A stretch of 64,000 nt of DNA from Acidimicrobiales bacterium (GTDB lineage: Bacteria; Actinomycetota; Acidimicrobiia; Acidimicrobiales; SZUA-35), in NCBI GenBank assembly GCA_020629155.1, contig JAHDDW010000003.1, positions 62,001 through 126,000 of the forward strand. Direction: 5' to 3'. This document shows positions 1-64,000 of the stretch, piece by piece. Every line of letters starts with the position of its first letter. Positions within the stretch are counted from its first letter, which is position 1. Both the position numbers and the translations under genes were made by a program. Below the pieces are notes generated by a model. It ran no database searches and was not told the DNA's origin. It saw only the letters and a list, made by a program, of their open reading frames with translations.

Positions 1-494
1 GACCTTCTGTGCTTAGACGTTTTTTTAGCAAATCCTTTCCCAGGTGTTGTTTGAGAAAAATACACAAAACTGAGCAAAGGGAGAAGAATAGACCACTCAT
101 CAAAAAATGAGAAAGCCGAAACACCCAGAAGCCCTCCAACCATGGCGTATGGTCCAAGGCCAACAAGTTTCGTAACTGGTGTTGAGGCACGATTTAGTCC
201 AAAAAAAGCTCTAGAAATGGTGCCAACTCCTATCGCAGCGATTGTAAGCAGAGGACCAGTCACCACAAGAACTGACACGGCAGAAATAGCCCCAATGGAT
301 GCGCAGGCAAAGACTCTTTTTGAAGTGGTTAGATAACGAATAAGCGACACAGCCATCAGATCGCCTAACGGCAATGCAACGCCAACGCTGACTGTTTCAA
401 AGGCTGTTCGGTCAACAGTCGCCAGAGAAATCCATGCTCCAAAAATAAATCCTTGCGCTATATACGGAATCACTAAAGAAAATTGCTTGCTCAT
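1..494 (-). CDS. Hydrophobic membrane protein, probable MFS-like transporter N-terminal part (runs off window edge)
   Basis: Manual reverse-strand translation is open from ATG at 494 to base 1: MSKQFSLVIPYIAQGFIFGAWISLATVDRTAFETVSVGVALPLGDLMAVSLIRYLTTSKRVFACASIGAISAVSVLVVTGPLL...; several TM-like stretches. Absent from the ORF track because it has no stop in the window. Confidence 0.6.
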   Translation of the reverse strand, partial: MSKQFSLVIPYIAQGFIFGAWISLATVDRTAFETVSVGVALPLGDLMAVSLIRYLTTSKRVFACASIGAISAVSVLVVTGPLLTIAAIGVGTISRAFFGLNRASTPVTKLVGLGPYAMVGGLLGVSAFSFFDEWSILLPLLSFVYFSQTTPGKGFAKKTSKHRR

Positions 495-515
495 ACATTT
501 ACAAGGTACTGCTTA

Positions 516-2540
516 TTACACCATTTCGCGGAGTTCGCGTTGGAGATCTTTGATCTCATCACGTAGGCGAGCAGCGTATTCGAAACGCAGATCAGTTGAT
601 GCTTCGCTCATTTCAGCTTGGAGCGAATCGATCAGGCGGCGCAGCTCGTCTTCAGGCAAATCTGATAGCTCTTTTAGACGTTTCTCTTCATCGGGGCGGC
701 GTTTGCGTTTCCCGTCACCAGGCACAGGTGCTGTTTCATCGTTCGGGCGGATGAGCGACAAAATATCGGTGACCGCTTTACGCACCGTCTGCGGGTCGAT
801 GCCATGTTTTTCGTTGTAGGCCATCTGCAAGCCACGGCGACGGTTCGTCTCTGAAATTGCTTTTTGCATCGACGGTGTCATTTTGTCGGCATACATAATC
901 ACTTTGCCGTCGACGTTACGAGCTGCGCGACCGATAGTCTGCACAAGCGACGTTTCGCTACGTAAAAAACCTTCTTTATCTGCATCTAAGATATTGACAA
1001 GCTGCACCTCGGGCAGATCTAACCCTTCTCGCAATAAGTTGATGCCGACCAGCACATCGAACTCGCCAAGCCGCAAACCTCGCAATGTTTCGATGCGCTG
1101 GATTGTGTCTATTTCACTGTGAAGATAGCGAACTTTTACACCTTGTTCAAGCAGATAGTCAGTTAAATCTTCCGCCATCTTTTTCGTTAGCGTTGTTACT
1201 AAAACACGGCCTTCATTTTCAACAACGTTCGTGATATTTTCAAGCAAATCGTCGATTTGGCCTTTGGTTGGTTTCACAATAATTTCAGGGTCAAGCAAAC
1301 CAGTTGGGCGCACAATCTGTTCAACAATAGCTTTGGAATGCTCCAACTCATACGGTCCAGGCGTCGCAGAAAGAAATATTGTTTGCCCAGCTTTTTCGAG
1401 CCACTCCTCGAATTGAAGCGGACGGTTATCGGCCGCAGACGGCAGACGAAAACCGTGTTCGATCAGTGTTGCCTTGCGGCTTCGGTCGCCTTGATATTGC
1501 GCGTGAAGCTGCGGCACCGCAACGTGGCTTTCATCAAGCACCATCAAATAGTCATCAGGGAAAAAATCGATCAGCGTGTTTGGTGTTTCACCAGCGCCAC
1601 GACCATCGATATGACGACTATAGTTTTCGATGCCGTTGCAGAATCCCATCTCGGCCATCATCTCTAAATCATATTCGGTGCGCATCCGCAGACGCTGCGC
1701 CTCCAATAACTTGTTTTCTTTCTCAAATAGCTGCAAACGATCACGCAACTCGTCTTCTATTCGCACGATCGCTTTTGTCATTCGCTCTTCAGATGCGACA
1801 TAATGCGACGCTGGAAAGATGACCAGCTGGTCGAGAGATTCGATGCGTTCGCCTGTCACAGGATCTAGCGTGGTGATCTGCTCTACTTCATCGCCAAAAA
1901 GTTCAACCCGAACAATATGTTCCTCATAGGCTGGATGTATTTCGATCACATCACCACGGACACGAAACGTACCACGCACAAGGTTCATATCGTTGCGATC
2001 ATATTGCATATCAATGAGCTGACCCAAAATAGCGCGGTGGTTGTATTCTTTCCCAGCCTCTATAACAAGCAGTTTTTTGTAGTACTCATCGGGTGAACCC
2101 AACCCATAGATGCATGAAACCGAAGCCACCACAATAGTGTCACGGCGAGTCAGCAACGCAGCGGTGGCGCTATGGCGCAGTCGGTCAATATCATCATTAA
2201 CCGATGAATCTTTTTCGATATAGGTGTCAGACGACGGCATATATGCCTCGGGCTGATAATAGTCGTAGTAGCTAACAAAATATTCAACCCGGTTCTTCGG
2301 GAAAAACTCTTTAAATTCGTTCGCTAGTTGCGCCGCTAGCGATTTATTTGGCGCAATCACAAGCGTCGGGCGCTGCAACTTTTCGATAGTCCACGCGATC
2401 GTGGCAGATTTACCCGAACCAGTGATGCCTAACAACGTTTGCATATCATTGCCAGCTTCAATACTTTCACACAACCCAGCGATCGCTTTCGGCTGATCCC
2501 CAGCTGGCGTATAGTCAGTAACCATCTCAAATTTAGGCAT
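516..2540 (-). CDS. uvrB: Excinuclease ABC subunit B
   Basis: UvrB motifs: [13 protein letters not shown] Walker [55 protein letters not shown]-terminal UVR motif. Likely start [20 protein letters not shown]. Confidence 0.97.
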
Positions 2541-2751
2541 CAGTTCTATCCTTTGCGCAGATTCTAGCATTCTACCAGCGCCTTGGCTGGCAAACCGTCT
2601 GCCAGTTCTATATCTTCCGATTAGCTGACTTTAGTTCGCAAAAACAACGTGATCAGAGACGCTGAATCTATTTGTTAAGAAGATGGAAATGATTTGTTGA
2701 CAGAACAAAAAAACAAATTTACTATGTTCATATAGATGTACAAAAGGAGAT

Positions 2752-3033
2752 TTGGTGAGTAAAGAATATTCGATTGCCGATGCTAGGAATATGTTCCCAA
2801 CACTCATTAGAGAATCAGAGAATACTGACATCCAGGTGACACGGCGAGGAAAACCAGTTGCTGCCATCATTTCGATAGAAGAATATCTCAAGTTTAAAAA
2901 AACAAAACAAAACAATTTTTGGGCTTCATACCAAAGCTTTATAACAGAAGAAACTGCCGCTGAAGTTACAGGTGAAGAGTTTGACAACATTCGTGCTTCT
3001 GACTCAGGAAGGGAAGAAAATCCGTGGCTGTAA
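2752..3033 (+). CDS. Phd/YefM-family antitoxin
   Basis: SIADARNMFPTLIRESE...IQVTRRGKPVAAIISIEEYLKF is the Phd/YefM signature; RBS aaggaga upstream; TTG or GTG start. Confidence 0.85.
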   Translation: MVSKEYSIADARNMFPTLIRESENTDIQVTRRGKPVAAIISIEEYLKFKKTKQNNFWASYQSFITEETAAEVTGEEFDNIRASDSGREENPWL

Positions 3034-3440
3034 AATTTCTGCTTGATACTAATATCCTTTCTGAACCTCTCGCCGTAAAGCCCAATCAATCAGTTCTGAA
3101 AGCTTTAGAAGCCAATAGCTCATCACTCGCAACCGCCTCAATTGTCTGGCATGAGCTTGCTTATGGAGCTAAACGAATACCAAATTCAAAACGTAAAAAT
3201 AAAATCCTACGATATTTAGAGAAAGCGGTGCTTTCTATCCCTATTCTGCCATACAACCATGAAGCTGCTTCTTGGCATGCAAAGGAGCGGGCCTATCTAG
3301 ACTCTAAAGGCGAGACACCGCCATACGCTGATGCTCAGATCGCTGCGATTGCTGCAATGAATAACCTTACGCTCGTCACCAGAAACATAAAAGATTTCAG
3401 ACGCTTCAGAAACATAGCGATAGAAAACTGGTTCGACTAA
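3024..3440 (+). CDS. PIN-domain (VapC-type) ribonuclease toxin
   Basis: KFLLDTNILSE N-terminal PIN motif, acidic residues in TPPYADAQIAAIAAMNNLTLVTRNIKDF; overlaps antitoxin by 10 bp. Confidence 0.88.
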   Translation: MAVKFLLDTNILSEPLAVKPNQSVLKALEANSSSLATASIVWHELAYGAKRIPNSKRKNKILRYLEKAVLSIPILPYNHEAASWHAKERAYLDSKGETPPYADAQIAAIAAMNNLTLVTRNIKDFRRFRNIAIENWFD

Positions 3441-4456
3441 CTCGCTTTTTTCACTAACAGCATCGCATCTCCCAAAGAAAGAAATCGGTACTCATTCGTC
3501 AGCGCAATTTCATACAGCTCTTTCCAACGTGGACCTATAAACGCGTCGATCATCACAAGCAGCGACGACTTTGGCACATGAAAGTTAGTCATCAAAAGAT
3601 CGACCAGCTGAAACTCGAAACCTCGACTAATAAACAAATCGGTGCGGCCCGTAAGCTTGCCTGTTTTAGCTGCCGACTCTAGTGTACGTACAACTGTTGT
3701 GCCGACAGCAACAACACGGCCACCTGCTTGCTTCGCATCGTTGATTTGTTTCCACGCCACATCGCTGACCGTATAGGACTCGGTGTGCATTTGATGATCA
3801 GCAATATCGTCAACAACAATCGGTTTAAAGGTGCCTAATCCAACTTGCAGCTCGACTTTGACAAGTGTTACGCCCATTGCTTCTATTTTTTCTAGAAGCG
3901 CTTCGCTAAGATGCAACCCAGCAGTCGGCGCAGCGACAGAGGCTTCGCGGTCGGCGAAAACAGTTTGATAACGTTTCGGATCAACAGCGCCATCATCTTT
4001 TATATATGGCGGCAACGGCACACGTCCAGCGCGAGAAATAACATCTTCACGAAGAAGCTTCACTATGCGTCGTCCATCACCAAGAACAGCACCAGCTTCA
4101 GCTACAGGTTCGTCGTCAAGATACAACAACGTTTGCGGCTTTACTCGTTTACTCGGTTTAACCAAAGCGAACCATTGTAGATAGTCACCAGTTGGTTCAA
4201 GCAGAAAAACCTCAACCTCTCCCCCTGTTTCTTTCTGCAACTTTAAACGGGCAGCCATAACTTTTGTATCATTCACAACCAGCACATCACCAGCTTGCAA
4301 ATAGTCACATAAATCACGAACATGACGGTGGTCAACGCCATCAACATCGACAGCACACAACAATTTAGCGTCATGACGAACTGCTGCTGCTTGCTGAGCA
4401 ATAGCCTCAGGTGGCAACGTGTAGTCAAAAAAAGAAAGCGACTGATGTTTTGACAT
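3437..4456 (-). CDS. queA: tRNA preQ1(34) S-adenosylmethionine ribosyltransferase-isomerase
   Basis: DYTLPPEAIAQQ, GDVLVVNDTKVMAARL, FISRGFEFQLVDLLMTNFHVPKSSLLVMIDAF are QueA hallmarks. Confidence 0.96.
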   Translation of the reverse strand: MSKHQSLSFFDYTLPPEAIAQQAAAVRHDAKLLCAVDVDGVDHRHVRDLCDYLQAGDVLVVNDTKVMAARLKLQKETGGEVEVFLLEPTGDYLQWFALVKPSKRVKPQTLLYLDDEPVAEAGAVLGDGRRIVKLLREDVISRAGRVPLPPYIKDDGAVDPKRYQTVFADREASVAAPTAGLHLSEALLEKIEAMGVTLVKVELQVGLGTFKPIVVDDIADHQMHTESYTVSDVAWKQINDAKQAGGRVVAVGTTVVRTLESAAKTGKLTGRTDLFISRGFEFQLVDLLMTNFHVPKSSLLVMIDAFIGPRWKELYEIALTNEYRFLSLGDAMLLVKKAS

Positions 4457-5505
4457 TATGGTGCTTTCTCAAATAACATAGCGCCTGCTGGCGAGTCAGT
4501 CGGCGCGCTAAGGCCAAGGTGTTGCCATGCCGCTGCCGTTGCAACACGACCCCGAGGAGTCCGCATCAAAAGCCCTTGCTGGATAAGATACGGCTCGATC
4601 ACATCTTCGACGGTTTCAGTGGGCTCACCAACGCTTATCGCCATGGTCGACAGCCCGGCAGGCCCGCCATTGAAGTTGCGGCACAGGTTCGATAAATAGA
4701 GCACATCGATTTTGTCCAGCCCCAATGCATCGACCCCAAAGAGTGCGAGCCCATCTTGTGCCGCCTCATAATCAATCATGCCAGAGCCACGAACCTGCGC
4801 ATAGTCACGCACACGACGCAGCAACCGATTAGCGAGACGGGGCGTTCCACGGCTGCGACACGCGATCTCTTTTGCGCCTGAAGGGTCAACGTCAATGCCC
4901 ATAACCTGAGCAGAGCGCAAAACAATACGTTCTAAGTCATTCTCATCATAGTATTCAAGACGAAACGCAAACCCGAAACGATCACGCAGCGGACCAGTTA
5001 TAAGACCCGTGCGAGTTGTTGCCCCGACAAGAGTAAAGGGCTCTAAATCGAAACGAATCGAACGCGCAGCAGGGCCTTTGCCCAACATTACGTCAAGCTG
5101 TAAATCTTCCATTGCTGGATACAGCACTTCTTCAACAGTACGAGGCAGACGATGGATTTCGTCGATAAAAAGCACATCGCCAGCTTCAAGTTTGGTGAGG
5201 ATTGACGCTAAATCGCCTGCACGTTCAATAGCAGGACCAGACGTTACGTGAAGGTGAGACCCTAATTCAGCTGCGACGATAGCAGCGAGCGTCGTTTTCC
5301 CAAGGCCAGGCGGTCCAGCAAAAAGCAGATGATCGGCGGCTTGACTACGACCACGGGCGGCCTCCAAAATAATACCGAGGCGTTCTTTTAGTTCAAGCTG
5401 CCCGACGAATTCATCAAGCGTGGTCGGGCGAAGCTGCACTTCATGTTCGACACTTGTTTGTTCTTCTTCTGTTGCTTCTGGGTTTAGAATTTCTTCGCGA
5501 GCCAT
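4456..5505 (-). CDS. ruvB: Holliday junction branch migration helicase RuvB
   Basis: [65 protein letters not shown]. Confidence 0.98.
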
Positions 5506-5508
5506 CTG

Positions 5509-6120
5509 CTACCCTTCACTCGCTAGCGAGCGTAACGCAGCTTTTAGCATTGCGCCAGAATCGTCACTATAGTCAAGGTCTTTCACTGCCTGAGCGATTT
5601 CTTCGCTGCTATAACCCAAATTAGCTAATGCCTCACGAACATCGGCAGCTGACGTTGGCGCGACAGTTTTGTTTTCGAACCCATCGCCTGTATCAATTGT
5701 TGGCAATACTAACCGTGACTTCAGCTCAACAAGCAAGCGCTGTGCTGTTTTTTTGCCAACGCCAGGAACTTCACATAATGCAGCAATATCTTCATTCTCT
5801 AAAATTCGTGCCAACTGGCTGACAGGGTGTGTGCTCATAACAGCAAGCGCCATTGCAGGGCCAACACCATGTGCCGCCAACAAACCAGCAAACGTTTGCC
5901 GCTCGGACTTAGCCAAGAAGCCAAACAACTTCTGGTCGGCTTCACGAATATGGTGATAGATGTAGAGAAACTTTTCATCGCCAACAACACATTGCGATAG
6001 CGTCGCAGACGTAACGGTAACGTTATAGCCAACCCCAGCAGCCTCAAGCAAAACCTCGCCTGTGCCTTTATCTAACGCAAGATCTGTTTCAACAATTGTG
6101 CCACGAAGTGAACCTATCAT
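5509..6120 (-). CDS. ruvA: Holliday junction branch migration protein RuvA
   Basis: MIGSLRGTIVE start, GVGPAMALAVMSTHP and VPGVGKKTAQRLLVELK HhH motifs; adjacent to ruvB. Confidence 0.96.
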   Translation of the reverse strand: MIGSLRGTIVETDLALDKGTGEVLLEAAGVGYNVTVTSATLSQCVVGDEKFLYIYHHIREADQKLFGFLAKSERQTFAGLLAAHGVGPAMALAVMSTHPVSQLARILENEDIAALCEVPGVGKKTAQRLLVELKSRLVLPTIDTGDGFENKTVAPTSAADVREALANLGYSSEEIAQAVKDLDYSDDSGAMLKAALRSLASEG

Positions 6121-6147
6121 GTCGCCAACTCTACCAACCACACACAC

Positions 6148-6161
6148 AGAACATACGTTCT
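6148..6161. promoter_or_regulatory. Putative LexA (SOS) box upstream of ruvA
   Basis: Perfect 14-bp palindrome AGAACATACGTTCT matching the actinobacterial/Gram-positive GAAC-N4-GTTC pattern, about 28 bp upstream of the ruvA ATG (6120). Confidence 0.65.
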
Positions 6162-6167
6162 TCTTTG

Positions 6168-6857
6168 TTAAAGCGAAAGATCATAACCGTTTGCTTCAAG
6201 ACGCACACGGTTCTCGTTGGGAATCCACGCTGTAGTGTCAAGTACCCAGTGAGCAGGCATGCGCACTGCGGCCCACAAGATCGTAGCCAACTCAGCGCAA
6301 TCGTTACGAACCATGAATTTCTTTATTGAACCATCAGTAAAGGTAGTAGTAAAACTAAATGAACCGAGAGACAGCAAGGTGAGCTCCGAAATCCCATTCC
6401 AAGAAAAAAACAGTGGCCCTTGAAATGTATGCAGATAGAAACCTTGACCAGTAAGCCACATCTGACCAGAATCACACATTCGCCATGCGTCCGTTGCATC
6501 TGCCGCCGCTCTATTTACAGAAGCTAACGTACTAGCCGCAGCGGCTAAAGCCAATGGCGTTGAACCAAACGCTAGAAATGAGCTGTAACTGCCGTTCCCC
6601 ACGGCCCCATACCAATACCTAGTAAATGCGCAGTCGACAATTGCATACTCATTCGGTGAACTTAGAGGAAACGGTGGTTGCCTATCGCTAAGAATAAGTT
6701 CCTGGTCTGATCGCAAAGCACGAAGAACACCCAGGCTAAACAGCAAAGCATAATCTGCACTTTGCAATGTAAGAACTAACTGTTTTCTTTTGTTCCGTCT
6801 TGAAATTCGACTGCCCAATTCGACGTCTCCTACTATTTGCCATCTACGCCTAAGCAC
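6168..6857 (-). CDS. Hypothetical protein
   Basis: Long ORF with the pattern WLTGQGFYLHTFQGPLFFSWNGISELTLL...FTDGSIKKFMVRNDCAELATILWAAV; possibly PH-like. No family recognised with confidence. Confidence 0.6.
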   Translation of the reverse strand: MLRRRWQIVGDVELGSRISRRNKRKQLVLTLQSADYALLFSLGVLRALRSDQELILSDRQPPFPLSSPNEYAIVDCAFTRYWYGAVGNGSYSSFLAFGSTPLALAAAASTLASVNRAAADATDAWRMCDSGQMWLTGQGFYLHTFQGPLFFSWNGISELTLLSLGSFSFTTTFTDGSIKKFMVRNDCAELATILWAAVRMPAHWVLDTTAWIPNENRVRLEANGYDLSL

Positions 6858-6882
6858 TATAGTTTACATATAAAAAGTTTGC

Positions 6883-8076
6883 TCAAGGAACACACTTTTC
6901 TGCTTTATTCAAATTTTGGTAGACAGCTGTTTCCATAGCGTAGAACAAGTCAACTATAGGCTGATCTGAGAACGGCAGTGTTTGTGTAAGTAAGATTCCG
7001 CCCACATCATTTTGCTTATCAAGCCAAAAGAAACAGTTAAACATGCCTGCCCACATAGCCGTTCCAGCTGGCCTTCCAGTGTGACAGGCATCTTCGCTGA
7101 TCTGAAAGGCTGCGCTCCATGACTTGGGTCTTAATGCAAAAAACTCTGCATCTAGAGAATCTTTTCGGTCGATTGTATACATTTTTTTGACTCGCAAGTC
7201 ACCTATCTGGTTCGTCAACATTTGTGAGACACTACTTGGCTCAAAAATTTTCACCCCATCAGATGTTTGCCCATTCAAAAGCATTTGCAGAAATTTGCGA
7301 TAATCAGAAGCCGTTGAGTAAAGACCGCCACCTCCGCTTTGAAACTCGCCCGCAGCAGGCATATTTGGTTCAGAAATAAACATGCCTTCACTATTTAGCT
7401 TGTGCAACTTCGCTACTCTCAGCTTCTGGTCATCGCTCAACGCAAACCCTGTATCGCACATTCCCAAAGGACCAGTCACGTTTCGTTGAAAATAGTCTCC
7501 CAAGGAAAACTCTGTTATGGCTTCTATGATAAGGCCAACCCAATCCAAACCGATACCATAGTGCCAGTCAGTTCCTGGCTCAAATACTAGTGGCAACATC
7601 AGCGAGCTACGTTTGCGACTCCCAATTCCTGGCATGTTTGTGTATCCGACATATCGTGCAAGGTTTTCATTCCACAACGGATAGCCAAAGCCAGAGGTAT
7701 GCGTCAACAAATGGTTCACTGTCAGATCATTCGCTGGATTCTTGAGCTGTGGACAGCCAGTGGCATCAAACCCTGTTAGCACCTGAATATCGGAAAGCTC
7801 TGGAAGATAGTCACTAGCTTTGGCGTTTAGATCTAGCAGACCCTTTTCCACAAGTTGCAGTGCCGCTGCTGCTGTGAGCGCCTTTGTCATCGACTTCACA
7901 GCAAAAATATCATCGACCCTCATTGGTGTTTTTTCCCGAGAGTCGTTTACACCAAATGAGTTTTCATACAGCACACGGTCGGAGGTAAAAACTGTCGCGA
8001 CACAACCAGGCACAATCTTGTTTGTTATAGCTGCCTCAAAGACTTTATTCAAAGCATTCGGAGTTGTTTTATCCAT
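6883..8076 (-). CDS. Serine hydrolase, beta-lactamase/class C-like family
   Basis: SxxK motif in FAVKSMTKALTAAAAL, PGTDWHYGIGLDWVG (YxN-like region), GGGGLYSTASDYRKFLQMLLNG. Confidence 0.85.
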   Translation of the reverse strand: MDKTTPNALNKVFEAAITNKIVPGCVATVFTSDRVLYENSFGVNDSREKTPMRVDDIFAVKSMTKALTAAAALQLVEKGLLDLNAKASDYLPELSDIQVLTGFDATGCPQLKNPANDLTVNHLLTHTSGFGYPLWNENLARYVGYTNMPGIGSRKRSSLMLPLVFEPGTDWHYGIGLDWVGLIIEAITEFSLGDYFQRNVTGPLGMCDTGFALSDDQKLRVAKLHKLNSEGMFISEPNMPAAGEFQSGGGGLYSTASDYRKFLQMLLNGQTSDGVKIFEPSSVSQMLTNQIGDLRVKKMYTIDRKDSLDAEFFALRPKSWSAAFQISEDACHTGRPAGTAMWAGMFNCFFWLDKQNDVGGILLTQTLPFSDQPIVDLFYAMETAVYQNLNKAEKCVP

Positions 8077-8080
8077 GCTT

Positions 8081-9632
8081 CTAGCTACTAGCTTTTTCGT
8101 GGAGAAAACTTGCTACAGCTCGTACACTTTTGTTAAACGTTATGCCGACAAACACAACTTCATTTCCAGGCAAACAATATTTCTCACCATACCCTTTGTC
8201 TTTAATCTGACTTACTGCCTTGTTAGTTACTTGGCTACTATCATCTATAACTTTGAACCCGAATATGTAGACAATAGTTTTCTCCGCTGTGGGGACCGTC
8301 ACAACAAGGTCAATTCTGCCTTTATTCGTTACATCTTCAGCTTGTGTCGCAAAGCCAAGCGACGAGAAGAACGCATACAGCACTGAAGCATAATAGCCTT
8401 CATAGTCTGCAATCGTATTGTTGCGATAGTTGTCGTTTGCTATGCCATTAAAAAGAGCTGAAACGTGCTGTTCGAGAGCGTCCATGTCCCCTTGTGCTAG
8501 CGCATGTGCGACAGAGGACGTCTTGACAGGATCGACTTGCAGGTAGTTAGTGAGAAGCATCTCAGTGAAGCTACTCTGCACTTCCAAGTTCGGGAAACCT
8601 AGCATATAGGTTGGCTTCTTAAATGTAGCGTCAACTGATTTTATAGTTAGGTAGCCAGATTGGAACAAGATAGCTTCAAGATCAAGGTTATCGACATCGA
8701 ATGCTTTGAGTTTTTGGTGCGAAACTTCAAGCTTTTCGAATGTTGGGACGTGGTAGTATTTCTTTTTCAGCAGTTCGATAAGGAACCCTGGTGTGCCTGT
8801 TTCAAACCAATACGGCCGGAACGTTTCACCCTTGTCGATGAAAAGCAAAATGTCATATGGATTATACACTTTGTCTCCAAGCCAGTTATAGCCGTTATAC
8901 CATGCTTGGATTTCTTCCATCTTGCTGTGTTTGATATAGGGAGCAAAATAATGTTCAACCTCGGTTTGTGTGTAGCCGCAAATGCTTCCATAGCGTGCAT
9001 CTAACGTGATGTCGTCAAGGTTGTTTAAACCACTGAATATGGACACCTTCGAAAACTGCGAAATACCAGTAAGGAAAGCAAACCGCACAGATGCTTCTTG
9101 CGCTTTAATAACAGAATAGAATGCTATAAGTTGCTTGCGTATAGCTCGAACTGCGGAGTCGTCGGTAATGTTGTCTAGCAGCGGTTTGTCATACTCATCA
9201 ACCAAAATCACGACCTGCTCGCCATAGTGTTTTTCGACATCGGAGATCAGACGATGAAAATCTACGTCATCGCTGCCCGAGTCTGCATATGGCACACCAA
9301 GCCGCGTCGCGTTGTCCTGTAAAATATTCTTGATGTGGAGATGAAGCGATTCAACATCGTGCACGCCACCAGAAAAGTTGATGTGAACAACAGGGTGCTG
9401 TTTCGTCCAGTCCCATTTGTTGTGGATAGCTAAACCTTGGAACAGGTGCTCGTTGCCTTCAAAAAGTTCTTTCATTGTCGACAAGTAAAGATTTGCCGAA
9501 ACGTCGAGGCCTCGATAGGAAAAAGTTTTTACGCTGCGTTAACTGCCAAATCAGTGCTGTTTTGTCGACATAAACAAAATCGCCTTCAATAATTTCTTTA
9601 AAATTGCTTATCCCAACAGGCAGCTTCTTCAC
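8081..9632 (-). pseudogene. AAA-ATPase-like / PD-(D/E)XK nuclease (DUF1703-type) gene, frameshifted
   Basis: Frame 1 from GTG at 9632 gives VKKLPVGISNFKEIIEGDFVYVDKTALIWQLTQRKNFFLSRPRRFGKSLLVD then NERTF*; homology continues in the 8081..9484 frame (MKELFEGNEHLFQ...). Relative to the paralogue at 9701 two bases are missing at about 9479-9482. Nuclease motif reads IFGFKV rather than (C/I)EFKV. Confidence 0.85.
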
Positions 9633-9700
9633 ATCACAACCCTACCTGATTTTATGGCGTTGACATTGAATGTAACAGCTTAAAGAGAATAGACAGCGCC

Positions 9701-11269
9701 TTGCGTTATACTCATCTTGTGTCGAAAGAGAAACTACCCGTAGGAATCACAAGCTTTGAAGAACTACGCTCTGAAGGCTATATTTATATCGACAAAACGG
9801 ACCACATAGCATCACTCATTTCTTCTGGTAAGTTCTATTTTTTATCGAGACCTCGACGTTTCGGCAAATCTTTACTTGTCGACACAATGAAAGAACTTTT
9901 CGAAGGCAACAAGCCGCTGTTCAAAGATCTTTTCATTGAAGACCAATGGGACTGGGACGAAACGCACCCAGTTATTCATTTCACATTCGCAGAAGGCTCA
10001 ACAAAAAACCTAGATGATCTCCGCTCAGCGCTTGCACATTTCCTCACAAACAACGCAGAAACCTTAAAAATCGAGCTGTCAGAAGAAGCTAATCTTGTTC
10101 GCCAATTTGCCAATCTAGTGAAGGCTACAAAAACTAGTTACGGCAAAAACGTTGTCATTCTTATCGATGAATATGATAAGCCAATTTTGGACATGATTAA
10201 TAAGGCTGGGCTGGATGAGGTTCGCGATCTTCTACGAGATTTTTACTCGGTTATAAAGTCGCAAGATAGCAACGTGCGGTTTGCATTTCTGACTGGTGTC
10301 TCAAAATTTTCTAAGGTTTCGCTTTTCAGTGGGCTAAACAACATAGTTGATATTACACTTTCACCGCAGTATTCAACAATCTGTGGGTATACACAAGAAG
10401 AACTTGACACAAGTTTTAAGCCGCTGCTTGTTGACGTTGACATGGCGAAAGTGAAACGTTGGTATAACGGCTACAGCTGGTTGGGAGAACCTGTTTATAA
10501 CCCGTTTAATGTGCTTCTGTTCCTTCAGAATGGGAAACGTTTCAAACCATTTTGGTTCGAAACAGGAACGCCACGCTTTCTCATTGAGCTACTAAAATCT
10601 GGCAACTACTATGTGCCAAATTTTGAACAAATGGAAGCAAGCGATGCCCTCTTATCAAGTCTAGAAATTGATCGTATAAAACTCGAAACCCTACTTTTCC
10701 AAACTGGCTATTTAACCATCAGAAACGTTGTCGAGCACCTGCCAAAAACTTTCTACACTCTTTCGTATCCAAACATCGAAGTCAGGTCAAGCTTTAATGA
10801 AGTTATTCTCTCAGAGTATCTCCTTGAGGCCAAACCAAACCTTGCGCCAGCAGCAAGCGCTTTTCTCAATGAAAATATGGAAACAATACAAAGCGAAATA
10901 GAGAACCTATTTCAAGCCATTCCATATCAAAACTACACCCGCAACCGTCTTAGCTCATATGAAGGCTATTACGCATCAGTTCTGTATTCATTTATTGCTG
11001 CGCTTGGTTTTGAAGTAACCGCTGAAGATTCTTTTAGCCATGGCAGAATAGATCTAGCAATAACCGTAAACACTCCAGCAGGCGAAACTGTCGTTTTTGT
11101 CTGTGAATTTAAAGTTGACCCACAAGCACCTGGTGCTGCGATGCAACAGATTCTCTCAAAAAAGTACCACGAGAAATACCGTAACCGAGCTGATCGAATC
11201 CACCTTCTAGGCATAGAGTTTAGCAGCGAAAAACGCAACCTTTCACGTTTCGATCACCAACAAGTATAG
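9701..11269 (+). CDS. AAA-ATPase-like domain + PD-(D/E)XK nuclease (DUF1703-type) protein
   Basis: KLPVGITSFEELRSEGYIYIDKTDHIASLI...FLSRPRRFGKSLLVDTMKELFEGN, VVILIDEYDKPILD, GRIDLAITVNTPAGETVVFVCEFKVD. Start may be GTG at 9719. Confidence 0.88.
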   Translation: MRYTHLVSKEKLPVGITSFEELRSEGYIYIDKTDHIASLISSGKFYFLSRPRRFGKSLLVDTMKELFEGNKPLFKDLFIEDQWDWDETHPVIHFTFAEGSTKNLDDLRSALAHFLTNNAETLKIELSEEANLVRQFANLVKATKTSYGKNVVILIDEYDKPILDMINKAGLDEVRDLLRDFYSVIKSQDSNVRFAFLTGVSKFSKVSLFSGLNNIVDITLSPQYSTICGYTQEELDTSFKPLLVDVDMAKVKRWYNGYSWLGEPVYNPFNVLLFLQNGKRFKPFWFETGTPRFLIELLKSGNYYVPNFEQMEASDALLSSLEIDRIKLETLLFQTGYLTIRNVVEHLPKTFYTLSYPNIEVRSSFNEVILSEYLLEAKPNLAPAASAFLNENMETIQSEIENLFQAIPYQNYTRNRLSSYEGYYASVLYSFIAALGFEVTAEDSFSHGRIDLAITVNTPAGETVVFVCEFKVDPQAPGAAMQQILSKKYHEKYRNRADRIHLLGIEFSSEKRNLSRFDHQQV

Positions 11270-11327
11270 CTATTGCGAAACTACGAAAGCGAATTAACTA
11301 TCGGTGTTCGTAACGCTCTCGGCAACC

Positions 11328-14300
11328 CTAGCCTTTATGCAGCTCCTGTAACGAGCGGACTTGCAGGTCTTGACCTTCGTTGGCAGCGATGGCTTCGGCA
11401 GCAACTTTGGCAGCTGAGATTGTTGTCAACAGCGGAATGTCGCGTTGGCCTGCTGCGATGCGGATATAGGCACCATCGGCGATAGCACCACGTCCACGTG
11501 GAGTGTTAATAACCATCTGCACCTTGCCCGCTTCAATCAGATCGACCGCTGTTGAACCACCTGTGTTTCCAGTGAGTCGTTCAAGCACCTGCTTCACCGT
11601 GATGCCAGCTTCTTCTAACGCTTTCGCCGTGCCACCAGTCGCCACAAACTCGCAACCAAGTTTCGCTAGCTGCGAAGCAACCGCCACACCAGTTTCTTTG
11701 TCTCGATTCGCAAGTGACATAAACACTGTCGCATCCTTTGGTGTAGGCAGTGCGATGCCAGACGCTAACTGGCTTTTCACATACGCCAAACCGCTATCTA
11801 GATCGACACCCATTACCTCACCAGTTGAACGCATCTCTGGGCCAAGCAACGCATCAGTATGGGGGAAACGTTTAAACGGCAACACTGCTTCTTTCACTGC
11901 CCAGAACCCAGTCACAGGATCTTTCGGTAACAGTCCTTCTGTTTCAAGTTCGGCCAGCGTCGCACCAGCAGATACTCTTGCAGCAACTTTTGCCAGCGGC
12001 CGTGCTGTTGCTTTCGCCACAAACGGCACAGTGCGAGAAGCACGAGGGTTCGCTTCGATCACATAGACTTTCTCGTCCAACACCGCATATTGCACGTTGA
12101 TAAGACCCACAACATCAAGTGCCTGCGCTATCGACGCGCTATATTCACAGAGCTCTTTAATCGTTGTATCAGACAAAGTACGTGGCGGCAACACACATGC
12201 GGAATCGCCTGAATGCACACCGACTTCTTCGACGTGTTCCATCACACCGCCGATTATATGGGCACCGCTTTTATCACGAATAGCGTCTACATCTACCTCG
12301 ATCGCGCCTTCTAAGAAGCGGTCGATTAGCACAGGACGCTCGGCAGACAAACCGCCTTCACGCCCAAGCGAGCCTTCTGTTTCAAGCGAGGTGAACGCCG
12401 CCAACAAATCATCATCGCTATAGACGATTTCCATCGCACGACCGCCAAGCACATAACTTGGACGCATCAACGCAGGATAATCAAACCCTTTGACCACCTC
12501 TAGCGCCTGTTCACGAGTGACCGCGGTGCCACCTTCTGGCTGCGGCAAACCAATTTTTTCACACAACGCAGACCAACGATCGCGATCTTCGGCGCAGTCA
12601 ATAGCATCAGGCGATGTTCCCAAAATAAGCTCTTTCGGCAGACGATCAGCTAGTTTTAACGGCGTTTGCCCGCCAAGAGAAACAATCACGCCGATAGGGT
12701 TTTCGGCTTCGATCACGTTCATCACATCTTCATAGGTGACAGGTTCAAAATAAAGCCGATCAGAGGTGTCATAATCTGTCGAGACGGTCTCTGGGTTACA
12801 GTTCAACATGATTGTCTCGTAGCCAGCGTCACGCAACGCAAACGACGCATGCACACAGCAATAGTCAAACTCAATGCCCTGGCCGATGCGGTTAGGGCCA
12901 GAACCTAGAATAAGCACTGATGGTTTCTGCGATGGCGAAACTTCGTCTTCGTCTTCATAGGTTGAATAATAATAGGGCGTGTCTGCTTCGAACTCAGCAG
13001 CGCACGTGTCAACCGTTTTATAGGTCACACGCACACCAGCGGCAAGCCTCGCAGATCGCACACTCGCTTCATCAACACCGTGGGCTTCAGTGCTTAACAG
13101 ATAGGCGAGCTGTTCATCGCTGAACCCAAACTGTTTCGCGCGTTTCCACTGCTGCTTTGAGATAGCTGAAACTTCAATACCGTTAGCACCTAACGCTTCG
13201 AGTGCTTGACGCTCTTCAACAATTTGCAGAATATGGTCTATAAACCATGGGTCAACCTTTGTGAGTTCAAAAACTTCTTCCGCTGTGAAACCTCGACGTA
13301 ATGCTGCTTCCAGCTGGAAGATACGGTCGGGTGTTGCGATAGCGACCGCTGTTTTCAGCTCGTCGTCGCTCAACAAATCGAATCGCTTCTCGGCAGCCGA
13401 GCCATTCAAACCAGCTTGCCCTAACTCTAGCGAACGACACGCTTTTTGCAGCGATTCGGTAAACGTGCGGCCAATCGCCATCACTTCACCAACAGATTGC
13501 ATCGCAGTGCCTAACACTGCTGGCGTGCCAGGCAGTTTTTCAAACGCCCAACGAGGAATCTTTGTGACCACATAGTCAATAGCAGGTTCAAACGAAGCAG
13601 GCGTTTTTTTCGTTATATCGTTAGGAATTTCAGGCAGCGTATAGCCAACCGCTAGCTTCGCAGCGATTTTCGCGATAGGAAACCCAGTCGCTTTTGACGC
13701 AAGCGCAGACGAACGACTCACCCGAGGGTTCATCTCGATAACTACAACACGACCATCTTTTGGATTAACCGCAAACTGCACATTCGAGCCGCCTGTTTCA
13801 ACGCCGACACGGCGCAGACACGCAAACGCAGCGTCACGCATTGTCTGATATTCAACATCGGTCAGCGTTTGCGCAGGCGCCACCGTAATCGAATCACCAG
13901 TGTGGACACCCATCGGGTCAAGGTTTTCGATGGAACAGATAATCACCTGGTTATCTGCGTGGTCACGCATCACCTCAAGCTCATACTCTTTCCACCCGAC
14001 GATCGATTCTTCAACTAGAATTTCATTAATCGGGCTGGCTTCAAGCCCGTTGCTGGCAACCTGCTCAAACTCTTCCATCGTTTCAGCGATGCCAGTGCCT
14101 TTGCCGCCCAAAATATAGGCAGGACGGATGATGATAGGCAGGCCGAGATCTTGAATAATTTCACGGGCCTCTTCCATCGAATGAGCGACACCGCTTTTCG
14201 GAACAGACAAACCAATTTCGATCATCGCTTCTTTAAACTTCGAACGGTCTTCGGCGGTGGAGATAGCGTCAGCGTCGGCGCCAATAAGCTCAACATCATG

Positions 14301-14630
14301 TTCGGCCAACACGCCAGCTTCAGAAAGTTCCATCGCCAAGTTCAACGCTGTTTGGCCCCCTAACGTTGGCAGCAACGCATCAGGTTTTTCCTTCGCAATA
14401 ATTTTTGTGAGAATGTCAATGTTTAACGGCTCAACATAGGTAGCGTGCGCAAAATCTGGGTCGGTCATGATTGTTGCTGGGTTCGAGTTGGCTAAGACAA
14501 CACGGTAGCCTTCCTCTTTCAGCACCCGACACGCTTGTGTGCCCGAATAATCAAACTCGCAGGCCTGCCCGATGATAATCGGGCCTGAACCTATAACTAA
14601 GATAGTTTTAATATCAGTTCTTTTTCCCAT
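11328..14630 (-). CDS. carB: Carbamoyl-phosphate synthase large subunit
   Basis: [23 protein letters not shown]-type start, two ATP-grasp halves, C-terminal MGS domain ([30 protein letters not shown]). Confidence 0.98.
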
Positions 14631-15745
14631 TATTTCGACTCCATCATTGTGTTAAATTCTTCAAATAAATAAGCACTATCGTGCGGGCCTGGACTGGCTT
14701 CAGGGTGATGTTGCACACTGAACGCCGAGCCGTCTTTCAAACGGATTCCTTGACAGACATTGTCGTTTAAGTTGATATGTGACACGTCAGCAACTTCTTG
14801 CACTGACGCTGGGTCTAACGCGAAGTTGTGGTTCTGGCTGGTGATTTCAACCTTGTTTGTGAACTGATTTTGCACAGGATGGTTCGCACCGTGATGACCA
14901 AATGAAAGTTTCGTGATGTCACCGCCGATAGCGAGTGACAAGATTTGATGCCCAAGACAGATACCAAACATAGGGACCTTGCCAAGTAGTGCCTTGACTG
15001 TCTCAACTCCATAGGTCACAATGCGAGGATCGCCAGGACCGTTAGACAAGAACACACCATCAGGAGACATCGCTAGAATTTCATCCGCCGTTGTTGACGC
15101 TGGCACGACCGTGACGGTCGCGAAACGAGCGAGCTGATCGAGAATTGACGATTTCACACCAAAGTCGAGCGCAACCACGTTCTTTTCGCCGCTACCAACG
15201 GTGTACGTTTCTTTTGTTGTGACTTGCGCAACGAGGTCAACGCCATCAGTGCCTTTTTCGTCAACAGCAGCTTGTTTCAACTGGTCTGTCGTAAACGCAC
15301 CTTCGCCAGATGTTGGACCAAACGCTGCACCCATAGCGCCAGCGCTTCGCAAAATGCGTGTCAATCGGCGAGTATCAACGCCTGCGATCGCGCCAAGAGT
15401 ATGCGCCTCTAGGAACGCTTCAAGCGACTGTTCGCTACGCCAGTTTGAGCTTCGTCTTGCCAACTCGCGCACAATAACACCACGCACATGGGTAGTCTGC
15501 GCTTCGTTATCGCCGGCGTTCGTGCCATAGTTGCCAATATGTGGGTAGGTGAACGTGACGATCTGCCCTGCATAGGATGGATCGCTCAGCACTTCTTGAT
15601 AACCAGTTAGCGCCGTGTTAAAAACAATCTCACCACTATGAGGCGAACCATTCGGCACCGATCCAACGTATTCACCTTCAAAAAGTGAACCGTCAGCTAG
15701 CACCAGCGCTCCTGAAACAATGCTCTTTACTTTGTTGGTAGTCAC
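14630..15745 (-). CDS. carA: Carbamoyl-phosphate synthase small subunit
   Basis: [37 protein letters not shown]; GATase motif [14 protein letters not shown]; adjacent to carB. Confidence 0.98.
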
Positions 15746-16308
15746 TTCGACATCTCCCCTATTTCTACGCCATCGAGCGTCGCTTCGATAGCTTCGCTCC
15801 GTTTTGTTGGCACGTTCTTTCCAATAAAATCTGCTCGGATCGGCAGCTCTCGATGACCACGGTCAATCATTGACGCGAGCTGAATCGCTTTCGGACGACC
15901 TAGATCCATCAGCGCATCCATCGCGCTGCGCACTGTGCGGCCAGTAAACAGCACATCGTCGACAAGCACCGCTACTTTGTGCGTCACATCAAAATCTATT
16001 TCCGTCGGCGCTTCGCTCGACACAGGCCGCAAACGGCTATCGTCGCGATAATTAGCAACATCAAGTTTGCCGACAGGCACTATTGTTTGTTCGATATGGG
16101 CAAGGTCTGATGCGATTGCCTCGGCGAAAGGAACGCCACCAGTTTGCAAGCCGACAAGAATTACATCGTCCAAACCTTCGTTGCGCTCTATAATTTCATG
16201 CGCCATGCGCCGCACCGCTCGGGCGACACCTTGAGCGTCTAAAATCTCTGCTCGGGCAACAAAAAAGCCCCCATATGGGGGCTTGCTACCGCGTTCTCGT
16301 TTAGCCAT
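15742..16308 (-). CDS. pyrR: Bifunctional pyr operon regulator / uracil phosphoribosyltransferase PyrR
   Basis: [92 protein letters not shown] at 16308 preceded by AAGGAG. Confidence 0.96.
16265..16284 (-). terminator. Rho-independent-terminator-like hairpin within the first codons of pyrR
   Basis: Minus strand AAGCCCCC-ATAT-GGGGGCTT followed by a T run (TTTTTTG). Confidence 0.8.
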
Positions 16309-16320
16309 CTCTGCTCCTTG

Positions 16321-16351
16321 CCGTGCAAACCTCACAGGATCTGCTTCACGG
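16321..16351 (-). promoter_or_regulatory. PyrR-binding RNA element
   Basis: Minus strand CCGTGAAGCAGATCCTGTGAGGTTTGCACGG: CCGTG/CACGG lower stem, CAGA/TTTG upper stem, loop TCCTGTGAGG resembling the conserved PyrR loop UCCNGNGAGG; directly before the pyrR SD. Confidence 0.8.
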
Positions 16352-16478
16352 ACTGCACATCATGGTAGCGACAACAATCGCAGAGTCAAACTTTTAACTA
16401 ATTTTACGCCAATCTATTTTGCGAAGAAGCGTCATCTATCCATAGGATGAGGCAGAAGAAGATTACAAGGCAGGAACG

Positions 16479-16862
16479 ATGTCTGGCTATAATATACGAG
16501 CTGAAGAAATTCAAGCGCTCAATAACACTCACTGGAAAGTATGGAGGCTACTCGAAGCAACACTGGAAGACATGCTGGGTTCTCTACAAGAACCACACGA
16601 TGCTGTCATTCGCGCAGCTTCTGAAGCACAGCAGAATCCAAATAATAAAGACAAACACTTTGAATTTAGAAATGCCTTGACAACATTTTACAAAGGTCTA
16701 TCTCGCGAAGAACTAGAGACTCTCAGAGACAAACTCAACGATAAACAACGACCCGTTTTAGACGAAGTTTTCAGCGCCAAGATAGGTTGGCGTAATTTGG
16801 TTGATTCTCAGCCAAAGCAGCAGGCTAGTGACAAACCCTGCTTGCACTCTTTGAAGGCTTGA
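16479..16862 (+). CDS. Hypothetical protein
   Basis: 127-aa ORF, MSGYNIRAEEIQALNNTHWKVWRLLEATLEDML..., predicted mostly helical; no recognised family. Confidence 0.5.
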   Translation: MSGYNIRAEEIQALNNTHWKVWRLLEATLEDMLGSLQEPHDAVIRAASEAQQNPNNKDKHFEFRNALTTFYKGLSREELETLRDKLNDKQRPVLDEVFSAKIGWRNLVDSQPKQQASDKPCLHSLKA

Positions 16863-16912
16863 AAGTACCTCACAGCAACTAGGCTATCACTCTGCGGCTG
16901 TGTTGTAGCTTG

Positions 16913-17119
16913 TCAAAAATCACTCACCGATAACTCGTAGTCGCTATTGCTCCAGAGAACCACGTCAGCTATTCTTTTTGTGGGTTCAACAAACTTTGGG
17001 AAATCGATAAGGTTGCTTTGCAGAAACACTTCGAGCACTCTTCTAGGGTCACATCCACGTTCTTCAACATCTCGTTCTACTCTGGTATACAGTTGTGTTT
17101 TCAAGTCAGAACCATACAA
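16913..17119 (-). pseudogene. Uridine-kinase-like C-terminal remnant
   Basis: RVERDVEERGCDPRRVLEVFLQSNLIDFPKFVEPTKRIADVVL resembles the Udk C-terminal block (RDV-ERG...VL-QYL....FIEPTKRYADIII); the P-loop half is absent. Confidence 0.5.
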
Positions 17120-17239
17120 GCCATTCGGATGATCTTTCCAAGGAATCTTACCAAGGTAGCTTGATTAGAATGAGTTTTTCTTACTTTAAGGATACTCAAT
17201 AACAGCTTCTGGAATTATCGGGCAGATATGCTCTTCGAC

Positions 17240-17975
17240 ATGACAAATGCCACGAGAACGACCAAGCGAATGGCTTTAATCACAGGCGGAACAAGAGTAT
17301 CGGGGCGGCATGTGCCGCACGTTTACAAGCCGATGGTTTGTCATGCTATATCACAGGGACAGCGCATAAACGCCCAGACCATATAGACCTGGCATGTGGG
17401 TATCTTCAAGCTGATTTACGAAATGAACAAGACACACAGAATCTTGCCTCTTGGATCCGAGAGAACAAGCCTGACATACTCATTAACAACGCTGGAATTA
17501 ATATCAAAGGGGCAACGGTTCCATTTAGCCTCAACGATTACGATGCAGTACACGCCGTAAATTTGAAAGCCCCTTTGTGCTAATACAAAGTGCTATCGAA
17601 GCTATGCAACAGCGTCACTGGGGACGAATCGTAAATATTACGTCATTATGGGGTGTCACAGGCAATACACAGAATGCAGCCTATTGCTCAACAAAGTTCG
17701 GGTTAGACGGACTTACAGCATCTATTGCTGCAGAGGTTGCTGGCACTGGCATTCTTATCAATTCGATAGCTCCAGGCTACATTCACACAGCAAGCTACGA
17801 TGACTATTTTTCAGAAGCTGAACTTGCCGAGATCAGCAAGAAAATTCCGATGGGTCGTCTCGGAAAGCCAGAAGAAATAGCAGCACTTCTTTCGTGGCTT
17901 GTCAGCGAAGAAAACAGTTATATGACTGGCCAAAACATTCTGGTTGACGGTGGCCTCACCAGAACAGCTTGCTAG
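17240..17975 (+). pseudogene. Short-chain dehydrogenase/reductase (FabG-like), two frameshifts
   Basis: MALITGGTR|(G)IGAACAARLQADGLSCYITGT needs +1 nt near 17297; ...INNAGIN...AVNLKAP(F)|VLIQSAIEAMQQ...ITSLWGVTG...YCSTKFGLDGLT...INSIAPGYI...GQNILVDGG needs +1 nt near 17574-17577. Confidence 0.8.
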
Positions 17976-18016
17976 CGTTTAACGGACTACCTGTGCCTGC
18001 CTGCTAGGATGTTGCT

Positions 18017-19588
18017 ATGAAGAAACTTGGTGTAGGCATAACTTCTTTTAGAGAACTTATAGAGCAGAACTATGTCTATGTCGATAAAACATCTTTTATC
18101 GACCGTGTAACTTCTGAAGGCAAATATTACTTTCTATCCAGGCCAAGACGTTTTGGGAAATCACTCTTGGTAGATACCATCAAAGAACTGTTTGAAGGAT
18201 CGCAAGACCTTTTCCAAAGATGCCACATTTATGACCACTGGGACTGGAACACTCGCTACCCAGTGATTCATATCAACTTCGCCAAGGGCGGCATACGCAG
18301 CACAGAAGACCTTGCCACTCATATCACCCACATGCTTGATCAAAACGCTCGAACTCTTGGCGTTGAACGTAGCGAATCACCCAGTCTAGGAATTGTTTTT
18401 GCTGAACTAATTCGGATGGCCAAAGAAAAACACGGCCAAAACGTAGTTGTGCTCGTCGATGAATATGACAAACCCTTGCTTGATAACGTCACCAACCATA
18501 CGGTTGCACAAGAAATTCGAGATCAGCTTCGTGATTTCTATTCAGTGCTTAAAGAGCAAGAAAAAAACTTGCGGTTTGCTTTCCTGACAGGCATTTCACA
18601 ATTTTCCAAGGTTTCTCTTTTTAGCGGACTGAATAATCTAGAAGACATCTCACTAGATCCTAACTTTGGGGCAATCTGCGGTTATACCCAACAAGAACTT
18701 GAAACCCATTTTACTGACAGGCTTGCACCTGTCAATAGAGAAGAATTTAAATCTTGGTATAACGGCTATAGCTGGCTTGGAGACAGCGTCTACAACCCAT
18801 ATGGGACGCTCCTTTTCTTCAAAAAGAATTTGCTTTATAGGTCATATTGGTTCGAGACAAGCACACCGCAGTTTCTTATCCAGTTGCTTCAAAAAAAATA
18901 TTACCACACGCCAGATTTTTCTGATCTTAGCGTTGGATACGACCAACTTGTGCGGTTCGATATAGAAAATCTCGATCTGACAACGCTACTTTTCCAAGCA
19001 GGCTACCTGACAATCAAACAAGTCGACATTTCTTTCAACCAAGAAACATTCCATCTCGGGTTCCCTAACCAGGAAGTCCGCAGCAATTTTAGCAAACTCA
19101 TTTTCAAAGACTATTTAACAAAACAGGTTTCTCCTAATTCGGCTTCACTTCTTACAGCATTGCAACAAGGAGATATTGCAGCATTAGAACAGCAAATTCG
19201 TTCTCTTTTCGCTAGTATCGCCCACGATAACTATCGCAATAATACCATTGCGCACTATGAAGGCTACTATGCAGCTGTTCTGCATGCCTATTTCATGCTG
19301 CTACCGATACAGGCTATCACCGAAGATGCAACGAATAAAGGCAAGATAGATGTGGCACTTCAGCTCACAAATGAAGACGGTCAGCACCTTGTCTATATAA
19401 TCGAGTTTAAGGTCGTTAAGAAAACAACCGAACACCCCTCAAATACCGCTTTACAACAGATCGAAGAAAAAGGGTATGCAGAAAAATATCACGCAAACGC
19501 CGACATAGTTACCCTTATTGGCATTGAATTTTGTGCAGAGCAGCGAAATGTCTGCCACTTTGCTCATAGAACGTATACTTCAAAATAA
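18017..19588 (+). CDS. AAA-ATPase-like domain + PD-(D/E)XK nuclease (DUF1703-type) protein
   Basis: KLGVGITSFRELIEQNYVYVDKTSFIDRV...FLSRPRRFGKSLLVDTIKELFEGS, VVVLVDEYDKPLLD, GKIDVALQLTNEDGQHLVYIIEFKVV; full length. Confidence 0.9.
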   Translation: MKKLGVGITSFRELIEQNYVYVDKTSFIDRVTSEGKYYFLSRPRRFGKSLLVDTIKELFEGSQDLFQRCHIYDHWDWNTRYPVIHINFAKGGIRSTEDLATHITHMLDQNARTLGVERSESPSLGIVFAELIRMAKEKHGQNVVVLVDEYDKPLLDNVTNHTVAQEIRDQLRDFYSVLKEQEKNLRFAFLTGISQFSKVSLFSGLNNLEDISLDPNFGAICGYTQQELETHFTDRLAPVNREEFKSWYNGYSWLGDSVYNPYGTLLFFKKNLLYRSYWFETSTPQFLIQLLQKKYYHTPDFSDLSVGYDQLVRFDIENLDLTTLLFQAGYLTIKQVDISFNQETFHLGFPNQEVRSNFSKLIFKDYLTKQVSPNSASLLTALQQGDIAALEQQIRSLFASIAHDNYRNNTIAHYEGYYAAVLHAYFMLLPIQAITEDATNKGKIDVALQLTNEDGQHLVYIIEFKVVKKTTEHPSNTALQQIEEKGYAEKYHANADIVTLIGIEFCAEQRNVCHFAHRTYTSK

Positions 19589-19713
19589 GTGGTATTTCCT
19601 GTAGCCACCTGTTACTTCTTAAGGCAATGTCTCTTTATTCGTTTCCTACCGAATCGCTTTTAGAAAAGAACCGCCCAAAACTGTGTGAACACTGCCGAGC
19701 CGAGCGGAAAACC

Positions 19714-20934
19714 TTAAGGCTTTGCTACTGTGGCCAGTAAGGAGACAAGACGGTCAACTTCTTCGGTTGTGTTGTAATGCATCAGCCCTATACGCAACAC
19801 GCCTTCGCTTCTTTTTAACCCGAGGGCATCAACAAGACGGACGGCATACATGTGGCCGTTCCATGCAAAAACGCCCTCAGATCCCAAGAACTTTGCTAAC
19901 GTTTCGGGCGTTTGGTCATGCGAAGTCAAAGCAAAGGTTGGCGCTCGATTAGCAGTTGTTTGCATCCCATGTAAAGAAAAACCATCTAGCTGTGCAAGAT
20001 GTTCGAGAAAGTGTTCACTGAGACCCAGCTCCGACTCAGCGATCTTGGCGAAACTAACATCATAGTCTTCATTCTTTTTACCTCCGACAGACAGCAGGTA
20101 CTCAAGAGCAGCTCCTAACCCTGCCATCGCTGCAAAGTTTTGTGTTCCTGTTTCCCAGCAGTGTGGCGAAGTTTTTGGAGCAGGTTCGATTCGGTAAGGA
20201 ACCAATTTGTCCATCTCGTCAGCTTTCCCATACAATATGCCGATATGAGGACCAAAAAATTTGTAGGCAGAGCAAACCAGAAAATCGCATGACAACTTTT
20301 GTGTGTCTATCCGATGATGTGGAGCATGATGCGTTGCGTCTGCATAAACTAACGCACCTGCTTCGTGAGCTTTCTCACAAATTGAAGCGATAGCAACGTG
20401 GCTGCCAATCAAATTAGAGGAAAGTGTAACTGCCACCAATCTGGTTCGATTATTCAAAAGTGGGATCAGGTCATCAGCTGCAACCGTTCCCTTGTCCGGG
20501 TTATAGGGAATCGACATAACTTCAACTCCCCGTTCTTTTGCTGCCAACACCCAAGGGGAGATATTCGCCTCATGATCTATCTCAGATACGATAATACGAT
20601 CACCAGCCGTCCACGTTTGCGCCAGAGAACGACTAAAAGCGAAGGTCAAGCTAGTCATATTCTGCCCGAAAGAAACTTCAGCCGACGAGCAATTCAAAAA
20701 TCGAGCGACTTTGTCCCGAGTCTCAGCTACTAAACGAATAGTTTCCTGACCAGTCGCAAAGTTAGGGCCAAGATTAGCGTTACTTTCAAGTATGTAGCGT
20801 GACATAGCATCTGCCACAGAACGAGGGACCTGAGATCCGCCAGGGCCATCGAAATAAATGACCTGTTTCCCATTGAGCTGTCGATCAAGCGCAGGGAAAC
20901 ATGCTCTAATTGCTGAAAGATTCACTGTTGTCAT
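19714..20934 (-). CDS. PLP-dependent class V aminotransferase fold, cysteine-desulfurase-like protein
   Basis: YFDGPGGSQVP, DATHHAPHHRID, VCSAYKFFGPHIGILYG (PLP-Lys region), GVFAWNGHMYAVRL where SufS/IscS would carry its Cys loop. Confidence 0.88.
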   Translation of the reverse strand: MTTVNLSAIRACFPALDRQLNGKQVIYFDGPGGSQVPRSVADAMSRYILESNANLGPNFATGQETIRLVAETRDKVARFLNCSSAEVSFGQNMTSLTFAFSRSLAQTWTAGDRIIVSEIDHEANISPWVLAAKERGVEVMSIPYNPDKGTVAADDLIPLLNNRTRLVAVTLSSNLIGSHVAIASICEKAHEAGALVYADATHHAPHHRIDTQKLSCDFLVCSAYKFFGPHIGILYGKADEMDKLVPYRIEPAPKTSPHCWETGTQNFAAMAGLGAALEYLLSVGGKKNEDYDVSFAKIAESELGLSEHFLEHLAQLDGFSLHGMQTTANRAPTFALTSHDQTPETLAKFLGSEGVFAWNGHMYAVRLVDALGLKRSEGVLRIGLMHYNTTEEVDRLVSLLATVAKP

Positions 20935-21591
20935 CTACTCTTTGCGACGGTGTTCGCCTGCGGTTAAAACAAAAATATCCCAGTAGACGACTTTTTTGCC
21001 AGTCTTGGCTGTCATAGGCAAAGCGTGATGCATAACCTTTTCATCATCGATGAAGAGAAAATGCCCTGGTGGCAATATTTCAGAATAGATAGGGCCATCA
21101 GTCTTGTTCAGATGCACCGACGTTTCGCCTCCTTCAACTCCATCACGATCTACAACAAAAACCCCGAGATAATGGCACCCATCTCGATGCACGCCTTCAG
21201 GCGACGCGTTTCCGTCAAACCCACCACCTGCACGTATCCTAATTTGGTGAACTTCAATCGGAGTATTCGCCATGTTCACATCTGTTACGCGAACAAAACA
21301 ACCAAGAATATTCTGGAAACTTGGGTGGTTGTAGACGCTAGCGTCAATCTCATCAAATTCGCGATGAATATCGGGACGCCCTTCATATTTCGCAGTTTGA
21401 TAAAACAGCTTATGAGGAAGTTTCACAGGGCTTTGAGGTGTGCCCGCGAACCAGGAAAACCGACGGCTTCGGGTTCCACTCCGAAGATAAACATCTGTTG
21501 GCAAACGATCAAACGACTCTGCTAGCGCTTGCCTGTCAATTTCAGGGGCGTCTACAACAGCATACCCTTGCTCTTTTAACTCGTTGTTCAT
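20935..21591 (-). CDS. 2OG-Fe(II) dioxygenase family protein
   Basis: HQIRIRAGGGFDGNASPEGVHRDGCHYLGVFVVDR (HxD) and distal His FIDDEKVMHHALPM; similar to the isoleucine-dioxygenase-type 2OG-Fe dioxygenase family. Confidence 0.8.
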   Translation of the reverse strand: MNNELKEQGYAVVDAPEIDRQALAESFDRLPTDVYLRSGTRSRRFSWFAGTPQSPVKLPHKLFYQTAKYEGRPDIHREFDEIDASVYNHPSFQNILGCFVRVTDVNMANTPIEVHQIRIRAGGGFDGNASPEGVHRDGCHYLGVFVVDRDGVEGGETSVHLNKTDGPIYSEILPPGHFLFIDDEKVMHHALPMTAKTGKKVVYWDIFVLTAGEHRRKE

Positions 21592-21639
21592 ACAAGTGTC
21601 CTTTTGATATGAGAAACCTTAGAAACTTTCGGCCTGTGG

Positions 21640-23598
21640 TTAATGCTTATGGGCCTCAGGTTTGCAATAGGCAGCTAGCGCTCCACCTTGTGCAGAGCTA
21701 TACGGTTTCGTCTCAGACTGTGAACACATCTGGTCATAAATATCTTTCACTGGGATCCTAGCTTTCGGACTGTTATAACCAGTCACAAAGTCGTTTCGTA
21801 AACGCAGCGCACGAACATCTGAGTCAGGGTCACCTTCAGGATCGGCAAGCAGACCCGAGCCACATTCGGCGTTAAGAACATTACTGCAATTATCTACCCA
21901 TTCCTTATTTATCTGCTTATTCCATGCACCGAACCAGTCAGCATGCGCTGTCGAGCCACCAGGTTGCGTTTGGACTCGACTATCGGCGTCCACGTCAGAA
22001 GATAGGAACCATTTGCTTGTATCATCGCCTGGTTTGATGTCATAAAAAATGTGGGTTACAAGCGCAGGCAGCAACACTGGGTGGCTTGAAGGGCAAACGC
22101 TTGAATGCCAATAGTTAAGCGGCGCAGTAAAGTTTTTATCTCTGTTAGCTTCCCATTCGTCGACCGTATCTTCATTGCCGTTCCAGCAGTAATCATAAAA
22201 AATCATATACTCTAGCGCACCTGGCTGATTGCTAACCGAGCTAGCACATTTCGGAATTGTTGCCGATGGTTGTGTTTTTGCGCCGTTATATATGGTGTTG
22301 CAACGAAACGTCGATAGCCCAAGATTGTCTTGCTTATTGTTTGTCGTATCGCCAATCAACTGCAGATTCTCTGGATATGGCTGCACTTTGCCTATTCCAG
22401 CAGGTTTTTCTGTTTTATAATAGAAAAGCACTTTGCTTGGAACCACAACATTTTCTTTGCCGTCAAACATAGCAGGCACCCAATACGCCGTGCGATTCAG
22501 CTCGCCGCCGTTACAAGTAGACCCGCCAGAGTTCAGTAACGTGTCGTAGGTACTAAAAGCGTTTGTATCTGTGTTGCCAAGAAACATATGCAGATGCGCT
22601 GCCTCAGGCTGGCCAGGGAAAACAATCGGGTCGTCATAGCTGAAATGGCTCACTTCACAATTTGCGCGAAATGTTCCTGCACCGTTGTTTGGAAAGTAGC
22701 CGCCTGGAAACCATTCAGGTCCGTTATAAAAGCCTGACCCTACAATGTAATCTCGCGCTGATCCATAAAGGTCAGCTTTATTGTAAAGCTCCGATGAAGG
22801 TGTATCTCGATATCGGCTGTTGTCCTCAGCATGGTTTCTTACGGTCGACGCTTTGATGAGAGCAACACTTGCCGCATAGTTTTGGGCGGCTTTTGTTACA
22901 CTGGTTTCATGATTTTGTTCAGTGTGGCCAGTGTGGTCGCTGCTGTCGCTATCTTTGTGGTCGTTACCCTTATCTGCGCTTTCATGCGTGTTTTTATGAT
23001 CGGTGTTGTTAGTTGCCCCACTGTTGTCTGTATTAGTATGTGTACCGTTATGTTTATTGCTTTCATCGTGGTTTGCATCGTCCGCTTTCTCATGACTTGT
23101 GGGGTGATCATGATCAGAAGAATGTGTGCTTGGTTCGCTACTCGCAGGAGCCTGCGTGTTAGTAGTATTTTTGCTGCTTGATGATGTTTTGTTCCATAAA
23201 TCGTCATCATGACCTGCTGATTCATTATGCGTGTCAGTCGCAGCAGCTTCAGAGGTATTCGATCCAGGTTTTTTTAACGCTCTAGCTGCAGCTTGTTGCT
23301 GTTCAACAGGCTTTTGCAGAAGAGTGCTAGCTGTAGGTTTTTCTGCTTCATTATCGGAAGCTAGTGTTTCGCTTGGCTTGTCAGTTTCTTTGTCATCTAT
23401 CTCTACAGCCGCTAGTTTGTCTGGCAATAACGTACTTTCAGGCTCTTCTTCACTGCGATACGATGTGTCCTCTACAGAATCGGTTTGGACACTTTCGCTC
23501 GCCGAGAAGAAGCTACTTCCCCATAGCTGGGAGGAAATCCATCCTGAAAAACCCAAAAAGATTACTACAATAAATTTTCTTCCGCCAAGTTTTCTCAC
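21640..23598 (-). CDS. DUF1996-type secreted/anchored protein with a long His/Asp/Ser/Thr-rich linker
   Basis: N-terminal TM; FRANCEVSHFSYDDPIVFPGQPEAAHLHMFLGNTDTNAFST and ELNRTAYWVPAMFDGK are DUF1996 hallmarks; low-complexity HDDD/DHDHPTSHEKADDANHDESNKHNGTHTNTDNSG linker. Confidence 0.85.
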   Translation of the reverse strand: MRKLGGRKFIVVIFLGFSGWISSQLWGSSFFSASESVQTDSVEDTSYRSEEEPESTLLPDKLAAVEIDDKETDKPSETLASDNEAEKPTASTLLQKPVEQQQAAARALKKPGSNTSEAAATDTHNESAGHDDDLWNKTSSSSKNTTNTQAPASSEPSTHSSDHDHPTSHEKADDANHDESNKHNGTHTNTDNSGATNNTDHKNTHESADKGNDHKDSDSSDHTGHTEQNHETSVTKAAQNYAASVALIKASTVRNHAEDNSRYRDTPSSELYNKADLYGSARDYIVGSGFYNGPEWFPGGYFPNNGAGTFRANCEVSHFSYDDPIVFPGQPEAAHLHMFLGNTDTNAFSTYDTLLNSGGSTCNGGELNRTAYWVPAMFDGKENVVVPSKVLFYYKTEKPAGIGKVQPYPENLQLIGDTTNNKQDNLGLSTFRCNTIYNGAKTQPSATIPKCASSVSNQPGALEYMIFYDYCWNGNEDTVDEWEANRDKNFTAPLNYWHSSVCPSSHPVLLPALVTHIFYDIKPGDDTSKWFLSSDVDADSRVQTQPGGSTAHADWFGAWNKQINKEWVDNCSNVLNAECGSGLLADPEGDPDSDVRALRLRNDFVTGYNSPKARIPVKDIYDQMCSQSETKPYSSAQGGALAAYCKPEAHKH

Positions 23599-23690
23599 AG
23601 AAAAACTATCGGAGACGAAATAACGCTTTTAAGAGAATTAGTTCAATATTGTAGCATCTGAGCAGGATGAACTATTTGTCTAAAGTCCAG

Positions 23691-24422
23691 TCAACTATAC
23701 TGTGCGTAACCAGAATTTTCGAGCTCAAGAGCTAGCTCAGGACCGCCAGAGGCCACAATCGAACCGCCACTCAAAACATGCACTTTATCTGCTTTAAGTT
23801 CTGCAAGCAGGCGATTATAGTGCGTAATAACAAGCACACCCAAACCTGATTCTTGCGTTGCCTGCTCGACCCGTTCTGACACCATACGCAACGCATCGAT
23901 ATCTAGACCAGAATCTAATTCATCCAAAATAGCATACTTTGGTTTAATAACGCCAAGTTGCACTGTTTCGTTGCGTTTCATCTCGCCACCGCTTAAATCG
24001 ACATTTAATGGACGGTCAAGAAAATGCTCAGCAAATCCTATTCTTTTTGCCTCATCACGCAACGCATCACTGAGCTCGCCGTTTTCATAGCCTAAACCAG
24101 CAGCTTGCAATGCTGCATGTAGCGACACACCAGGCACTTCAGTTGGGTATTGCATAGCGAGGAAAAGACCAGCGCGAGCACGTTGCCATGTTGGCAAAGC
24201 GAGAAGGTCTTGCCCATCCAACGTAACTGCTCCAGCGGTAACGTCATAGCCTGCTTTGCCAAACAGCGCATTTGACAGTGTTGACTTTCCAGCTCCGTTG
24301 GGGCCCATTATCGCATGCACTTCACCAGGGTTAATAGTAAGGTTCACATCGCTAAGGATCTGTTTGCCTTCTACCGCAACACTAAGACTTACTATTTGCA
24401 AAGATTTTTCACTCATCAACAA
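23691..24422 (-). CDS. sufC: Fe-S cluster assembly ATPase SufC
   Basis: IMGPNGAGKSTLSNALFG, YPTEVPGVSLHAALQAA, LSGGEMKRNETVQLGVIKPKYAILDELDSGLDIDALR. Confidence 0.96.
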   Translation of the reverse strand: MLMSEKSLQIVSLSVAVEGKQILSDVNLTINPGEVHAIMGPNGAGKSTLSNALFGKAGYDVTAGAVTLDGQDLLALPTWQRARAGLFLAMQYPTEVPGVSLHAALQAAGLGYENGELSDALRDEAKRIGFAEHFLDRPLNVDLSGGEMKRNETVQLGVIKPKYAILDELDSGLDIDALRMVSERVEQATQESGLGVLVITHYNRLLAELKADKVHVLSGGSIVASGGPELALELENSGYAQYS

Positions 24423-24726
24423 ACACTTTCACTACACCGTCTTGCACTTTTGTTTCATAGGTTTTTACAGCTTTTGTTGCAGGAAAACACTGTGGTTCGC
24501 CTGTAAGCAACGAAAACGCTGAACCATGCTTCCAACATTCAAGCGTGAGCTCTTTGGTATCAAGCTCGCCTTCAGAGAGTGAATAATCAGCGTGTGAACA
24601 TCTATCGTCAACAATATGCACCTGATCATCTTGTAGGCGAACCACTGCGAGGCGAAGACCTTCTATATCGAAACGTTTTGCAGTAGCAACTTCTAAATCT
24701 TCTAGCAAACAAACATCATATTCCAT
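24409..24726 (-). CDS. Rieske [2Fe-2S] ferredoxin-like protein
   Basis: DRCSHADYSLSEG and LECWKHGSAFSLLTGEPQCFPA (CxH...CxxH) Rieske ligands. Confidence 0.9.
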   Translation of the reverse strand: MEYDVCLLEDLEVATAKRFDIEGLRLAVVRLQDDQVHIVDDRCSHADYSLSEGELDTKELTLECWKHGSAFSLLTGEPQCFPATKAVKTYETKVQDGVVKVFVDE

Positions 24727-24732
24727 TAGAAG

Positions 24733-25977
24733 TTACCCTTCAGCCGCTTCGCGACGACGAGCCGCTAATTTCTGATCAACAAACGACGCAATCGCGCCAT
24801 GCGCTTGCGGAACAGGGAGTTTTTGCAGAACCTCATCATAAAAACCTGCAACAATCAGCTGATCGGCTTCCAACGGCGGCACGCCTCTAGATTCAAGGTA
24901 AAAACGTTGCGCATCGTCAACTGGGTTTACTGTCGACGCGTGACTGCAATGAACCTCATTATTTTCAATCTCTAGGTTAGGAACCGACCATGTCCAAGCA
25001 TCATCGCTAAGTTTAATATTCCTATTTGTCTGGAAAGCATTCGACCCAGCACCTTCAGGGTGAATATGAATCAACCCGGTATAGATAGAACCAGCTGTGT
25101 CATCGACAACACCTTTGAAAAGCATGTTGCTTTGTGTGTCACGGTCGTCATGGTGTTGGTAGGTTCGAAAATCGTGCACTTGGTGACGATCGCCGTAATA
25201 GGCAGCGTTAAGGTCACCTGTCGCTCCCCTGCCAGCAAGGCGAATATCGCTTCTCGTTCTGCTATATGAGCCGCCGAAAGACGCAAGACCAACATTGAGG
25301 TTCGCTTGGCTAGCGACAGTGCCAAAGATGCGTGCCAGCTGGATATGCTCTGGCCCATTATTCTGAACTGCAAGATATTTCACAACAGCAGCTTCAGCAA
25401 CATCAAACGCAGTTACGTTGACGCTCAAAGCAGCGCTAACAGAAGAGGATTGTCGCTCGACAATAGACACATGAGAAGCCTCTCTAGCATCTACTTTGAT
25501 AGAAGGGAACGAAGCAACAGCATCGCCATTGTGATAATTGTTTATCACAATAGGTTCTTCGACTGCTAAACCTTTTGCGATAGTTATCGTTAGCGTCTGC
25601 GGCGTATACGCCTGATGCGCATAATCAAAGATATCTTCAGCCCAGCTATCTTGACTGCGACCTGCTATTTCTTTAGAAACACTGAGACCTTTGGCTTCCC
25701 ACGCAGCGTCAATAGCTATTTCTAGAACCCAGCCGTTAACAATAGTTATCGTGGCAGCTGGATTAGCAACCAGCTCGTCATTCTTACCTGCCATCACTTT
25801 TGGCATACTGGTCTGAGGTTGATAGCTCGCTGTTAAAACATCGCGCAGGGTGCTATAACGCCACTGTTCATCTTCAGTCGAAGGTAACGATAGCCCAGCC
25901 ATCGAAGCTACTGATTGTTCGCGTATAGGATGAGCATCAAGATCGGCTAAACTCGCCGTAGAAAAAATTTCTTTCAC
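24733..25977 (-). CDS. sufD: Fe-S cluster assembly protein SufD
   Basis: SufD/SufB family: SFGGSYSRTRSDIRLAGRGATGDLNAAYYGDRHQVHDFRTYQHHDD, HCSHASTVNPVDDAQRFYLESRGV. Confidence 0.92.
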   Translation of the reverse strand: MKEIFSTASLADLDAHPIREQSVASMAGLSLPSTEDEQWRYSTLRDVLTASYQPQTSMPKVMAGKNDELVANPAATITIVNGWVLEIAIDAAWEAKGLSVSKEIAGRSQDSWAEDIFDYAHQAYTPQTLTITIAKGLAVEEPIVINNYHNGDAVASFPSIKVDAREASHVSIVERQSSSVSAALSVNVTAFDVAEAAVVKYLAVQNNGPEHIQLARIFGTVASQANLNVGLASFGGSYSRTRSDIRLAGRGATGDLNAAYYGDRHQVHDFRTYQHHDDRDTQSNMLFKGVVDDTAGSIYTGLIHIHPEGAGSNAFQTNRNIKLSDDAWTWSVPNLEIENNEVHCSHASTVNPVDDAQRFYLESRGVPPLEADQLIVAGFYDEVLQKLPVPQAHGAIASFVDQKLAARRREAAEG

Positions 25978-26128
25978 AGCCTATAAACATAGCACCAAGG
26001 CCGACCAGCTCATCACTAGATCCGCTAGAACCTACTAAATATTTGCGAAAGCGAATTAAATTAAAAATACTGCTAGAAAATCAAGGACCTCGCCCACACT
26101 AAAAACAGACTGTGCTAGGTTCATTTCT

Positions 26129-26788
26129 GTGAAAGGCCAAGACGATCAACCAACTAGCTCTGCTTTAGGTTGTTCCCAAGTTTATGTATTGACCAATCAA
26201 GCAATGCCTGGACTCGTTAAGATCGGCATGACTGCTTTAGACGACCCAGATCAACGTGCCAACCAGCTCTACACGACTGGTGTGCCTTTACCATTTGAAG
26301 TTCATTACTCAGCTAAAGTTGCAAATGCTGATGATATAGAAGCCGCATTACACAATGCTTTTCGAGACAAACGACTTAACCCGCGACGAGAGTTCTTTGA
26401 AATCGAACCTGACCAGGCAATCGGCATTTTGAAGCTCTTTGATTTGGAAGAAACAACAGAACAGCTCAGAAACACATTTGACAAAGATGTCAGCTCTTCT
26501 GAACAGAATGCAGTGCAAAAAGCAAAACGACGGCGCCCACAACTCAACTTTGAAGATATGGGAATACCTATAGGAGCGCAACTTACGTTTGTCAGAGACG
26601 AAGACATTACTGCATTGATTGCCGAAACTAAGAAAGTCAACTTTGAAGGTGAGATACAATCCTTGACCGCTTTAACCACAGATCTTTTAAATTTAGATTA
26701 CAATGTTCAACCAACGCAATATTGGATGTATGAAGGCAGCACGTTAACAGAAATTTACAATCAGACCTACGTAACCTCTGATTATTAG
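26129..26788 (+). CDS. GIY-YIG superfamily (T5orf172/MUG113-like) nuclease domain protein
   Basis: VYVLTNQAMPGLVKIGMTALDDPDQRANQLYTTGVPLPFEVHYSAKVANADDIEAALHNAFRDKRLNPRREFFEI. Confidence 0.85.
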   Translation: MKGQDDQPTSSALGCSQVYVLTNQAMPGLVKIGMTALDDPDQRANQLYTTGVPLPFEVHYSAKVANADDIEAALHNAFRDKRLNPRREFFEIEPDQAIGILKLFDLEETTEQLRNTFDKDVSSSEQNAVQKAKRRRPQLNFEDMGIPIGAQLTFVRDEDITALIAETKKVNFEGEIQSLTALTTDLLNLDYNVQPTQYWMYEGSTLTEIYNQTYVTSDY

Positions 26789-27132
26789 CTGAACGGCCAC
26801 CATTTGAATTTCTTTTTCTTCTTGCCTACGCGAAAACCTTCTGGGTCGATCTCCGATTTTGCTGCTGGTGCAGCGGCGTTGATAATGTTTTCAGCTTCGT
26901 CTAGCAACGCTGCAACCGAATCGTCTTGACCGACACTTTCAGGGGCGTCTGGCACAGGTGGAGTTACTAACGAGCCATGTCGCCAATTCACGTCTGCAAG
27001 CCTTGGCGCAAATGAAGGACAATCGACTGGACAGCGCCACGGCGCCTCAGGAGCCAGATCAAGCGCACATTTGCGCATCGTATCACCACTTGGGTAGGAC
27101 CGAGATTGATAATGTTTGCAGTCTTGACGCAT
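26785..27132 (-). CDS. Cys-rich conserved hypothetical protein (possible metal binding)
   Basis: MRQDCKHYQSRSYPSGDTMRKCALDLAPEAPWRCPVDCPSFAPRL with spaced Cys residues, basic/aromatic tail KKKKKFKWWPFS. Confidence 0.6.
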   Translation of the reverse strand: MRQDCKHYQSRSYPSGDTMRKCALDLAPEAPWRCPVDCPSFAPRLADVNWRHGSLVTPPVPDAPESVGQDDSVAALLDEAENIINAAAPAAKSEIDPEGFRVGKKKKKFKWWPFS

Positions 27133-27183
27133 CGCCACTTTTTCTATTCTGCCACAACCACAGATAAAACACACGCCCTTAAA

Positions 27184-27243
27184 TATAAAGGTCGGGTTGT
27201 CTCATGTCCCTCCGACATGTGACAACCCGACCAGACCTTTATA
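27184..27243. repeat. Long imperfect inverted repeat / hairpin
   Basis: TATAAAGG TCGGGTTGTC T CATGTC cctcc GACATG T GACAACCCGA ccaga CCTTTATA. Confidence 0.85.
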
Positions 27244-27245
27244 AA

Positions 27246-27262
27246 CCTCAGTTTAACTGAGG
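27246..27262. repeat. Perfect short palindrome CCTCAGTTTAACTGAGG
   Basis: Read directly; lies next to the longer hairpin. Confidence 0.8.
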
Positions 27263-27312
27263 ATAACAATTTACGCTAGAGGCAAAAAATGCTAGCAGCT
27301 ATGCTACATCCT

Positions 27313-29421
27313 CTATGAGGCGAGATCACGAGCTCTGCTTACCATTAAGACAAACTCGTCCAGATTGTTTCGCTCTTCAGCAAGACGTTCTGCCTCAACC
27401 TGCACCTGTTCAAATGAGACACCATCGGCAAATGGGCTTTCTCGTAGCACCTCAGCAAACGCAGCTGCGGTCACTGCCAGTTTGTAGTCTGTGCTTGAAG
27501 CTTCCCACGCTTGCCCGACGCTTGCCACTACAAGATCAAGCTCGGTCTCTTGTGTTTCTTTTGTTTCTGGGTTTTTCCAACGAAGCTGCGCCGTGCCCAA
27601 AGAGTCTTGAGTCATTAGGCCTTCAGCAAGCTTTAACTCATAAATCGCTGTCACCTGATGGCCAGAACCAAGTTCGCCTGCGTCAACATTGTCGTCGCGA
27701 AAGTCGCTGTCAGCCACGCCACGGTTTTCGAAACCGATTAGACGATACTTTTCAACCACCTCATCGTCGAAATCTACCTGAATTTTTGCGTCGAATGCAA
27801 CGGTCACGAGTGATCCCAGAAGGTCTTCTGTGAAAAGCTTCTCAGCTTCTGCTTGCGTATCGATGTAAGAATAGAAACCGTCGCCTTCATTTGCTAGCTG
27901 CTCCATCAATTCATCGTTGAAGTTGCCCATGCCAACACCAACCGAAACAAGTTGAATACCTTGCTCAGCATCGTCATGTACTTCTTGCAGAATTTCTTTA
28001 TGGTTGCGCAGCCCAACGTTAGCAACACCATCTGAGGCAAGAATCACACGGTTAGTGCCACCTTCGACGAACGCTTCGTCAGCTAATTCATACCCTTTTT
28101 TGAGACCAGCTTCAAGGTTTGTGTCACCTTTGGCAACAATATCGTTAATCGCACGTTTGATCTTTGCGCTATCACTAACTTTTGTCGGCTCTAAGATGGT
28201 TGAGGCATCATCGCTGAAACCAACAATAGCAATAGAGTCATCATCGTCTAGCTGATCGACCAGCTCAAGCAATGAAGTTTGCACAAGCCCCATACGGCTT
28301 TGCGCACTCATAGAGCCGGACGTGTCAATTACGAAGGTCAACGCAGCGTCACTACGGGTTTGGCTATCAACTCGTTCAGCCTGCACACCAAGGCGTAGCA
28401 GCACGTTATCTTCATCAAATGGTGAACGACCGCCATCTGCAACAAAATCGATGCCGCTTTCAGGCGCAGGATAGTTGTAGTCAAAGCTGTTGATGTATTC
28501 TTCAGGGCGTACAGACGCCGCAGGAGGTACCGTTTTTTGAGCTAGCCATTGCCGAGCAACAGAATAGCTTGCCGTGTCAACATCGGCCGCGAATGTAGAA
28601 AGTGAATCTTTCTCTGTTTCTACAAATGGCCGCACACCATAGTCTTTGAAGATGTTGTCTTGTGTTGCATCGTCAAATTCTGGAAGCGTAGTTGTCGTAG
28701 CCCCAGGAAAGGGTTGTACAGGCGGTGCAGGTTTTGCTGTTTGAGGCACAGAGAACGTTTGCTGAGGCGGCGGTTCTGGTGCTGGCACAGGCTGCGGCGC
28801 TGGGATTGGAGCAGGCCGACGACTTTCGGCTAATGGCGTTTCCATTGCATCGTTTGTTTGTTGCTCACTTTTGCGGTTCGAACTACTATCATCAGCTGCT
28901 GCCTCTCCTTCATCCAATCCTTGTTGTGACTGCTGCTTTGGCAAGATAGTTGTTGCCGCAAAACTAGGTTGCTGTGTTGTTGGCGTTTCCCTAACACTTT
29001 CCGAATCGCCTGCGGTGCTGTTTAATGGCTGTTGCTTCTCTTCGCTTTTTATGTCGTCTTGTTTGTCGTTAGGCTTTTTAACAGCTGGTTTTTGTGGAAC
29101 AACTTGTTGTGTTGTCTTTGGCGCAAGGGTTGTTGTTGCAGCAGGTGTTTGTGTTGCCTGCGTTGCAGGCCGCTGTGGAGGCGCAACTTCGTAGTTAACA
29201 GCTGTTTCTTTGATCTCGCCATCACCGAATTGTCTGCCAGAGTCGTCAACAAGAAACGGTTCGTTCTTTTTCTCGGCTGCTTGTTCTTGTGGGTCTTTCG
29301 CTGCATCGTCCGCACTTGTGCAAGCTCCGAGGACCAAAGCTGCTGACAGCACCAATGCCAGCGTGGCTCTGCGAGAAAAAGTCTTTGTATTGCCCTTATA
29401 TATACGTTGTTTTTTGTTCAT
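27313..29421 (-). CDS. von Willebrand factor type A (YfbK-like) lipoprotein
   Basis: Lipobox VLGACTSAD; ENIFKDYGVRPFVETEKDSLSTFAADVDTASYSVARQWL; MIDAS region FVIDTSGSMSAQSRMG; long P/Q/T-rich linker. Confidence 0.92.
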   Translation of the reverse strand: MNKKQRIYKGNTKTFSRRATLALVLSAALVLGACTSADDAAKDPQEQAAEKKNEPFLVDDSGRQFGDGEIKETAVNYEVAPPQRPATQATQTPAATTTLAPKTTQQVVPQKPAVKKPNDKQDDIKSEEKQQPLNSTAGDSESVRETPTTQQPSFAATTILPKQQSQQGLDEGEAAADDSSSNRKSEQQTNDAMETPLAESRRPAPIPAPQPVPAPEPPPQQTFSVPQTAKPAPPVQPFPGATTTTLPEFDDATQDNIFKDYGVRPFVETEKDSLSTFAADVDTASYSVARQWLAQKTVPPAASVRPEEYINSFDYNYPAPESGIDFVADGGRSPFDEDNVLLRLGVQAERVDSQTRSDAALTFVIDTSGSMSAQSRMGLVQTSLLELVDQLDDDDSIAIVGFSDDASTILEPTKVSDSAKIKRAINDIVAKGDTNLEAGLKKGYELADEAFVEGGTNRVILASDGVANVGLRNHKEILQEVHDDAEQGIQLVSVGVGMGNFNDELMEQLANEGDGFYSYIDTQAEAEKLFTEDLLGSLVTVAFDAKIQVDFDDEVVEKYRLIGFENRGVADSDFRDDNVDAGELGSGHQVTAIYELKLAEGLMTQDSLGTAQLRWKNPETKETQETELDLVVASVGQAWEASSTDYKLAVTAAAFAEVLRESPFADGVSFEQVQVEAERLAEERNNLDEFVLMVSRARDLAS

Positions 29422-29599
29422 GCTTGTTTAGGCGAAAAAACTACGGCGGTAGTTCCCGAATACTTCTATTAGGTATTTTAACCTAGAAACAAAAAACCTT
29501 TTTGTACGTGCTAGTGCGAATAAGGTTTTAGTGACTAGAATTCGTGTCGATGACTACATTGATCGAATCGATCGTGTTTTATTGTTAAGGAGAGCAATC

Positions 29600-29761
29600 A
29601 TGGGAATCATGGACAACGTGCCAGGCGCAGACAAACTAGACGATGTTGCTGACAAAGCCAAAGATCTTGCAGGGAAACTCCCTGGAGGTATTGGCGACAA
29701 GGTCGAAGACATTATCGAAAAGGTAGAAGACAAACTACCTGGACAAGACGAAGCAGAATAA
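29600..29761 (+). CDS. Small acidic helical protein
   Basis: ATG at 29600 with SD aaggagag; MGIMDNVPGADKLDDVADKAKDLAGKLPGGIGDKVEDIIEKVEDKLPGQDEAE; followed by terminators. Confidence 0.65.
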   Translation: MGIMDNVPGADKLDDVADKAKDLAGKLPGGIGDKVEDIIEKVEDKLPGQDEAE

Positions 29762-29784
29762 CCTAAAAAGTTACTTTTAGGTTA
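29759..29784 (+). terminator. Hairpin TAACCTAAAA-AGTTAC-TTTTAGGTTA overlapping the stop codon
   Basis: Perfect inverted repeat. Confidence 0.6.
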
Positions 29785-29785
29785 T

Positions 29786-29823
29786 GTGTGGGCGCTCCCT
29801 TGAGGGCGCCCACACCTGTTTTT
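29786..29823 (+). terminator. Rho-independent terminator
   Basis: GTGTGGGCGC...GGCGCCCACAC stem followed by ctgTTTTT. Confidence 0.85.
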
Positions 29824-29832
29824 AATAAGAAC

Positions 29833-30678
29833 TCAAATCCTAAACGCAGGCAATGACTGGCCTCGTTGCTGACTAGGCATTGTGTTACTGAAAGGATTTC
29901 TGGAGCTCACACTCATAAAAGCCTGGCTACTTCTCAGGACTTGACGACCTGTTAGATCTACTGCCCCAGGTGAACCTTGCGAGAACGCACTTACGTCTTT
30001 CGAAGTGAGTTGTGCTACTGCTGCGAGCGTAAAGTTATCTGTAATTTCTCCTTCAGCTATCATGCGCCTAAGTTCTTCTTTCGTGACCCACTTTTTGCCA
30101 GTTATCGCTTCAGTAGATTCAGGTGTAGCATCGCCATCTCTTGTTGCTTGTGCGTGAACAATCGTAACTGATGCACTTGTTAAGCCCGTATCTGTGTGTG
30201 TTATCCCAAGTTCTGTGAGCTCTTGCTCAGTTATCTCTACGCCACCTTCTTCTTTAAGCTCGTTACGCGCACCAGCAATCGCTTTGTCAGCGAAACCGCG
30301 AGGAAATTCCCAGTGGCTTTTCCCAGTTGCATGGCGGTTATTTTCTGTGATAAGAAATTTGCCATCCAGTTCAGCAACGATGACTACACCAAGTGATTCC
30401 GTTTTTAGATCTGCTGGCACAACACGCATGTACATAAACGGGCCATTTGGTCCTTCTACCACATCGTGAAGCATGATCCAATAGGGGTTACGTGACGCAA
30501 GACCGACGATTTGATCATTGCTTCTAGCGAATTCTAGTAGTTTGTCTCGATCTGTGACAATAGGAAACGCTCTGCCAGTATTGTCAAAAAAGACTTCATG
30601 CTGTTCTGGCGTTAGCCCTTCGATAAGTTCAAGATACTCATCAACAGCTTTTGCAACTGGGTCTATTTTATCTGTCAT
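29833..30678 (-). CDS. NUDIX hydrolase
   Basis: HWEFPRGFADKAIAGARNELKEEGGVEITEQELTELG: Nudix-box-like but with non-canonical positions. Confidence 0.8.
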   Translation of the reverse strand: MTDKIDPVAKAVDEYLELIEGLTPEQHEVFFDNTGRAFPIVTDRDKLLEFARSNDQIVGLASRNPYWIMLHDVVEGPNGPFMYMRVVPADLKTESLGVVIVAELDGKFLITENNRHATGKSHWEFPRGFADKAIAGARNELKEEGGVEITEQELTELGITHTDTGLTSASVTIVHAQATRDGDATPESTEAITGKKWVTKEELRRMIAEGEITDNFTLAAVAQLTSKDVSAFSQGSPGAVDLTGRQVLRSSQAFMSVSSRNPFSNTMPSQQRGQSLPAFRI

Positions 30679-30746
30679 TTTTTCTCACCTTTTCCCGCGT
30701 GAAAAAAAATAGATCAGATTTGTTATCAGATGGTGGATCCGATAAA

Positions 30747-30870
30747 GGGCATCTCTAAAAATTATAGATGCCCACTGTATATCCGCTCCGCTCGGGGGGG
30801 CGTTGCACGCAGCTTCTAGCGGTTTTCTGTTAAAGCAGTTTTGTTAGAAACGAATAATTAGAGGTAACCT
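30747..30870. repeat. Repeat family B, copy 1 (MITE-like, about 124 bp)
   Basis: Begins gggcatctctaaaaattatagatgccc, contains ccgctccgctcgggg, ends cgaataattagaggtaacct; matches 62979-63100. Confidence 0.85.
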
Positions 30871-30941
30871 AAAGATTGATCAAAGCGTCTTATTTCGCAA
30901 AGTTGACAGGCAAAAATGAGTCTGACCGCTAACGTGAGAAG

Positions 30942-32489
30942 ATGAAAGAAACGCAAAAAAGTGCAGATGACTATGTGCAGAAGATCAACAACTCGCAGGT
31001 CTACAACGTCGCAACTACTACGCCATTAGAAGAAGCTCCCTTACTTTCAGAAAAACTCGGCGTACACATTATGCTTAAACGCGAAGATAAGCAGCCAGCG
31101 TTCTCTTTTAAAGTTCGAGGAGCTACCAACAAAATTTTTAGTCTCGATGAAGAACAAATACGCAACGGCGTTATCTGTAGCTCAGCAGGCAATCACGCAC
31201 AAGGCATGGCGCTCGCAGCAGCGAAACGGGGCGTCGCAGCCCATATTGTTATGCCGGCATCAACCCCAACAATAAAGGTGGCAGCTGTTGAAGCGCTCGG
31301 CGGCAAAGTGACGTTACATGGCGATCATTATGACGATGCACAACGGCTTGCGAAAAAAATGGCAGATGAACAAAATCTCTATTTCGTGCACCCTTTCGAC
31401 GACCCAGATGTTATTGCAGGGCAAGGAACTATCGGGCGTGAGATACTTGAACAAGCCAATGGAAACGTTGGCGCTGTTTTTATTCCGATTGGCGGCGGTG
31501 GTCTCGCTGCTGGTATCGCTACTTATATTAAGACACAAAGCCCAGGCACCATGGTCTATGGCGTAGAACCAAAAGATGCTGCAAGTATGGTCGCTGCCTT
31601 CGCTAACGGCGGACCAATTGCTCTTGACGAGCTGGGCATCTTTGCCGACGGTGTAGCTGTCAAAAAATCAGGCGAAGAAACATACCGTTTATGCAACCAG
31701 TTCCTAGATGGCATCGTCACTGTTGACACTGATGAGATATGTGCAGCTATCAGAGATATTTACGAAGACACTCGCTCCATCGTCGAACCAGCAGGCGCGT
31801 TAGCAGTTGCTGGTATTCGTAGTTACCTAGCTACCAATCCATTGCCTTCAAATCATGCAAGTTGGGGGCCATGGGTCGCAATAAATTGCGGAGCGAATAT
31901 GAATTTTGACCGCCTTCGCCACGTAAGCGAACGCGCAGCCCTCGGCACAAACCAGGAAGCGCTCTTTTGCGTTGAGCTGCCCGAAGAAAAAGGTAGCTTC
32001 CTGAAATTTTCGCAAGTTATCGGTGACGCAGCAATAACCGAGTTCAACTACCGAGCTAACGACACCAAAACAGCAAGAATATTCCTTGGACTTGAAACAG
32101 ATGGCACACCCACAGCACGCAAAACCATTGTCGCTACGCTAAGCAATGCTGGCTACAAGATAGTTGATCTTACTGATGACGAAGTGGCAAAGTTGCATGT
32201 CCGTCATCTCGCTGCTGGCGCTGGCAGTGCTATAGAAAATGAGCGGCTGTATCGATTCAGGTTTCCTGAACGCAAAGGTGCTCTCGCAGATTTTCTGACC
32301 GAAGTAGGGTCGCAGTGGAACATCTCACTTTTTCATTACCGAAACCATGGCTCTGACTATGGACGTGTGCTCGCAGGCGTGCAAGTTCCAGCTGACACCG
32401 CCGAAGAGTTTATGCAACATCTCGAAAATGTAGGCTACACCTACTGGGATGAAACAGAAAATAGCTCCTACAAGCTGTTTCTACAGTAA
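30942..32489 (+). CDS. ilvA: Threonine ammonia-lyase, biosynthetic
   Basis: LKREDKQPAFSFKVRGATNKI (PLP Lys), GGGGLAAGIATYIK, two C-terminal ACT-like regulatory repeats. Confidence 0.95.
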   Translation: MKETQKSADDYVQKINNSQVYNVATTTPLEEAPLLSEKLGVHIMLKREDKQPAFSFKVRGATNKIFSLDEEQIRNGVICSSAGNHAQGMALAAAKRGVAAHIVMPASTPTIKVAAVEALGGKVTLHGDHYDDAQRLAKKMADEQNLYFVHPFDDPDVIAGQGTIGREILEQANGNVGAVFIPIGGGGLAAGIATYIKTQSPGTMVYGVEPKDAASMVAAFANGGPIALDELGIFADGVAVKKSGEETYRLCNQFLDGIVTVDTDEICAAIRDIYEDTRSIVEPAGALAVAGIRSYLATNPLPSNHASWGPWVAINCGANMNFDRLRHVSERAALGTNQEALFCVELPEEKGSFLKFSQVIGDAAITEFNYRANDTKTARIFLGLETDGTPTARKTIVATLSNAGYKIVDLTDDEVAKLHVRHLAAGAGSAIENERLYRFRFPERKGALADFLTEVGSQWNISLFHYRNHGSDYGRVLAGVQVPADTAEEFMQHLENVGYTYWDETENSSYKLFLQ

Positions 32490-32526
32490 AGATGTTTCTG
32501 CCCTGCGCAACCTGTAACAAAGGTTG

Positions 32527-34098
32527 TTATGCATGGCTACGCATAGCAGCTAGAGCTTCAAGCAGCACAGCTGTATCTGAGATAACCACAGGATCAATGC
32601 CTGTTGGAGAGTCAAGCACAAAGGTAATGCCAGCTAGCGCCTTTTTATCCCGAGTGAACAATTCTACTAAGGTTTCGTCTGAAACATTCTCAGGCAGCTG
32701 CCAACGCAGACCAAATCCTTCGACGATTTCGCGATGTTCAGCAACCCGAGCCGAATCAATTCGCCCTAGAAGAAAAGCCAATTCGGCGGCATAGACAAGA
32801 CCGATCGCCACAGCCTCACCATGGCGCAAGTCATAGGACCCAGCTGTCTCTAACGCATGCGCCAGCGTATGGCCATAATTTAAGATTGCTCGCAAGCCAC
32901 CTTCGCGCTCATCAGCTGCCACAACATCGGCCTTAATACGCACGCACGCTGCCACTACTTCAGCCAAAGATAGCGACGCGAGTACAGGAATCTCTCTTGT
33001 CAGCTGCTTGTTATAGCGCATTGATTCGGCGATGAAATGATATTTTGCCAGCTCACCTAACCCACTCATGAACTCACGATGTGGCAACGTGTCTAGTGAA
33101 GCAATATCGCAGATGACACCAGCTGGCTGCCAGAAAGCACCAACTAGGTTTTTACCTTCGGGTAGGTTAACGCCTGTTTTGCCGCCAATAGCAGCATCAA
33201 TTTGACCAAGTACCGTGGTTGAAACATGCACAGCGCTAATGCCCCGATGATAGCAAGCAGCAGTAAAGCCTCCGAGGTCTGTTACAACCCCACCACCAAC
33301 AGAAACAACAACATCATTACGAGTCATCCCCCACGCAGCAAACGCCGAACACAGCTCGCCGACAGTAGCTAGCTGTTTGGCTTTCTCACCGTCTTCGACA
33401 AAGAACACTTTTTGCTCTTTACCTGTTTCGACTTCCACGCCGATACCTTTTTGCGTGATGATTGCAGCCTTTTTTGCTTTATCGGGCACTAGGCCAACTA
33501 TATTTTTCGAAGCATAACGACCAACAGCTACTTTGTAGTGCCTGCCATCTGCAAGACCAACCACTTCTTTTCTAGTCGATTCTTCCTGCTGGGCTTCATA
33601 GAGATCTTGCACTATATCTGCTACTTGCTGCGGTGTGTAGCCATCAGTAGCAACAACATGATCAGCTGCCAACATATAATAAGCGACCCTGTCGCGATGC
33701 ATTGCCTTTAGCTTCTGCACGACTGCTTGGCTGTCAGAAAGCAACGGCCGCGCATGACTTGTCGATAGTTGTTTAGCAAGTGTTTCAACCTTTGCAGTTA
33801 ACCACACAACTTGCGCCTTTTCGCGCAGCAACTGACGGTTCTCTGCGGCAAGTATCGCGCCACCACCTGCCGCTATAATATCAGCTGACTCTACACTTTC
33901 AGCTAACACCTCTGTTTCTAAAGAGCGAAAAGTTTCCTCACCTTTTTCTTCGAAAATGCTTTCGATAGAAACACCTGCTTTTTTCTCGATTGCGCTATCG
34001 ATGTCGATGACGTTTTTATCTTTAGAGCCGATGATTTTTGAAACGGTTGTTTTGCCTGTCCCTGAAAGACCTATAAGAACTAAAGGTTTTTTCTTCAT
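32527..34098 (-). CDS. aroKB: Fused shikimate kinase / 3-dehydroquinate synthase
   Basis: N-term MKKKPLVLIGLSGTGKTTVSKIIG (AroK P-loop); C-term VVSVGGGVVTDLGGFTAACYHRGI, QIDAAIGGKTGVNLPEGKNLVGAFWQP, NYGHTLAHALE (AroB). Confidence 0.95.
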   Translation of the reverse strand: MKKKPLVLIGLSGTGKTTVSKIIGSKDKNVIDIDSAIEKKAGVSIESIFEEKGEETFRSLETEVLAESVESADIIAAGGGAILAAENRQLLREKAQVVWLTAKVETLAKQLSTSHARPLLSDSQAVVQKLKAMHRDRVAYYMLAADHVVATDGYTPQQVADIVQDLYEAQQEESTRKEVVGLADGRHYKVAVGRYASKNIVGLVPDKAKKAAIITQKGIGVEVETGKEQKVFFVEDGEKAKQLATVGELCSAFAAWGMTRNDVVVSVGGGVVTDLGGFTAACYHRGISAVHVSTTVLGQIDAAIGGKTGVNLPEGKNLVGAFWQPAGVICDIASLDTLPHREFMSGLGELAKYHFIAESMRYNKQLTREIPVLASLSLAEVVAACVRIKADVVAADEREGGLRAILNYGHTLAHALETAGSYDLRHGEAVAIGLVYAAELAFLLGRIDSARVAEHREIVEGFGLRWQLPENVSDETLVELFTRDKKALAGITFVLDSPTGIDPVVISDTAVLLEALAAMRSHA

Positions 34099-34796
34099 TA
34101 GGAAAGGGTACTGTTTGTGAGAGATAAAACGGTCTCTCCACCTAAAACCATGCATATTGTGCCAAAGCAAAGAAATGGTCCAAAAGGAATTTCGTTAGAA
34201 CCTGTCTTTTTTAAACGCGTATACGCTAGCCCGATAACCCCACCAAGCAGCAATGCGATTAAAGCCGCATATAGCACAAGACGAATAGTGTCGAGATAAC
34301 TTTCTTGCGGCCACCCTAGGAAAAATCCGAGTAGTAATGCCAATTTAACATCTCCAAGTCCCATCCCTTTTGGATAAACCAGAAAAGCTACAGCAAAAAA
34401 CCCGCTGAATACAAGCCCTCCCAGTAACGCTGCGTAACTTGTTCGCAACGAAGACGTTATAAGGCCATGGCTAAGAATAACGACAAGAGACAGCCAAATG
34501 CTAGGCCACACCACGTTATTAGGCAGCAAGTGCGTCTCAATATCTATTGCTGAAAGAAGAACAAGGACCGTCGCAAAAAGCAGGTAAGGCACAAGAAAAA
34601 AACTCGCTTGAAAAGTGACTCCTAACAAAGCAAAAACTGCCCCAAGAGCGAGATCGATCGTCACAAATTGCATGATAGACGCCATTTTAGGTGGCCGATC
34701 AATTCGACTCAGAACAACCTGACCTGAGAATTTCCTAATAAAAGGACCAGCAAGCAGACCTGCAAGAAATAGACAAATAGGCAGCCAGACATTCAC
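34098..34796 (-). CDS. Prepilin peptidase (A24 family), short form
   Basis: DIETHLLPNNVVWPSIW and GMGLGDVKLALLLGFFLGW (GxGD aspartyl motif). Confidence 0.9.
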   Translation of the reverse strand: MNVWLPICLFLAGLLAGPFIRKFSGQVVLSRIDRPPKMASIMQFVTIDLALGAVFALLGVTFQASFFLVPYLLFATVLVLLSAIDIETHLLPNNVVWPSIWLSLVVILSHGLITSSLRTSYAALLGGLVFSGFFAVAFLVYPKGMGLGDVKLALLLGFFLGWPQESYLDTIRLVLYAALIALLLGGVIGLAYTRLKKTGSNEIPFGPFLCFGTICMVLGGETVLSLTNSTLS

Positions 34797-34854
34797 AATA
34801 GCGATTCCTCAAACTAGTGACTTGTTCAGAAAGTGATACTAGCTGATGGTCTGA

Positions 34855-35670
34855 TCAGTCGTCGTTTTTTAAATAACGATCGAGGAGTTTGTTTTTCTTA
34901 ACAGGCTCCGAGTCGATAAGTTCTGCAGCCGTATCAGGCACAGCAGGAACTTCATCAAGAACTGAATCACTTGGAGGTGTATCAAGAACTGCGTCTGCGG
35001 CAGGAGGAGGAGGCACAGAGTCGATGTAGCTATCCTCGCCAGGAGCACCAAGCGGATCGCTTAACGATGACGGCGAAGGATAGGAATCTTCTGGGGTTGG
35101 AGGTGCAGAGCTTAACGATGTTGACCCTAATGGGTTACCAATGTTAACTAAAGAACGTTCGGCTAGATCTTTGATTCGTCGGCTACCTTCGACTTCTCCA
35201 AGTCCAAGCTCTTCGCAGACTAAAGACGCAGGGCAACCAGCAGCAATAACATTAAGAACCGACCATTCTGCACGTGATATGGTTACTTCTTCGGCAGGTA
35301 GTTCAGGTACAGGCGTTACTACATGGCTCAGCGATGGAACAACTGATTCTATTGAACGCCAATCCTTTAGGCGTGTTTCAGCTGCTGTTAAGACAGAGGT
35401 AAGATCACGTGCGCTTTCAGTCGAAGTAACAGCTTCGCTTGTAAAGGTAAAAGTGCCGTTTTTGAAACGAAGCAGCTCGAACATTACGTCTTCGGTAGCA
35501 TCACCGTTAGGTGTATGGTTAGCTTCGGCACCCACAAGCTTGCCGCTGTCAAATAGTAGTGACCCAGTGCCACGGTCGCCTGTAATCTCCAGCCTCCCGT
35601 TTTTAGAAGTACTAGAGAGCAAACCAAGCACTTCATCTAAAGCAAAATTGTCGAGAGAACCTTGAAGCAT
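34855..35670 (-). CDS. DUF4388 domain-containing protein
   Basis: MLQGSLDNFALDEVLGLLSSTSKNGRLEITGDRGTGSLLFDSGKLVGAEAN, acidic/proline-rich C-terminal half. Confidence 0.8.
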   Translation of the reverse strand: MLQGSLDNFALDEVLGLLSSTSKNGRLEITGDRGTGSLLFDSGKLVGAEANHTPNGDATEDVMFELLRFKNGTFTFTSEAVTSTESARDLTSVLTAAETRLKDWRSIESVVPSLSHVVTPVPELPAEEVTISRAEWSVLNVIAAGCPASLVCEELGLGEVEGSRRIKDLAERSLVNIGNPLGSTSLSSAPPTPEDSYPSPSSLSDPLGAPGEDSYIDSVPPPPAADAVLDTPPSDSVLDEVPAVPDTAAELIDSEPVKKNKLLDRYLKNDD

Positions 35671-35764
35671 ACGTATAACCTTCCACCTAAACTTATTCTG
35701 TTAATGCCATCGACACCATTTGGCGTAAATTAAGCACATAACGGATCTTATACTACTAGATCAT

Positions 35765-36598
35765 TCAACAAACTGCATCATTCATAGCTTTTATTGGAGC
35801 CTTTTCCCCTGTCCAAAGCTCGAAAGCAGCAGCCGCTTGATGCACAAGCATTGAGAGGCCACCATACGTGGAAGCGCCAACATTTTTAGCTGCTTTCAAT
35901 AAAACAGTTTGCCTCGGCTGGTACACAATATCGTACACGATTTGATTACTGCGAAGATATTGCGCTGGCAGCGGCGAACTTTTTGGGTCTGGGCCGCCTT
36001 CCATCCCGAGCGATGTTGTGTTGATAACCACATCAGCTGCTGCAACTTCTTCGTATGAACCGACACGGGCTTGCCTAGCTAGATGTGCAGCTGATTTGGC
36101 TTTCTGAGCTGTTCTATTGACAACAAGAATTTCGCTAGCTTCTGCCGCCCCTAACGCTTCGACGATTGAACGAGCCGCTCCCCCAGCTCCAAGAACAGCA
36201 ACCTTTTTTTCTTTCAGCGATACGCCTGTTTCAAATTCGAACGCACGAACAAACCCAACACCATCAGTTGAATCACCAATGATCTGGCCATTATCCCAAT
36301 AAAGACAATTGCATGACTCTAGGGCTTGGGCAGCTGGCGTTAACGCATCAACATAGCCAGCTATTTCTGTTTTTAGTGGCATGGTTACTGAAAGGCCTGC
36401 GAGCCCTAACGTTCGCATCGCGGCAACAACCTGTGAAGCGCTTCCGACATTGCATGGAAAAGCAGCATACACCCAATCTAGGCCGCAAGCTGTAAACGCA
36501 GCGTTATGGATTTTTGGTGAACCTGAGTGCGCTATTGGATAGCCGACAACAGCAGCAACTTTCGTTCTACCTGAAATAGTAGACAGCGGAAATCGCAT
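35765..36598 (-). CDS. aroE: Shikimate dehydrogenase
   Basis: AVVGYPIAHSGSPKIHNAAF, GLSVTMPLK, GDSTDGVGFV, VLGAGGAARSIVEALG. Confidence 0.95.
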   Translation of the reverse strand: MRFPLSTISGRTKVAAVVGYPIAHSGSPKIHNAAFTACGLDWVYAAFPCNVGSASQVVAAMRTLGLAGLSVTMPLKTEIAGYVDALTPAAQALESCNCLYWDNGQIIGDSTDGVGFVRAFEFETGVSLKEKKVAVLGAGGAARSIVEALGAAEASEILVVNRTAQKAKSAAHLARQARVGSYEEVAAADVVINTTSLGMEGGPDPKSSPLPAQYLRSNQIVYDIVYQPRQTVLLKAAKNVGASTYGGLSMLVHQAAAAFELWTGEKAPIKAMNDAVC

Positions 36599-37849
36599 CT
36601 AGTTTCCGACTTCGCCTTGAAGAAGTAAAGACTCAGCATCTGAGGCCCTCTTTAACGCTTTCTCATGACCTTCAAGCGTGCTGCTAAAGAAGTAACGACT
36701 TTCTGCTGGATTCTCAAGCACATAATAAAGCCAGTCGCCTTCAAGAGGGTTCGCTGCCGCATGTAACGCAAGATCGCTTGGGTTCGTAATAGGAGTTTCA
36801 GGTAATGTAGCGAAAGCTATCGGGCCTACTTCTGGACCGCAGATAGAGTTTTCTAAAGCACCATCAGAAGCAAGCAACTTTTCAGTACTTTCAATTATCG
36901 CTGAAGGAGCTTTTTCGCTACGGTAAGGCTGAGGAAAATCAACTTCAAGGTGTTGCCCATTCGCAAGACGGTTATGCATCACGCGAGATATTTTCTTCAA
37001 ATCATCACGTAGTTTTTTCGACTGGTCAGGGTCTGTCGTATCATAAGCATCACGATGTTCATCGATTTCTTTATCGAGCAACGAAGCAATAACCAACGTC
37101 TGATAACCGCTAACGCCCAAACGGCCGTCCACAGCTCCGTAACCGTCGCCAGCAGCAGCGCTCTGGAACTTATCACGAACTTCACGCATCACTATATCTG
37201 CATCAATAGTCTCTTCTGTGAAACTATATTCACCTGGATAAATGTAGCCTTCCCAGCTTATACCTGGTTCGCCATATGGCAAATCTATATCAGAGGTACT
37301 AACAAAATCTTGCAACTGACTTTCCTGCAATCCAGGAACCTGCGCAGCAATGAACGGCAATGACTTATCTAAACAAAGCCCATCTGGGATAGCAAATGTT
37401 ACAGCAACATCATTAGGACCTTCAGACAGAACCGCAAGTGCTTCGTCAACCGACATATTAGTTTGCATTTCATATGTCCCAGGAAGATACTCAGCATTAC
37501 TATTTCTATAGGTTGCCCATAGACGGAAGAACGTGCTATTTGGGACCACTCCATTACTTGCTAATGTCTCGGCGACATCAGCGTTCGACGTCGCGCTTTC
37601 TAGAAGAACAATTTCTTTTGAGCCGCCAGGGTCACCAGAAGGGTCAATTTGGGCGATAAACCAAGACCGAGCAAACACCAAAATAATGAGCGAAATCACC
37701 GAGATGATGCCTATGGAGTAAAAGATTCGAGCCCTGCGAAACGCTGACGAGCGGACCGTCACATAGTCGTCTATTTCTTCGACTCCAAATAAGACGTCGC
37801 TGTTTTCGATCTCGTCTGACTCAGTTATTTCTTTCTTATCCACCCTCAT
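36599..37849 (-). CDS. mltG: Endolytic transglycosylase MltG (YceG-like)
   Basis: WEGYIYPGEYSF, VIASLLDKEIDEHRD, ISRVMHNRLANGQHLEVD, NPSDLALHAAANPLEGDWLYYVL. Confidence 0.93.
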   Translation of the reverse strand: MRVDKKEITESDEIENSDVLFGVEEIDDYVTVRSSAFRRARIFYSIGIISVISLIILVFARSWFIAQIDPSGDPGGSKEIVLLESATSNADVAETLASNGVVPNSTFFRLWATYRNSNAEYLPGTYEMQTNMSVDEALAVLSEGPNDVAVTFAIPDGLCLDKSLPFIAAQVPGLQESQLQDFVSTSDIDLPYGEPGISWEGYIYPGEYSFTEETIDADIVMREVRDKFQSAAAGDGYGAVDGRLGVSGYQTLVIASLLDKEIDEHRDAYDTTDPDQSKKLRDDLKKISRVMHNRLANGQHLEVDFPQPYRSEKAPSAIIESTEKLLASDGALENSICGPEVGPIAFATLPETPITNPSDLALHAAANPLEGDWLYYVLENPAESRYFFSSTLEGHEKALKRASDAESLLLQGEVGN

Positions 37850-37981
37850 AATACTAGAGGCTAAATTGGCAGTTGAATGGCACCTACGGCATTTCGACTC
37901 AAGACCCAAAGGAGATGGCATTGCATTGCACACCCCTGCTGTAGCGCCGCTTCATTCAGGCGCTAGTGGTGTAGTACCTTG

Positions 37982-38422
37982 TTATCCTCTATGAAGTGCT
38001 TTAGCATCAATCCAGGACTGCAGAATGATTGCGGCTGCTAGCTGGTCAACAACATCTTTCTTTTTGACGCCTTTTACGCCTTGAAAGCGCAAAGAATGCT
38101 CGGCTTCAACCGTTGTTAACCGCTCATCTTGCTCGACAACTTCGACATCTAACACTTTTCGCAAGGCTTTGATTTCACGCAAAATGCTTTTACTTGCAGG
38201 GTTTGGCTGATTTGCCAGTCCATAAGGAACACCGATGACAACGACCGTCACTGCTTCTTCCTGCACAATTTGTGCAAGCAACGCATGTTCTTTTGGACGA
38301 TCGCCTACTCGCTTAACAGTCGAATAAGGCGTTGCCAACACACGGTCGCTGTCAGAAAGAGCAACACCAATCCTTTTTGACCCTAAATCTATACCAAGGG
38401 CACGACCGAGAGTGCTAGACAA
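37982..38422 (-). CDS. ruvX: Holliday junction resolvase-like / pre-16S rRNA nuclease YqgF
   Basis: LGIDLGSKRIGVALSD, VVVIGVPYGLANQ, VVEQDERLTTVEAE, KDVVDQLAAAIILQSWID. Confidence 0.93.
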   Translation of the reverse strand: MSSTLGRALGIDLGSKRIGVALSDSDRVLATPYSTVKRVGDRPKEHALLAQIVQEEAVTVVVIGVPYGLANQPNPASKSILREIKALRKVLDVEVVEQDERLTTVEAEHSLRFQGVKGVKKKDVVDQLAAAIILQSWIDAKALHRG

Positions 38423-40991
38423 GGCCAGCCACCTCACGGGCAGCAAGCAACGCACCATCTATTCCATTAGCGTCTTTACCGCCAGCCATCGCAAAGGTTG
38501 GACCCTTACCCCCGCCGCCTTTGATCATCGCCGAGCCTTTGGCAATCAACTCGCCAGCGTTATGCGACTGGCCATCAGCCACAGCAACCAACGCTGCGCC
38601 GCCGCCACTAGGAGCGCCACCGAGTACAACGGCGTCAATACCTGCTATTTCTTTCACAGCAGTAGCTAAACCTTTTAAATCGTTGCGTTCAACGTCATCA
38701 ACACGCGTAACAACAACGCCAGATTCAGCCAACACTGCAAGATCTTTTGCTTTACTCAACGCCATTGTAGATTTTAGTGAACTGATAGCGAGCTGTGCTT
38801 CATTTAAATCGTCAACTTTTTTGTTAACACCGGCAACAACTTCTTTCTTAGAAACTCCTGCAGCCTGTGCGACTTGTTCAATCACCGCTTGCTCGCTACG
38901 TAGCAACTCAAGTACGGCTGAGCCTGTGACTGCTTCAACACGTCGTAGGTTCGACCCGATTGAACTTTCTGAAACTATTTTAACCAGCCCGATATCGCCC
39001 AACGCTTTCACGTGTGTGCCACCACAGAACTCTAGCGAAGGCCCAGCTTGTAGCACCCGAACGGTTTCGCCATATTTATCACCGAAAAATGCTATAGCAC
39101 CCATAGTTTCGGCTTCTTCTTTTGGTACTTCTTTGTGATCTGCGACAGGGTTCTTTAAAATTTCCTGATTTGCACGGTCTTCTATCTGGCGGATTTGTTC
39201 AGCTGTGACAGGTTCGAAATGGCTGAAGTCGAAACGGAGACGATCTGGGCCGACGTGTGACCCTTGCTGTTTCACATGATCGCCAAGCACTTCCCGAAGT
39301 GCCCAATGCAGCATATGTGTTGCGCTATGGTTGCGACGGATCGCATCACGGCGAGCGGTGTCGACAGAAAGTTTCACACGCTGGCCGACTGCAAAGGTTC
39401 CGCTTGTCACCTTCGCAACATGTCGCACAACATCAGGGACCGCATACACACAATCGATAATTTCTGCGGTTGCAGTCTCTGTTGTCATCGAACCATGGTC
39501 GCCAATTTGTCCACCTGCTTCAGCATAAAAGGGCGTCGTATCAACGATGATCGATATGCCACCATCGTTTGTAGGACTTACGAGCAAAATTTCTGCTTCA
39601 ATATCTTCTAGCTGGTCACGTCCAACAAACGTTGTGGTTTTCCCAGCATCAACTAGTTGTTGCACAGCTTCAAAATCGTCAGCTCTCAAATGAGTTTTTT
39701 GACCTTGGCGTGATTGTTCACGCTGGTTTTCCATTGCAACATCGAAGCCTGCCCGATCAAGGCTGTGGCCTTTCTCGGCAACAACTTCTTGGGTCACCTC
39801 ATAGGGAAATCCATAGGTATCGTGCAACAGAAAAGCGACTGAGCCATCTAGTACATCGCCTGGAGCAAGCGCTGCAAGTTTCTTTTCTAAAATAGCCGAC
39901 CCTGTCGCTAACGTTTTGCGGAACTGTTTTTCCTCACGTTCAACAGTTTCGCGCACTATTTGATGGCTCGCTGAAAGCTCAGGATAATCAGGTGCCATAA
40001 TCTCGACGACAGCATCTACTAGTGTTGGTGTCACAATATCTTCAACGCCTAGCAAATACGCGAAACGAATAGCGCGGCGCATGATTCGACGCAGCACATA
40101 CCCACGGTCTTCATTCGATGGATAGACACCATCGCTAATCAAAAACGTCATGGTGCGGGCATGCTCGGCCAGCACACGTAGCGCTAGGTCAGAATTTTCG
40201 TCATTTCCTAGTTTATAGCCTGTAGCTTTTTCGGCTACCTCTATAAGGTTTGCCATTTCATCTATTTCGAAGACACTTTCTTTCTTTTGCAGCACCATCA
40301 GAAGTCTTTCGAACCCTGCGCCAGTATCTATAGACGGCTTTGGCAACGGTTTACTGACGCCTGCTTCATCAGTTTCGAACTGCATGAATACCAGATTCCA
40401 AATCTCGATGAACCTATCTTCGCTGCCATGCGCTGGGCCGCCATCTGCGCCATAGTCTGGGCCTTGATCCCAGAAAATCTCTGACGATGGACCATTCGGG
40501 CCGGTATCGGCCATTCGCCACCAGTTATCTTCATCGAGACGTTGGATGCGTTCTGCAGGGACGCCTATTTTATCGCGCCAAATATTTTCAGCTTCGTCAT
40601 CTGTTGTGTGAACAGTCACCCATAGACGTGTCGGGTCGAGCTGCAAAGTTTGTGTTAGAAATTCCCACGCATTATCAATAGCAGTTTCTTTGAAATAGTC
40701 GCCAAAACTGAAATTTCCCATCATCTCAAAGAATGTGAAATGACGGGTAGTGCGACCTACTTCGTCTAAATCGTTATGTTTGCCACCAGCACGGACACAT
40801 TTTTGCACTGTAGTAACTCGCTGATGCTGTGGTTTCTCTTCACCAGTAAAAAAAGATTTGAAAGGAACCATCCCAGCAGCCACAAACAAAAGCGAGGCGT
40901 CTTGTGGCACTAAACTGGCTGAGGCCAATCGTTGGTGATCTTTAGCAACAAAAAACTCAGTAAAAACACGACGTAACTCATTAGCTTTCAT
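38415..40991 (-). CDS. alaS: Alanyl-tRNA synthetase
   Basis: FTFFEMMGNFSFGDYFK, RRIMRRAIRFAYLLG, NHSATHMLHWALREVLG, EFCGGTHVKALGDIG. Confidence 0.98.
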   Translation of the reverse strand: MKANELRRVFTEFFVAKDHQRLASASLVPQDASLLFVAAGMVPFKSFFTGEEKPQHQRVTTVQKCVRAGGKHNDLDEVGRTTRHFTFFEMMGNFSFGDYFKETAIDNAWEFLTQTLQLDPTRLWVTVHTTDDEAENIWRDKIGVPAERIQRLDEDNWWRMADTGPNGPSSEIFWDQGPDYGADGGPAHGSEDRFIEIWNLVFMQFETDEAGVSKPLPKPSIDTGAGFERLLMVLQKKESVFEIDEMANLIEVAEKATGYKLGNDENSDLALRVLAEHARTMTFLISDGVYPSNEDRGYVLRRIMRRAIRFAYLLGVEDIVTPTLVDAVVEIMAPDYPELSASHQIVRETVEREEKQFRKTLATGSAILEKKLAALAPGDVLDGSVAFLLHDTYGFPYEVTQEVVAEKGHSLDRAGFDVAMENQREQSRQGQKTHLRADDFEAVQQLVDAGKTTTFVGRDQLEDIEAEILLVSPTNDGGISIIVDTTPFYAEAGGQIGDHGSMTTETATAEIIDCVYAVPDVVRHVAKVTSGTFAVGQRVKLSVDTARRDAIRRNHSATHMLHWALREVLGDHVKQQGSHVGPDRLRFDFSHFEPVTAEQIRQIEDRANQEILKNPVADHKEVPKEEAETMGAIAFFGDKYGETVRVLQAGPSLEFCGGTHVKALGDIGLVKIVSESSIGSNLRRVEAVTGSAVLELLRSEQAVIEQVAQAAGVSKKEVVAGVNKKVDDLNEAQLAISSLKSTMALSKAKDLAVLAESGVVVTRVDDVERNDLKGLATAVKEIAGIDAVVLGGAPSGGGAALVAVADGQSHNAGELIAKGSAMIKGGGGKGPTFAMAGGKDANGIDGALLAAREVAGLV

Positions 40992-41138
40992 GCGCTGTAG
41001 TCTAGCTGATTTTCACCGACAAGCAGGCTGACTTGCAGAATCGATTTTGTTAGGGTAAGAACCTATAACTATCTCATGAGTCATTGCCGTACTTGCTAGA
41101 CCATGGTTTCTGTTTATAATAACATCGGCAACATCACT

Positions 41139-41312
41139 AGATGGTTGATTCTAAGAGCACGTCAAACTTTAAAGTACTGAACACACTACTTGCGCTACCG
41201 TTTTGCTCTATCTTGACTCCAGGGTCATCCCCGAGAAATCGGGGATCTTACCCAGCAGAGATTCCCACTTTCGTGGGAATGACGACCTAAATAAGCTAGG
41301 CATCAACCATCT
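41139..41312. repeat. Repeat family A, copy 1 (about 174 bp, MITE/REP-like)
   Basis: agatggttgattctaag...tcatccccgagaaatcggggatctta cccagcagag attcccactttcgtgggaatgacgacctaaataagctaggcatcaaccatct; terminal inverted repeats agatggttgat/atcaaccatct. Confidence 0.9.
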
Positions 41313-41629
41313 CGAAGAAATACAGAAAGTATAATGTCAATGTTTTTGTCGCCAATAGAAATCAATAATTGCGCACCAACGGCACCACCGACAATCGCAA
41401 GGGGCACCAACTTCAACGCCAGCTTCCAATTAATAGCACCAGAAGCGTGATATTTCGGAATCGCAGTCGCCATCAATCCAATAGCGCTAAAGCGATTCGT
41501 TGCAATGGCTACATCTGTCGGCAAACCTAAAAACAGGAGCATAGGCAAACTTATCAAACCACCGCTTCCGCCTACCGCACCTATATATCCAGCGGCTACG
41601 CCACCTAGAAAAGCTAAGAAAAACTCCAC
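41303..41629 (-). pseudogene. TauE/SafE-type permease, C-terminally truncated
   Basis: MEFFLAFLGGVAAGYIGAVGGSGGLISLPMLLFLGLPTDVAIATNRFSAIGLMATA...; 108 aa only, last codons (FLRDG*) are contributed by repeat family A. Confidence 0.75.
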
Positions 41630-41674
41630 AGTATATAGTATGAAGAAACTGCCTTCGTTCCTCAGGAGGCGCTA

Positions 41675-42781
41675 GTGAAGCTTGACGATCCTGACAGACA
41701 CACTTCGCCCAGCTTTGACCTTTCATATCAGTTGCTAGAGTGTAGACATGAGATCTGGAAAAAATTTGTGAAAAATCTTGCCACACTCGGTTGGAATAGC
41801 CACTGGCAAAAACGCTGGGATGATGCGATGAACGGTTCTGACAGCACCGCAGGGGTGCCTGGACGGATTATTTGTGTTGAGAAAGACTGGGATGTCGTCG
41901 AAACCGAAACTGATATTTTACAATGCGAACGACGTCTTGGAATGTATGACCGCAAACAAGAACCAGCCATTGGCGATTGGGTAGCCGTCCAAAATCAAGA
42001 ATCTGCTTTCATCCAAAAAATTATTACTCGCGGCAACACAATCAAGCGTCGAAGATCAGCTTCAGGCGATGTACGCAAGCAAATCATCGCTGCCAACATT
42101 GATATTGTCCTCATAACATTCGGGCTTGATACAGGAGTGAACGCAAACCGACTTGTCCGTTCTCTTGTTATCGCTCTCGATGCTGGCACACGCCCTCTAC
42201 TTATTCTTTCCAAGGCAGATACTGTTGACGACAATCATAGTGCTGAAGCAATAGCTACTGCAAAAGCCATAGACCCGACTCTTACATGCTTACCAATCAG
42301 CTCCACAACAGGAGAAGGTGTTGAAACTTTAGTAGACGAACTCGGCGATTGCAGCACTAGCGTTGTTGTCGGTGCTTCTGGCGCTGGAAAGTCGACGCTA
42401 ATCAACTACCTTTATGGCGCCGATATCCAAGCGACCAAAGAAGTTCGAGCAAGCGATAACAGGGGGCGCCACACTACTACCAAAAAGCAGTTACTCAAAC
42501 TTGCGCACGGCAACACTATTATTGATACACCTGGTGTGCGGTCGCTTGGTTTATGGCAGGCTGCTTTTGGCGTCGACACTTTTTTTGCTGATGTGGTTGC
42601 CCTTTCAGAAGAATGCCGTTTTAGAGGTTGTAGCCACAGTCACGAACCCAAATGTGCGGTGAAAAAAGCTGTTGAGGAAGGCAACTTGTCAGCTGAACGT
42701 CTGGTGCTGTATCAGCAGCTACATAGCGAGATTGAAGAAAATCTTGCCGAGGAAGAACGGATTCGCCGTTCTCGCTGGTGA
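41675..42781 (+). CDS. rsgA: Small ribosomal subunit biogenesis GTPase RsgA
   Basis: Circularly permuted GTPase order: ILSKADTVDD, VVVGASGAGKSTLINYLYG, DNRGRHTTTKKQL, IIDTPGVRSLGLW; Zn motif CRFRGCSHSHEPKC. Start codon uncertain. Confidence 0.93.
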   Translation: MKLDDPDRHTSPSFDLSYQLLECRHEIWKKFVKNLATLGWNSHWQKRWDDAMNGSDSTAGVPGRIICVEKDWDVVETETDILQCERRLGMYDRKQEPAIGDWVAVQNQESAFIQKIITRGNTIKRRRSASGDVRKQIIAANIDIVLITFGLDTGVNANRLVRSLVIALDAGTRPLLILSKADTVDDNHSAEAIATAKAIDPTLTCLPISSTTGEGVETLVDELGDCSTSVVVGASGAGKSTLINYLYGADIQATKEVRASDNRGRHTTTKKQLLKLAHGNTIIDTPGVRSLGLWQAAFGVDTFFADVVALSEECRFRGCSHSHEPKCAVKKAVEEGNLSAERLVLYQQLHSEIEENLAEEERIRRSRW

Positions 42782-42805
42782 AATAGATTCGCTATGCTAA
42801 GGGAT

Positions 42806-43147
42806 ATGCGACAACTTCTTCGTGCAAAAATTCACAAAGCGACGGTCACTCAAGCCGAACTCGCCTATGAAGGTAGCATCACCATCGACCAAGAACTTTG
42901 CGACATGGTTGACCTTTGGGACGGAGAAAAAGTTCTTGTTGTCTCTAACACTTCTGGGGCACGTTTAGAAACCTACGTGATTCATGGCGAACCTGGTTCA
43001 GGCGTTATTTGCATGAACGGTGCAGCAGCACATCGCATTGCCAAGGGTGAAGAAATCATTATTATGGGTTTTGCAACGAGCGACCAGCCAGTGAAACAAA
43101 AGAAGATCTTGCTCGACAGCAAAAATTGTTTCAGCAAGTGGCTCTAA
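42806..43147 (+). CDS. panD: Aspartate 1-decarboxylase
   Basis: MRQLLRAKIHKATVTQAELAYEGSITID (G-S self-cleavage site), GVICMNGAAAHRIAKGEEIIIMGF. Confidence 0.96.
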   Translation: MRQLLRAKIHKATVTQAELAYEGSITIDQELCDMVDLWDGEKVLVVSNTSGARLETYVIHGEPGSGVICMNGAAAHRIAKGEEIIIMGFATSDQPVKQKKILLDSKNCFSKWL

Positions 43148-43153
43148 CGAGTT

Positions 43154-44071
43154 ATGGCAGTTATCTACAAACCTGAGATCCAGACACTGCTAATTTCGAA
43201 CTTGTGGACCCTCACTGCTGATGACATGGGAGAGGCGATACGAGTTGCTGAAAAACAGCGAATAGAAGTTTTGAAGATTACAAGTTGCAGATCTGTGAAT
43301 CTAGCCGAGCTAACAAATCATGGCATCCCAGAAATAAAAATACATGGCGGCAAGGTCAAAGGCATTAAAGACTTTGAGCGTGCTACCATCAGGGACGCCA
43401 GAACTGTTGAGGATATTCAAGTTTCTCGCCGCATCAGTATTCATAACACGAAACGCGTAACAAATTTGACGGCTCTGTACGTCTGGATCGAAGATATACG
43501 ACGCGTTAGCGCTATTAAGGCTCCAGGCTGGACAGACATTGAAGCACGCTATGTATACGATGTATCTACTGGTGGGGGAACTATACGCGCAACGAAAACC
43601 AAAAATATTCATTGGACCGCTGGAAAAAATTCGACGATACGTTTAATGGCTCCCACACGGTCGAGAATCCTCCGTTCTCGGAAAAATAAGATTAGCCATA
43701 TTACAAATTTTGATACAGTTACAGCCTCCAACTGCCTTATCGGCACAAACGTTACAACTAACACGCTAAACAAACGGTTCTCCACTAGACGGTCATTTAG
43801 AGGCATGCTGTCTTCACCTGAAGCACTGCGGCCAAAATATATGTCTTCAACGGTTAGCCGTCCTGAAAGAACAACCAATAAGCAGAAACCTAAAGCCTCG
43901 TTTGCAGTTCCTTCCGACTCCAAGGAGCAACAAGTTCCTTTCTGGCGCAATGTTTTTAGTGGCAAACCAGCACCTAGTCCACCAGAAAAATCAGATAATC
44001 CTACAGATGTTCAAAGGCCGTTTCAATCGGCTCCAACCCCACCAACCCAAAAGAGAAGCCAATCAAAATAA
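43154..44071 (+). CDS. Hypothetical protein with short solenoid-like strand repeats and a disordered C-terminus
   Basis: Long ORF following panD; periodic I/V/L pattern (EIKIHGGKVKGIKDFERATIRDARTVEDIQVSRRISIHNTKRVTNLTALYVWIEDIRRVSAI); Pro/Ser/Lys-rich tail. Confidence 0.6.
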   Translation: MAVIYKPEIQTLLISNLWTLTADDMGEAIRVAEKQRIEVLKITSCRSVNLAELTNHGIPEIKIHGGKVKGIKDFERATIRDARTVEDIQVSRRISIHNTKRVTNLTALYVWIEDIRRVSAIKAPGWTDIEARYVYDVSTGGGTIRATKTKNIHWTAGKNSTIRLMAPTRSRILRSRKNKISHITNFDTVTASNCLIGTNVTTNTLNKRFSTRRSFRGMLSSPEALRPKYMSSTVSRPERTTNKQKPKASFAVPSDSKEQQVPFWRNVFSGKPAPSPPEKSDNPTDVQRPFQSAPTPPTQKRSQSK

Positions 44072-44162
44072 CAGATAAGTATCATCTATTGGTTCACTTA
44101 TAGAGATGGACCCTCTACAGTGGTTTGTTGTTCCTCACCCTATTCACTCTGGAGTATCCCAT

Positions 44163-45959
44163 ATGTCTAGCATGCCAACAAACAACAAACCTTTGCTCAA
44201 CTGGGTTAACGACTGGCAAACCATTCTTCAACCTAAAGACGTTCACTGGTGTGACGGCTCGAAAGAGGAATACGATCAGCTCGCACAAAAACTTGTCGAT
44301 TCAGGCACGTTCACCAAATTAGATGAAGCAAAACGCCCGAACAGCTACCTGGCGCAATCAGATCCAGCCGACGTCGCGCGCGTTGAAGAGCGCACATTCA
44401 TTTGCTCTGCCACTCCTGAAGAAGCTGGGCCAACAAACAACTGGCGTGATCCGCAAGAAATGCAAGCAACGATGAAAGACATGTTGACTGGTTCGATGGC
44501 AGGCCGAACCATGTATATTGTTCCTTTCTCTATGGGCCCGCTTGGCTCTGACATTGCACACATCGGGGTGCAACTGACTGACTCTGCCTACGTTGCAGCG
44601 TCAATGCGCACAATGACCCGTATGGGCCAACCAGCACTAGATGTTCTCGGCGAAACTGGCGAATGGGTACCATGTGTTCATTCGGTCGGCGCTCCCCTAG
44701 CTGAAGGCCAGCAAGATGTGCCTTGGCCATGCAATAGCGACAATAAGTATATTGTTCACTTCCCTGAAACAAAAGAGATTATGAGCTACGGCTCGGGTTA
44801 TGGCGGCAACGCACTGCTCGGCAAAAAATGTTTCGCACTACGAATCGCTTCCACAATGGCCAAGAAAGACGGCTGGCTCGCTGAACATATGCTTATCATC
44901 GGGGTGACAAACCCTGATGGCGAGAAAAAATACGTTGCGGCTGCCTTCCCGTCGGCATGCGGCAAAACCAACATGGCAATGCTTATCCCGAGCCTGCCAG
45001 GCTGGAAAGTCGAAACTATCGGCGACGACATCGCCTGGATGAAATTTGGTGACGATGGCCAGCTCTATGCAATCAATCCAGAGGCTGGCTTCTTCGGCGT
45101 AGCGCCAGGAACTTCACAAAAAACCAACCCTAATGCGATGGCTACGTTGGAAGAAAACTGTGTGTTTACAAACGTTGCGTTAACACCAGACGGTGACGTT
45201 TGGTGGGAAGACATGACCGACGAAACACCAGCGCAACTTACCGACTGGCGCGGCAACCCATGGACACCAGAAGCTGACACGCCAGCAGCACACCCGAATG
45301 CACGATTTGCTGCACCTGCGGCGCAGTGTCCATCGATTTCTAGCGAATGGGATGACCCGAAAGGCGTGCCTATTTCAGCTATTTTGTTTGGTGGACGCCG
45401 AGCAAGCAACGTGCCGTTAATTACAGAAGCGAAAAACTGGCAGCATGGTGTTTTCTTAGGCTCTATTATCAGTTCAGAAAAAACCGCTGCTGCGACAGGC
45501 AACCTTGGACAAGTTCGATTTGATCCATTCGCTATGCTGCCATTCTGTGGCTACAACATGGCCGATTACTTCCAGCATTGGCTAAACATAGGCGAAGCGT
45601 CAGACGCATCGAAGCTTCCAAAAATGTTTTGGGTTAACTGGTTCCGCCGCGACGAAAACGGTTCGTTTATGTGGCCAGGGTTCGGCGAAAACGCTCGCAT
45701 TCTCGACTGGGTCTTCGACCGTGTCGACGGCAAAGGCAATGTTGAAGAAACCGCTATCGGCAACATCCCAACTGCTGGCGATATCAACGTTGACGGTCTT
45801 GGGTTAGAGCCAGCGGTTATGGAAAACCTGCTTGCTGTTGATAACGCTTCCTGGAAGCAAGAAGTTGATTTGATTACCGAACATTACGCTCGCTTCGGCG
45901 ACGCTCTACCCGTTGAACTCGCAGATGAATTAAAAAAACTAGAACAAGCTATTTCATAG
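44163..45959 (+). CDS. pckG: Phosphoenolpyruvate carboxykinase (GTP)
   Basis: [61 protein letters not shown]. Confidence 0.98.
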
Positions 45960-45976
45960 CAACTGCCCCAAAACTT

Positions 45977-46013
45977 ACGGGAGGTACTAGTTGAGTTAAC
46001 TAGCACCTCCCGT
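45977..46013. terminator. Probable bidirectional terminator hairpin between pckG and the convergent gene
   Basis: ACGGGAGGT ACTAGTTGAGTTAACTAGC ACCTCCCGT inverted repeat, then gatttta. Confidence 0.7.
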
Positions 46014-46017
46014 GATT

Positions 46018-46530
46018 TTAGTAGAACAAAGATCTACCAGCCACAGCAGCACAGAATGCAGCAACCCCCATGAGAATGTAGCCGTGCTTTGCTATATTTG
46101 GCTGTCGAATTTTTTCAGTATCTGAAGCTGAAATGTTAAGGAGAATCTCTGAACCGTCACGTGCTTTCTTAGAACTAGAGCTACTGCTAGTGTACCGCTT
46201 ACGTTCACCAGTTATAGGATCTCGATACGTGACAATAGGTGCGTACATAGGTTTCTTAGGGCCCGCCAAGGAACGAGAACGACTTTTCTTCGAACCTACC
46301 ACCGTTGCTGAAACATCAATACCATCGCTGAATTTAGAATTGCTGCGCAATACGTGAAGACCAAGAGTAGCGAAACCAACAATAATCGGCGCTAAGTCGA
46401 CACTCGTTTTGTATTGCGTCGGAACAGCGTTAGCAACGAATTTGTAAATAATGAATACACAAACTGCTGAGAGTATCCAGCTCCACACCTTTCGCCTAAG
46501 TTGCGCTTCTTCAGAACTATTTCCGCCCAT
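46018..46530 (-). CDS. Membrane protein, DUF3592-like
   Basis: APIVTYRDPITGERKRYTSSSSSSKKARDGSEILLNI between TM segments. Confidence 0.55.
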   Translation of the reverse strand: MGGNSSEEAQLRRKVWSWILSAVCVFIIYKFVANAVPTQYKTSVDLAPIIVGFATLGLHVLRSNSKFSDGIDVSATVVGSKKSRSRSLAGPKKPMYAPIVTYRDPITGERKRYTSSSSSSKKARDGSEILLNISASDTEKIRQPNIAKHGYILMGVAAFCAAVAGRSLFY

Positions 46531-46610
46531 CCAAACAGTATAGAACCCTTTCGCGCCGTAGGTTTACATCTGCTTGTCGCTACACTCAATCGGGGAGATA
46601 GAGGCGGACA

Positions 46611-47390
46611 TTGTTAAAAACACTAAAACGATACTACTTAATTATTAATCTTAAGACGCTAGTGATCACATCACTTGCAGTACTTTCAACTATTGTTTGC
46701 CAGCAATTAGACTTCGCGGCAGATTTTCCTTTAACTATTATTTCAACAGCGATTATTTTCCCGATTGTCTTTTCTATCGGCGGTGCTTACAAACGCAGAG
46801 AAGCCGCATTGGACGATTATGGGATTATGAAATCGCATGGCAAAGCAATCTATTTCGCAACGCGTGACTGGTTAGAAGATCCGCCACAAGAAACGTTGGA
46901 TAAATCAAAAATGCTGCTCGGAAATCTTCTTTCCTCATGCCGAAAACTTTTTACCGAACCAGTCGAACAGCTACGAAAGAACGAAGATTTAGTTTATGAC
47001 AACTTCTCTGACCTTTCCCGTTTTATCCGCGATGATCTACGGAACCAAGGCCTAGCATCTGGTGAAGTTTCACGCTGTAACCAGTTCCTTTCAAAAATGA
47101 TGGTCGCTTTTGAAAGCACCAAACATGTTTATCAATATCGCACACCACGAACGCTGCGAGCATTCAGCGATATTTTCATCACCGTATTGCCACCGCTCTA
47201 TGGACCATATTTTGCATATCTTGCAACAGAAGTTCAACCATCTGGCCTCGCATACATCATGCCTATCTTGTTTGCGGTGATCTTAGTAAGTCTTGACAAC
47301 ATTCAATCGCACCTGGAGAACCCATTTGACCAAGTCGGCGAAGACGATGTTACGATCAACGTTGAGCAGTTTATTCGCCGACTAGACTAG
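46611..47390 (+). CDS. Bestrophin-like membrane protein
   Basis: Multiple TM helices; LPPLYGPYFAYLA...DNIQSHLENPFDQVGEDDVTI resembles the bestrophin EnPF.....DD motif. Confidence 0.6.
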   Translation: MLKTLKRYYLIINLKTLVITSLAVLSTIVCQQLDFAADFPLTIISTAIIFPIVFSIGGAYKRREAALDDYGIMKSHGKAIYFATRDWLEDPPQETLDKSKMLLGNLLSSCRKLFTEPVEQLRKNEDLVYDNFSDLSRFIRDDLRNQGLASGEVSRCNQFLSKMMVAFESTKHVYQYRTPRTLRAFSDIFITVLPPLYGPYFAYLATEVQPSGLAYIMPILFAVILVSLDNIQSHLENPFDQVGEDDVTINVEQFIRRLD

Positions 47391-47399
47391 GCTCAAACT

Positions 47400-48398
47400 C
47401 TACGCAACGAAATCGTCGCCGTGGAGTTCAGCTAGTTTATGTGGCTGGTGTACTGCATCGATGAGACGTACTGTTCCAGAACGTCCGCGCATAACCAACG
47501 ACTGTGTTTGAATTGTGCCCTTGTCGAAGCGAACACCTTTCAACAATGACCCTGAAGTAATACCAGTCGCAGCGAAAAAACAGTTCGTCGAAGAAATTAA
47601 ATCATTCATCCCAAGGATCTTGTTTAAAGAGAAACCAGCTTCTTCAGCAACTTTACGTTCTTCGTCATTACGCATCCACAGTTTGCCTTGTAGATCACCG
47701 CCCATAGACTTCAACGCTGCGGCAGTAATCACACCTTCGGGTGTGCCGCCAATACCAAACAGAAGATCAACGCCTGATTCTGGCCACGCTGTTGCGATAG
47801 CCCCTGCGACATCGCCATCAGATATCAGACTAATCCGCGCCCCTACATCACGAATCTGCGCAATATATTTCTCATGGCGAGGACGGTCAAGAATCATCAC
47901 GTTAAGTTCACGAACGTTTTTACCTTTAGCTTTGGCTAACGCATGCAGATTGTCTTCAATCGGCTGACGAATATCAACAACGCCAACACCTTCAGGACCA
48001 ACCGCAATTTTTTCCATATACACCAACGGGCCAGGGTCGAACATAGAACCCTGTTCAGCCGCAGCAATAACGGCAATAGCACCTGACCGACCATAGGCAG
48101 TTAGCGTTGTGCCGTCTATCGGGTCGACAGCAATATCGGTATGAGGCGGCGAACCGTTGCCGATTTTCTCGCCGTTAAATAGCATCGGCGCTTCGTCTTT
48201 TTCGCCCTCACCGATAATAACAGTGCCGTCCATCTGCACACCATTTAGGACGACACGCATCGCGTCAACGGCAGCCTGATCGGCAGCGTTTTTGTCGCCA
48301 CGCCCCATCTGTCGAGAGGCAGCCATTGCTGCTGCTTCGGTTGTTCGCACAAGCTCTAAGGCAAGGTTACGGTTTGGCGTTGAAGAAGATTGGTCCAT
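47400..48398 (-). CDS. glpX: Class II fructose-1,6-bisphosphatase
   Basis: NLALELVRTTEAAAMAASRQMGRGDKNAADQAAVDAMR, GTVIIGEGEKDEAPML, DIAVDPIDGTTL, GIGGTPEGVITAAALK. Confidence 0.96.
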   Translation of the reverse strand: MDQSSSTPNRNLALELVRTTEAAAMAASRQMGRGDKNAADQAAVDAMRVVLNGVQMDGTVIIGEGEKDEAPMLFNGEKIGNGSPPHTDIAVDPIDGTTLTAYGRSGAIAVIAAAEQGSMFDPGPLVYMEKIAVGPEGVGVVDIRQPIEDNLHALAKAKGKNVRELNVMILDRPRHEKYIAQIRDVGARISLISDGDVAGAIATAWPESGVDLLFGIGGTPEGVITAAALKSMGGDLQGKLWMRNDEERKVAEEAGFSLNKILGMNDLISSTNCFFAATGITSGSLLKGVRFDKGTIQTQSLVMRGRSGTVRLIDAVHQPHKLAELHGDDFVA

Positions 48399-48558
48399 GA
48401 ATATCAATCTAACAAACAGATACGTCCGCACCGATGATCGACGCAAGATAACCTAAAAATATCTTCGTCTTCCGCAATTTTAGGCTGCCTCTACAGATCG
48501 AAGGAATGATTTAGCGCTAGGCCCTTATGGTCCGTTTGGACTAGCCGATCTATAGGTT

Positions 48559-49815
48559 GTGAAGTTTTTTTCTTGCAATCTATTTCTTACAGCTGCGCTT
48601 TTGTTCGGGTCTTGCAGTTCGCCTACGGCTCCTGACACGCTTGCTTTTGTTGATGAGTCTCCGCAGGTAACGCTAGATCTAGCGCAAGCAAAGCAGCAGT
48701 TTCTTGTAGACTCACAGCCCACCTTGCCTGTTCCTCTTGGCAATGAAACACAGCCATTTGTTCGGCTCCCGCAGTCAGACGAACCTAAAGCTGGTATAAC
48801 CCCATCAGGTGTTGTTGTTCCTATCGTTGCGAAACAAGATACTTCTTGGCTCGCAATTACATCATGTCAAAACCCTGTAACGCTGAAAGATATAACCCCT
48901 ATTCATAGTGCACATGTTGTGCTTGATCCTGGTCATGGCGGCCGCGAACCTGGCGCTGTTGGCTACAACGGCTTACGTGAAAGTGATCTGAATTTACAAG
49001 TTGCGAATAAATCAAAAGAGCTGTTAGAGGCCAAAGGTGCTAGCGTTGCGCTGACACGCACTGGCGACTATTCTTTGACTGTCGCGTCGCGAGGTTTCAT
49101 AGCAGAGCAAATCAACCCCGCACTATTTGTTTCGATCCACCACAATGGCGGCGCTAACGGTTTCAGTGAAGACCCTGGCACGATTGTGTTACATAAACAC
49201 GAGAATGAAGAGGCGGAACGATTTGGAGGCATTTTTTATGAAAAACTTCAATCAGCATTAGAACCAATTGGTGCCGAGAAAAAAGCAGCACACGCTGAAT
49301 ATGTAAAAAAGAAAGAGGCATTCGAAGAAGAGCTTGAGGCCTATGAACAAAGCGTCGCAGCAGACAAAGAAGCGCAACAACAAACTGCTGACATAGATTC
49401 TGCTGAAGCTACTTCACCCGAGCCAGATCCAAACGAAAACGCAACAGCTGAACTCACTCCCCCCGAGTTTGATGTGGAAGAAATTCCAGCATTCAACTGG
49501 TCAGGCGGACCAAACGCTGGCGTGCGGGCATGGAAAAGAGCTGACAACAAAGACTATTTAGGCGTTCTTCGAAACAGCGGCACGACGCCAGCAGCCTTAG
49601 TCGAGTTTCTTTATTTGTCAAACCCAAGCGAAGCTGACTTACTTGCCGATGAAGCCTTTATCGAAACCCAAGCACAAGTACTGACCGATTCTATTGTTGA
49701 CTATTTCTCAAACCCAACGCTCCAAGGATCAGGGTTTGTAGCCGATCAACAAGATGATCAACCAATTGGTGGTGGCGGCAGTAAAGCATCGTGTACTGAG
49801 CCTGAACTGCAATAA
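48559..49815 (+). CDS. N-acetylmuramoyl-L-alanine amidase (amidase_3) lipoprotein with internal insertion
   Basis: Lipobox ALLFGSCSS; VVLDPGHGGREPGAVG, NLQVANKSKELLEAKGASVALTRTGD, ALFVSIHHNGG, ALVEFLYLSNPSEADLL. Confidence 0.9.
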   Translation: MKFFSCNLFLTAALLFGSCSSPTAPDTLAFVDESPQVTLDLAQAKQQFLVDSQPTLPVPLGNETQPFVRLPQSDEPKAGITPSGVVVPIVAKQDTSWLAITSCQNPVTLKDITPIHSAHVVLDPGHGGREPGAVGYNGLRESDLNLQVANKSKELLEAKGASVALTRTGDYSLTVASRGFIAEQINPALFVSIHHNGGANGFSEDPGTIVLHKHENEEAERFGGIFYEKLQSALEPIGAEKKAAHAEYVKKKEAFEEELEAYEQSVAADKEAQQQTADIDSAEATSPEPDPNENATAELTPPEFDVEEIPAFNWSGGPNAGVRAWKRADNKDYLGVLRNSGTTPAALVEFLYLSNPSEADLLADEAFIETQAQVLTDSIVDYFSNPTLQGSGFVADQQDDQPIGGGGSKASCTEPELQ

Positions 49816-49831
49816 ATCTAGGCCCTACATG

Positions 49832-51031
49832 TTACGTTGACGTCGCCTTCAAGAGCTTTCCGAGTAACGCCGCTTCTTTTCTAACATCATGTTGATGTTT
49901 AACACGCTGAGCCCCTACTTTGCCTAGTTCAACTAAACTAGAGGCATCTAGTTCTAGTGCTTCACCAATCGCTGAAGCTAAATCTTCCACTGAACCAGCA
50001 GGAACAAGCCAACCGCATGCTTCATCAACTAGCTCTGGGATACCTGCTATATATGTTGTGATAACTGGCCGCTGTAATGCTAGGGCTTCTAAGATAACCA
50101 CAGGCAGCCCTTCAGCAAAGCTAGGGAGTACCAAGGTTTGAGATTCAAGAAGGTGCTGCCGAACTTGTTCACTTGTCTGCCATCCTGCGAGATGGACATG
50201 TTCAGACAATTTTTTGGATGCAATCATTCGTTCAAGTTCTGGACGCATCGGACCATCGCCAATAATAGTTAACTCAAACTTGTGTCCTGCTTTCGCAAGC
50301 ACCGCTGCGGCTTCGATTAAAAGCAATTGTCCTTTTTGCTCACATATCCGACCAATGTTGAGAAATTTTCGATTAGCCGAAAGCGGCAGCGCTTCACGAT
50401 CAAGATAATCCGCATCCAGGCCGCAACGAACAATTTGAATTTTTGACCAATTGTCATGACTACACCAGCGATATATTTGACTGCGACAAAACTCAGTAAT
50501 CACCGTCACAAAAGCTGCACGAGATACTTTTTCGTCCATGTTAAGCACTACAGCCCTGTCTAATTCTTCTGGGCCATGCACCATAAAACTGAATGAAGGG
50601 CCACCAAGTTCATGACATAGCAAAGCAATATCAGTTGCATTGGTAGCAAAATGGACGTGTACATGTTCAACTGGACGTTTAGCAAACAAGCGAAAAAGAA
50701 TACAAGCCTGCACCAGATAGGCTATGTGAACAAAAACGCTTCGATCAGAAGATTTTGCCATCCGCAGCGCTAGCCGTTTTGCCTTAAGGAAAGATTTCGG
50801 ACGAGCGAAACATATCGTCACTGCTTTTAGAATTCCGACCAGTCCAGCGTCTTGCAATATGGTTGTCTTGTCTCGCTCGGCAATATCTTTGGGATCAACA
50901 ACATCTTGATCCCAAGATCGTGCTGAATAGCGATCAACTTCGAAACCCTGCGCTTCTAGTTCTGCTATTTCTCGACGGATAAAACTCTGACTTACCATTG
51001 GATAAGTGTTAATCAAGTAAGCAATACGCAC
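49832..51031 (-). CDS. Glycosyltransferase family 4
   Basis: FLNIGRICEQKGQLLLIEAAAVL, LTIIGDGPMRPELERMI, PSFAEGLPVVILEALALQRPVITTYIAGIPELV. Confidence 0.93.
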   Translation of the reverse strand: MRIAYLINTYPMVSQSFIRREIAELEAQGFEVDRYSARSWDQDVVDPKDIAERDKTTILQDAGLVGILKAVTICFARPKSFLKAKRLALRMAKSSDRSVFVHIAYLVQACILFRLFAKRPVEHVHVHFATNATDIALLCHELGGPSFSFMVHGPEELDRAVVLNMDEKVSRAAFVTVITEFCRSQIYRWCSHDNWSKIQIVRCGLDADYLDREALPLSANRKFLNIGRICEQKGQLLLIEAAAVLAKAGHKFELTIIGDGPMRPELERMIASKKLSEHVHLAGWQTSEQVRQHLLESQTLVLPSFAEGLPVVILEALALQRPVITTYIAGIPELVDEACGWLVPAGSVEDLASAIGEALELDASSLVELGKVGAQRVKHQHDVRKEAALLGKLLKATST

Positions 51032-51220
51032 AAAAATTTCCTGACATCTCACCGCGAATACGGCTACCAGAATTCTAGAGGCCACTTCACAAGAACCAAA
51101 CGTTCAACTATGCGATAGTGCACAAAACAGTAGAGAGTAATTTATCTAGCTCACCCGCTTTTGTATTACTAGCGTTCCTACTCCTTATCCTTAACTTGTA
51201 ATCTATTTCTCAAAGGTGCC

Positions 51221-52360
51221 ATGGCAAACTATATTTCTCAATACGAATCACGTATCACAAGTCTGAGAGCAGATGAGTTCACACTTGATTTGAGCAACCT
51301 ACGCTTAGCCACTTTGCCTCGTGAAGTCACTACCTTCACGCAGCTTACAAGTCTTGATCTGAGTGGCAATAATCTCACTTCATTACCTGAATCTATTTGC
51401 AATCTGACAAACCTCAAGATTCTATGTTTAAACGACAATCTTCTAGAAAGGCTTCCCGACTCAATCGGTAGACTAACTAACCTAGAGGTCCTTACCGCTT
51501 CAAGCAATAAGTTACGTGCTCTTCCGAAATTTCTGAACAATTTAGGGTCTCTTAAAGACCTCGATTTTTATGACAATATGCTTGAGGATCTGCCTCCTAT
51601 CACAGGGCTACAATCTCTAGAGAAGCTGACTCTAGATTGCAACCAGTTGATTTCTTTGAACTCCGATATTGGGAAGCTTTCCAAGCTGCAGAAACTTACT
51701 TGCGGTGCAAACCGGTTAGTTTCGCTACCTACTTCGATTGGAGATCTCCATGAACTTACAAATCTGATGTTGGGAGCTAATGAACTCGCATGCATTCCTG
51801 AAACTATCGGTTCGCTCAAAAAGCTTACAAGCCTTCATGTGTACGAGAATAAGATAAAAAAACTTCCCGATTCTATTGGACAATTATCGGCACTTACTGA
51901 GTTGTTCGCTTACGAGAATGAAATCGACTTTTTGCCAGTGTCGATTAGTAATTTAAAAAAGTTAAACATCTTAAGCTTAGACTCCAACCATTTAACAAAA
52001 TTGCCAGAAACTATTGGAAATCTGCATACTCTTAGAGAACTTCATATTGATAACAATCGACTGACACGATTACCTGATTCTATCCAGGAATTAAGCAATC
52101 TCTATGAGTTCATTTTTTCTTCAAACCCTATCGAACAGGTACCTGTTTGGACTCAGAAATTCACAAAGTCTTCAGACATTGGCTTTAACGAAGTGATAGC
52201 CAATAACAGTGAAACAAGTTTTAAAAAGCTAGATAGTCGAGAATTCAAAAACAAAGAGCATGCTCGATCAAAGAGCGCTTGGGCGCCTTGGCAACTAGTG
52301 GCCATCATTGGAGCAGCCAGCATTCTTCTTATTCTTTGGTTCGTATGGTTACTTGGCTAG
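51221..52360 (+). CDS. Leucine-rich-repeat protein with C-terminal TM anchor
   Basis: Many LxxLxLxxNxLxxLPxxIxxL repeats; C-terminal WQLVAIIGAASILLILWFVWLLG. Confidence 0.92.
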   Translation: MANYISQYESRITSLRADEFTLDLSNLRLATLPREVTTFTQLTSLDLSGNNLTSLPESICNLTNLKILCLNDNLLERLPDSIGRLTNLEVLTASSNKLRALPKFLNNLGSLKDLDFYDNMLEDLPPITGLQSLEKLTLDCNQLISLNSDIGKLSKLQKLTCGANRLVSLPTSIGDLHELTNLMLGANELACIPETIGSLKKLTSLHVYENKIKKLPDSIGQLSALTELFAYENEIDFLPVSISNLKKLNILSLDSNHLTKLPETIGNLHTLRELHIDNNRLTRLPDSIQELSNLYEFIFSSNPIEQVPVWTQKFTKSSDIGFNEVIANNSETSFKKLDSREFKNKEHARSKSAWAPWQLVAIIGAASILLILWFVWLLG

Positions 52361-52402
52361 ATGGTTGATGACGACCTCCATAGGCTAGGAATCAACCATC
52401 TA
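52358..52402. repeat. Repeat family A, internally deleted remnant
   Basis: tagatggttgatgacgacctccataggctaggaatcaaccatcta: both terminal repeats retained, central hairpins lost. Confidence 0.75.
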
Positions 52403-52405
52403 GCT

Positions 52406-53512
52406 TTATCCGCCTGGGTTATTGATGATCTCTTCAAAAGAATGCCGTGGCGCTTTAATAGGTACTTTAGGGCGACTGCTTCTTGGGACTGTTGAGCTAT
52501 CTTGTCGTAGCCATACGGTTCGTTGTGGGTATGGAATCTCAATCTGTGCTTCTTCCAAAGCTTCTTTAATACGTAGACGCAGCTCGCGTGCAATTATCCA
52601 CTGATCAGCGGGGTGTGTTTTTACGACGAGACGGATGGACACACCGTCAGCACCCAATGTTTCAACACCCCATACCTCTGGCGGCTCTATTATTGAGCCA
52701 GCAGTAAACGCTTTATCATTCCAAAGGTTGTCAGCCACACGCTGGATGATTCCTTCCGCACGACGCAAATCTGTATCGTAAGCAACTTCGATATCAAGCA
52801 CAGCACGCGACCAAAGCTGCGATTTGTTTGCAATTCTGCGGATTTCTGAGTTCGGCACATGCCAAACCGTCCCGTTCACATCACGTAGCGTTGTTATGCG
52901 AAGCGATACTTTTTCGACTCGCCCAGAAACTTCACCCACATCGATCACGTCGTCAACGCCAAACTGATCTTCTATTAACATAAAAAGACCAGAGAGAAAG
53001 TCGGCCACAATCGTTTGAGCACCGAAACCAAGCACGATGCCGACAATGCCAGCGCTAGGTATCAACAGCTCTAAATTAATATCGAGCTCTTTAAGCAGTA
53101 GCAAAAAAATGATAAACCAGATCCCGATAACGCCAAGTGACGTCATGAACGAAAGCACGGTGTTCGCTCGCTGCTCGGCGCGTGCGTCACGTTTTGTTTC
53201 GGCGATGTCTAACTTGCGTCGCCATTGCAGCATTTGTTTGCGACCTGTTTGCGCAAGGCGGCCACCTACTTTACCTACTACCCAACGAAAGATTTTGCTA
53301 ACAATAAAGCCTGTGAATACTAGCAAGAGAAGTCGTAACGGCAGTTCAATAAATGAGTCGACTGCTTTGGCCCAGCTTTGTGACTCGGTCTGTTCTAGAA
53401 CCCACGTGCAGGCAACACGTGGATCCTCGCCACAGACTGACTCTAAATTTGCTTGCGCCACTGGCGAAGCAGCAACATAGTTCCACATGACACTTAGTGT
53501 ATCGAATAGCAC
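52406..53512 (-). CDS. MscS-family mechanosensitive ion channel
   Basis: SAGIVGIVLGFGAQTIVADFLSGLFMLIEDQFGVDDVIDVGEVSGRVEKVSLRITTLRDVNGTVWHVPNSEI. Confidence 0.94.
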   Translation of the reverse strand: MLFDTLSVMWNYVAASPVAQANLESVCGEDPRVACTWVLEQTESQSWAKAVDSFIELPLRLLLLVFTGFIVSKIFRWVVGKVGGRLAQTGRKQMLQWRRKLDIAETKRDARAEQRANTVLSFMTSLGVIGIWFIIFLLLLKELDINLELLIPSAGIVGIVLGFGAQTIVADFLSGLFMLIEDQFGVDDVIDVGEVSGRVEKVSLRITTLRDVNGTVWHVPNSEIRRIANKSQLWSRAVLDIEVAYDTDLRRAEGIIQRVADNLWNDKAFTAGSIIEPPEVWGVETLGADGVSIRLVVKTHPADQWIIARELRLRIKEALEEAQIEIPYPQRTVWLRQDSSTVPRSSRPKVPIKAPRHSFEEIINNPGG

Positions 53513-53697
53513 TTTTTTTAAGCTTCGGGTATTTCCACTTACGTTCTAAGAAGAACGACCTATTCCATCTGTCAGAGGTATAGCGTCATCGATATCTGTC
53601 TTGCGCTTAATCGTCTGTGATCGTAGTTAAGCAGCTAAGATTTAAGAGAAAGTGTACAAATACGCACTTTATTTTGGTGATTCAGAGGAGAAACCCG

Positions 53698-55647
53698 TTG
53701 TCGAAACAACTAGAAGAACAAGGCGTTGCTGTTATCAGAGCCTTAGCGATGGATGGCCCGTTGGCTGCCAATTCAGGCCATCAAGGCACTGCCATGGCGC
53801 TCGCTCCTCTTGCACACGTACTTTTTACTCGAATTATGAAATATGATGCGTCGGCCCCGCAGTGGGACGATCGTGACCGTTTCGTACTTTCGGCTGGTCA
53901 CGCTTCTATTCTGCATTACTCCATGCTGCATCTCACAGGGTATGGTCTCACGATTGGCGATTTGAAAGATTTCCGTCAATTACACTCAAAAACACCTGGC
54001 CATCCTGAAGCTGGCCACACTGCTGGTGTTGAAGTAACCACTGGCCCTCTTGGCCAAGGTATCGCAAACGCTGTCGGCTTAGCCGCAGCAGAACGCTATT
54101 TAAATGCAAAATTTGGTGATGAACTTGTTGACCACTACACGTATGTGATCGCTGGTGACGGTGACCTTTCAGAAGGTGTTAGCCATGAAGCTTGCTCGCT
54201 CGCTGGCCATCTTGGACTTGGCAAACTCATCGCTATCTATGACGACAACAAAATAACAATCGAAGGTGGAACCGATGTTGCGCTGAGCGACAATGCTGTG
54301 AAACGCTTTGAAAGTTATGGCTGGGATGTTAACGATATTGGCGACAGCGCTAACGATCTTGACGCCATAGAAGCTGCTATTAACCAGGCAAAAAACATCA
54401 CTGACAAACCAACGCTTATTATCATGCGCAGCCATATTGGCTATCCCTCCCCTAACTTCACAGGGTCGAACAAAGCACACGGTAACCCGTTTGACGAAGC
54501 TGAAACCGCTGCTACGAAAAAAGTTCTTGGCCTTCCTGAAAACGAAAAGTTCTGGGTTCCGCAAGAAGTGCTCGACATGTATCGCGAGCACGGCGCAAAA
54601 GGTTCTGTAGAGCATAAGGCATGGATGCAACGTCTAGAAGCAAGCGCCCAGAAACCTGCCTATGACGCTTTTGATTCTGTCGACCCAGCCTGGGCTAAAG
54701 ATGTCAGCTTTGAGCCTGGCACGCAACTCGCAACTCGCAAAGCATCGCAAGCAGTGCTTAGCGCATTGAGCGAAGCGACCGACGCTGTCATCGGCGGTTC
54801 GGCAGATTTAACAGGCAGCACAGGCACACGTATCGACGCGACTGATCAAAGCGCAACTTCACCAACAGGTAAACAAATGCAATTTGGTGTGCGTGAACAC
54901 GCTATGGGGTCCTTCCTTGTCGGCGCAGCGAGTCATGGCAAAATCATCCCTGTTTCAGGAACGTTCTTAGTATTTGCCGACTATATGCGTCCACCGATAC
55001 GTCTTGCAGCAATGAGCGGCACACGCTGCATTTTTGTGTTCACGCATGATTCTGTTGGCGTTGGCGAAGACGGCCCGACGCATCAACCAGTTGAACACGC
55101 TATGACACTGCGAGCTATTCCAGGGTTGCAAGTGCTACGACCAGCAGACGCTAACGAAACATTGGGTGCGTGGCAAGCAGCCCTCGACTTTGACGGCCCG
55201 ACAGCATTGTTGTTGAGCCGACAAAACCTGCCCGTTCTTGAAACAACAGCAGCTAGCAGCGTTGCTAAAGGCGCATATGAAGTAACAAACGTTAGCAATC
55301 CTGATGTCGTACTCGTTTCAACAGGTAGCGAAGTAAGCCTGTGCCTAGAAGCAGCAGCACAACTCGCTAGTGACCATAACGTACAAGCACGAGTTGTTTC
55401 TATGCCTTCGTGGGACCTATTTGAAAAACAGTCAGCCGACTATAAGCAACAGTTGTTACCCAAAAACGTTGCAACGTTGTCAGTCGAAGCTGGCGTTACC
55501 CTGGGATGGCATCGTTATTGCGACGAAGCTATAGGCATCGACCGCTTTGGCTTATCGGCTCCTGGTGCACTTGTTATGGCCGAGCTAGGGATCAACGCCG
55601 ATAACGTTGTCGCACAAGCACTCAATATTCACCGCCTAGGTGATTGA
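53698..55647 (+). CDS. tkt: Transketolase
   Basis: GHQGTAMALAPLAHVLFTR, GHPEAGHTAGVEVTTGPLGQGIANAVG, GDGDLSEGVSHEA, HDSVGVGEDGPTHQPVEH. TTG start with SD gaggag. Confidence 0.96.
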   Translation: MSKQLEEQGVAVIRALAMDGPLAANSGHQGTAMALAPLAHVLFTRIMKYDASAPQWDDRDRFVLSAGHASILHYSMLHLTGYGLTIGDLKDFRQLHSKTPGHPEAGHTAGVEVTTGPLGQGIANAVGLAAAERYLNAKFGDELVDHYTYVIAGDGDLSEGVSHEACSLAGHLGLGKLIAIYDDNKITIEGGTDVALSDNAVKRFESYGWDVNDIGDSANDLDAIEAAINQAKNITDKPTLIIMRSHIGYPSPNFTGSNKAHGNPFDEAETAATKKVLGLPENEKFWVPQEVLDMYREHGAKGSVEHKAWMQRLEASAQKPAYDAFDSVDPAWAKDVSFEPGTQLATRKASQAVLSALSEATDAVIGGSADLTGSTGTRIDATDQSATSPTGKQMQFGVREHAMGSFLVGAASHGKIIPVSGTFLVFADYMRPPIRLAAMSGTRCIFVFTHDSVGVGEDGPTHQPVEHAMTLRAIPGLQVLRPADANETLGAWQAALDFDGPTALLLSRQNLPVLETTAASSVAKGAYEVTNVSNPDVVLVSTGSEVSLCLEAAAQLASDHNVQARVVSMPSWDLFEKQSADYKQQLLPKNVATLSVEAGVTLGWHRYCDEAIGIDRFGLSAPGALVMAELGINADNVVAQALNIHRLGD

Positions 55648-55812
55648 TTCCAAGGGCACGTCGAACGTTAAAATATTTTGCACGTAAGAGAGAGCAATCG
55701 TTTTTGCTCTCTCTTGATTCTGGGATAGTCATCCCCGAGAAATCGGGGATCTTGTCCAGCAGAGATTCCCACTTTCGTGGGAATGACAACCTGCATAGGC
55801 TTGGCATCAGAC
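55639..55812. repeat. Repeat family A, copy 2
   Basis: ggtgattgattccaagggcacgtcgaacgttaaaata...tcatccccgagaaatcggggatcttgtccagcagagattcccactttcgtgggaatgacaacctgcataggcttggcatcagac. Confidence 0.88.
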
Positions 55813-56676
55813 TTACTGCCGAGACAAAATTTCAGGTAGTGCTTTTTGCAACGATTCCCAAAGCGAATCAGGCGATTCGAATGCAGGGTCATCTTGATAT
55901 AGCTCAGCTGCAGAAACCACAACATCCAGCTCGGTTGAGGCTCGTTCGAGCGCCTCAACTGAAATGGCTACGTTGACACCACGATGTCGGGCAAACGTAG
56001 GATTCTTTCGGTCGATATAGCCATGATCGATACTTGGCTGCACAAGCTTGGAACAACGACATGGGTTGTCGCTATGCACCAAGCCACATCGATCTTGAAG
56101 AATAGATCGCATTATGCCACGAGCTCTTGAAAGACGTTTTCTATGGGCTGGCTTACTAATCTCGACGATAGAAGCACATTCGGTATCAGTAAACCCAAGA
56201 ACATCGCCTAGCAGATATGAAATCCGAAGAGGCCGCGATAGACACAGCAACATTCCATAGGTGCATGCAATACGCACATCGCCGACTAATTCCTCATATT
56301 CAATGTTGTCTTCGCCAATAAATGGCTTGTTCTCGACATAGCGATCAATAAATTCTGCAAAGGGCTCCGACCCAGCAACCGACTGCTCAGTTGGGCGTTG
56401 ACGAGTGCGCAGCAGCTGCCGAACAGCAACAGTATACGCCCAAGTCAAAAACCGAGACTCGCCGCGAAAAGTACTCAACCCAGTAATGATTTTTATCATC
56501 ACTTCATGCGTTGCATCTTCGGCATCTGTAGGATTGCCGCTGTAACGCAAAGCCAGACGATACATAGGATCTCTGATATTGCGACACAACTGTTCCAAAG
56601 CTTGCCTATCGCCTTCTTGAGCGTTAAGAGCTATCTGTGTCAGCTCATCTAGATCTGGGTCGGTTGCCTCACTCAT
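55813..56676 (-). CDS. ECF-type RNA polymerase sigma factor with Cys-containing C-terminal extension
   Basis: DPMYRLALRYSGNPTDAEDATHEVMIKIITGLSTFRGESRFLTWAYTVAVRQLL (sigma2); sigma4-like LGFTDTECASIVEISKPAHRKRLSRARGIM; CGLVHSDNPCRCSKLV. Confidence 0.88.
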   Translation of the reverse strand: MSEATDPDLDELTQIALNAQEGDRQALEQLCRNIRDPMYRLALRYSGNPTDAEDATHEVMIKIITGLSTFRGESRFLTWAYTVAVRQLLRTRQRPTEQSVAGSEPFAEFIDRYVENKPFIGEDNIEYEELVGDVRIACTYGMLLCLSRPLRISYLLGDVLGFTDTECASIVEISKPAHRKRLSRARGIMRSILQDRCGLVHSDNPCRCSKLVQPSIDHGYIDRKNPTFARHRGVNVAISVEALERASTELDVVVSAAELYQDDPAFESPDSLWESLQKALPEILSRQ

Positions 56677-56677
56677 T

Positions 56678-57286
56678 TTATTCTCGGTTCATCGTGAAAG
56701 TTGCAAATAGCTTACTCTCATTTTCTTCAGAGAAAACTGCTGTCAGGTCTTGCTTCGTTCCTAACTGTTCGAAAGCGTGTTCTGGAGCGTCAGCTGATGC
56801 CCAGCCGTTAATATCTCCTGCTATACCTGACTTGTTTATATCTAGACGAATATGAGTAGTGATTGTTTCCATAGCTTCAAGGTAATGTTCATGGAGCTTG
56901 TGGTGGGCTACTTTAAAACGATCACTATCTGTCGGTTTGAGTGCTACAACTTCAACAACTGCGGCTTCTTCTAAAGCTGATAATGACAGAGCCATATCTT
57001 CGCTTGTTACAGGAAAGTGATCAAAGAATTGTATGTCATCAGCTGGTTCGCTATACCAATCCCACTCTCCTCCAGGTTCTAGATTGCTAGCTGCATGTGT
57101 AGAGGAGGTTTCATCTCGCCATAAAATAATGTCGGCGAATAGCAACTGGTCGACATTTTGCAACGCAAGCGATTTTTCACACCCGTCGAAATGGAGAAGC
57201 TTCTCATGAAGACGCCTTTGAGTAGCCATAAACTTCGCAGGCTCTTTGATCCCAAAAACTACAATTTCTACATGCTGTCTGTTCAT
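56678..57286 (-). CDS. Hypothetical protein adjacent to the ECF sigma gene
   Basis: MNRQHVEIVVFGIKEPAKFMATQRRLHEKLLHFDG...; ends 2 bp before the sigma start. Upstream part of the tracked ORF is antisense to tal and probably not coding. Confidence 0.6.
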   Translation of the reverse strand: MNRQHVEIVVFGIKEPAKFMATQRRLHEKLLHFDGCEKSLALQNVDQLLFADIILWRDETSSTHAASNLEPGGEWDWYSEPADDIQFFDHFPVTSEDMALSLSALEEAAVVEVVALKPTDSDRFKVAHHKLHEHYLEAMETITTHIRLDINKSGIAGDINGWASADAPEHAFEQLGTKQDLTAVFSEENESKLFATFTMNRE

Positions 57287-57465
57287 ACAAATATTCTTTC
57301 TATCATGATCAAGCCAATCTTGACCGCTATAAAGATTAGAGACAGCCCTCTTGCCGAGTGTGACAAAAAACTTTAAGCGATTGCTTTGAAACAGCACAGG
57401 ATCCAAATCTTCTAAATTTGCGTTGATACCATTGAATCGGCTCAGAGCTATATAAAGTGGTAGCA

Positions 57466-58560
57466 ATGAGTAACCTAAATGATCTGTACAGCCAACAACA
57501 ACAAAGCCCATGGCTTGATAATCTGCGTCGAGGGTGGATGCAATCAGGCGAGCTACAAACATGGCTTGATAAAGGCGTTCGCGGTATCACCTCGAACCCT
57601 TCGATCTTCGCGAAAGCGATGATGGAAACAAGCGACTATGAATCTGACTTGCGCACTTTCATCGGTGAAGGCTTAACAATCGAAGAAGCCTACTGGGCGC
57701 TTGTCGTCGACGACATCAAGGCAGCAACTGCCATATTACAGCCTTTACATGAAAGCTCTAACGGTATTGATGGGTATGTCAGTGTTGAGGTCTCCCCTAC
57801 GTTGGCACATGAAACACAACAAACTATTGAGGCTGCACGTTCGCTTAATGATCGAGTCGCTGCTGACAATGTCTACATTAAAGTGCCTGCAACACTTGAA
57901 GGTGTCCCAGCTATTGAAACGTTACTTTCTGAGCAGATCAGCATCAATGTTACGCTTATCTTTAGCCACAGCCGCTATAGCGCTGTGATGGAAGCCTATA
58001 TCGCTGGTTTAGAGAAAGCGCCGCAAGATTTCGACTTGAGCACCATCTCTTCTGTCGCATCATTTTTTATCAGTCGTATCGACGTTGAAGTTGACAAGCG
58101 TCTTGCTGCTATTGGCACACCTGAAGCGTTAGCGCTCCAAGGCAAAGCAGCCGTGGCGCAAGGCCAGTTAGCATACAAATTGTTTTTAGAAACGTTTTCT
58201 GGGCCGCGTTGGGAAGCGCTTGCAGCGAAAGGTGCGAACGTACAGCGACCGCTTTGGGCATCGACTTCAACAAAGAACCCTGACTACCCAGACACCTTGT
58301 ATGTTGATACGTTGATCGGCCCTCACACCGTCAATACGCTGCCAGACAAAACATTGGCAGCTTTTGAAGATCATGGAAGTGTCGCACGAACTGTCGACGC
58401 CAGCTTTGATGATGCGCAAGCTACTATAGATGCGCTTCTCGCTCTAGGGATAGATCTTGAAGAAGTGGCCGTGCAGCTTGAAGAAGAAGGCGTCGCTTCT
58501 TTTGCGAAAGCATTTGATGATGTGCTTGCTTCGCTTGAAGCCACTGCGGCTTCCAACTAG
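57466..58560 (+). CDS. tal: Transaldolase
   Basis: SPWLDNLRRGWMQSGELQTWLDKGVRGITSNPSIFAKAM, VYIKVPATLEGVPAIETLLSEQISINVTLIFS, RPLWASTSTKNPDYPDTLYVDTLIGPHTVNTLP. Confidence 0.96.
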   Translation: MSNLNDLYSQQQQSPWLDNLRRGWMQSGELQTWLDKGVRGITSNPSIFAKAMMETSDYESDLRTFIGEGLTIEEAYWALVVDDIKAATAILQPLHESSNGIDGYVSVEVSPTLAHETQQTIEAARSLNDRVAADNVYIKVPATLEGVPAIETLLSEQISINVTLIFSHSRYSAVMEAYIAGLEKAPQDFDLSTISSVASFFISRIDVEVDKRLAAIGTPEALALQGKAAVAQGQLAYKLFLETFSGPRWEALAAKGANVQRPLWASTSTKNPDYPDTLYVDTLIGPHTVNTLPDKTLAAFEDHGSVARTVDASFDDAQATIDALLALGIDLEEVAVQLEEEGVASFAKAFDDVLASLEATAASN

Positions 58561-58773
58561 CTCGTTCTCAACAGTTTTTGTCATCCCAACTAGATTGAGG
58601 GTGATAACTAAACTTTGCGTACCTTCACAGTGAATAGCAAGCGAATCATTGGTGGGTGCAATGCCAGCAAGGATTTTATCAGCTAGAGTCTGACAGTGTT
58701 TAGAAGATTCGTTGCTAGCCGATAGTAAGGTATCTCTAAGAGATAAACAAGTAAGAAGATTGAAGAGGAACAT

Positions 58774-59889
58774 ATGGCAGCACCGCGCGCTCGCAAAACA
58801 TTTGGTGAAGAGAACATCGATGCAATTATTGCAGATTTAGCCGCAGCAATTGGCTCGAAAGCAAACGACGACCTTATCAGATCACTTATTGTGACAGCTT
58901 TAGATATGGACAGCTCAGATCTTGACCGTCTTGAATTGAAAATAGCTGCGCAGACACTCGCCGAAATGCTCAATAGCTGGAAGGTTTTCTCTCCATATAA
59001 GCAGCAAGCGAAAGTTACCATATTTGGTTCGGCCCGCACCAAACCAGAGCACCCCGATTATAAGCTATGTGTCGAGTTTGGTCGCCTTATGGGCGAACGA
59101 AACTGGATGGCGATTACAGGCGCTGGACCAGGCATTATGACCGCAGGGTTTGAAGGTATCGGTATAGAAAAATCTATGGGTGTCAGCATTGTGCTTCCTT
59201 TTGAAGAGAAAGCTGCACCTTTCATAGAAGGTGACGACAAGCTTGCAACGTTCCGCTATTTTTTCACTCGCAAACTAGCCTTCATGAAAGAAACTGACGC
59301 TTTCGCTTTGTTCCCTGGCGGCTTTGGAACGCTTGATGAGGCTTTTGAACTGTTGACGCTCATCCAAACAGGTAAATGCTATCCCGCTCCTATCGTCCTG
59401 TTAGATCACCCAGGCTCAACGTATTGGTCTGGTTTGAGTACGTTTATCGAACAAGAACTGAACGCTGGCGGCCTTATAAGCCCATCTGACACGAGCTTAT
59501 ATCTACATACACATGATCCAGCTGAAGCTGTTGAACATCTCTGCTCTTTCTATTCTTGCTATCATTCGTTGCGTTATGTACGTGACCGCCTCATCTTGCG
59601 TTTGCGCCATGCACCTTCAGCTGCAACGATCGCAACGTTGAATGAAGAGTTTGCTGGCATTATTGTTTCTGGTGCTATTGAAGCTACCGAAGCTAGCAAG
59701 GTCGAGAAGAAAGATGACGACAATGTCGAACTTCCACGTTTGGCATTCAAGTTTGATAACCGATCTTTTGCTGAGCTTATGCAGCTTATCCAACGTTTGA
59801 ACACCCTCGAAGGCACCACGGGAGCAAAAGCGGCTACAGGTCTGCTACACGATGTAGAACCAGAGTTAGACGCTGACGCTCCTCTCTAG
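58774..59889 (+). CDS. LOG family (lysine-decarboxylase-like / TIGR00730-type) protein
   Basis: VTIFGSARTKPEHPDY, AITGAGPGIMTAGFEG, FFTRKLAFMKETDAFALFPGGFGTLDEAFELLTLIQTGK. Confidence 0.92.
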   Translation: MAAPRARKTFGEENIDAIIADLAAAIGSKANDDLIRSLIVTALDMDSSDLDRLELKIAAQTLAEMLNSWKVFSPYKQQAKVTIFGSARTKPEHPDYKLCVEFGRLMGERNWMAITGAGPGIMTAGFEGIGIEKSMGVSIVLPFEEKAAPFIEGDDKLATFRYFFTRKLAFMKETDAFALFPGGFGTLDEAFELLTLIQTGKCYPAPIVLLDHPGSTYWSGLSTFIEQELNAGGLISPSDTSLYLHTHDPAEAVEHLCSFYSCYHSLRYVRDRLILRLRHAPSAATIATLNEEFAGIIVSGAIEATEASKVEKKDDDNVELPRLAFKFDNRSFAELMQLIQRLNTLEGTTGAKAATGLLHDVEPELDADAPL

Positions 59890-59926
59890 CTACTGTTGTA
59901 TAGTTAGTTCCAGATAAAAACAATCT

Positions 59927-60054
59927 AGACGGTTGCTTCCAAGGACTGCTCTCTCGATTTCAGGGTAGTCATCCCCGAGAAATCGGGGATCTTACCCAAC
60001 AGAGATTCCCACTTTCGTGGGAATGACGACTAAATGTGCTTGGAATCAACCATG
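59927..60054. repeat. Repeat family A, copy 3 (short form)
   Basis: agacggttgcttccaaggactgctctctcgatttcagggtagtcatccccgagaaatcggggatcttacccaacagagattcccactttcgtgggaatgacgactaaatgtgcttggaatcaaccatg. Confidence 0.88.
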
Positions 60055-60083
60055 TGTCTGCGACTTACTTCTAAGTCGCAGAC

Positions 60084-62930
60084 CTAGCTTTTAAGTACTG
60101 ATTTAAGGAATTGGCCTGTGTGGCTTGCCAAGTTCTCGGCAACTTCTTCAGGCGTTCCTTGCGTCACTATTGTTCCGCCGCCAGAACCACCGTCTGGTCC
60201 TAGGTCAATAATGTGATCAGCGGTTTTCACAACATCTAAGTTATGTTCGATTACCAGCACCGTGTTGCCTTGGTCAACAAGACGACTGAGAACAACAAGC
60301 AGGCGGTTAATATCTTCAAAATGCAGCCCAGTTGTCGGCTCGTCCAAAACATACATAGTGTGTCCAGTTGAGCGTTTCGCTAACTCCGCTGATAGTTTCA
60401 CACGCTGCGCTTCACCGCCTGAAAGCGTCGTCGCAGGCTGCCCTAAACGGACATAACCCAAACCGACATCAACAAGTGTTTGTAAGTGGCGTGCGATAGC
60501 TGGCTGGTTGGCAAAAAATTCTAAACCTTCGCTGATCGGCATATTCAAAACATCGGCAATGTTTTTGCCTTTAAACAAAATCTCTAACGTGTCGCGGTTA
60601 TAGCGTTTGCCTTTGCATACTTCACAAGGCACATACACATCGGGCAAGAAATGCATTTCAATTTTGATTGTGCCATCGCCAGAACACGCTTCACAACGAC
60701 CGCCAGAAACATTGAATGAGAATCGACCTTGTTGATAGCCTCGAACTTTTGCTTCGGTTGTTTGCGAGAAAAGCTTCCTGATTTTATCAAAAACACCTGT
60801 ATAGGTCGCTGGGTTCGAACGAGGCGTTCGACCGATCGGCGATTGATCAATAGCGATCACCTTGTCAATATTTTCTAACCCTTCAACGGCTTTGTGTAAC
60901 CCAGGCGGCTTTTTTGAGCTGTAAATTTTTTGCATCAACGCACGCAGTAAAATCTGATTTACTAATGTTGATTTACCAGAGCCAGACACACCAGTCACAG
61001 CAATAAAACACCCCAGAGGGAACGTAACATCAAGGTTTTTTAAGTTATGTTCACGAGCGCCAAGAACCCTAACCTCACCAGCATCAGGTGTTCGTCTACT
61101 AGCAGGCACAGGAATAGACTTCTTCCCTGACAAGTACTGACCAGTGACAGATTTACGGCGCTTCAAAAGACCTGTCACATTGCCGCTATAGACAACCTCT
61201 CCCCCATGTTCGCCAGCGCCAGGGCCAACGTCGACAACATGGTCTGCAATGCGAATTGTATCTTCGTCATGTTCAACAACGACAACCGTATTGCCAAGCT
61301 CACGCAGGCGTTTCAACGTGCCGATTAGCTTTGCATTATCACGCTGATGCAACCCAATTGAAGGCTCATCGAGCACATAGAGTACCCCAACAAGACCTGA
61401 ACCAATCTGACTCGCGAGACGGATCCGTTGCGCCTCACCGCCTGAAAGCGTGGAAGCAGCCCGACCTAGTGATAAATAATGCAGCCCGACATCAAGCAAG
61501 AAACTAACTCGCGCGTTGATTTCTTTTAAAATAGGTTCGGCAATAATTAAATCACGCTCAGAAATGGTCAACCCAGCCATGACCTTGGCAGCTTCGCCGA
61601 TAGGTAACGAACAAATGTCGTGCATGTTATGATCATCGACCGTGCAGGCTAGCGAAAACTTGTTAAGCCGTGCACCATCGCACGTGCTGCATGGCACTTC
61701 ACGCATATAGCCTTCGATTTGTTCACGCTGTGAATCGGACTCTGACTCACGGTGACGGCGACGAAGGTAGGGAATGATCCCTTCAAATGTGGCGTTATAG
61801 GTACGAGTACGACCGTAACGGTTTTTATAACGAACCGTTACCTTCTTTTTTAAGCCGCCTTCAAGCATAATATTCTGCTGCTTCTTTGTTAGCGACTGCC
61901 AAGGTTTGGAATAAGGAATCGACGCATCTTCACACACCGCTTCAACCAGGCGAGTGAAATATTGGCTCGTGCGGCTGCTCCACGGGTGAATCGCGCCTTC
62001 TTCTAACGAAAGCTCTGGATTAGGAATTAACAACTGCGGGTCGACTTGAAACGTCGTGCCTAAGCCACCACACGAATTACACGCGCCATATGGCGAGTTA
62101 AACGAGAAGTTACGTGGCGCTAACTCGTCGAAACTTTTGCCGTCGCTAGGGCGTGAAAGATGTTGGCTAAACGTAAGAATTTGTGAAGCTGCATCTTTTT
62201 GATCTTTCGCAGGCATAACCTCGATTTCAGCGACACCTTCAGCTAGCTGCAAAGCTGTTTCCATCGATTCAGTCAAGCGGCGCTCTATCCCTTTGCGCGA
62301 CACCAAGCGATCAACAACGACAGTGATGTCGTGCTTGTCATAGCGGCCAAGCTCGGGAAGCTCCCCAGCAAGCTCAAGCAACTCGCCATCAACAACCGCA
62401 CGAACAAAACCTTGTTCGCCTAAGTTTTTTAGCAACGTGTCATAGGTTCCTTTACGGCCTTTCACCACAGGAGCAAGCACCTGAAACCGAGTGCCCTCTT
62501 CTAGGCGAAGCACCTGATCAACAATTTGTTGCGGGGTCTGCTTAACCAGCCGTTCACCTGTCTCAGGGTCATGTGCCACGCCAACACGAGCAAATAGAAG
62601 TCGTAAGTAATCATAAATTTCGGTGACTGTGCCAACAGTCGACCGAGGGTTACGAGAAGAAGATTTTTGGTCGATAGATATAGCTGGTGATAAGCCTTCA
62701 ATAAAATCAACATCTGGCTTGTCCATCTGACCGAGGAACTGACGAGCATAAGCAGAAAGTGACTCGACATAGCGACGTTGACCCTCAGCATAAATAGTGT
62801 CAAACGCTAATGATGATTTACCCGAACCTGAAAGCCCCGTAAAAACGATTATTTTGTCACGAGGAAGATCGAGATCAACGCCTTTTAGGTTATGTTCGCG
62901 AGCACCACGAACCACTATTTTATTAGCCAT
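60084..62930 (-). CDS. uvrA: Excinuclease ABC subunit A
   Basis: [58 protein letters not shown]; two ABC signature motifs; CxxC zinc motifs. Confidence 0.98.
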
Positions 62931-62961
62931 AAATTCACCCTAGCGTCTAACCGAAACAATA

Positions 62962-62978
62962 GCGAACCAATGTTTGTT
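62962..62978. promoter_or_regulatory. Putative LexA-like (SOS) box upstream of uvrA
   Basis: gcGAACcaatGTTTgtt, one mismatch from GAAC-N4-GTTC, about 32 bp upstream of the uvrA ATG (62930). Confidence 0.45.
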
Positions 62979-63100
62979 GGGCATCTCTATTTATTATAGA
63001 TGCCCTCGGTATTCCCGCTCCGCTCGGGGCGTTCCCACGCAGATTTTAGCGATTCTCTGGTAAAGCGATTTGATCCAAAACGAATAAATAGAGATAGCCT
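62979..63100. repeat. Repeat family B, copy 2 (MITE-like, about 122 bp)
   Basis: gggcatctctatttattatagatgccctcggtattcccgctccgctcggggcg...cgaataaatagagatagcct; ends are inverted repeats (ggcatctctatttatt / aataaatagagatagcc). Confidence 0.88.
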
Positions 63101-63121
63101 GGTTTGCTAGAACTTTCCTAA

Positions 63122-63269
63122 GTTAGCCTTCAAGGACTTCTTCTCTTATGTTCGATTGCTCTATCTTGATTCCAGGGTTGGTCATCCCCGAGAAATCGGG
63201 GATCTTGCCCAGCAAAGATTCCCACTTTCGTGGGAATGACGACCTAAATAGGCTTAGAATCAACCATCT
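63122..63269. repeat. Repeat family A, copy 4
   Basis: ...ggtcatccccgagaaatcggggatcttgcccagcaaagattcccactttcgtgggaatgacgacctaaataggcttagaatcaaccatct; left end degenerate. Confidence 0.85.
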
Positions 63270-63293
63270 CTCTCTAGTGAAATTCGTATGAGG

Positions 63294-64000
63294 TTAAGAT
63301 AGACAACGCGTAAAATGTTCGAGCAGCGACCTTGTGCTGGATTCTAAAGAAAAAGCTCCGAATGTTTTGTCGCGCCACAGCGTTTGCTCCTCAATAGAGG
63401 GCAAACTATCAAGCCGCTGCAAAACAAGATTTCCTAGCTTATGTGGGGTAATTGTTTTAGGAATCGTTGCGGTGCCGCCAGCTTCTCTGATACCACCATC
63501 ATTAGTCGATACTGGAAGACTACCCGCAGCTCTGGCTTCAGCAGCCACAAGTCCAAAGGCTTCATCCCAATCAGGCAACAACAACGAAATTTTTGAACGC
63601 TGAAATACTTGCGCCATTTCAATTCGATTCAAAGGCGGTAGAACCTTGATATTTGGCTTCTGTCTTAACTCATCGACCATCTTTAGACACGACTTTTCTG
63701 GAGCAAACATCGGAAAGGCTATTTTGACTGATGCGGGGAGATGCAAACAAAGTTCATAGAAAAGCTTGAAACCTTTCTTCAACATTATGCGTGAAGGAAA
63801 AAATATATCAATGTCTCTTTGGGTTGCAAGGCTGGTAGCAAAAAATTCAGGACCTGCAAAAGGATACACAAGGTCAGGCAGCGGACAGCCATATAATTCT
63901 CGACTTCTTTGCGCAAGAAACTGGGAGTTCGCAGCGACACCATCAAATGCGCTAATCGCATCTTTTGTTTCTTGTAACGTGAAGTTTGGATAGGTAAGAG
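63294..64000 (-). CDS. Glycosyltransferase family 4 (truncated by window edge)
   Basis: FDGVAANSQFLAQRSRELYGCPLPDLVYPFAGPEFF...RIEMAQVFQRSKISLLLPDWDEAFGLVAAEARAAGSLPVSTNDGGIREAGG; frame is open to base 64000. Confidence 0.85.
   Translation of the reverse strand, partial: LTYPNFTLQETKDAISAFDGVAANSQFLAQRSRELYGCPLPDLVYPFAGPEFFATSLATQRDIDIFFPSRIMLKKGFKLFYELCLHLPASVKIAFPMFAPEKSCLKMVDELRQKPNIKVLPPLNRIEMAQVFQRSKISLLLPDWDEAFGLVAAEARAAGSLPVSTNDGGIREAGGTATIPKTITPHKLGNLVLQRLDSLPSIEEQTLWRDKTFGAFSLESSTRSLLEHFTRCLS

Follow-up and report, generated by a model that had tools for sequence, protein, structure and literature searches.

Class V PLP-dependent enzymes include a branch in which a bond to Cbeta is broken by way of an alanine enamine, the leaving group being sulfur, sulfinate or carbon. 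SufS (C-S bond), kynureninase (C-C bond) and UstD are members of this kind. The TIGR01976 family, a 'hypothetical equivalog' with no assigned function, carries the database label 'cysteine desulfurase-like protein'.

The closest described two-step system is fungal. The P450 Fgm1 adds a hydroxyl group, and the PLP enzyme Fgm3 cuts 4(R)-hydroxy-L-arginine at the Cbeta-Cgamma bond to give alanine and a second product (PMC10967133), a cleavage that has been termed retro-aldol (PMC10367076). Characterised Fe(II)/2-oxoglutarate dioxygenases of the PF10014 family act at the same carbon. IDO and its relatives place a hydroxyl group on C4 of isoleucine, leucine or threonine (PMC3684760), and BelL and its homologues take the C4 hydrogen from 6-nitronorleucine (PMC10764440). 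Here we describe a bacterial gene pair that joins a PF10014 dioxygenase to a TIGR01976 enzyme. The window is a stretch of 64,000 nucleotides from a contig of an Acidimicrobiales bacterium, and all coordinates below refer to it unless another locus is named.

Organization of the locus

Both open reading frames lie on the minus strand. ORF calls place the dioxygenase first (21591..20935) and the PLP enzyme second (20934..19714). The first gene encodes a PF10014 (BsmA/IDO family) Fe(II)/2-oxoglutarate dioxygenase of 218 aa, assigned from the ORF, the family profile and an AF2 model. The second encodes a PLP-dependent fold-type I (aminotransferase class V) enzyme of 406 aa, TIGR01976 / VC1184 by profile and AF2 model and a predicted Cbeta-Cgamma lyase. 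At the junction (20932..20937, minus strand) TAG is followed directly by ATG with zero bases between, the sequence reading ...GAG TAG ATG ACA..., so that the abutment reported in a preliminary description of this DNA is borne out by both the ORF calls and the junction itself. The intergenic gap is -11 to +24 bp in many relatives of the pair.

Several neighbours were noted. A co-directional gene 48 bp upstream of the dioxygenase (21640-23598) encodes a 652 aa protein with a DUF1996 domain and a long Ser/Thr/His/Asp-rich stretch, and a DUF1996 gene also lies upstream of the pair in a congener (locus L058, 1466-2926). SufD, Rieske and SufC genes (23691-25977) are found further upstream. A second SufC is encoded with SufS and SufU on a different contig (G000:C30, L001), so that the suf system is split and SufC is present as two paralogues. 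On the other side, and convergent with the pair, is a gene (18017-19588) for an AAA-ATPase-like protein with a C-terminal PDDEXK_9 nuclease domain (PF09820, PF08011). Beyond it the ORF at 17577-17975 aligns with an SDR (PF13561) solely over the C-terminal half, positions 111-236, and is probably a truncated or frameshifted dehydrogenase gene. No aldehyde dehydrogenase gene was seen next to the window pair; the five matches in the genome all lie elsewhere, and a dedicated aldehyde dehydrogenase adjoining the pair was rejected.

The PLP enzyme lacks the desulfurase cysteine

The window PLP enzyme passed the TIGR01976 model with 440.2 bits (cut-off 352.35) and also matched PF00266, while its score against the SufS model, 238.4 bits, fell below the cut-off of 475.1. 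All 21 paired PLP enzymes matched TIGR01976. The AF2 model had a pLDDT of 90.9. Active site positions were assigned by alignment with Bacillus subtilis SufS. H121 (20572..20574, minus strand), which is expected to stack on PLP, occupies the SufS H121/H123 position and is present in 27/27 paired enzymes. The Schiff-base lysine K225 lies in Y224-K225-F-F-G-P-H230 (20245..20265, minus strand), where Y224, K225, P229 and H230 are each conserved in 27/27. Within SAYKFFGPH (residues 222-230) Tyr precedes the lysine and GPH follows it, whereas SufS has His before the lysine and GPT after. R381 (19792..19794, minus strand) is at the SufS R376/R379 position and is expected to bind the substrate carboxylate; 25 of the 26 paired enzymes with a residue there have Arg, as do 12/12 sequences of a further alignment, the genome's own SufS included.

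The catalytic loop is different. F356-A-W-N-G-H-M-Y-A364 (19843..19869, minus strand) stands in place of the SufS catalytic-Cys loop, with residues 355-368 reading GVFAWNGHMYAVRL where SufS has RxGHHCA, and Y363 falls at the column of B. subtilis C361. Two of the 27 paired enzymes are truncated before this column. Tyr was found in 25/25 of those that reach it and Cys in none, and the loop consensus is mostly W-x-G-[HN]-[FM]-Y-A. Loss of the cysteine and retention of the PLP- and carboxylate-binding residues are directly established. The preliminary description had quoted both PLP motifs as they stand and had judged persulfide chemistry unlikely for want of the cysteine, a view strengthened by its absence from the paired relatives.

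The suf genes upstream of the pair can do without the window PLP enzyme, since another contig of the genome carries a SufC-SufS-SufU operon whose SufS is a normal one (RPGHHCA). Most PLP homologues found in related genomes are RxGHHCA SufS proteins; two distant relatives carry WSG[ND]YYA.

To identify the closest characterised relatives, family profiles were compared with all solved structures. Fgm3 ranked first with a profile of eight PLP partners (287.9 bits; best SufS 272.6) and with one of 21 (276.4 bits; best SufS 268.6). The margin is narrow, at 8 to 15 bits, and SufS comes first when the single sequence is searched or when folds are compared with Foldseek. Fgm3 was not among the 50 listed Foldseek matches of the PLP enzyme in a fold library extending to April 2026. 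The PLP partners and Fgm3 have in common Tyr before the lysine, GPH, W then GH[FM], and HYNT, none of which is shared with SufS, and this signature agrees with the profile ranking. No substrate-binding residue was matched between the window enzyme and Fgm3.

The dioxygenase belongs to a family of amino acid hydroxylases

The dioxygenase passed PF10014 with 152.4 bits (cut-off 23.1, E 1.5e-44), in support of the resemblance to free-amino-acid hydroxylases noted in the preliminary description. The AF2 model is a confident jelly roll (pLDDT 92), and it carries the HxD...H triad by which PF10014 membership is recognised. The HxD iron ligands are H135 and D137 (HRD, 21181..21189, minus strand; HRDG is 135-138), and the distal ligand is H188, the first His of 'MHHA' (21028..21030, minus strand). 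All three are invariant in a 28-sequence alignment. The motif HRDG...HHA given in the preliminary description is present, but conservation within HHA is confined to the first His. Foldseek placed the model nearest to the solved folds of HrmJ, BelL, an unnamed 2OG enzyme, a Methylibium BsmA homologue and IDO, with TM 0.73-0.85 for HrmJ, BelL and IDO.

Because the IDO relatives hydroxylate C4 and the BelL group abstracts a C4 hydrogen, our best guess is that the window dioxygenase attacks C4 of a free amino acid. One residue counts against the C4-hydroxylase/lyase reading. In the same alignment the window protein has Trp where relatives have Arg, 3-4 residues before the invariant D205-F-V-T strand, and this Arg likely corresponds to R227 of IDO.

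Conservation and spread of the pair

In a second species of the genus (L007/L058) the two genes follow in the same order, with a 3-base gap and 57% and 73% identity. The pair is also present in Salinivibrio and Gloeothece (annotated plasmids) and in Photobacterium (ORF calls). A scan of named genomes with the dioxygenase alignment yielded 80 loci, and in 20/80 the dioxygenase is immediately followed on its own strand by a TIGR01976 gene (14 Cyanobacteriota, 4 Verrucomicrobiota, 1 Acidimicrobiales and 1 Oceanospirillales). Two Alphaproteobacteria MAGs have the PLP gene next to the dioxygenase in convergent orientation, and in Methylocaldum 2.5 kb separate the two. With a few thousand genes and few TIGR01976 genes per genome, chance would be expected to produce far fewer than one such neighbour in 80. 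Since the 80 loci share descent, the argument rests on phylum spread and not on a p value. The order dioxygenase then PLP enzyme spans four phyla, being found in Acidimicrobiales, Verrucomicrobiota, Cyanobacteriota and Gammaproteobacteria. Co-occurrence across genomes had been proposed as a test of the pairing, and the pair, whose conservation is directly established, extends far beyond its source genome.

Pairing is scattered across all deep branches of the dioxygenase tree. Unpaired dioxygenases fall mainly into two clades, a large one of filamentous cyanobacteria and one of Oceanospirillaceae; the dioxygenases on Aeromonas and Piscirickettsia plasmids are unpaired as well. Seventeen unpaired genomes were searched for the PLP enzyme. 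A close homologue was encoded elsewhere in two and a more distant one in a third, while 14/17 gave matches at SufS level only, suggesting that the partner is usually absent rather than relocated. In genomes that lack it the hydroxylated product can have another fate.

Protein distances of the dioxygenase and the PLP enzyme are correlated over 27 pairs (r = 0.887; maximum 0.51 in 2000 shuffles), a figure to which common ancestry alone contributes. The window pair, the congener pair and two Verrucomicrobia cluster together in both trees, which suggests that the pair was transferred as a unit. Movement within a larger cluster was rejected, as the flanks hold no common third gene. A phage or defence origin was also rejected. 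No relative of the dioxygenase was found among viral contigs, and matches of the PLP enzyme in a phage collection have 24-31% identity, with SufS/CsdA as the annotation where there is one.

Genomic context of paired and unpaired genes

Tdh- and Kbl-like genes, of threonine-to-glycine catabolism, adjoin the pair in five cyanobacterial loci, four downstream and the fifth divergent, and an Lrp/AsnC regulator follows it in one Oceanospirillales locus. Apart from these no third gene common to paired loci was found in the flanks examined. Because the remaining flanks vary between genomes, the two enzymes appear self-sufficient.

Unpaired genes have their own surroundings. On a Kovacikia minuta plasmid (L055, 5917-10355) Tdh-like, Kbl and tryptophanase-family genes come after a dioxygenase that falls within the paired clade. 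The TIGR01976 partner is absent from this plasmid and may have been replaced. The gene after each of four unpaired Oceanospirillaceae dioxygenases (L078, L098, L105, L133) encodes an Lrp/AsnC-type regulator, which would fit control in response to amino acids.

Rhizobial TIGR01976 genes occur in amino-acid catabolic clusters (L057, L164, L165, L167, L170). At four annotated loci TIGR01976 genes with no dioxygenase adjoin aldehyde dehydrogenases, M20 amidohydrolases and ABC transporters for amino acids or other compounds; three of the four have a common arrangement and probably do not count as independent. This context fits an enzyme that would free an aldehyde from an imported amino acid. L057 differs, having SDR, agmatinase-family and creatininase genes beside TIGR01976 in an arrangement reminiscent of guanidino-compound breakdown. 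A cupin gene upstream in the rhizobial clusters was considered as an alternative hydroxylase and rejected, as it encodes an HTH-cupin regulator. Aldehyde dehydrogenase genes were not seen at the other unpaired TIGR01976 loci (Hymenobacter, Streptomyces, Shinella).

Discussion

By analogy with Fgm1/Fgm3, we propose that the module carries out C4-hydroxylation followed by a PLP-dependent retro-aldol reaction that yields alanine, or a homologue, and a carbonyl compound. We put the probability of this reading at roughly one half. The narrow preference for Fgm3 over SufS, the dioxygenases that occur with no PLP partner nearby and the lack of an aldehyde dehydrogenase gene close to the window pair all weigh against it. 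The broader reading, in which the PLP enzyme is a lyase acting on a hydroxylated amino acid, is likely. As is usual for its family, the dioxygenase would use Fe(II), 2-oxoglutarate and O2 to place a hydroxyl on C4 (gamma) of a free L-amino acid. The TIGR01976 enzyme would then take the 4-hydroxy amino acid as a PLP aldimine on K225 with its carboxylate on R381. Conversion of the aldimine to a ketimine and deprotonation of the gamma-OH by a general base, for which Y224 and H121 are candidates, would allow the retro-aldol step to cut Cbeta-Cgamma. An aldehyde or ketone would leave, and protonation of the remaining alanine enamine would give L-alanine, or 2-aminobutyrate where the substrate has a methyl group on Cbeta. 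Candidate substrates are leucine, which would yield acetone and alanine, isoleucine (acetaldehyde and 2-aminobutyrate) and arginine (guanidinoacetaldehyde and alanine).

The preliminary description had envisaged hydroxylation followed by PLP-dependent lyase or elimination chemistry. That frame holds, but the evidence favours an Fgm3-type retro-aldol scission between Cbeta and Cgamma rather than elimination. The same hydroxylation might be followed by dehydration, elimination, transamination or cyclisation with the Cbeta-Cgamma bond left intact, a sequence we consider unlikely. The PLP fold is versatile, gamma-lyases are matched weakly by all 21 paired enzymes, and the model of GntC, a gamma-hydroxy-arginine cyclodehydratase, is matched weakly by 18/21 (best E 5e-9). 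Weak matches of this sort are, however, common to many fold-type I enzymes, and the nearest characterised relatives, SufS, Fgm3 and UstD, all break a Cbeta bond through an alanine enamine.

The pair might instead work in the synthetic direction, with an alanine enamine joined to an aldehyde and the resulting gamma-hydroxy amino acid modified by the dioxygenase for a specialised metabolite. UstD, a homologue (178.8 bits), forms gamma-hydroxy amino acids in a decarboxylative aldol reaction (PMC11976203), and PF10014 has biosynthetic members such as HrmJ and BelL. But UstD scores about 100 bits below Fgm3 with the family profile, and no conserved NRPS, ligase, exporter or other biosynthetic gene was seen, the flanks being unrelated housekeeping genes. 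We regard synthesis as rather improbable.

Little credence is given to the idea that the genes are adjacent only for regulation or transfer and serve separate pathways. Each gene is also found without the other, but adjacency holds in four phyla, including a convergent arrangement, the trees match, and there is no universal third gene. The least credible alternative, a sulfur enzyme that works without the essential Cys (desulfurase, selenocysteine lyase or cysteine sulfinate desulfinase) and serves the SufD, Rieske and SufC genes just upstream, agrees with annotation and fold but was rejected, since Cys is missing from the catalytic column of every paired enzyme, the SufS model gives 238 bits against a cut-off of 475, a bona fide SufS is encoded on another contig, and suf genes were not found beside the paired homologues examined elsewhere.

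If the retro-aldol reading is correct, the paired branch of the TIGR01976 'cysteine desulfurase-like' family would acquire its first assigned function; the conserved hydroxylase partner gives this family, labelled as a sulfur enzyme, a concrete and testable reaction. Cyanobacteria as well as marine and soil bacteria would then have a new way of cutting amino-acid side chains, one that may be a natural source of small volatile carbonyls, and bacteria would supply lyases or aldolases for gamma-hydroxy amino acids to complement the few fungal ones in use. More tentatively, the pair may represent a widespread, horizontally transferred bacterial route by which a common free amino acid is oxidatively cleaved between Cbeta and Cgamma; leucine, for instance, would be broken down to acetone and alanine.

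No description or test of the dioxygenase/PLP pair was found in the literature searched, and a search by title or abstract, with subscription papers outside its scope, returned no functional study of TIGR01976 or VC1184. Comparison with known systems places the module as follows. The window dioxygenase shares family, fold and iron ligands with IDO, the leucine and threonine 4-hydroxylases and HilB, although its identity to IDO in a structure alignment is only ~16-18%. Known PF10014 operons pair the dioxygenase with dehydrogenases/reductases, a second dioxygenase, ligases or exporters, and not with a TIGR01976 PLP enzyme (PMC3684760). The HrmJ/BelL cyclopropanases are nearest in solved fold and in sequence, but they act on 6-nitronorleucine supplied by a dedicated diiron enzyme, and no such gene adjoins the pair.

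The PLP enzyme shares with SufS-type desulfurases the fold (TM 0.88), the PLP lysine, the stacking His and the carboxylate Arg. It differs in having W-N-G-H-M-Y-A for the catalytic-Cys loop and Tyr for the His that precedes the lysine. UstD, a decarboxylative aldolase, is likewise a 'cysteine desulfurase-like' PLP enzyme that uses an alanine enamine and gamma-hydroxy amino acids, but it makes the bond instead of cutting it, and its match to the family profile is weaker. Fgm1/Fgm3 of Fusarium graminearum, from the fusaoctaxin pathway, follow the same logic, gamma-hydroxylation and then a PLP lyase of the same structural branch, and the window enzyme resembles Fgm3 in its Tyr-Lys...GPH motif, its lack of Cys and its W-GH loop. 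The gamma-hydroxylating partner expected beside an Fgm3-like lyase may be the conserved adjacent PF10014 dioxygenase, for which C4 regiochemistry is predicted. Here the hydroxylase is a 2OG dioxygenase rather than a P450, and the module is a bacterial two-gene one with no amidohydrolase or NRPS partner. Apparently undescribed in the literature searched, it appears to follow the Fgm1/Fgm3 logic in a bacterial version built on a dioxygenase.
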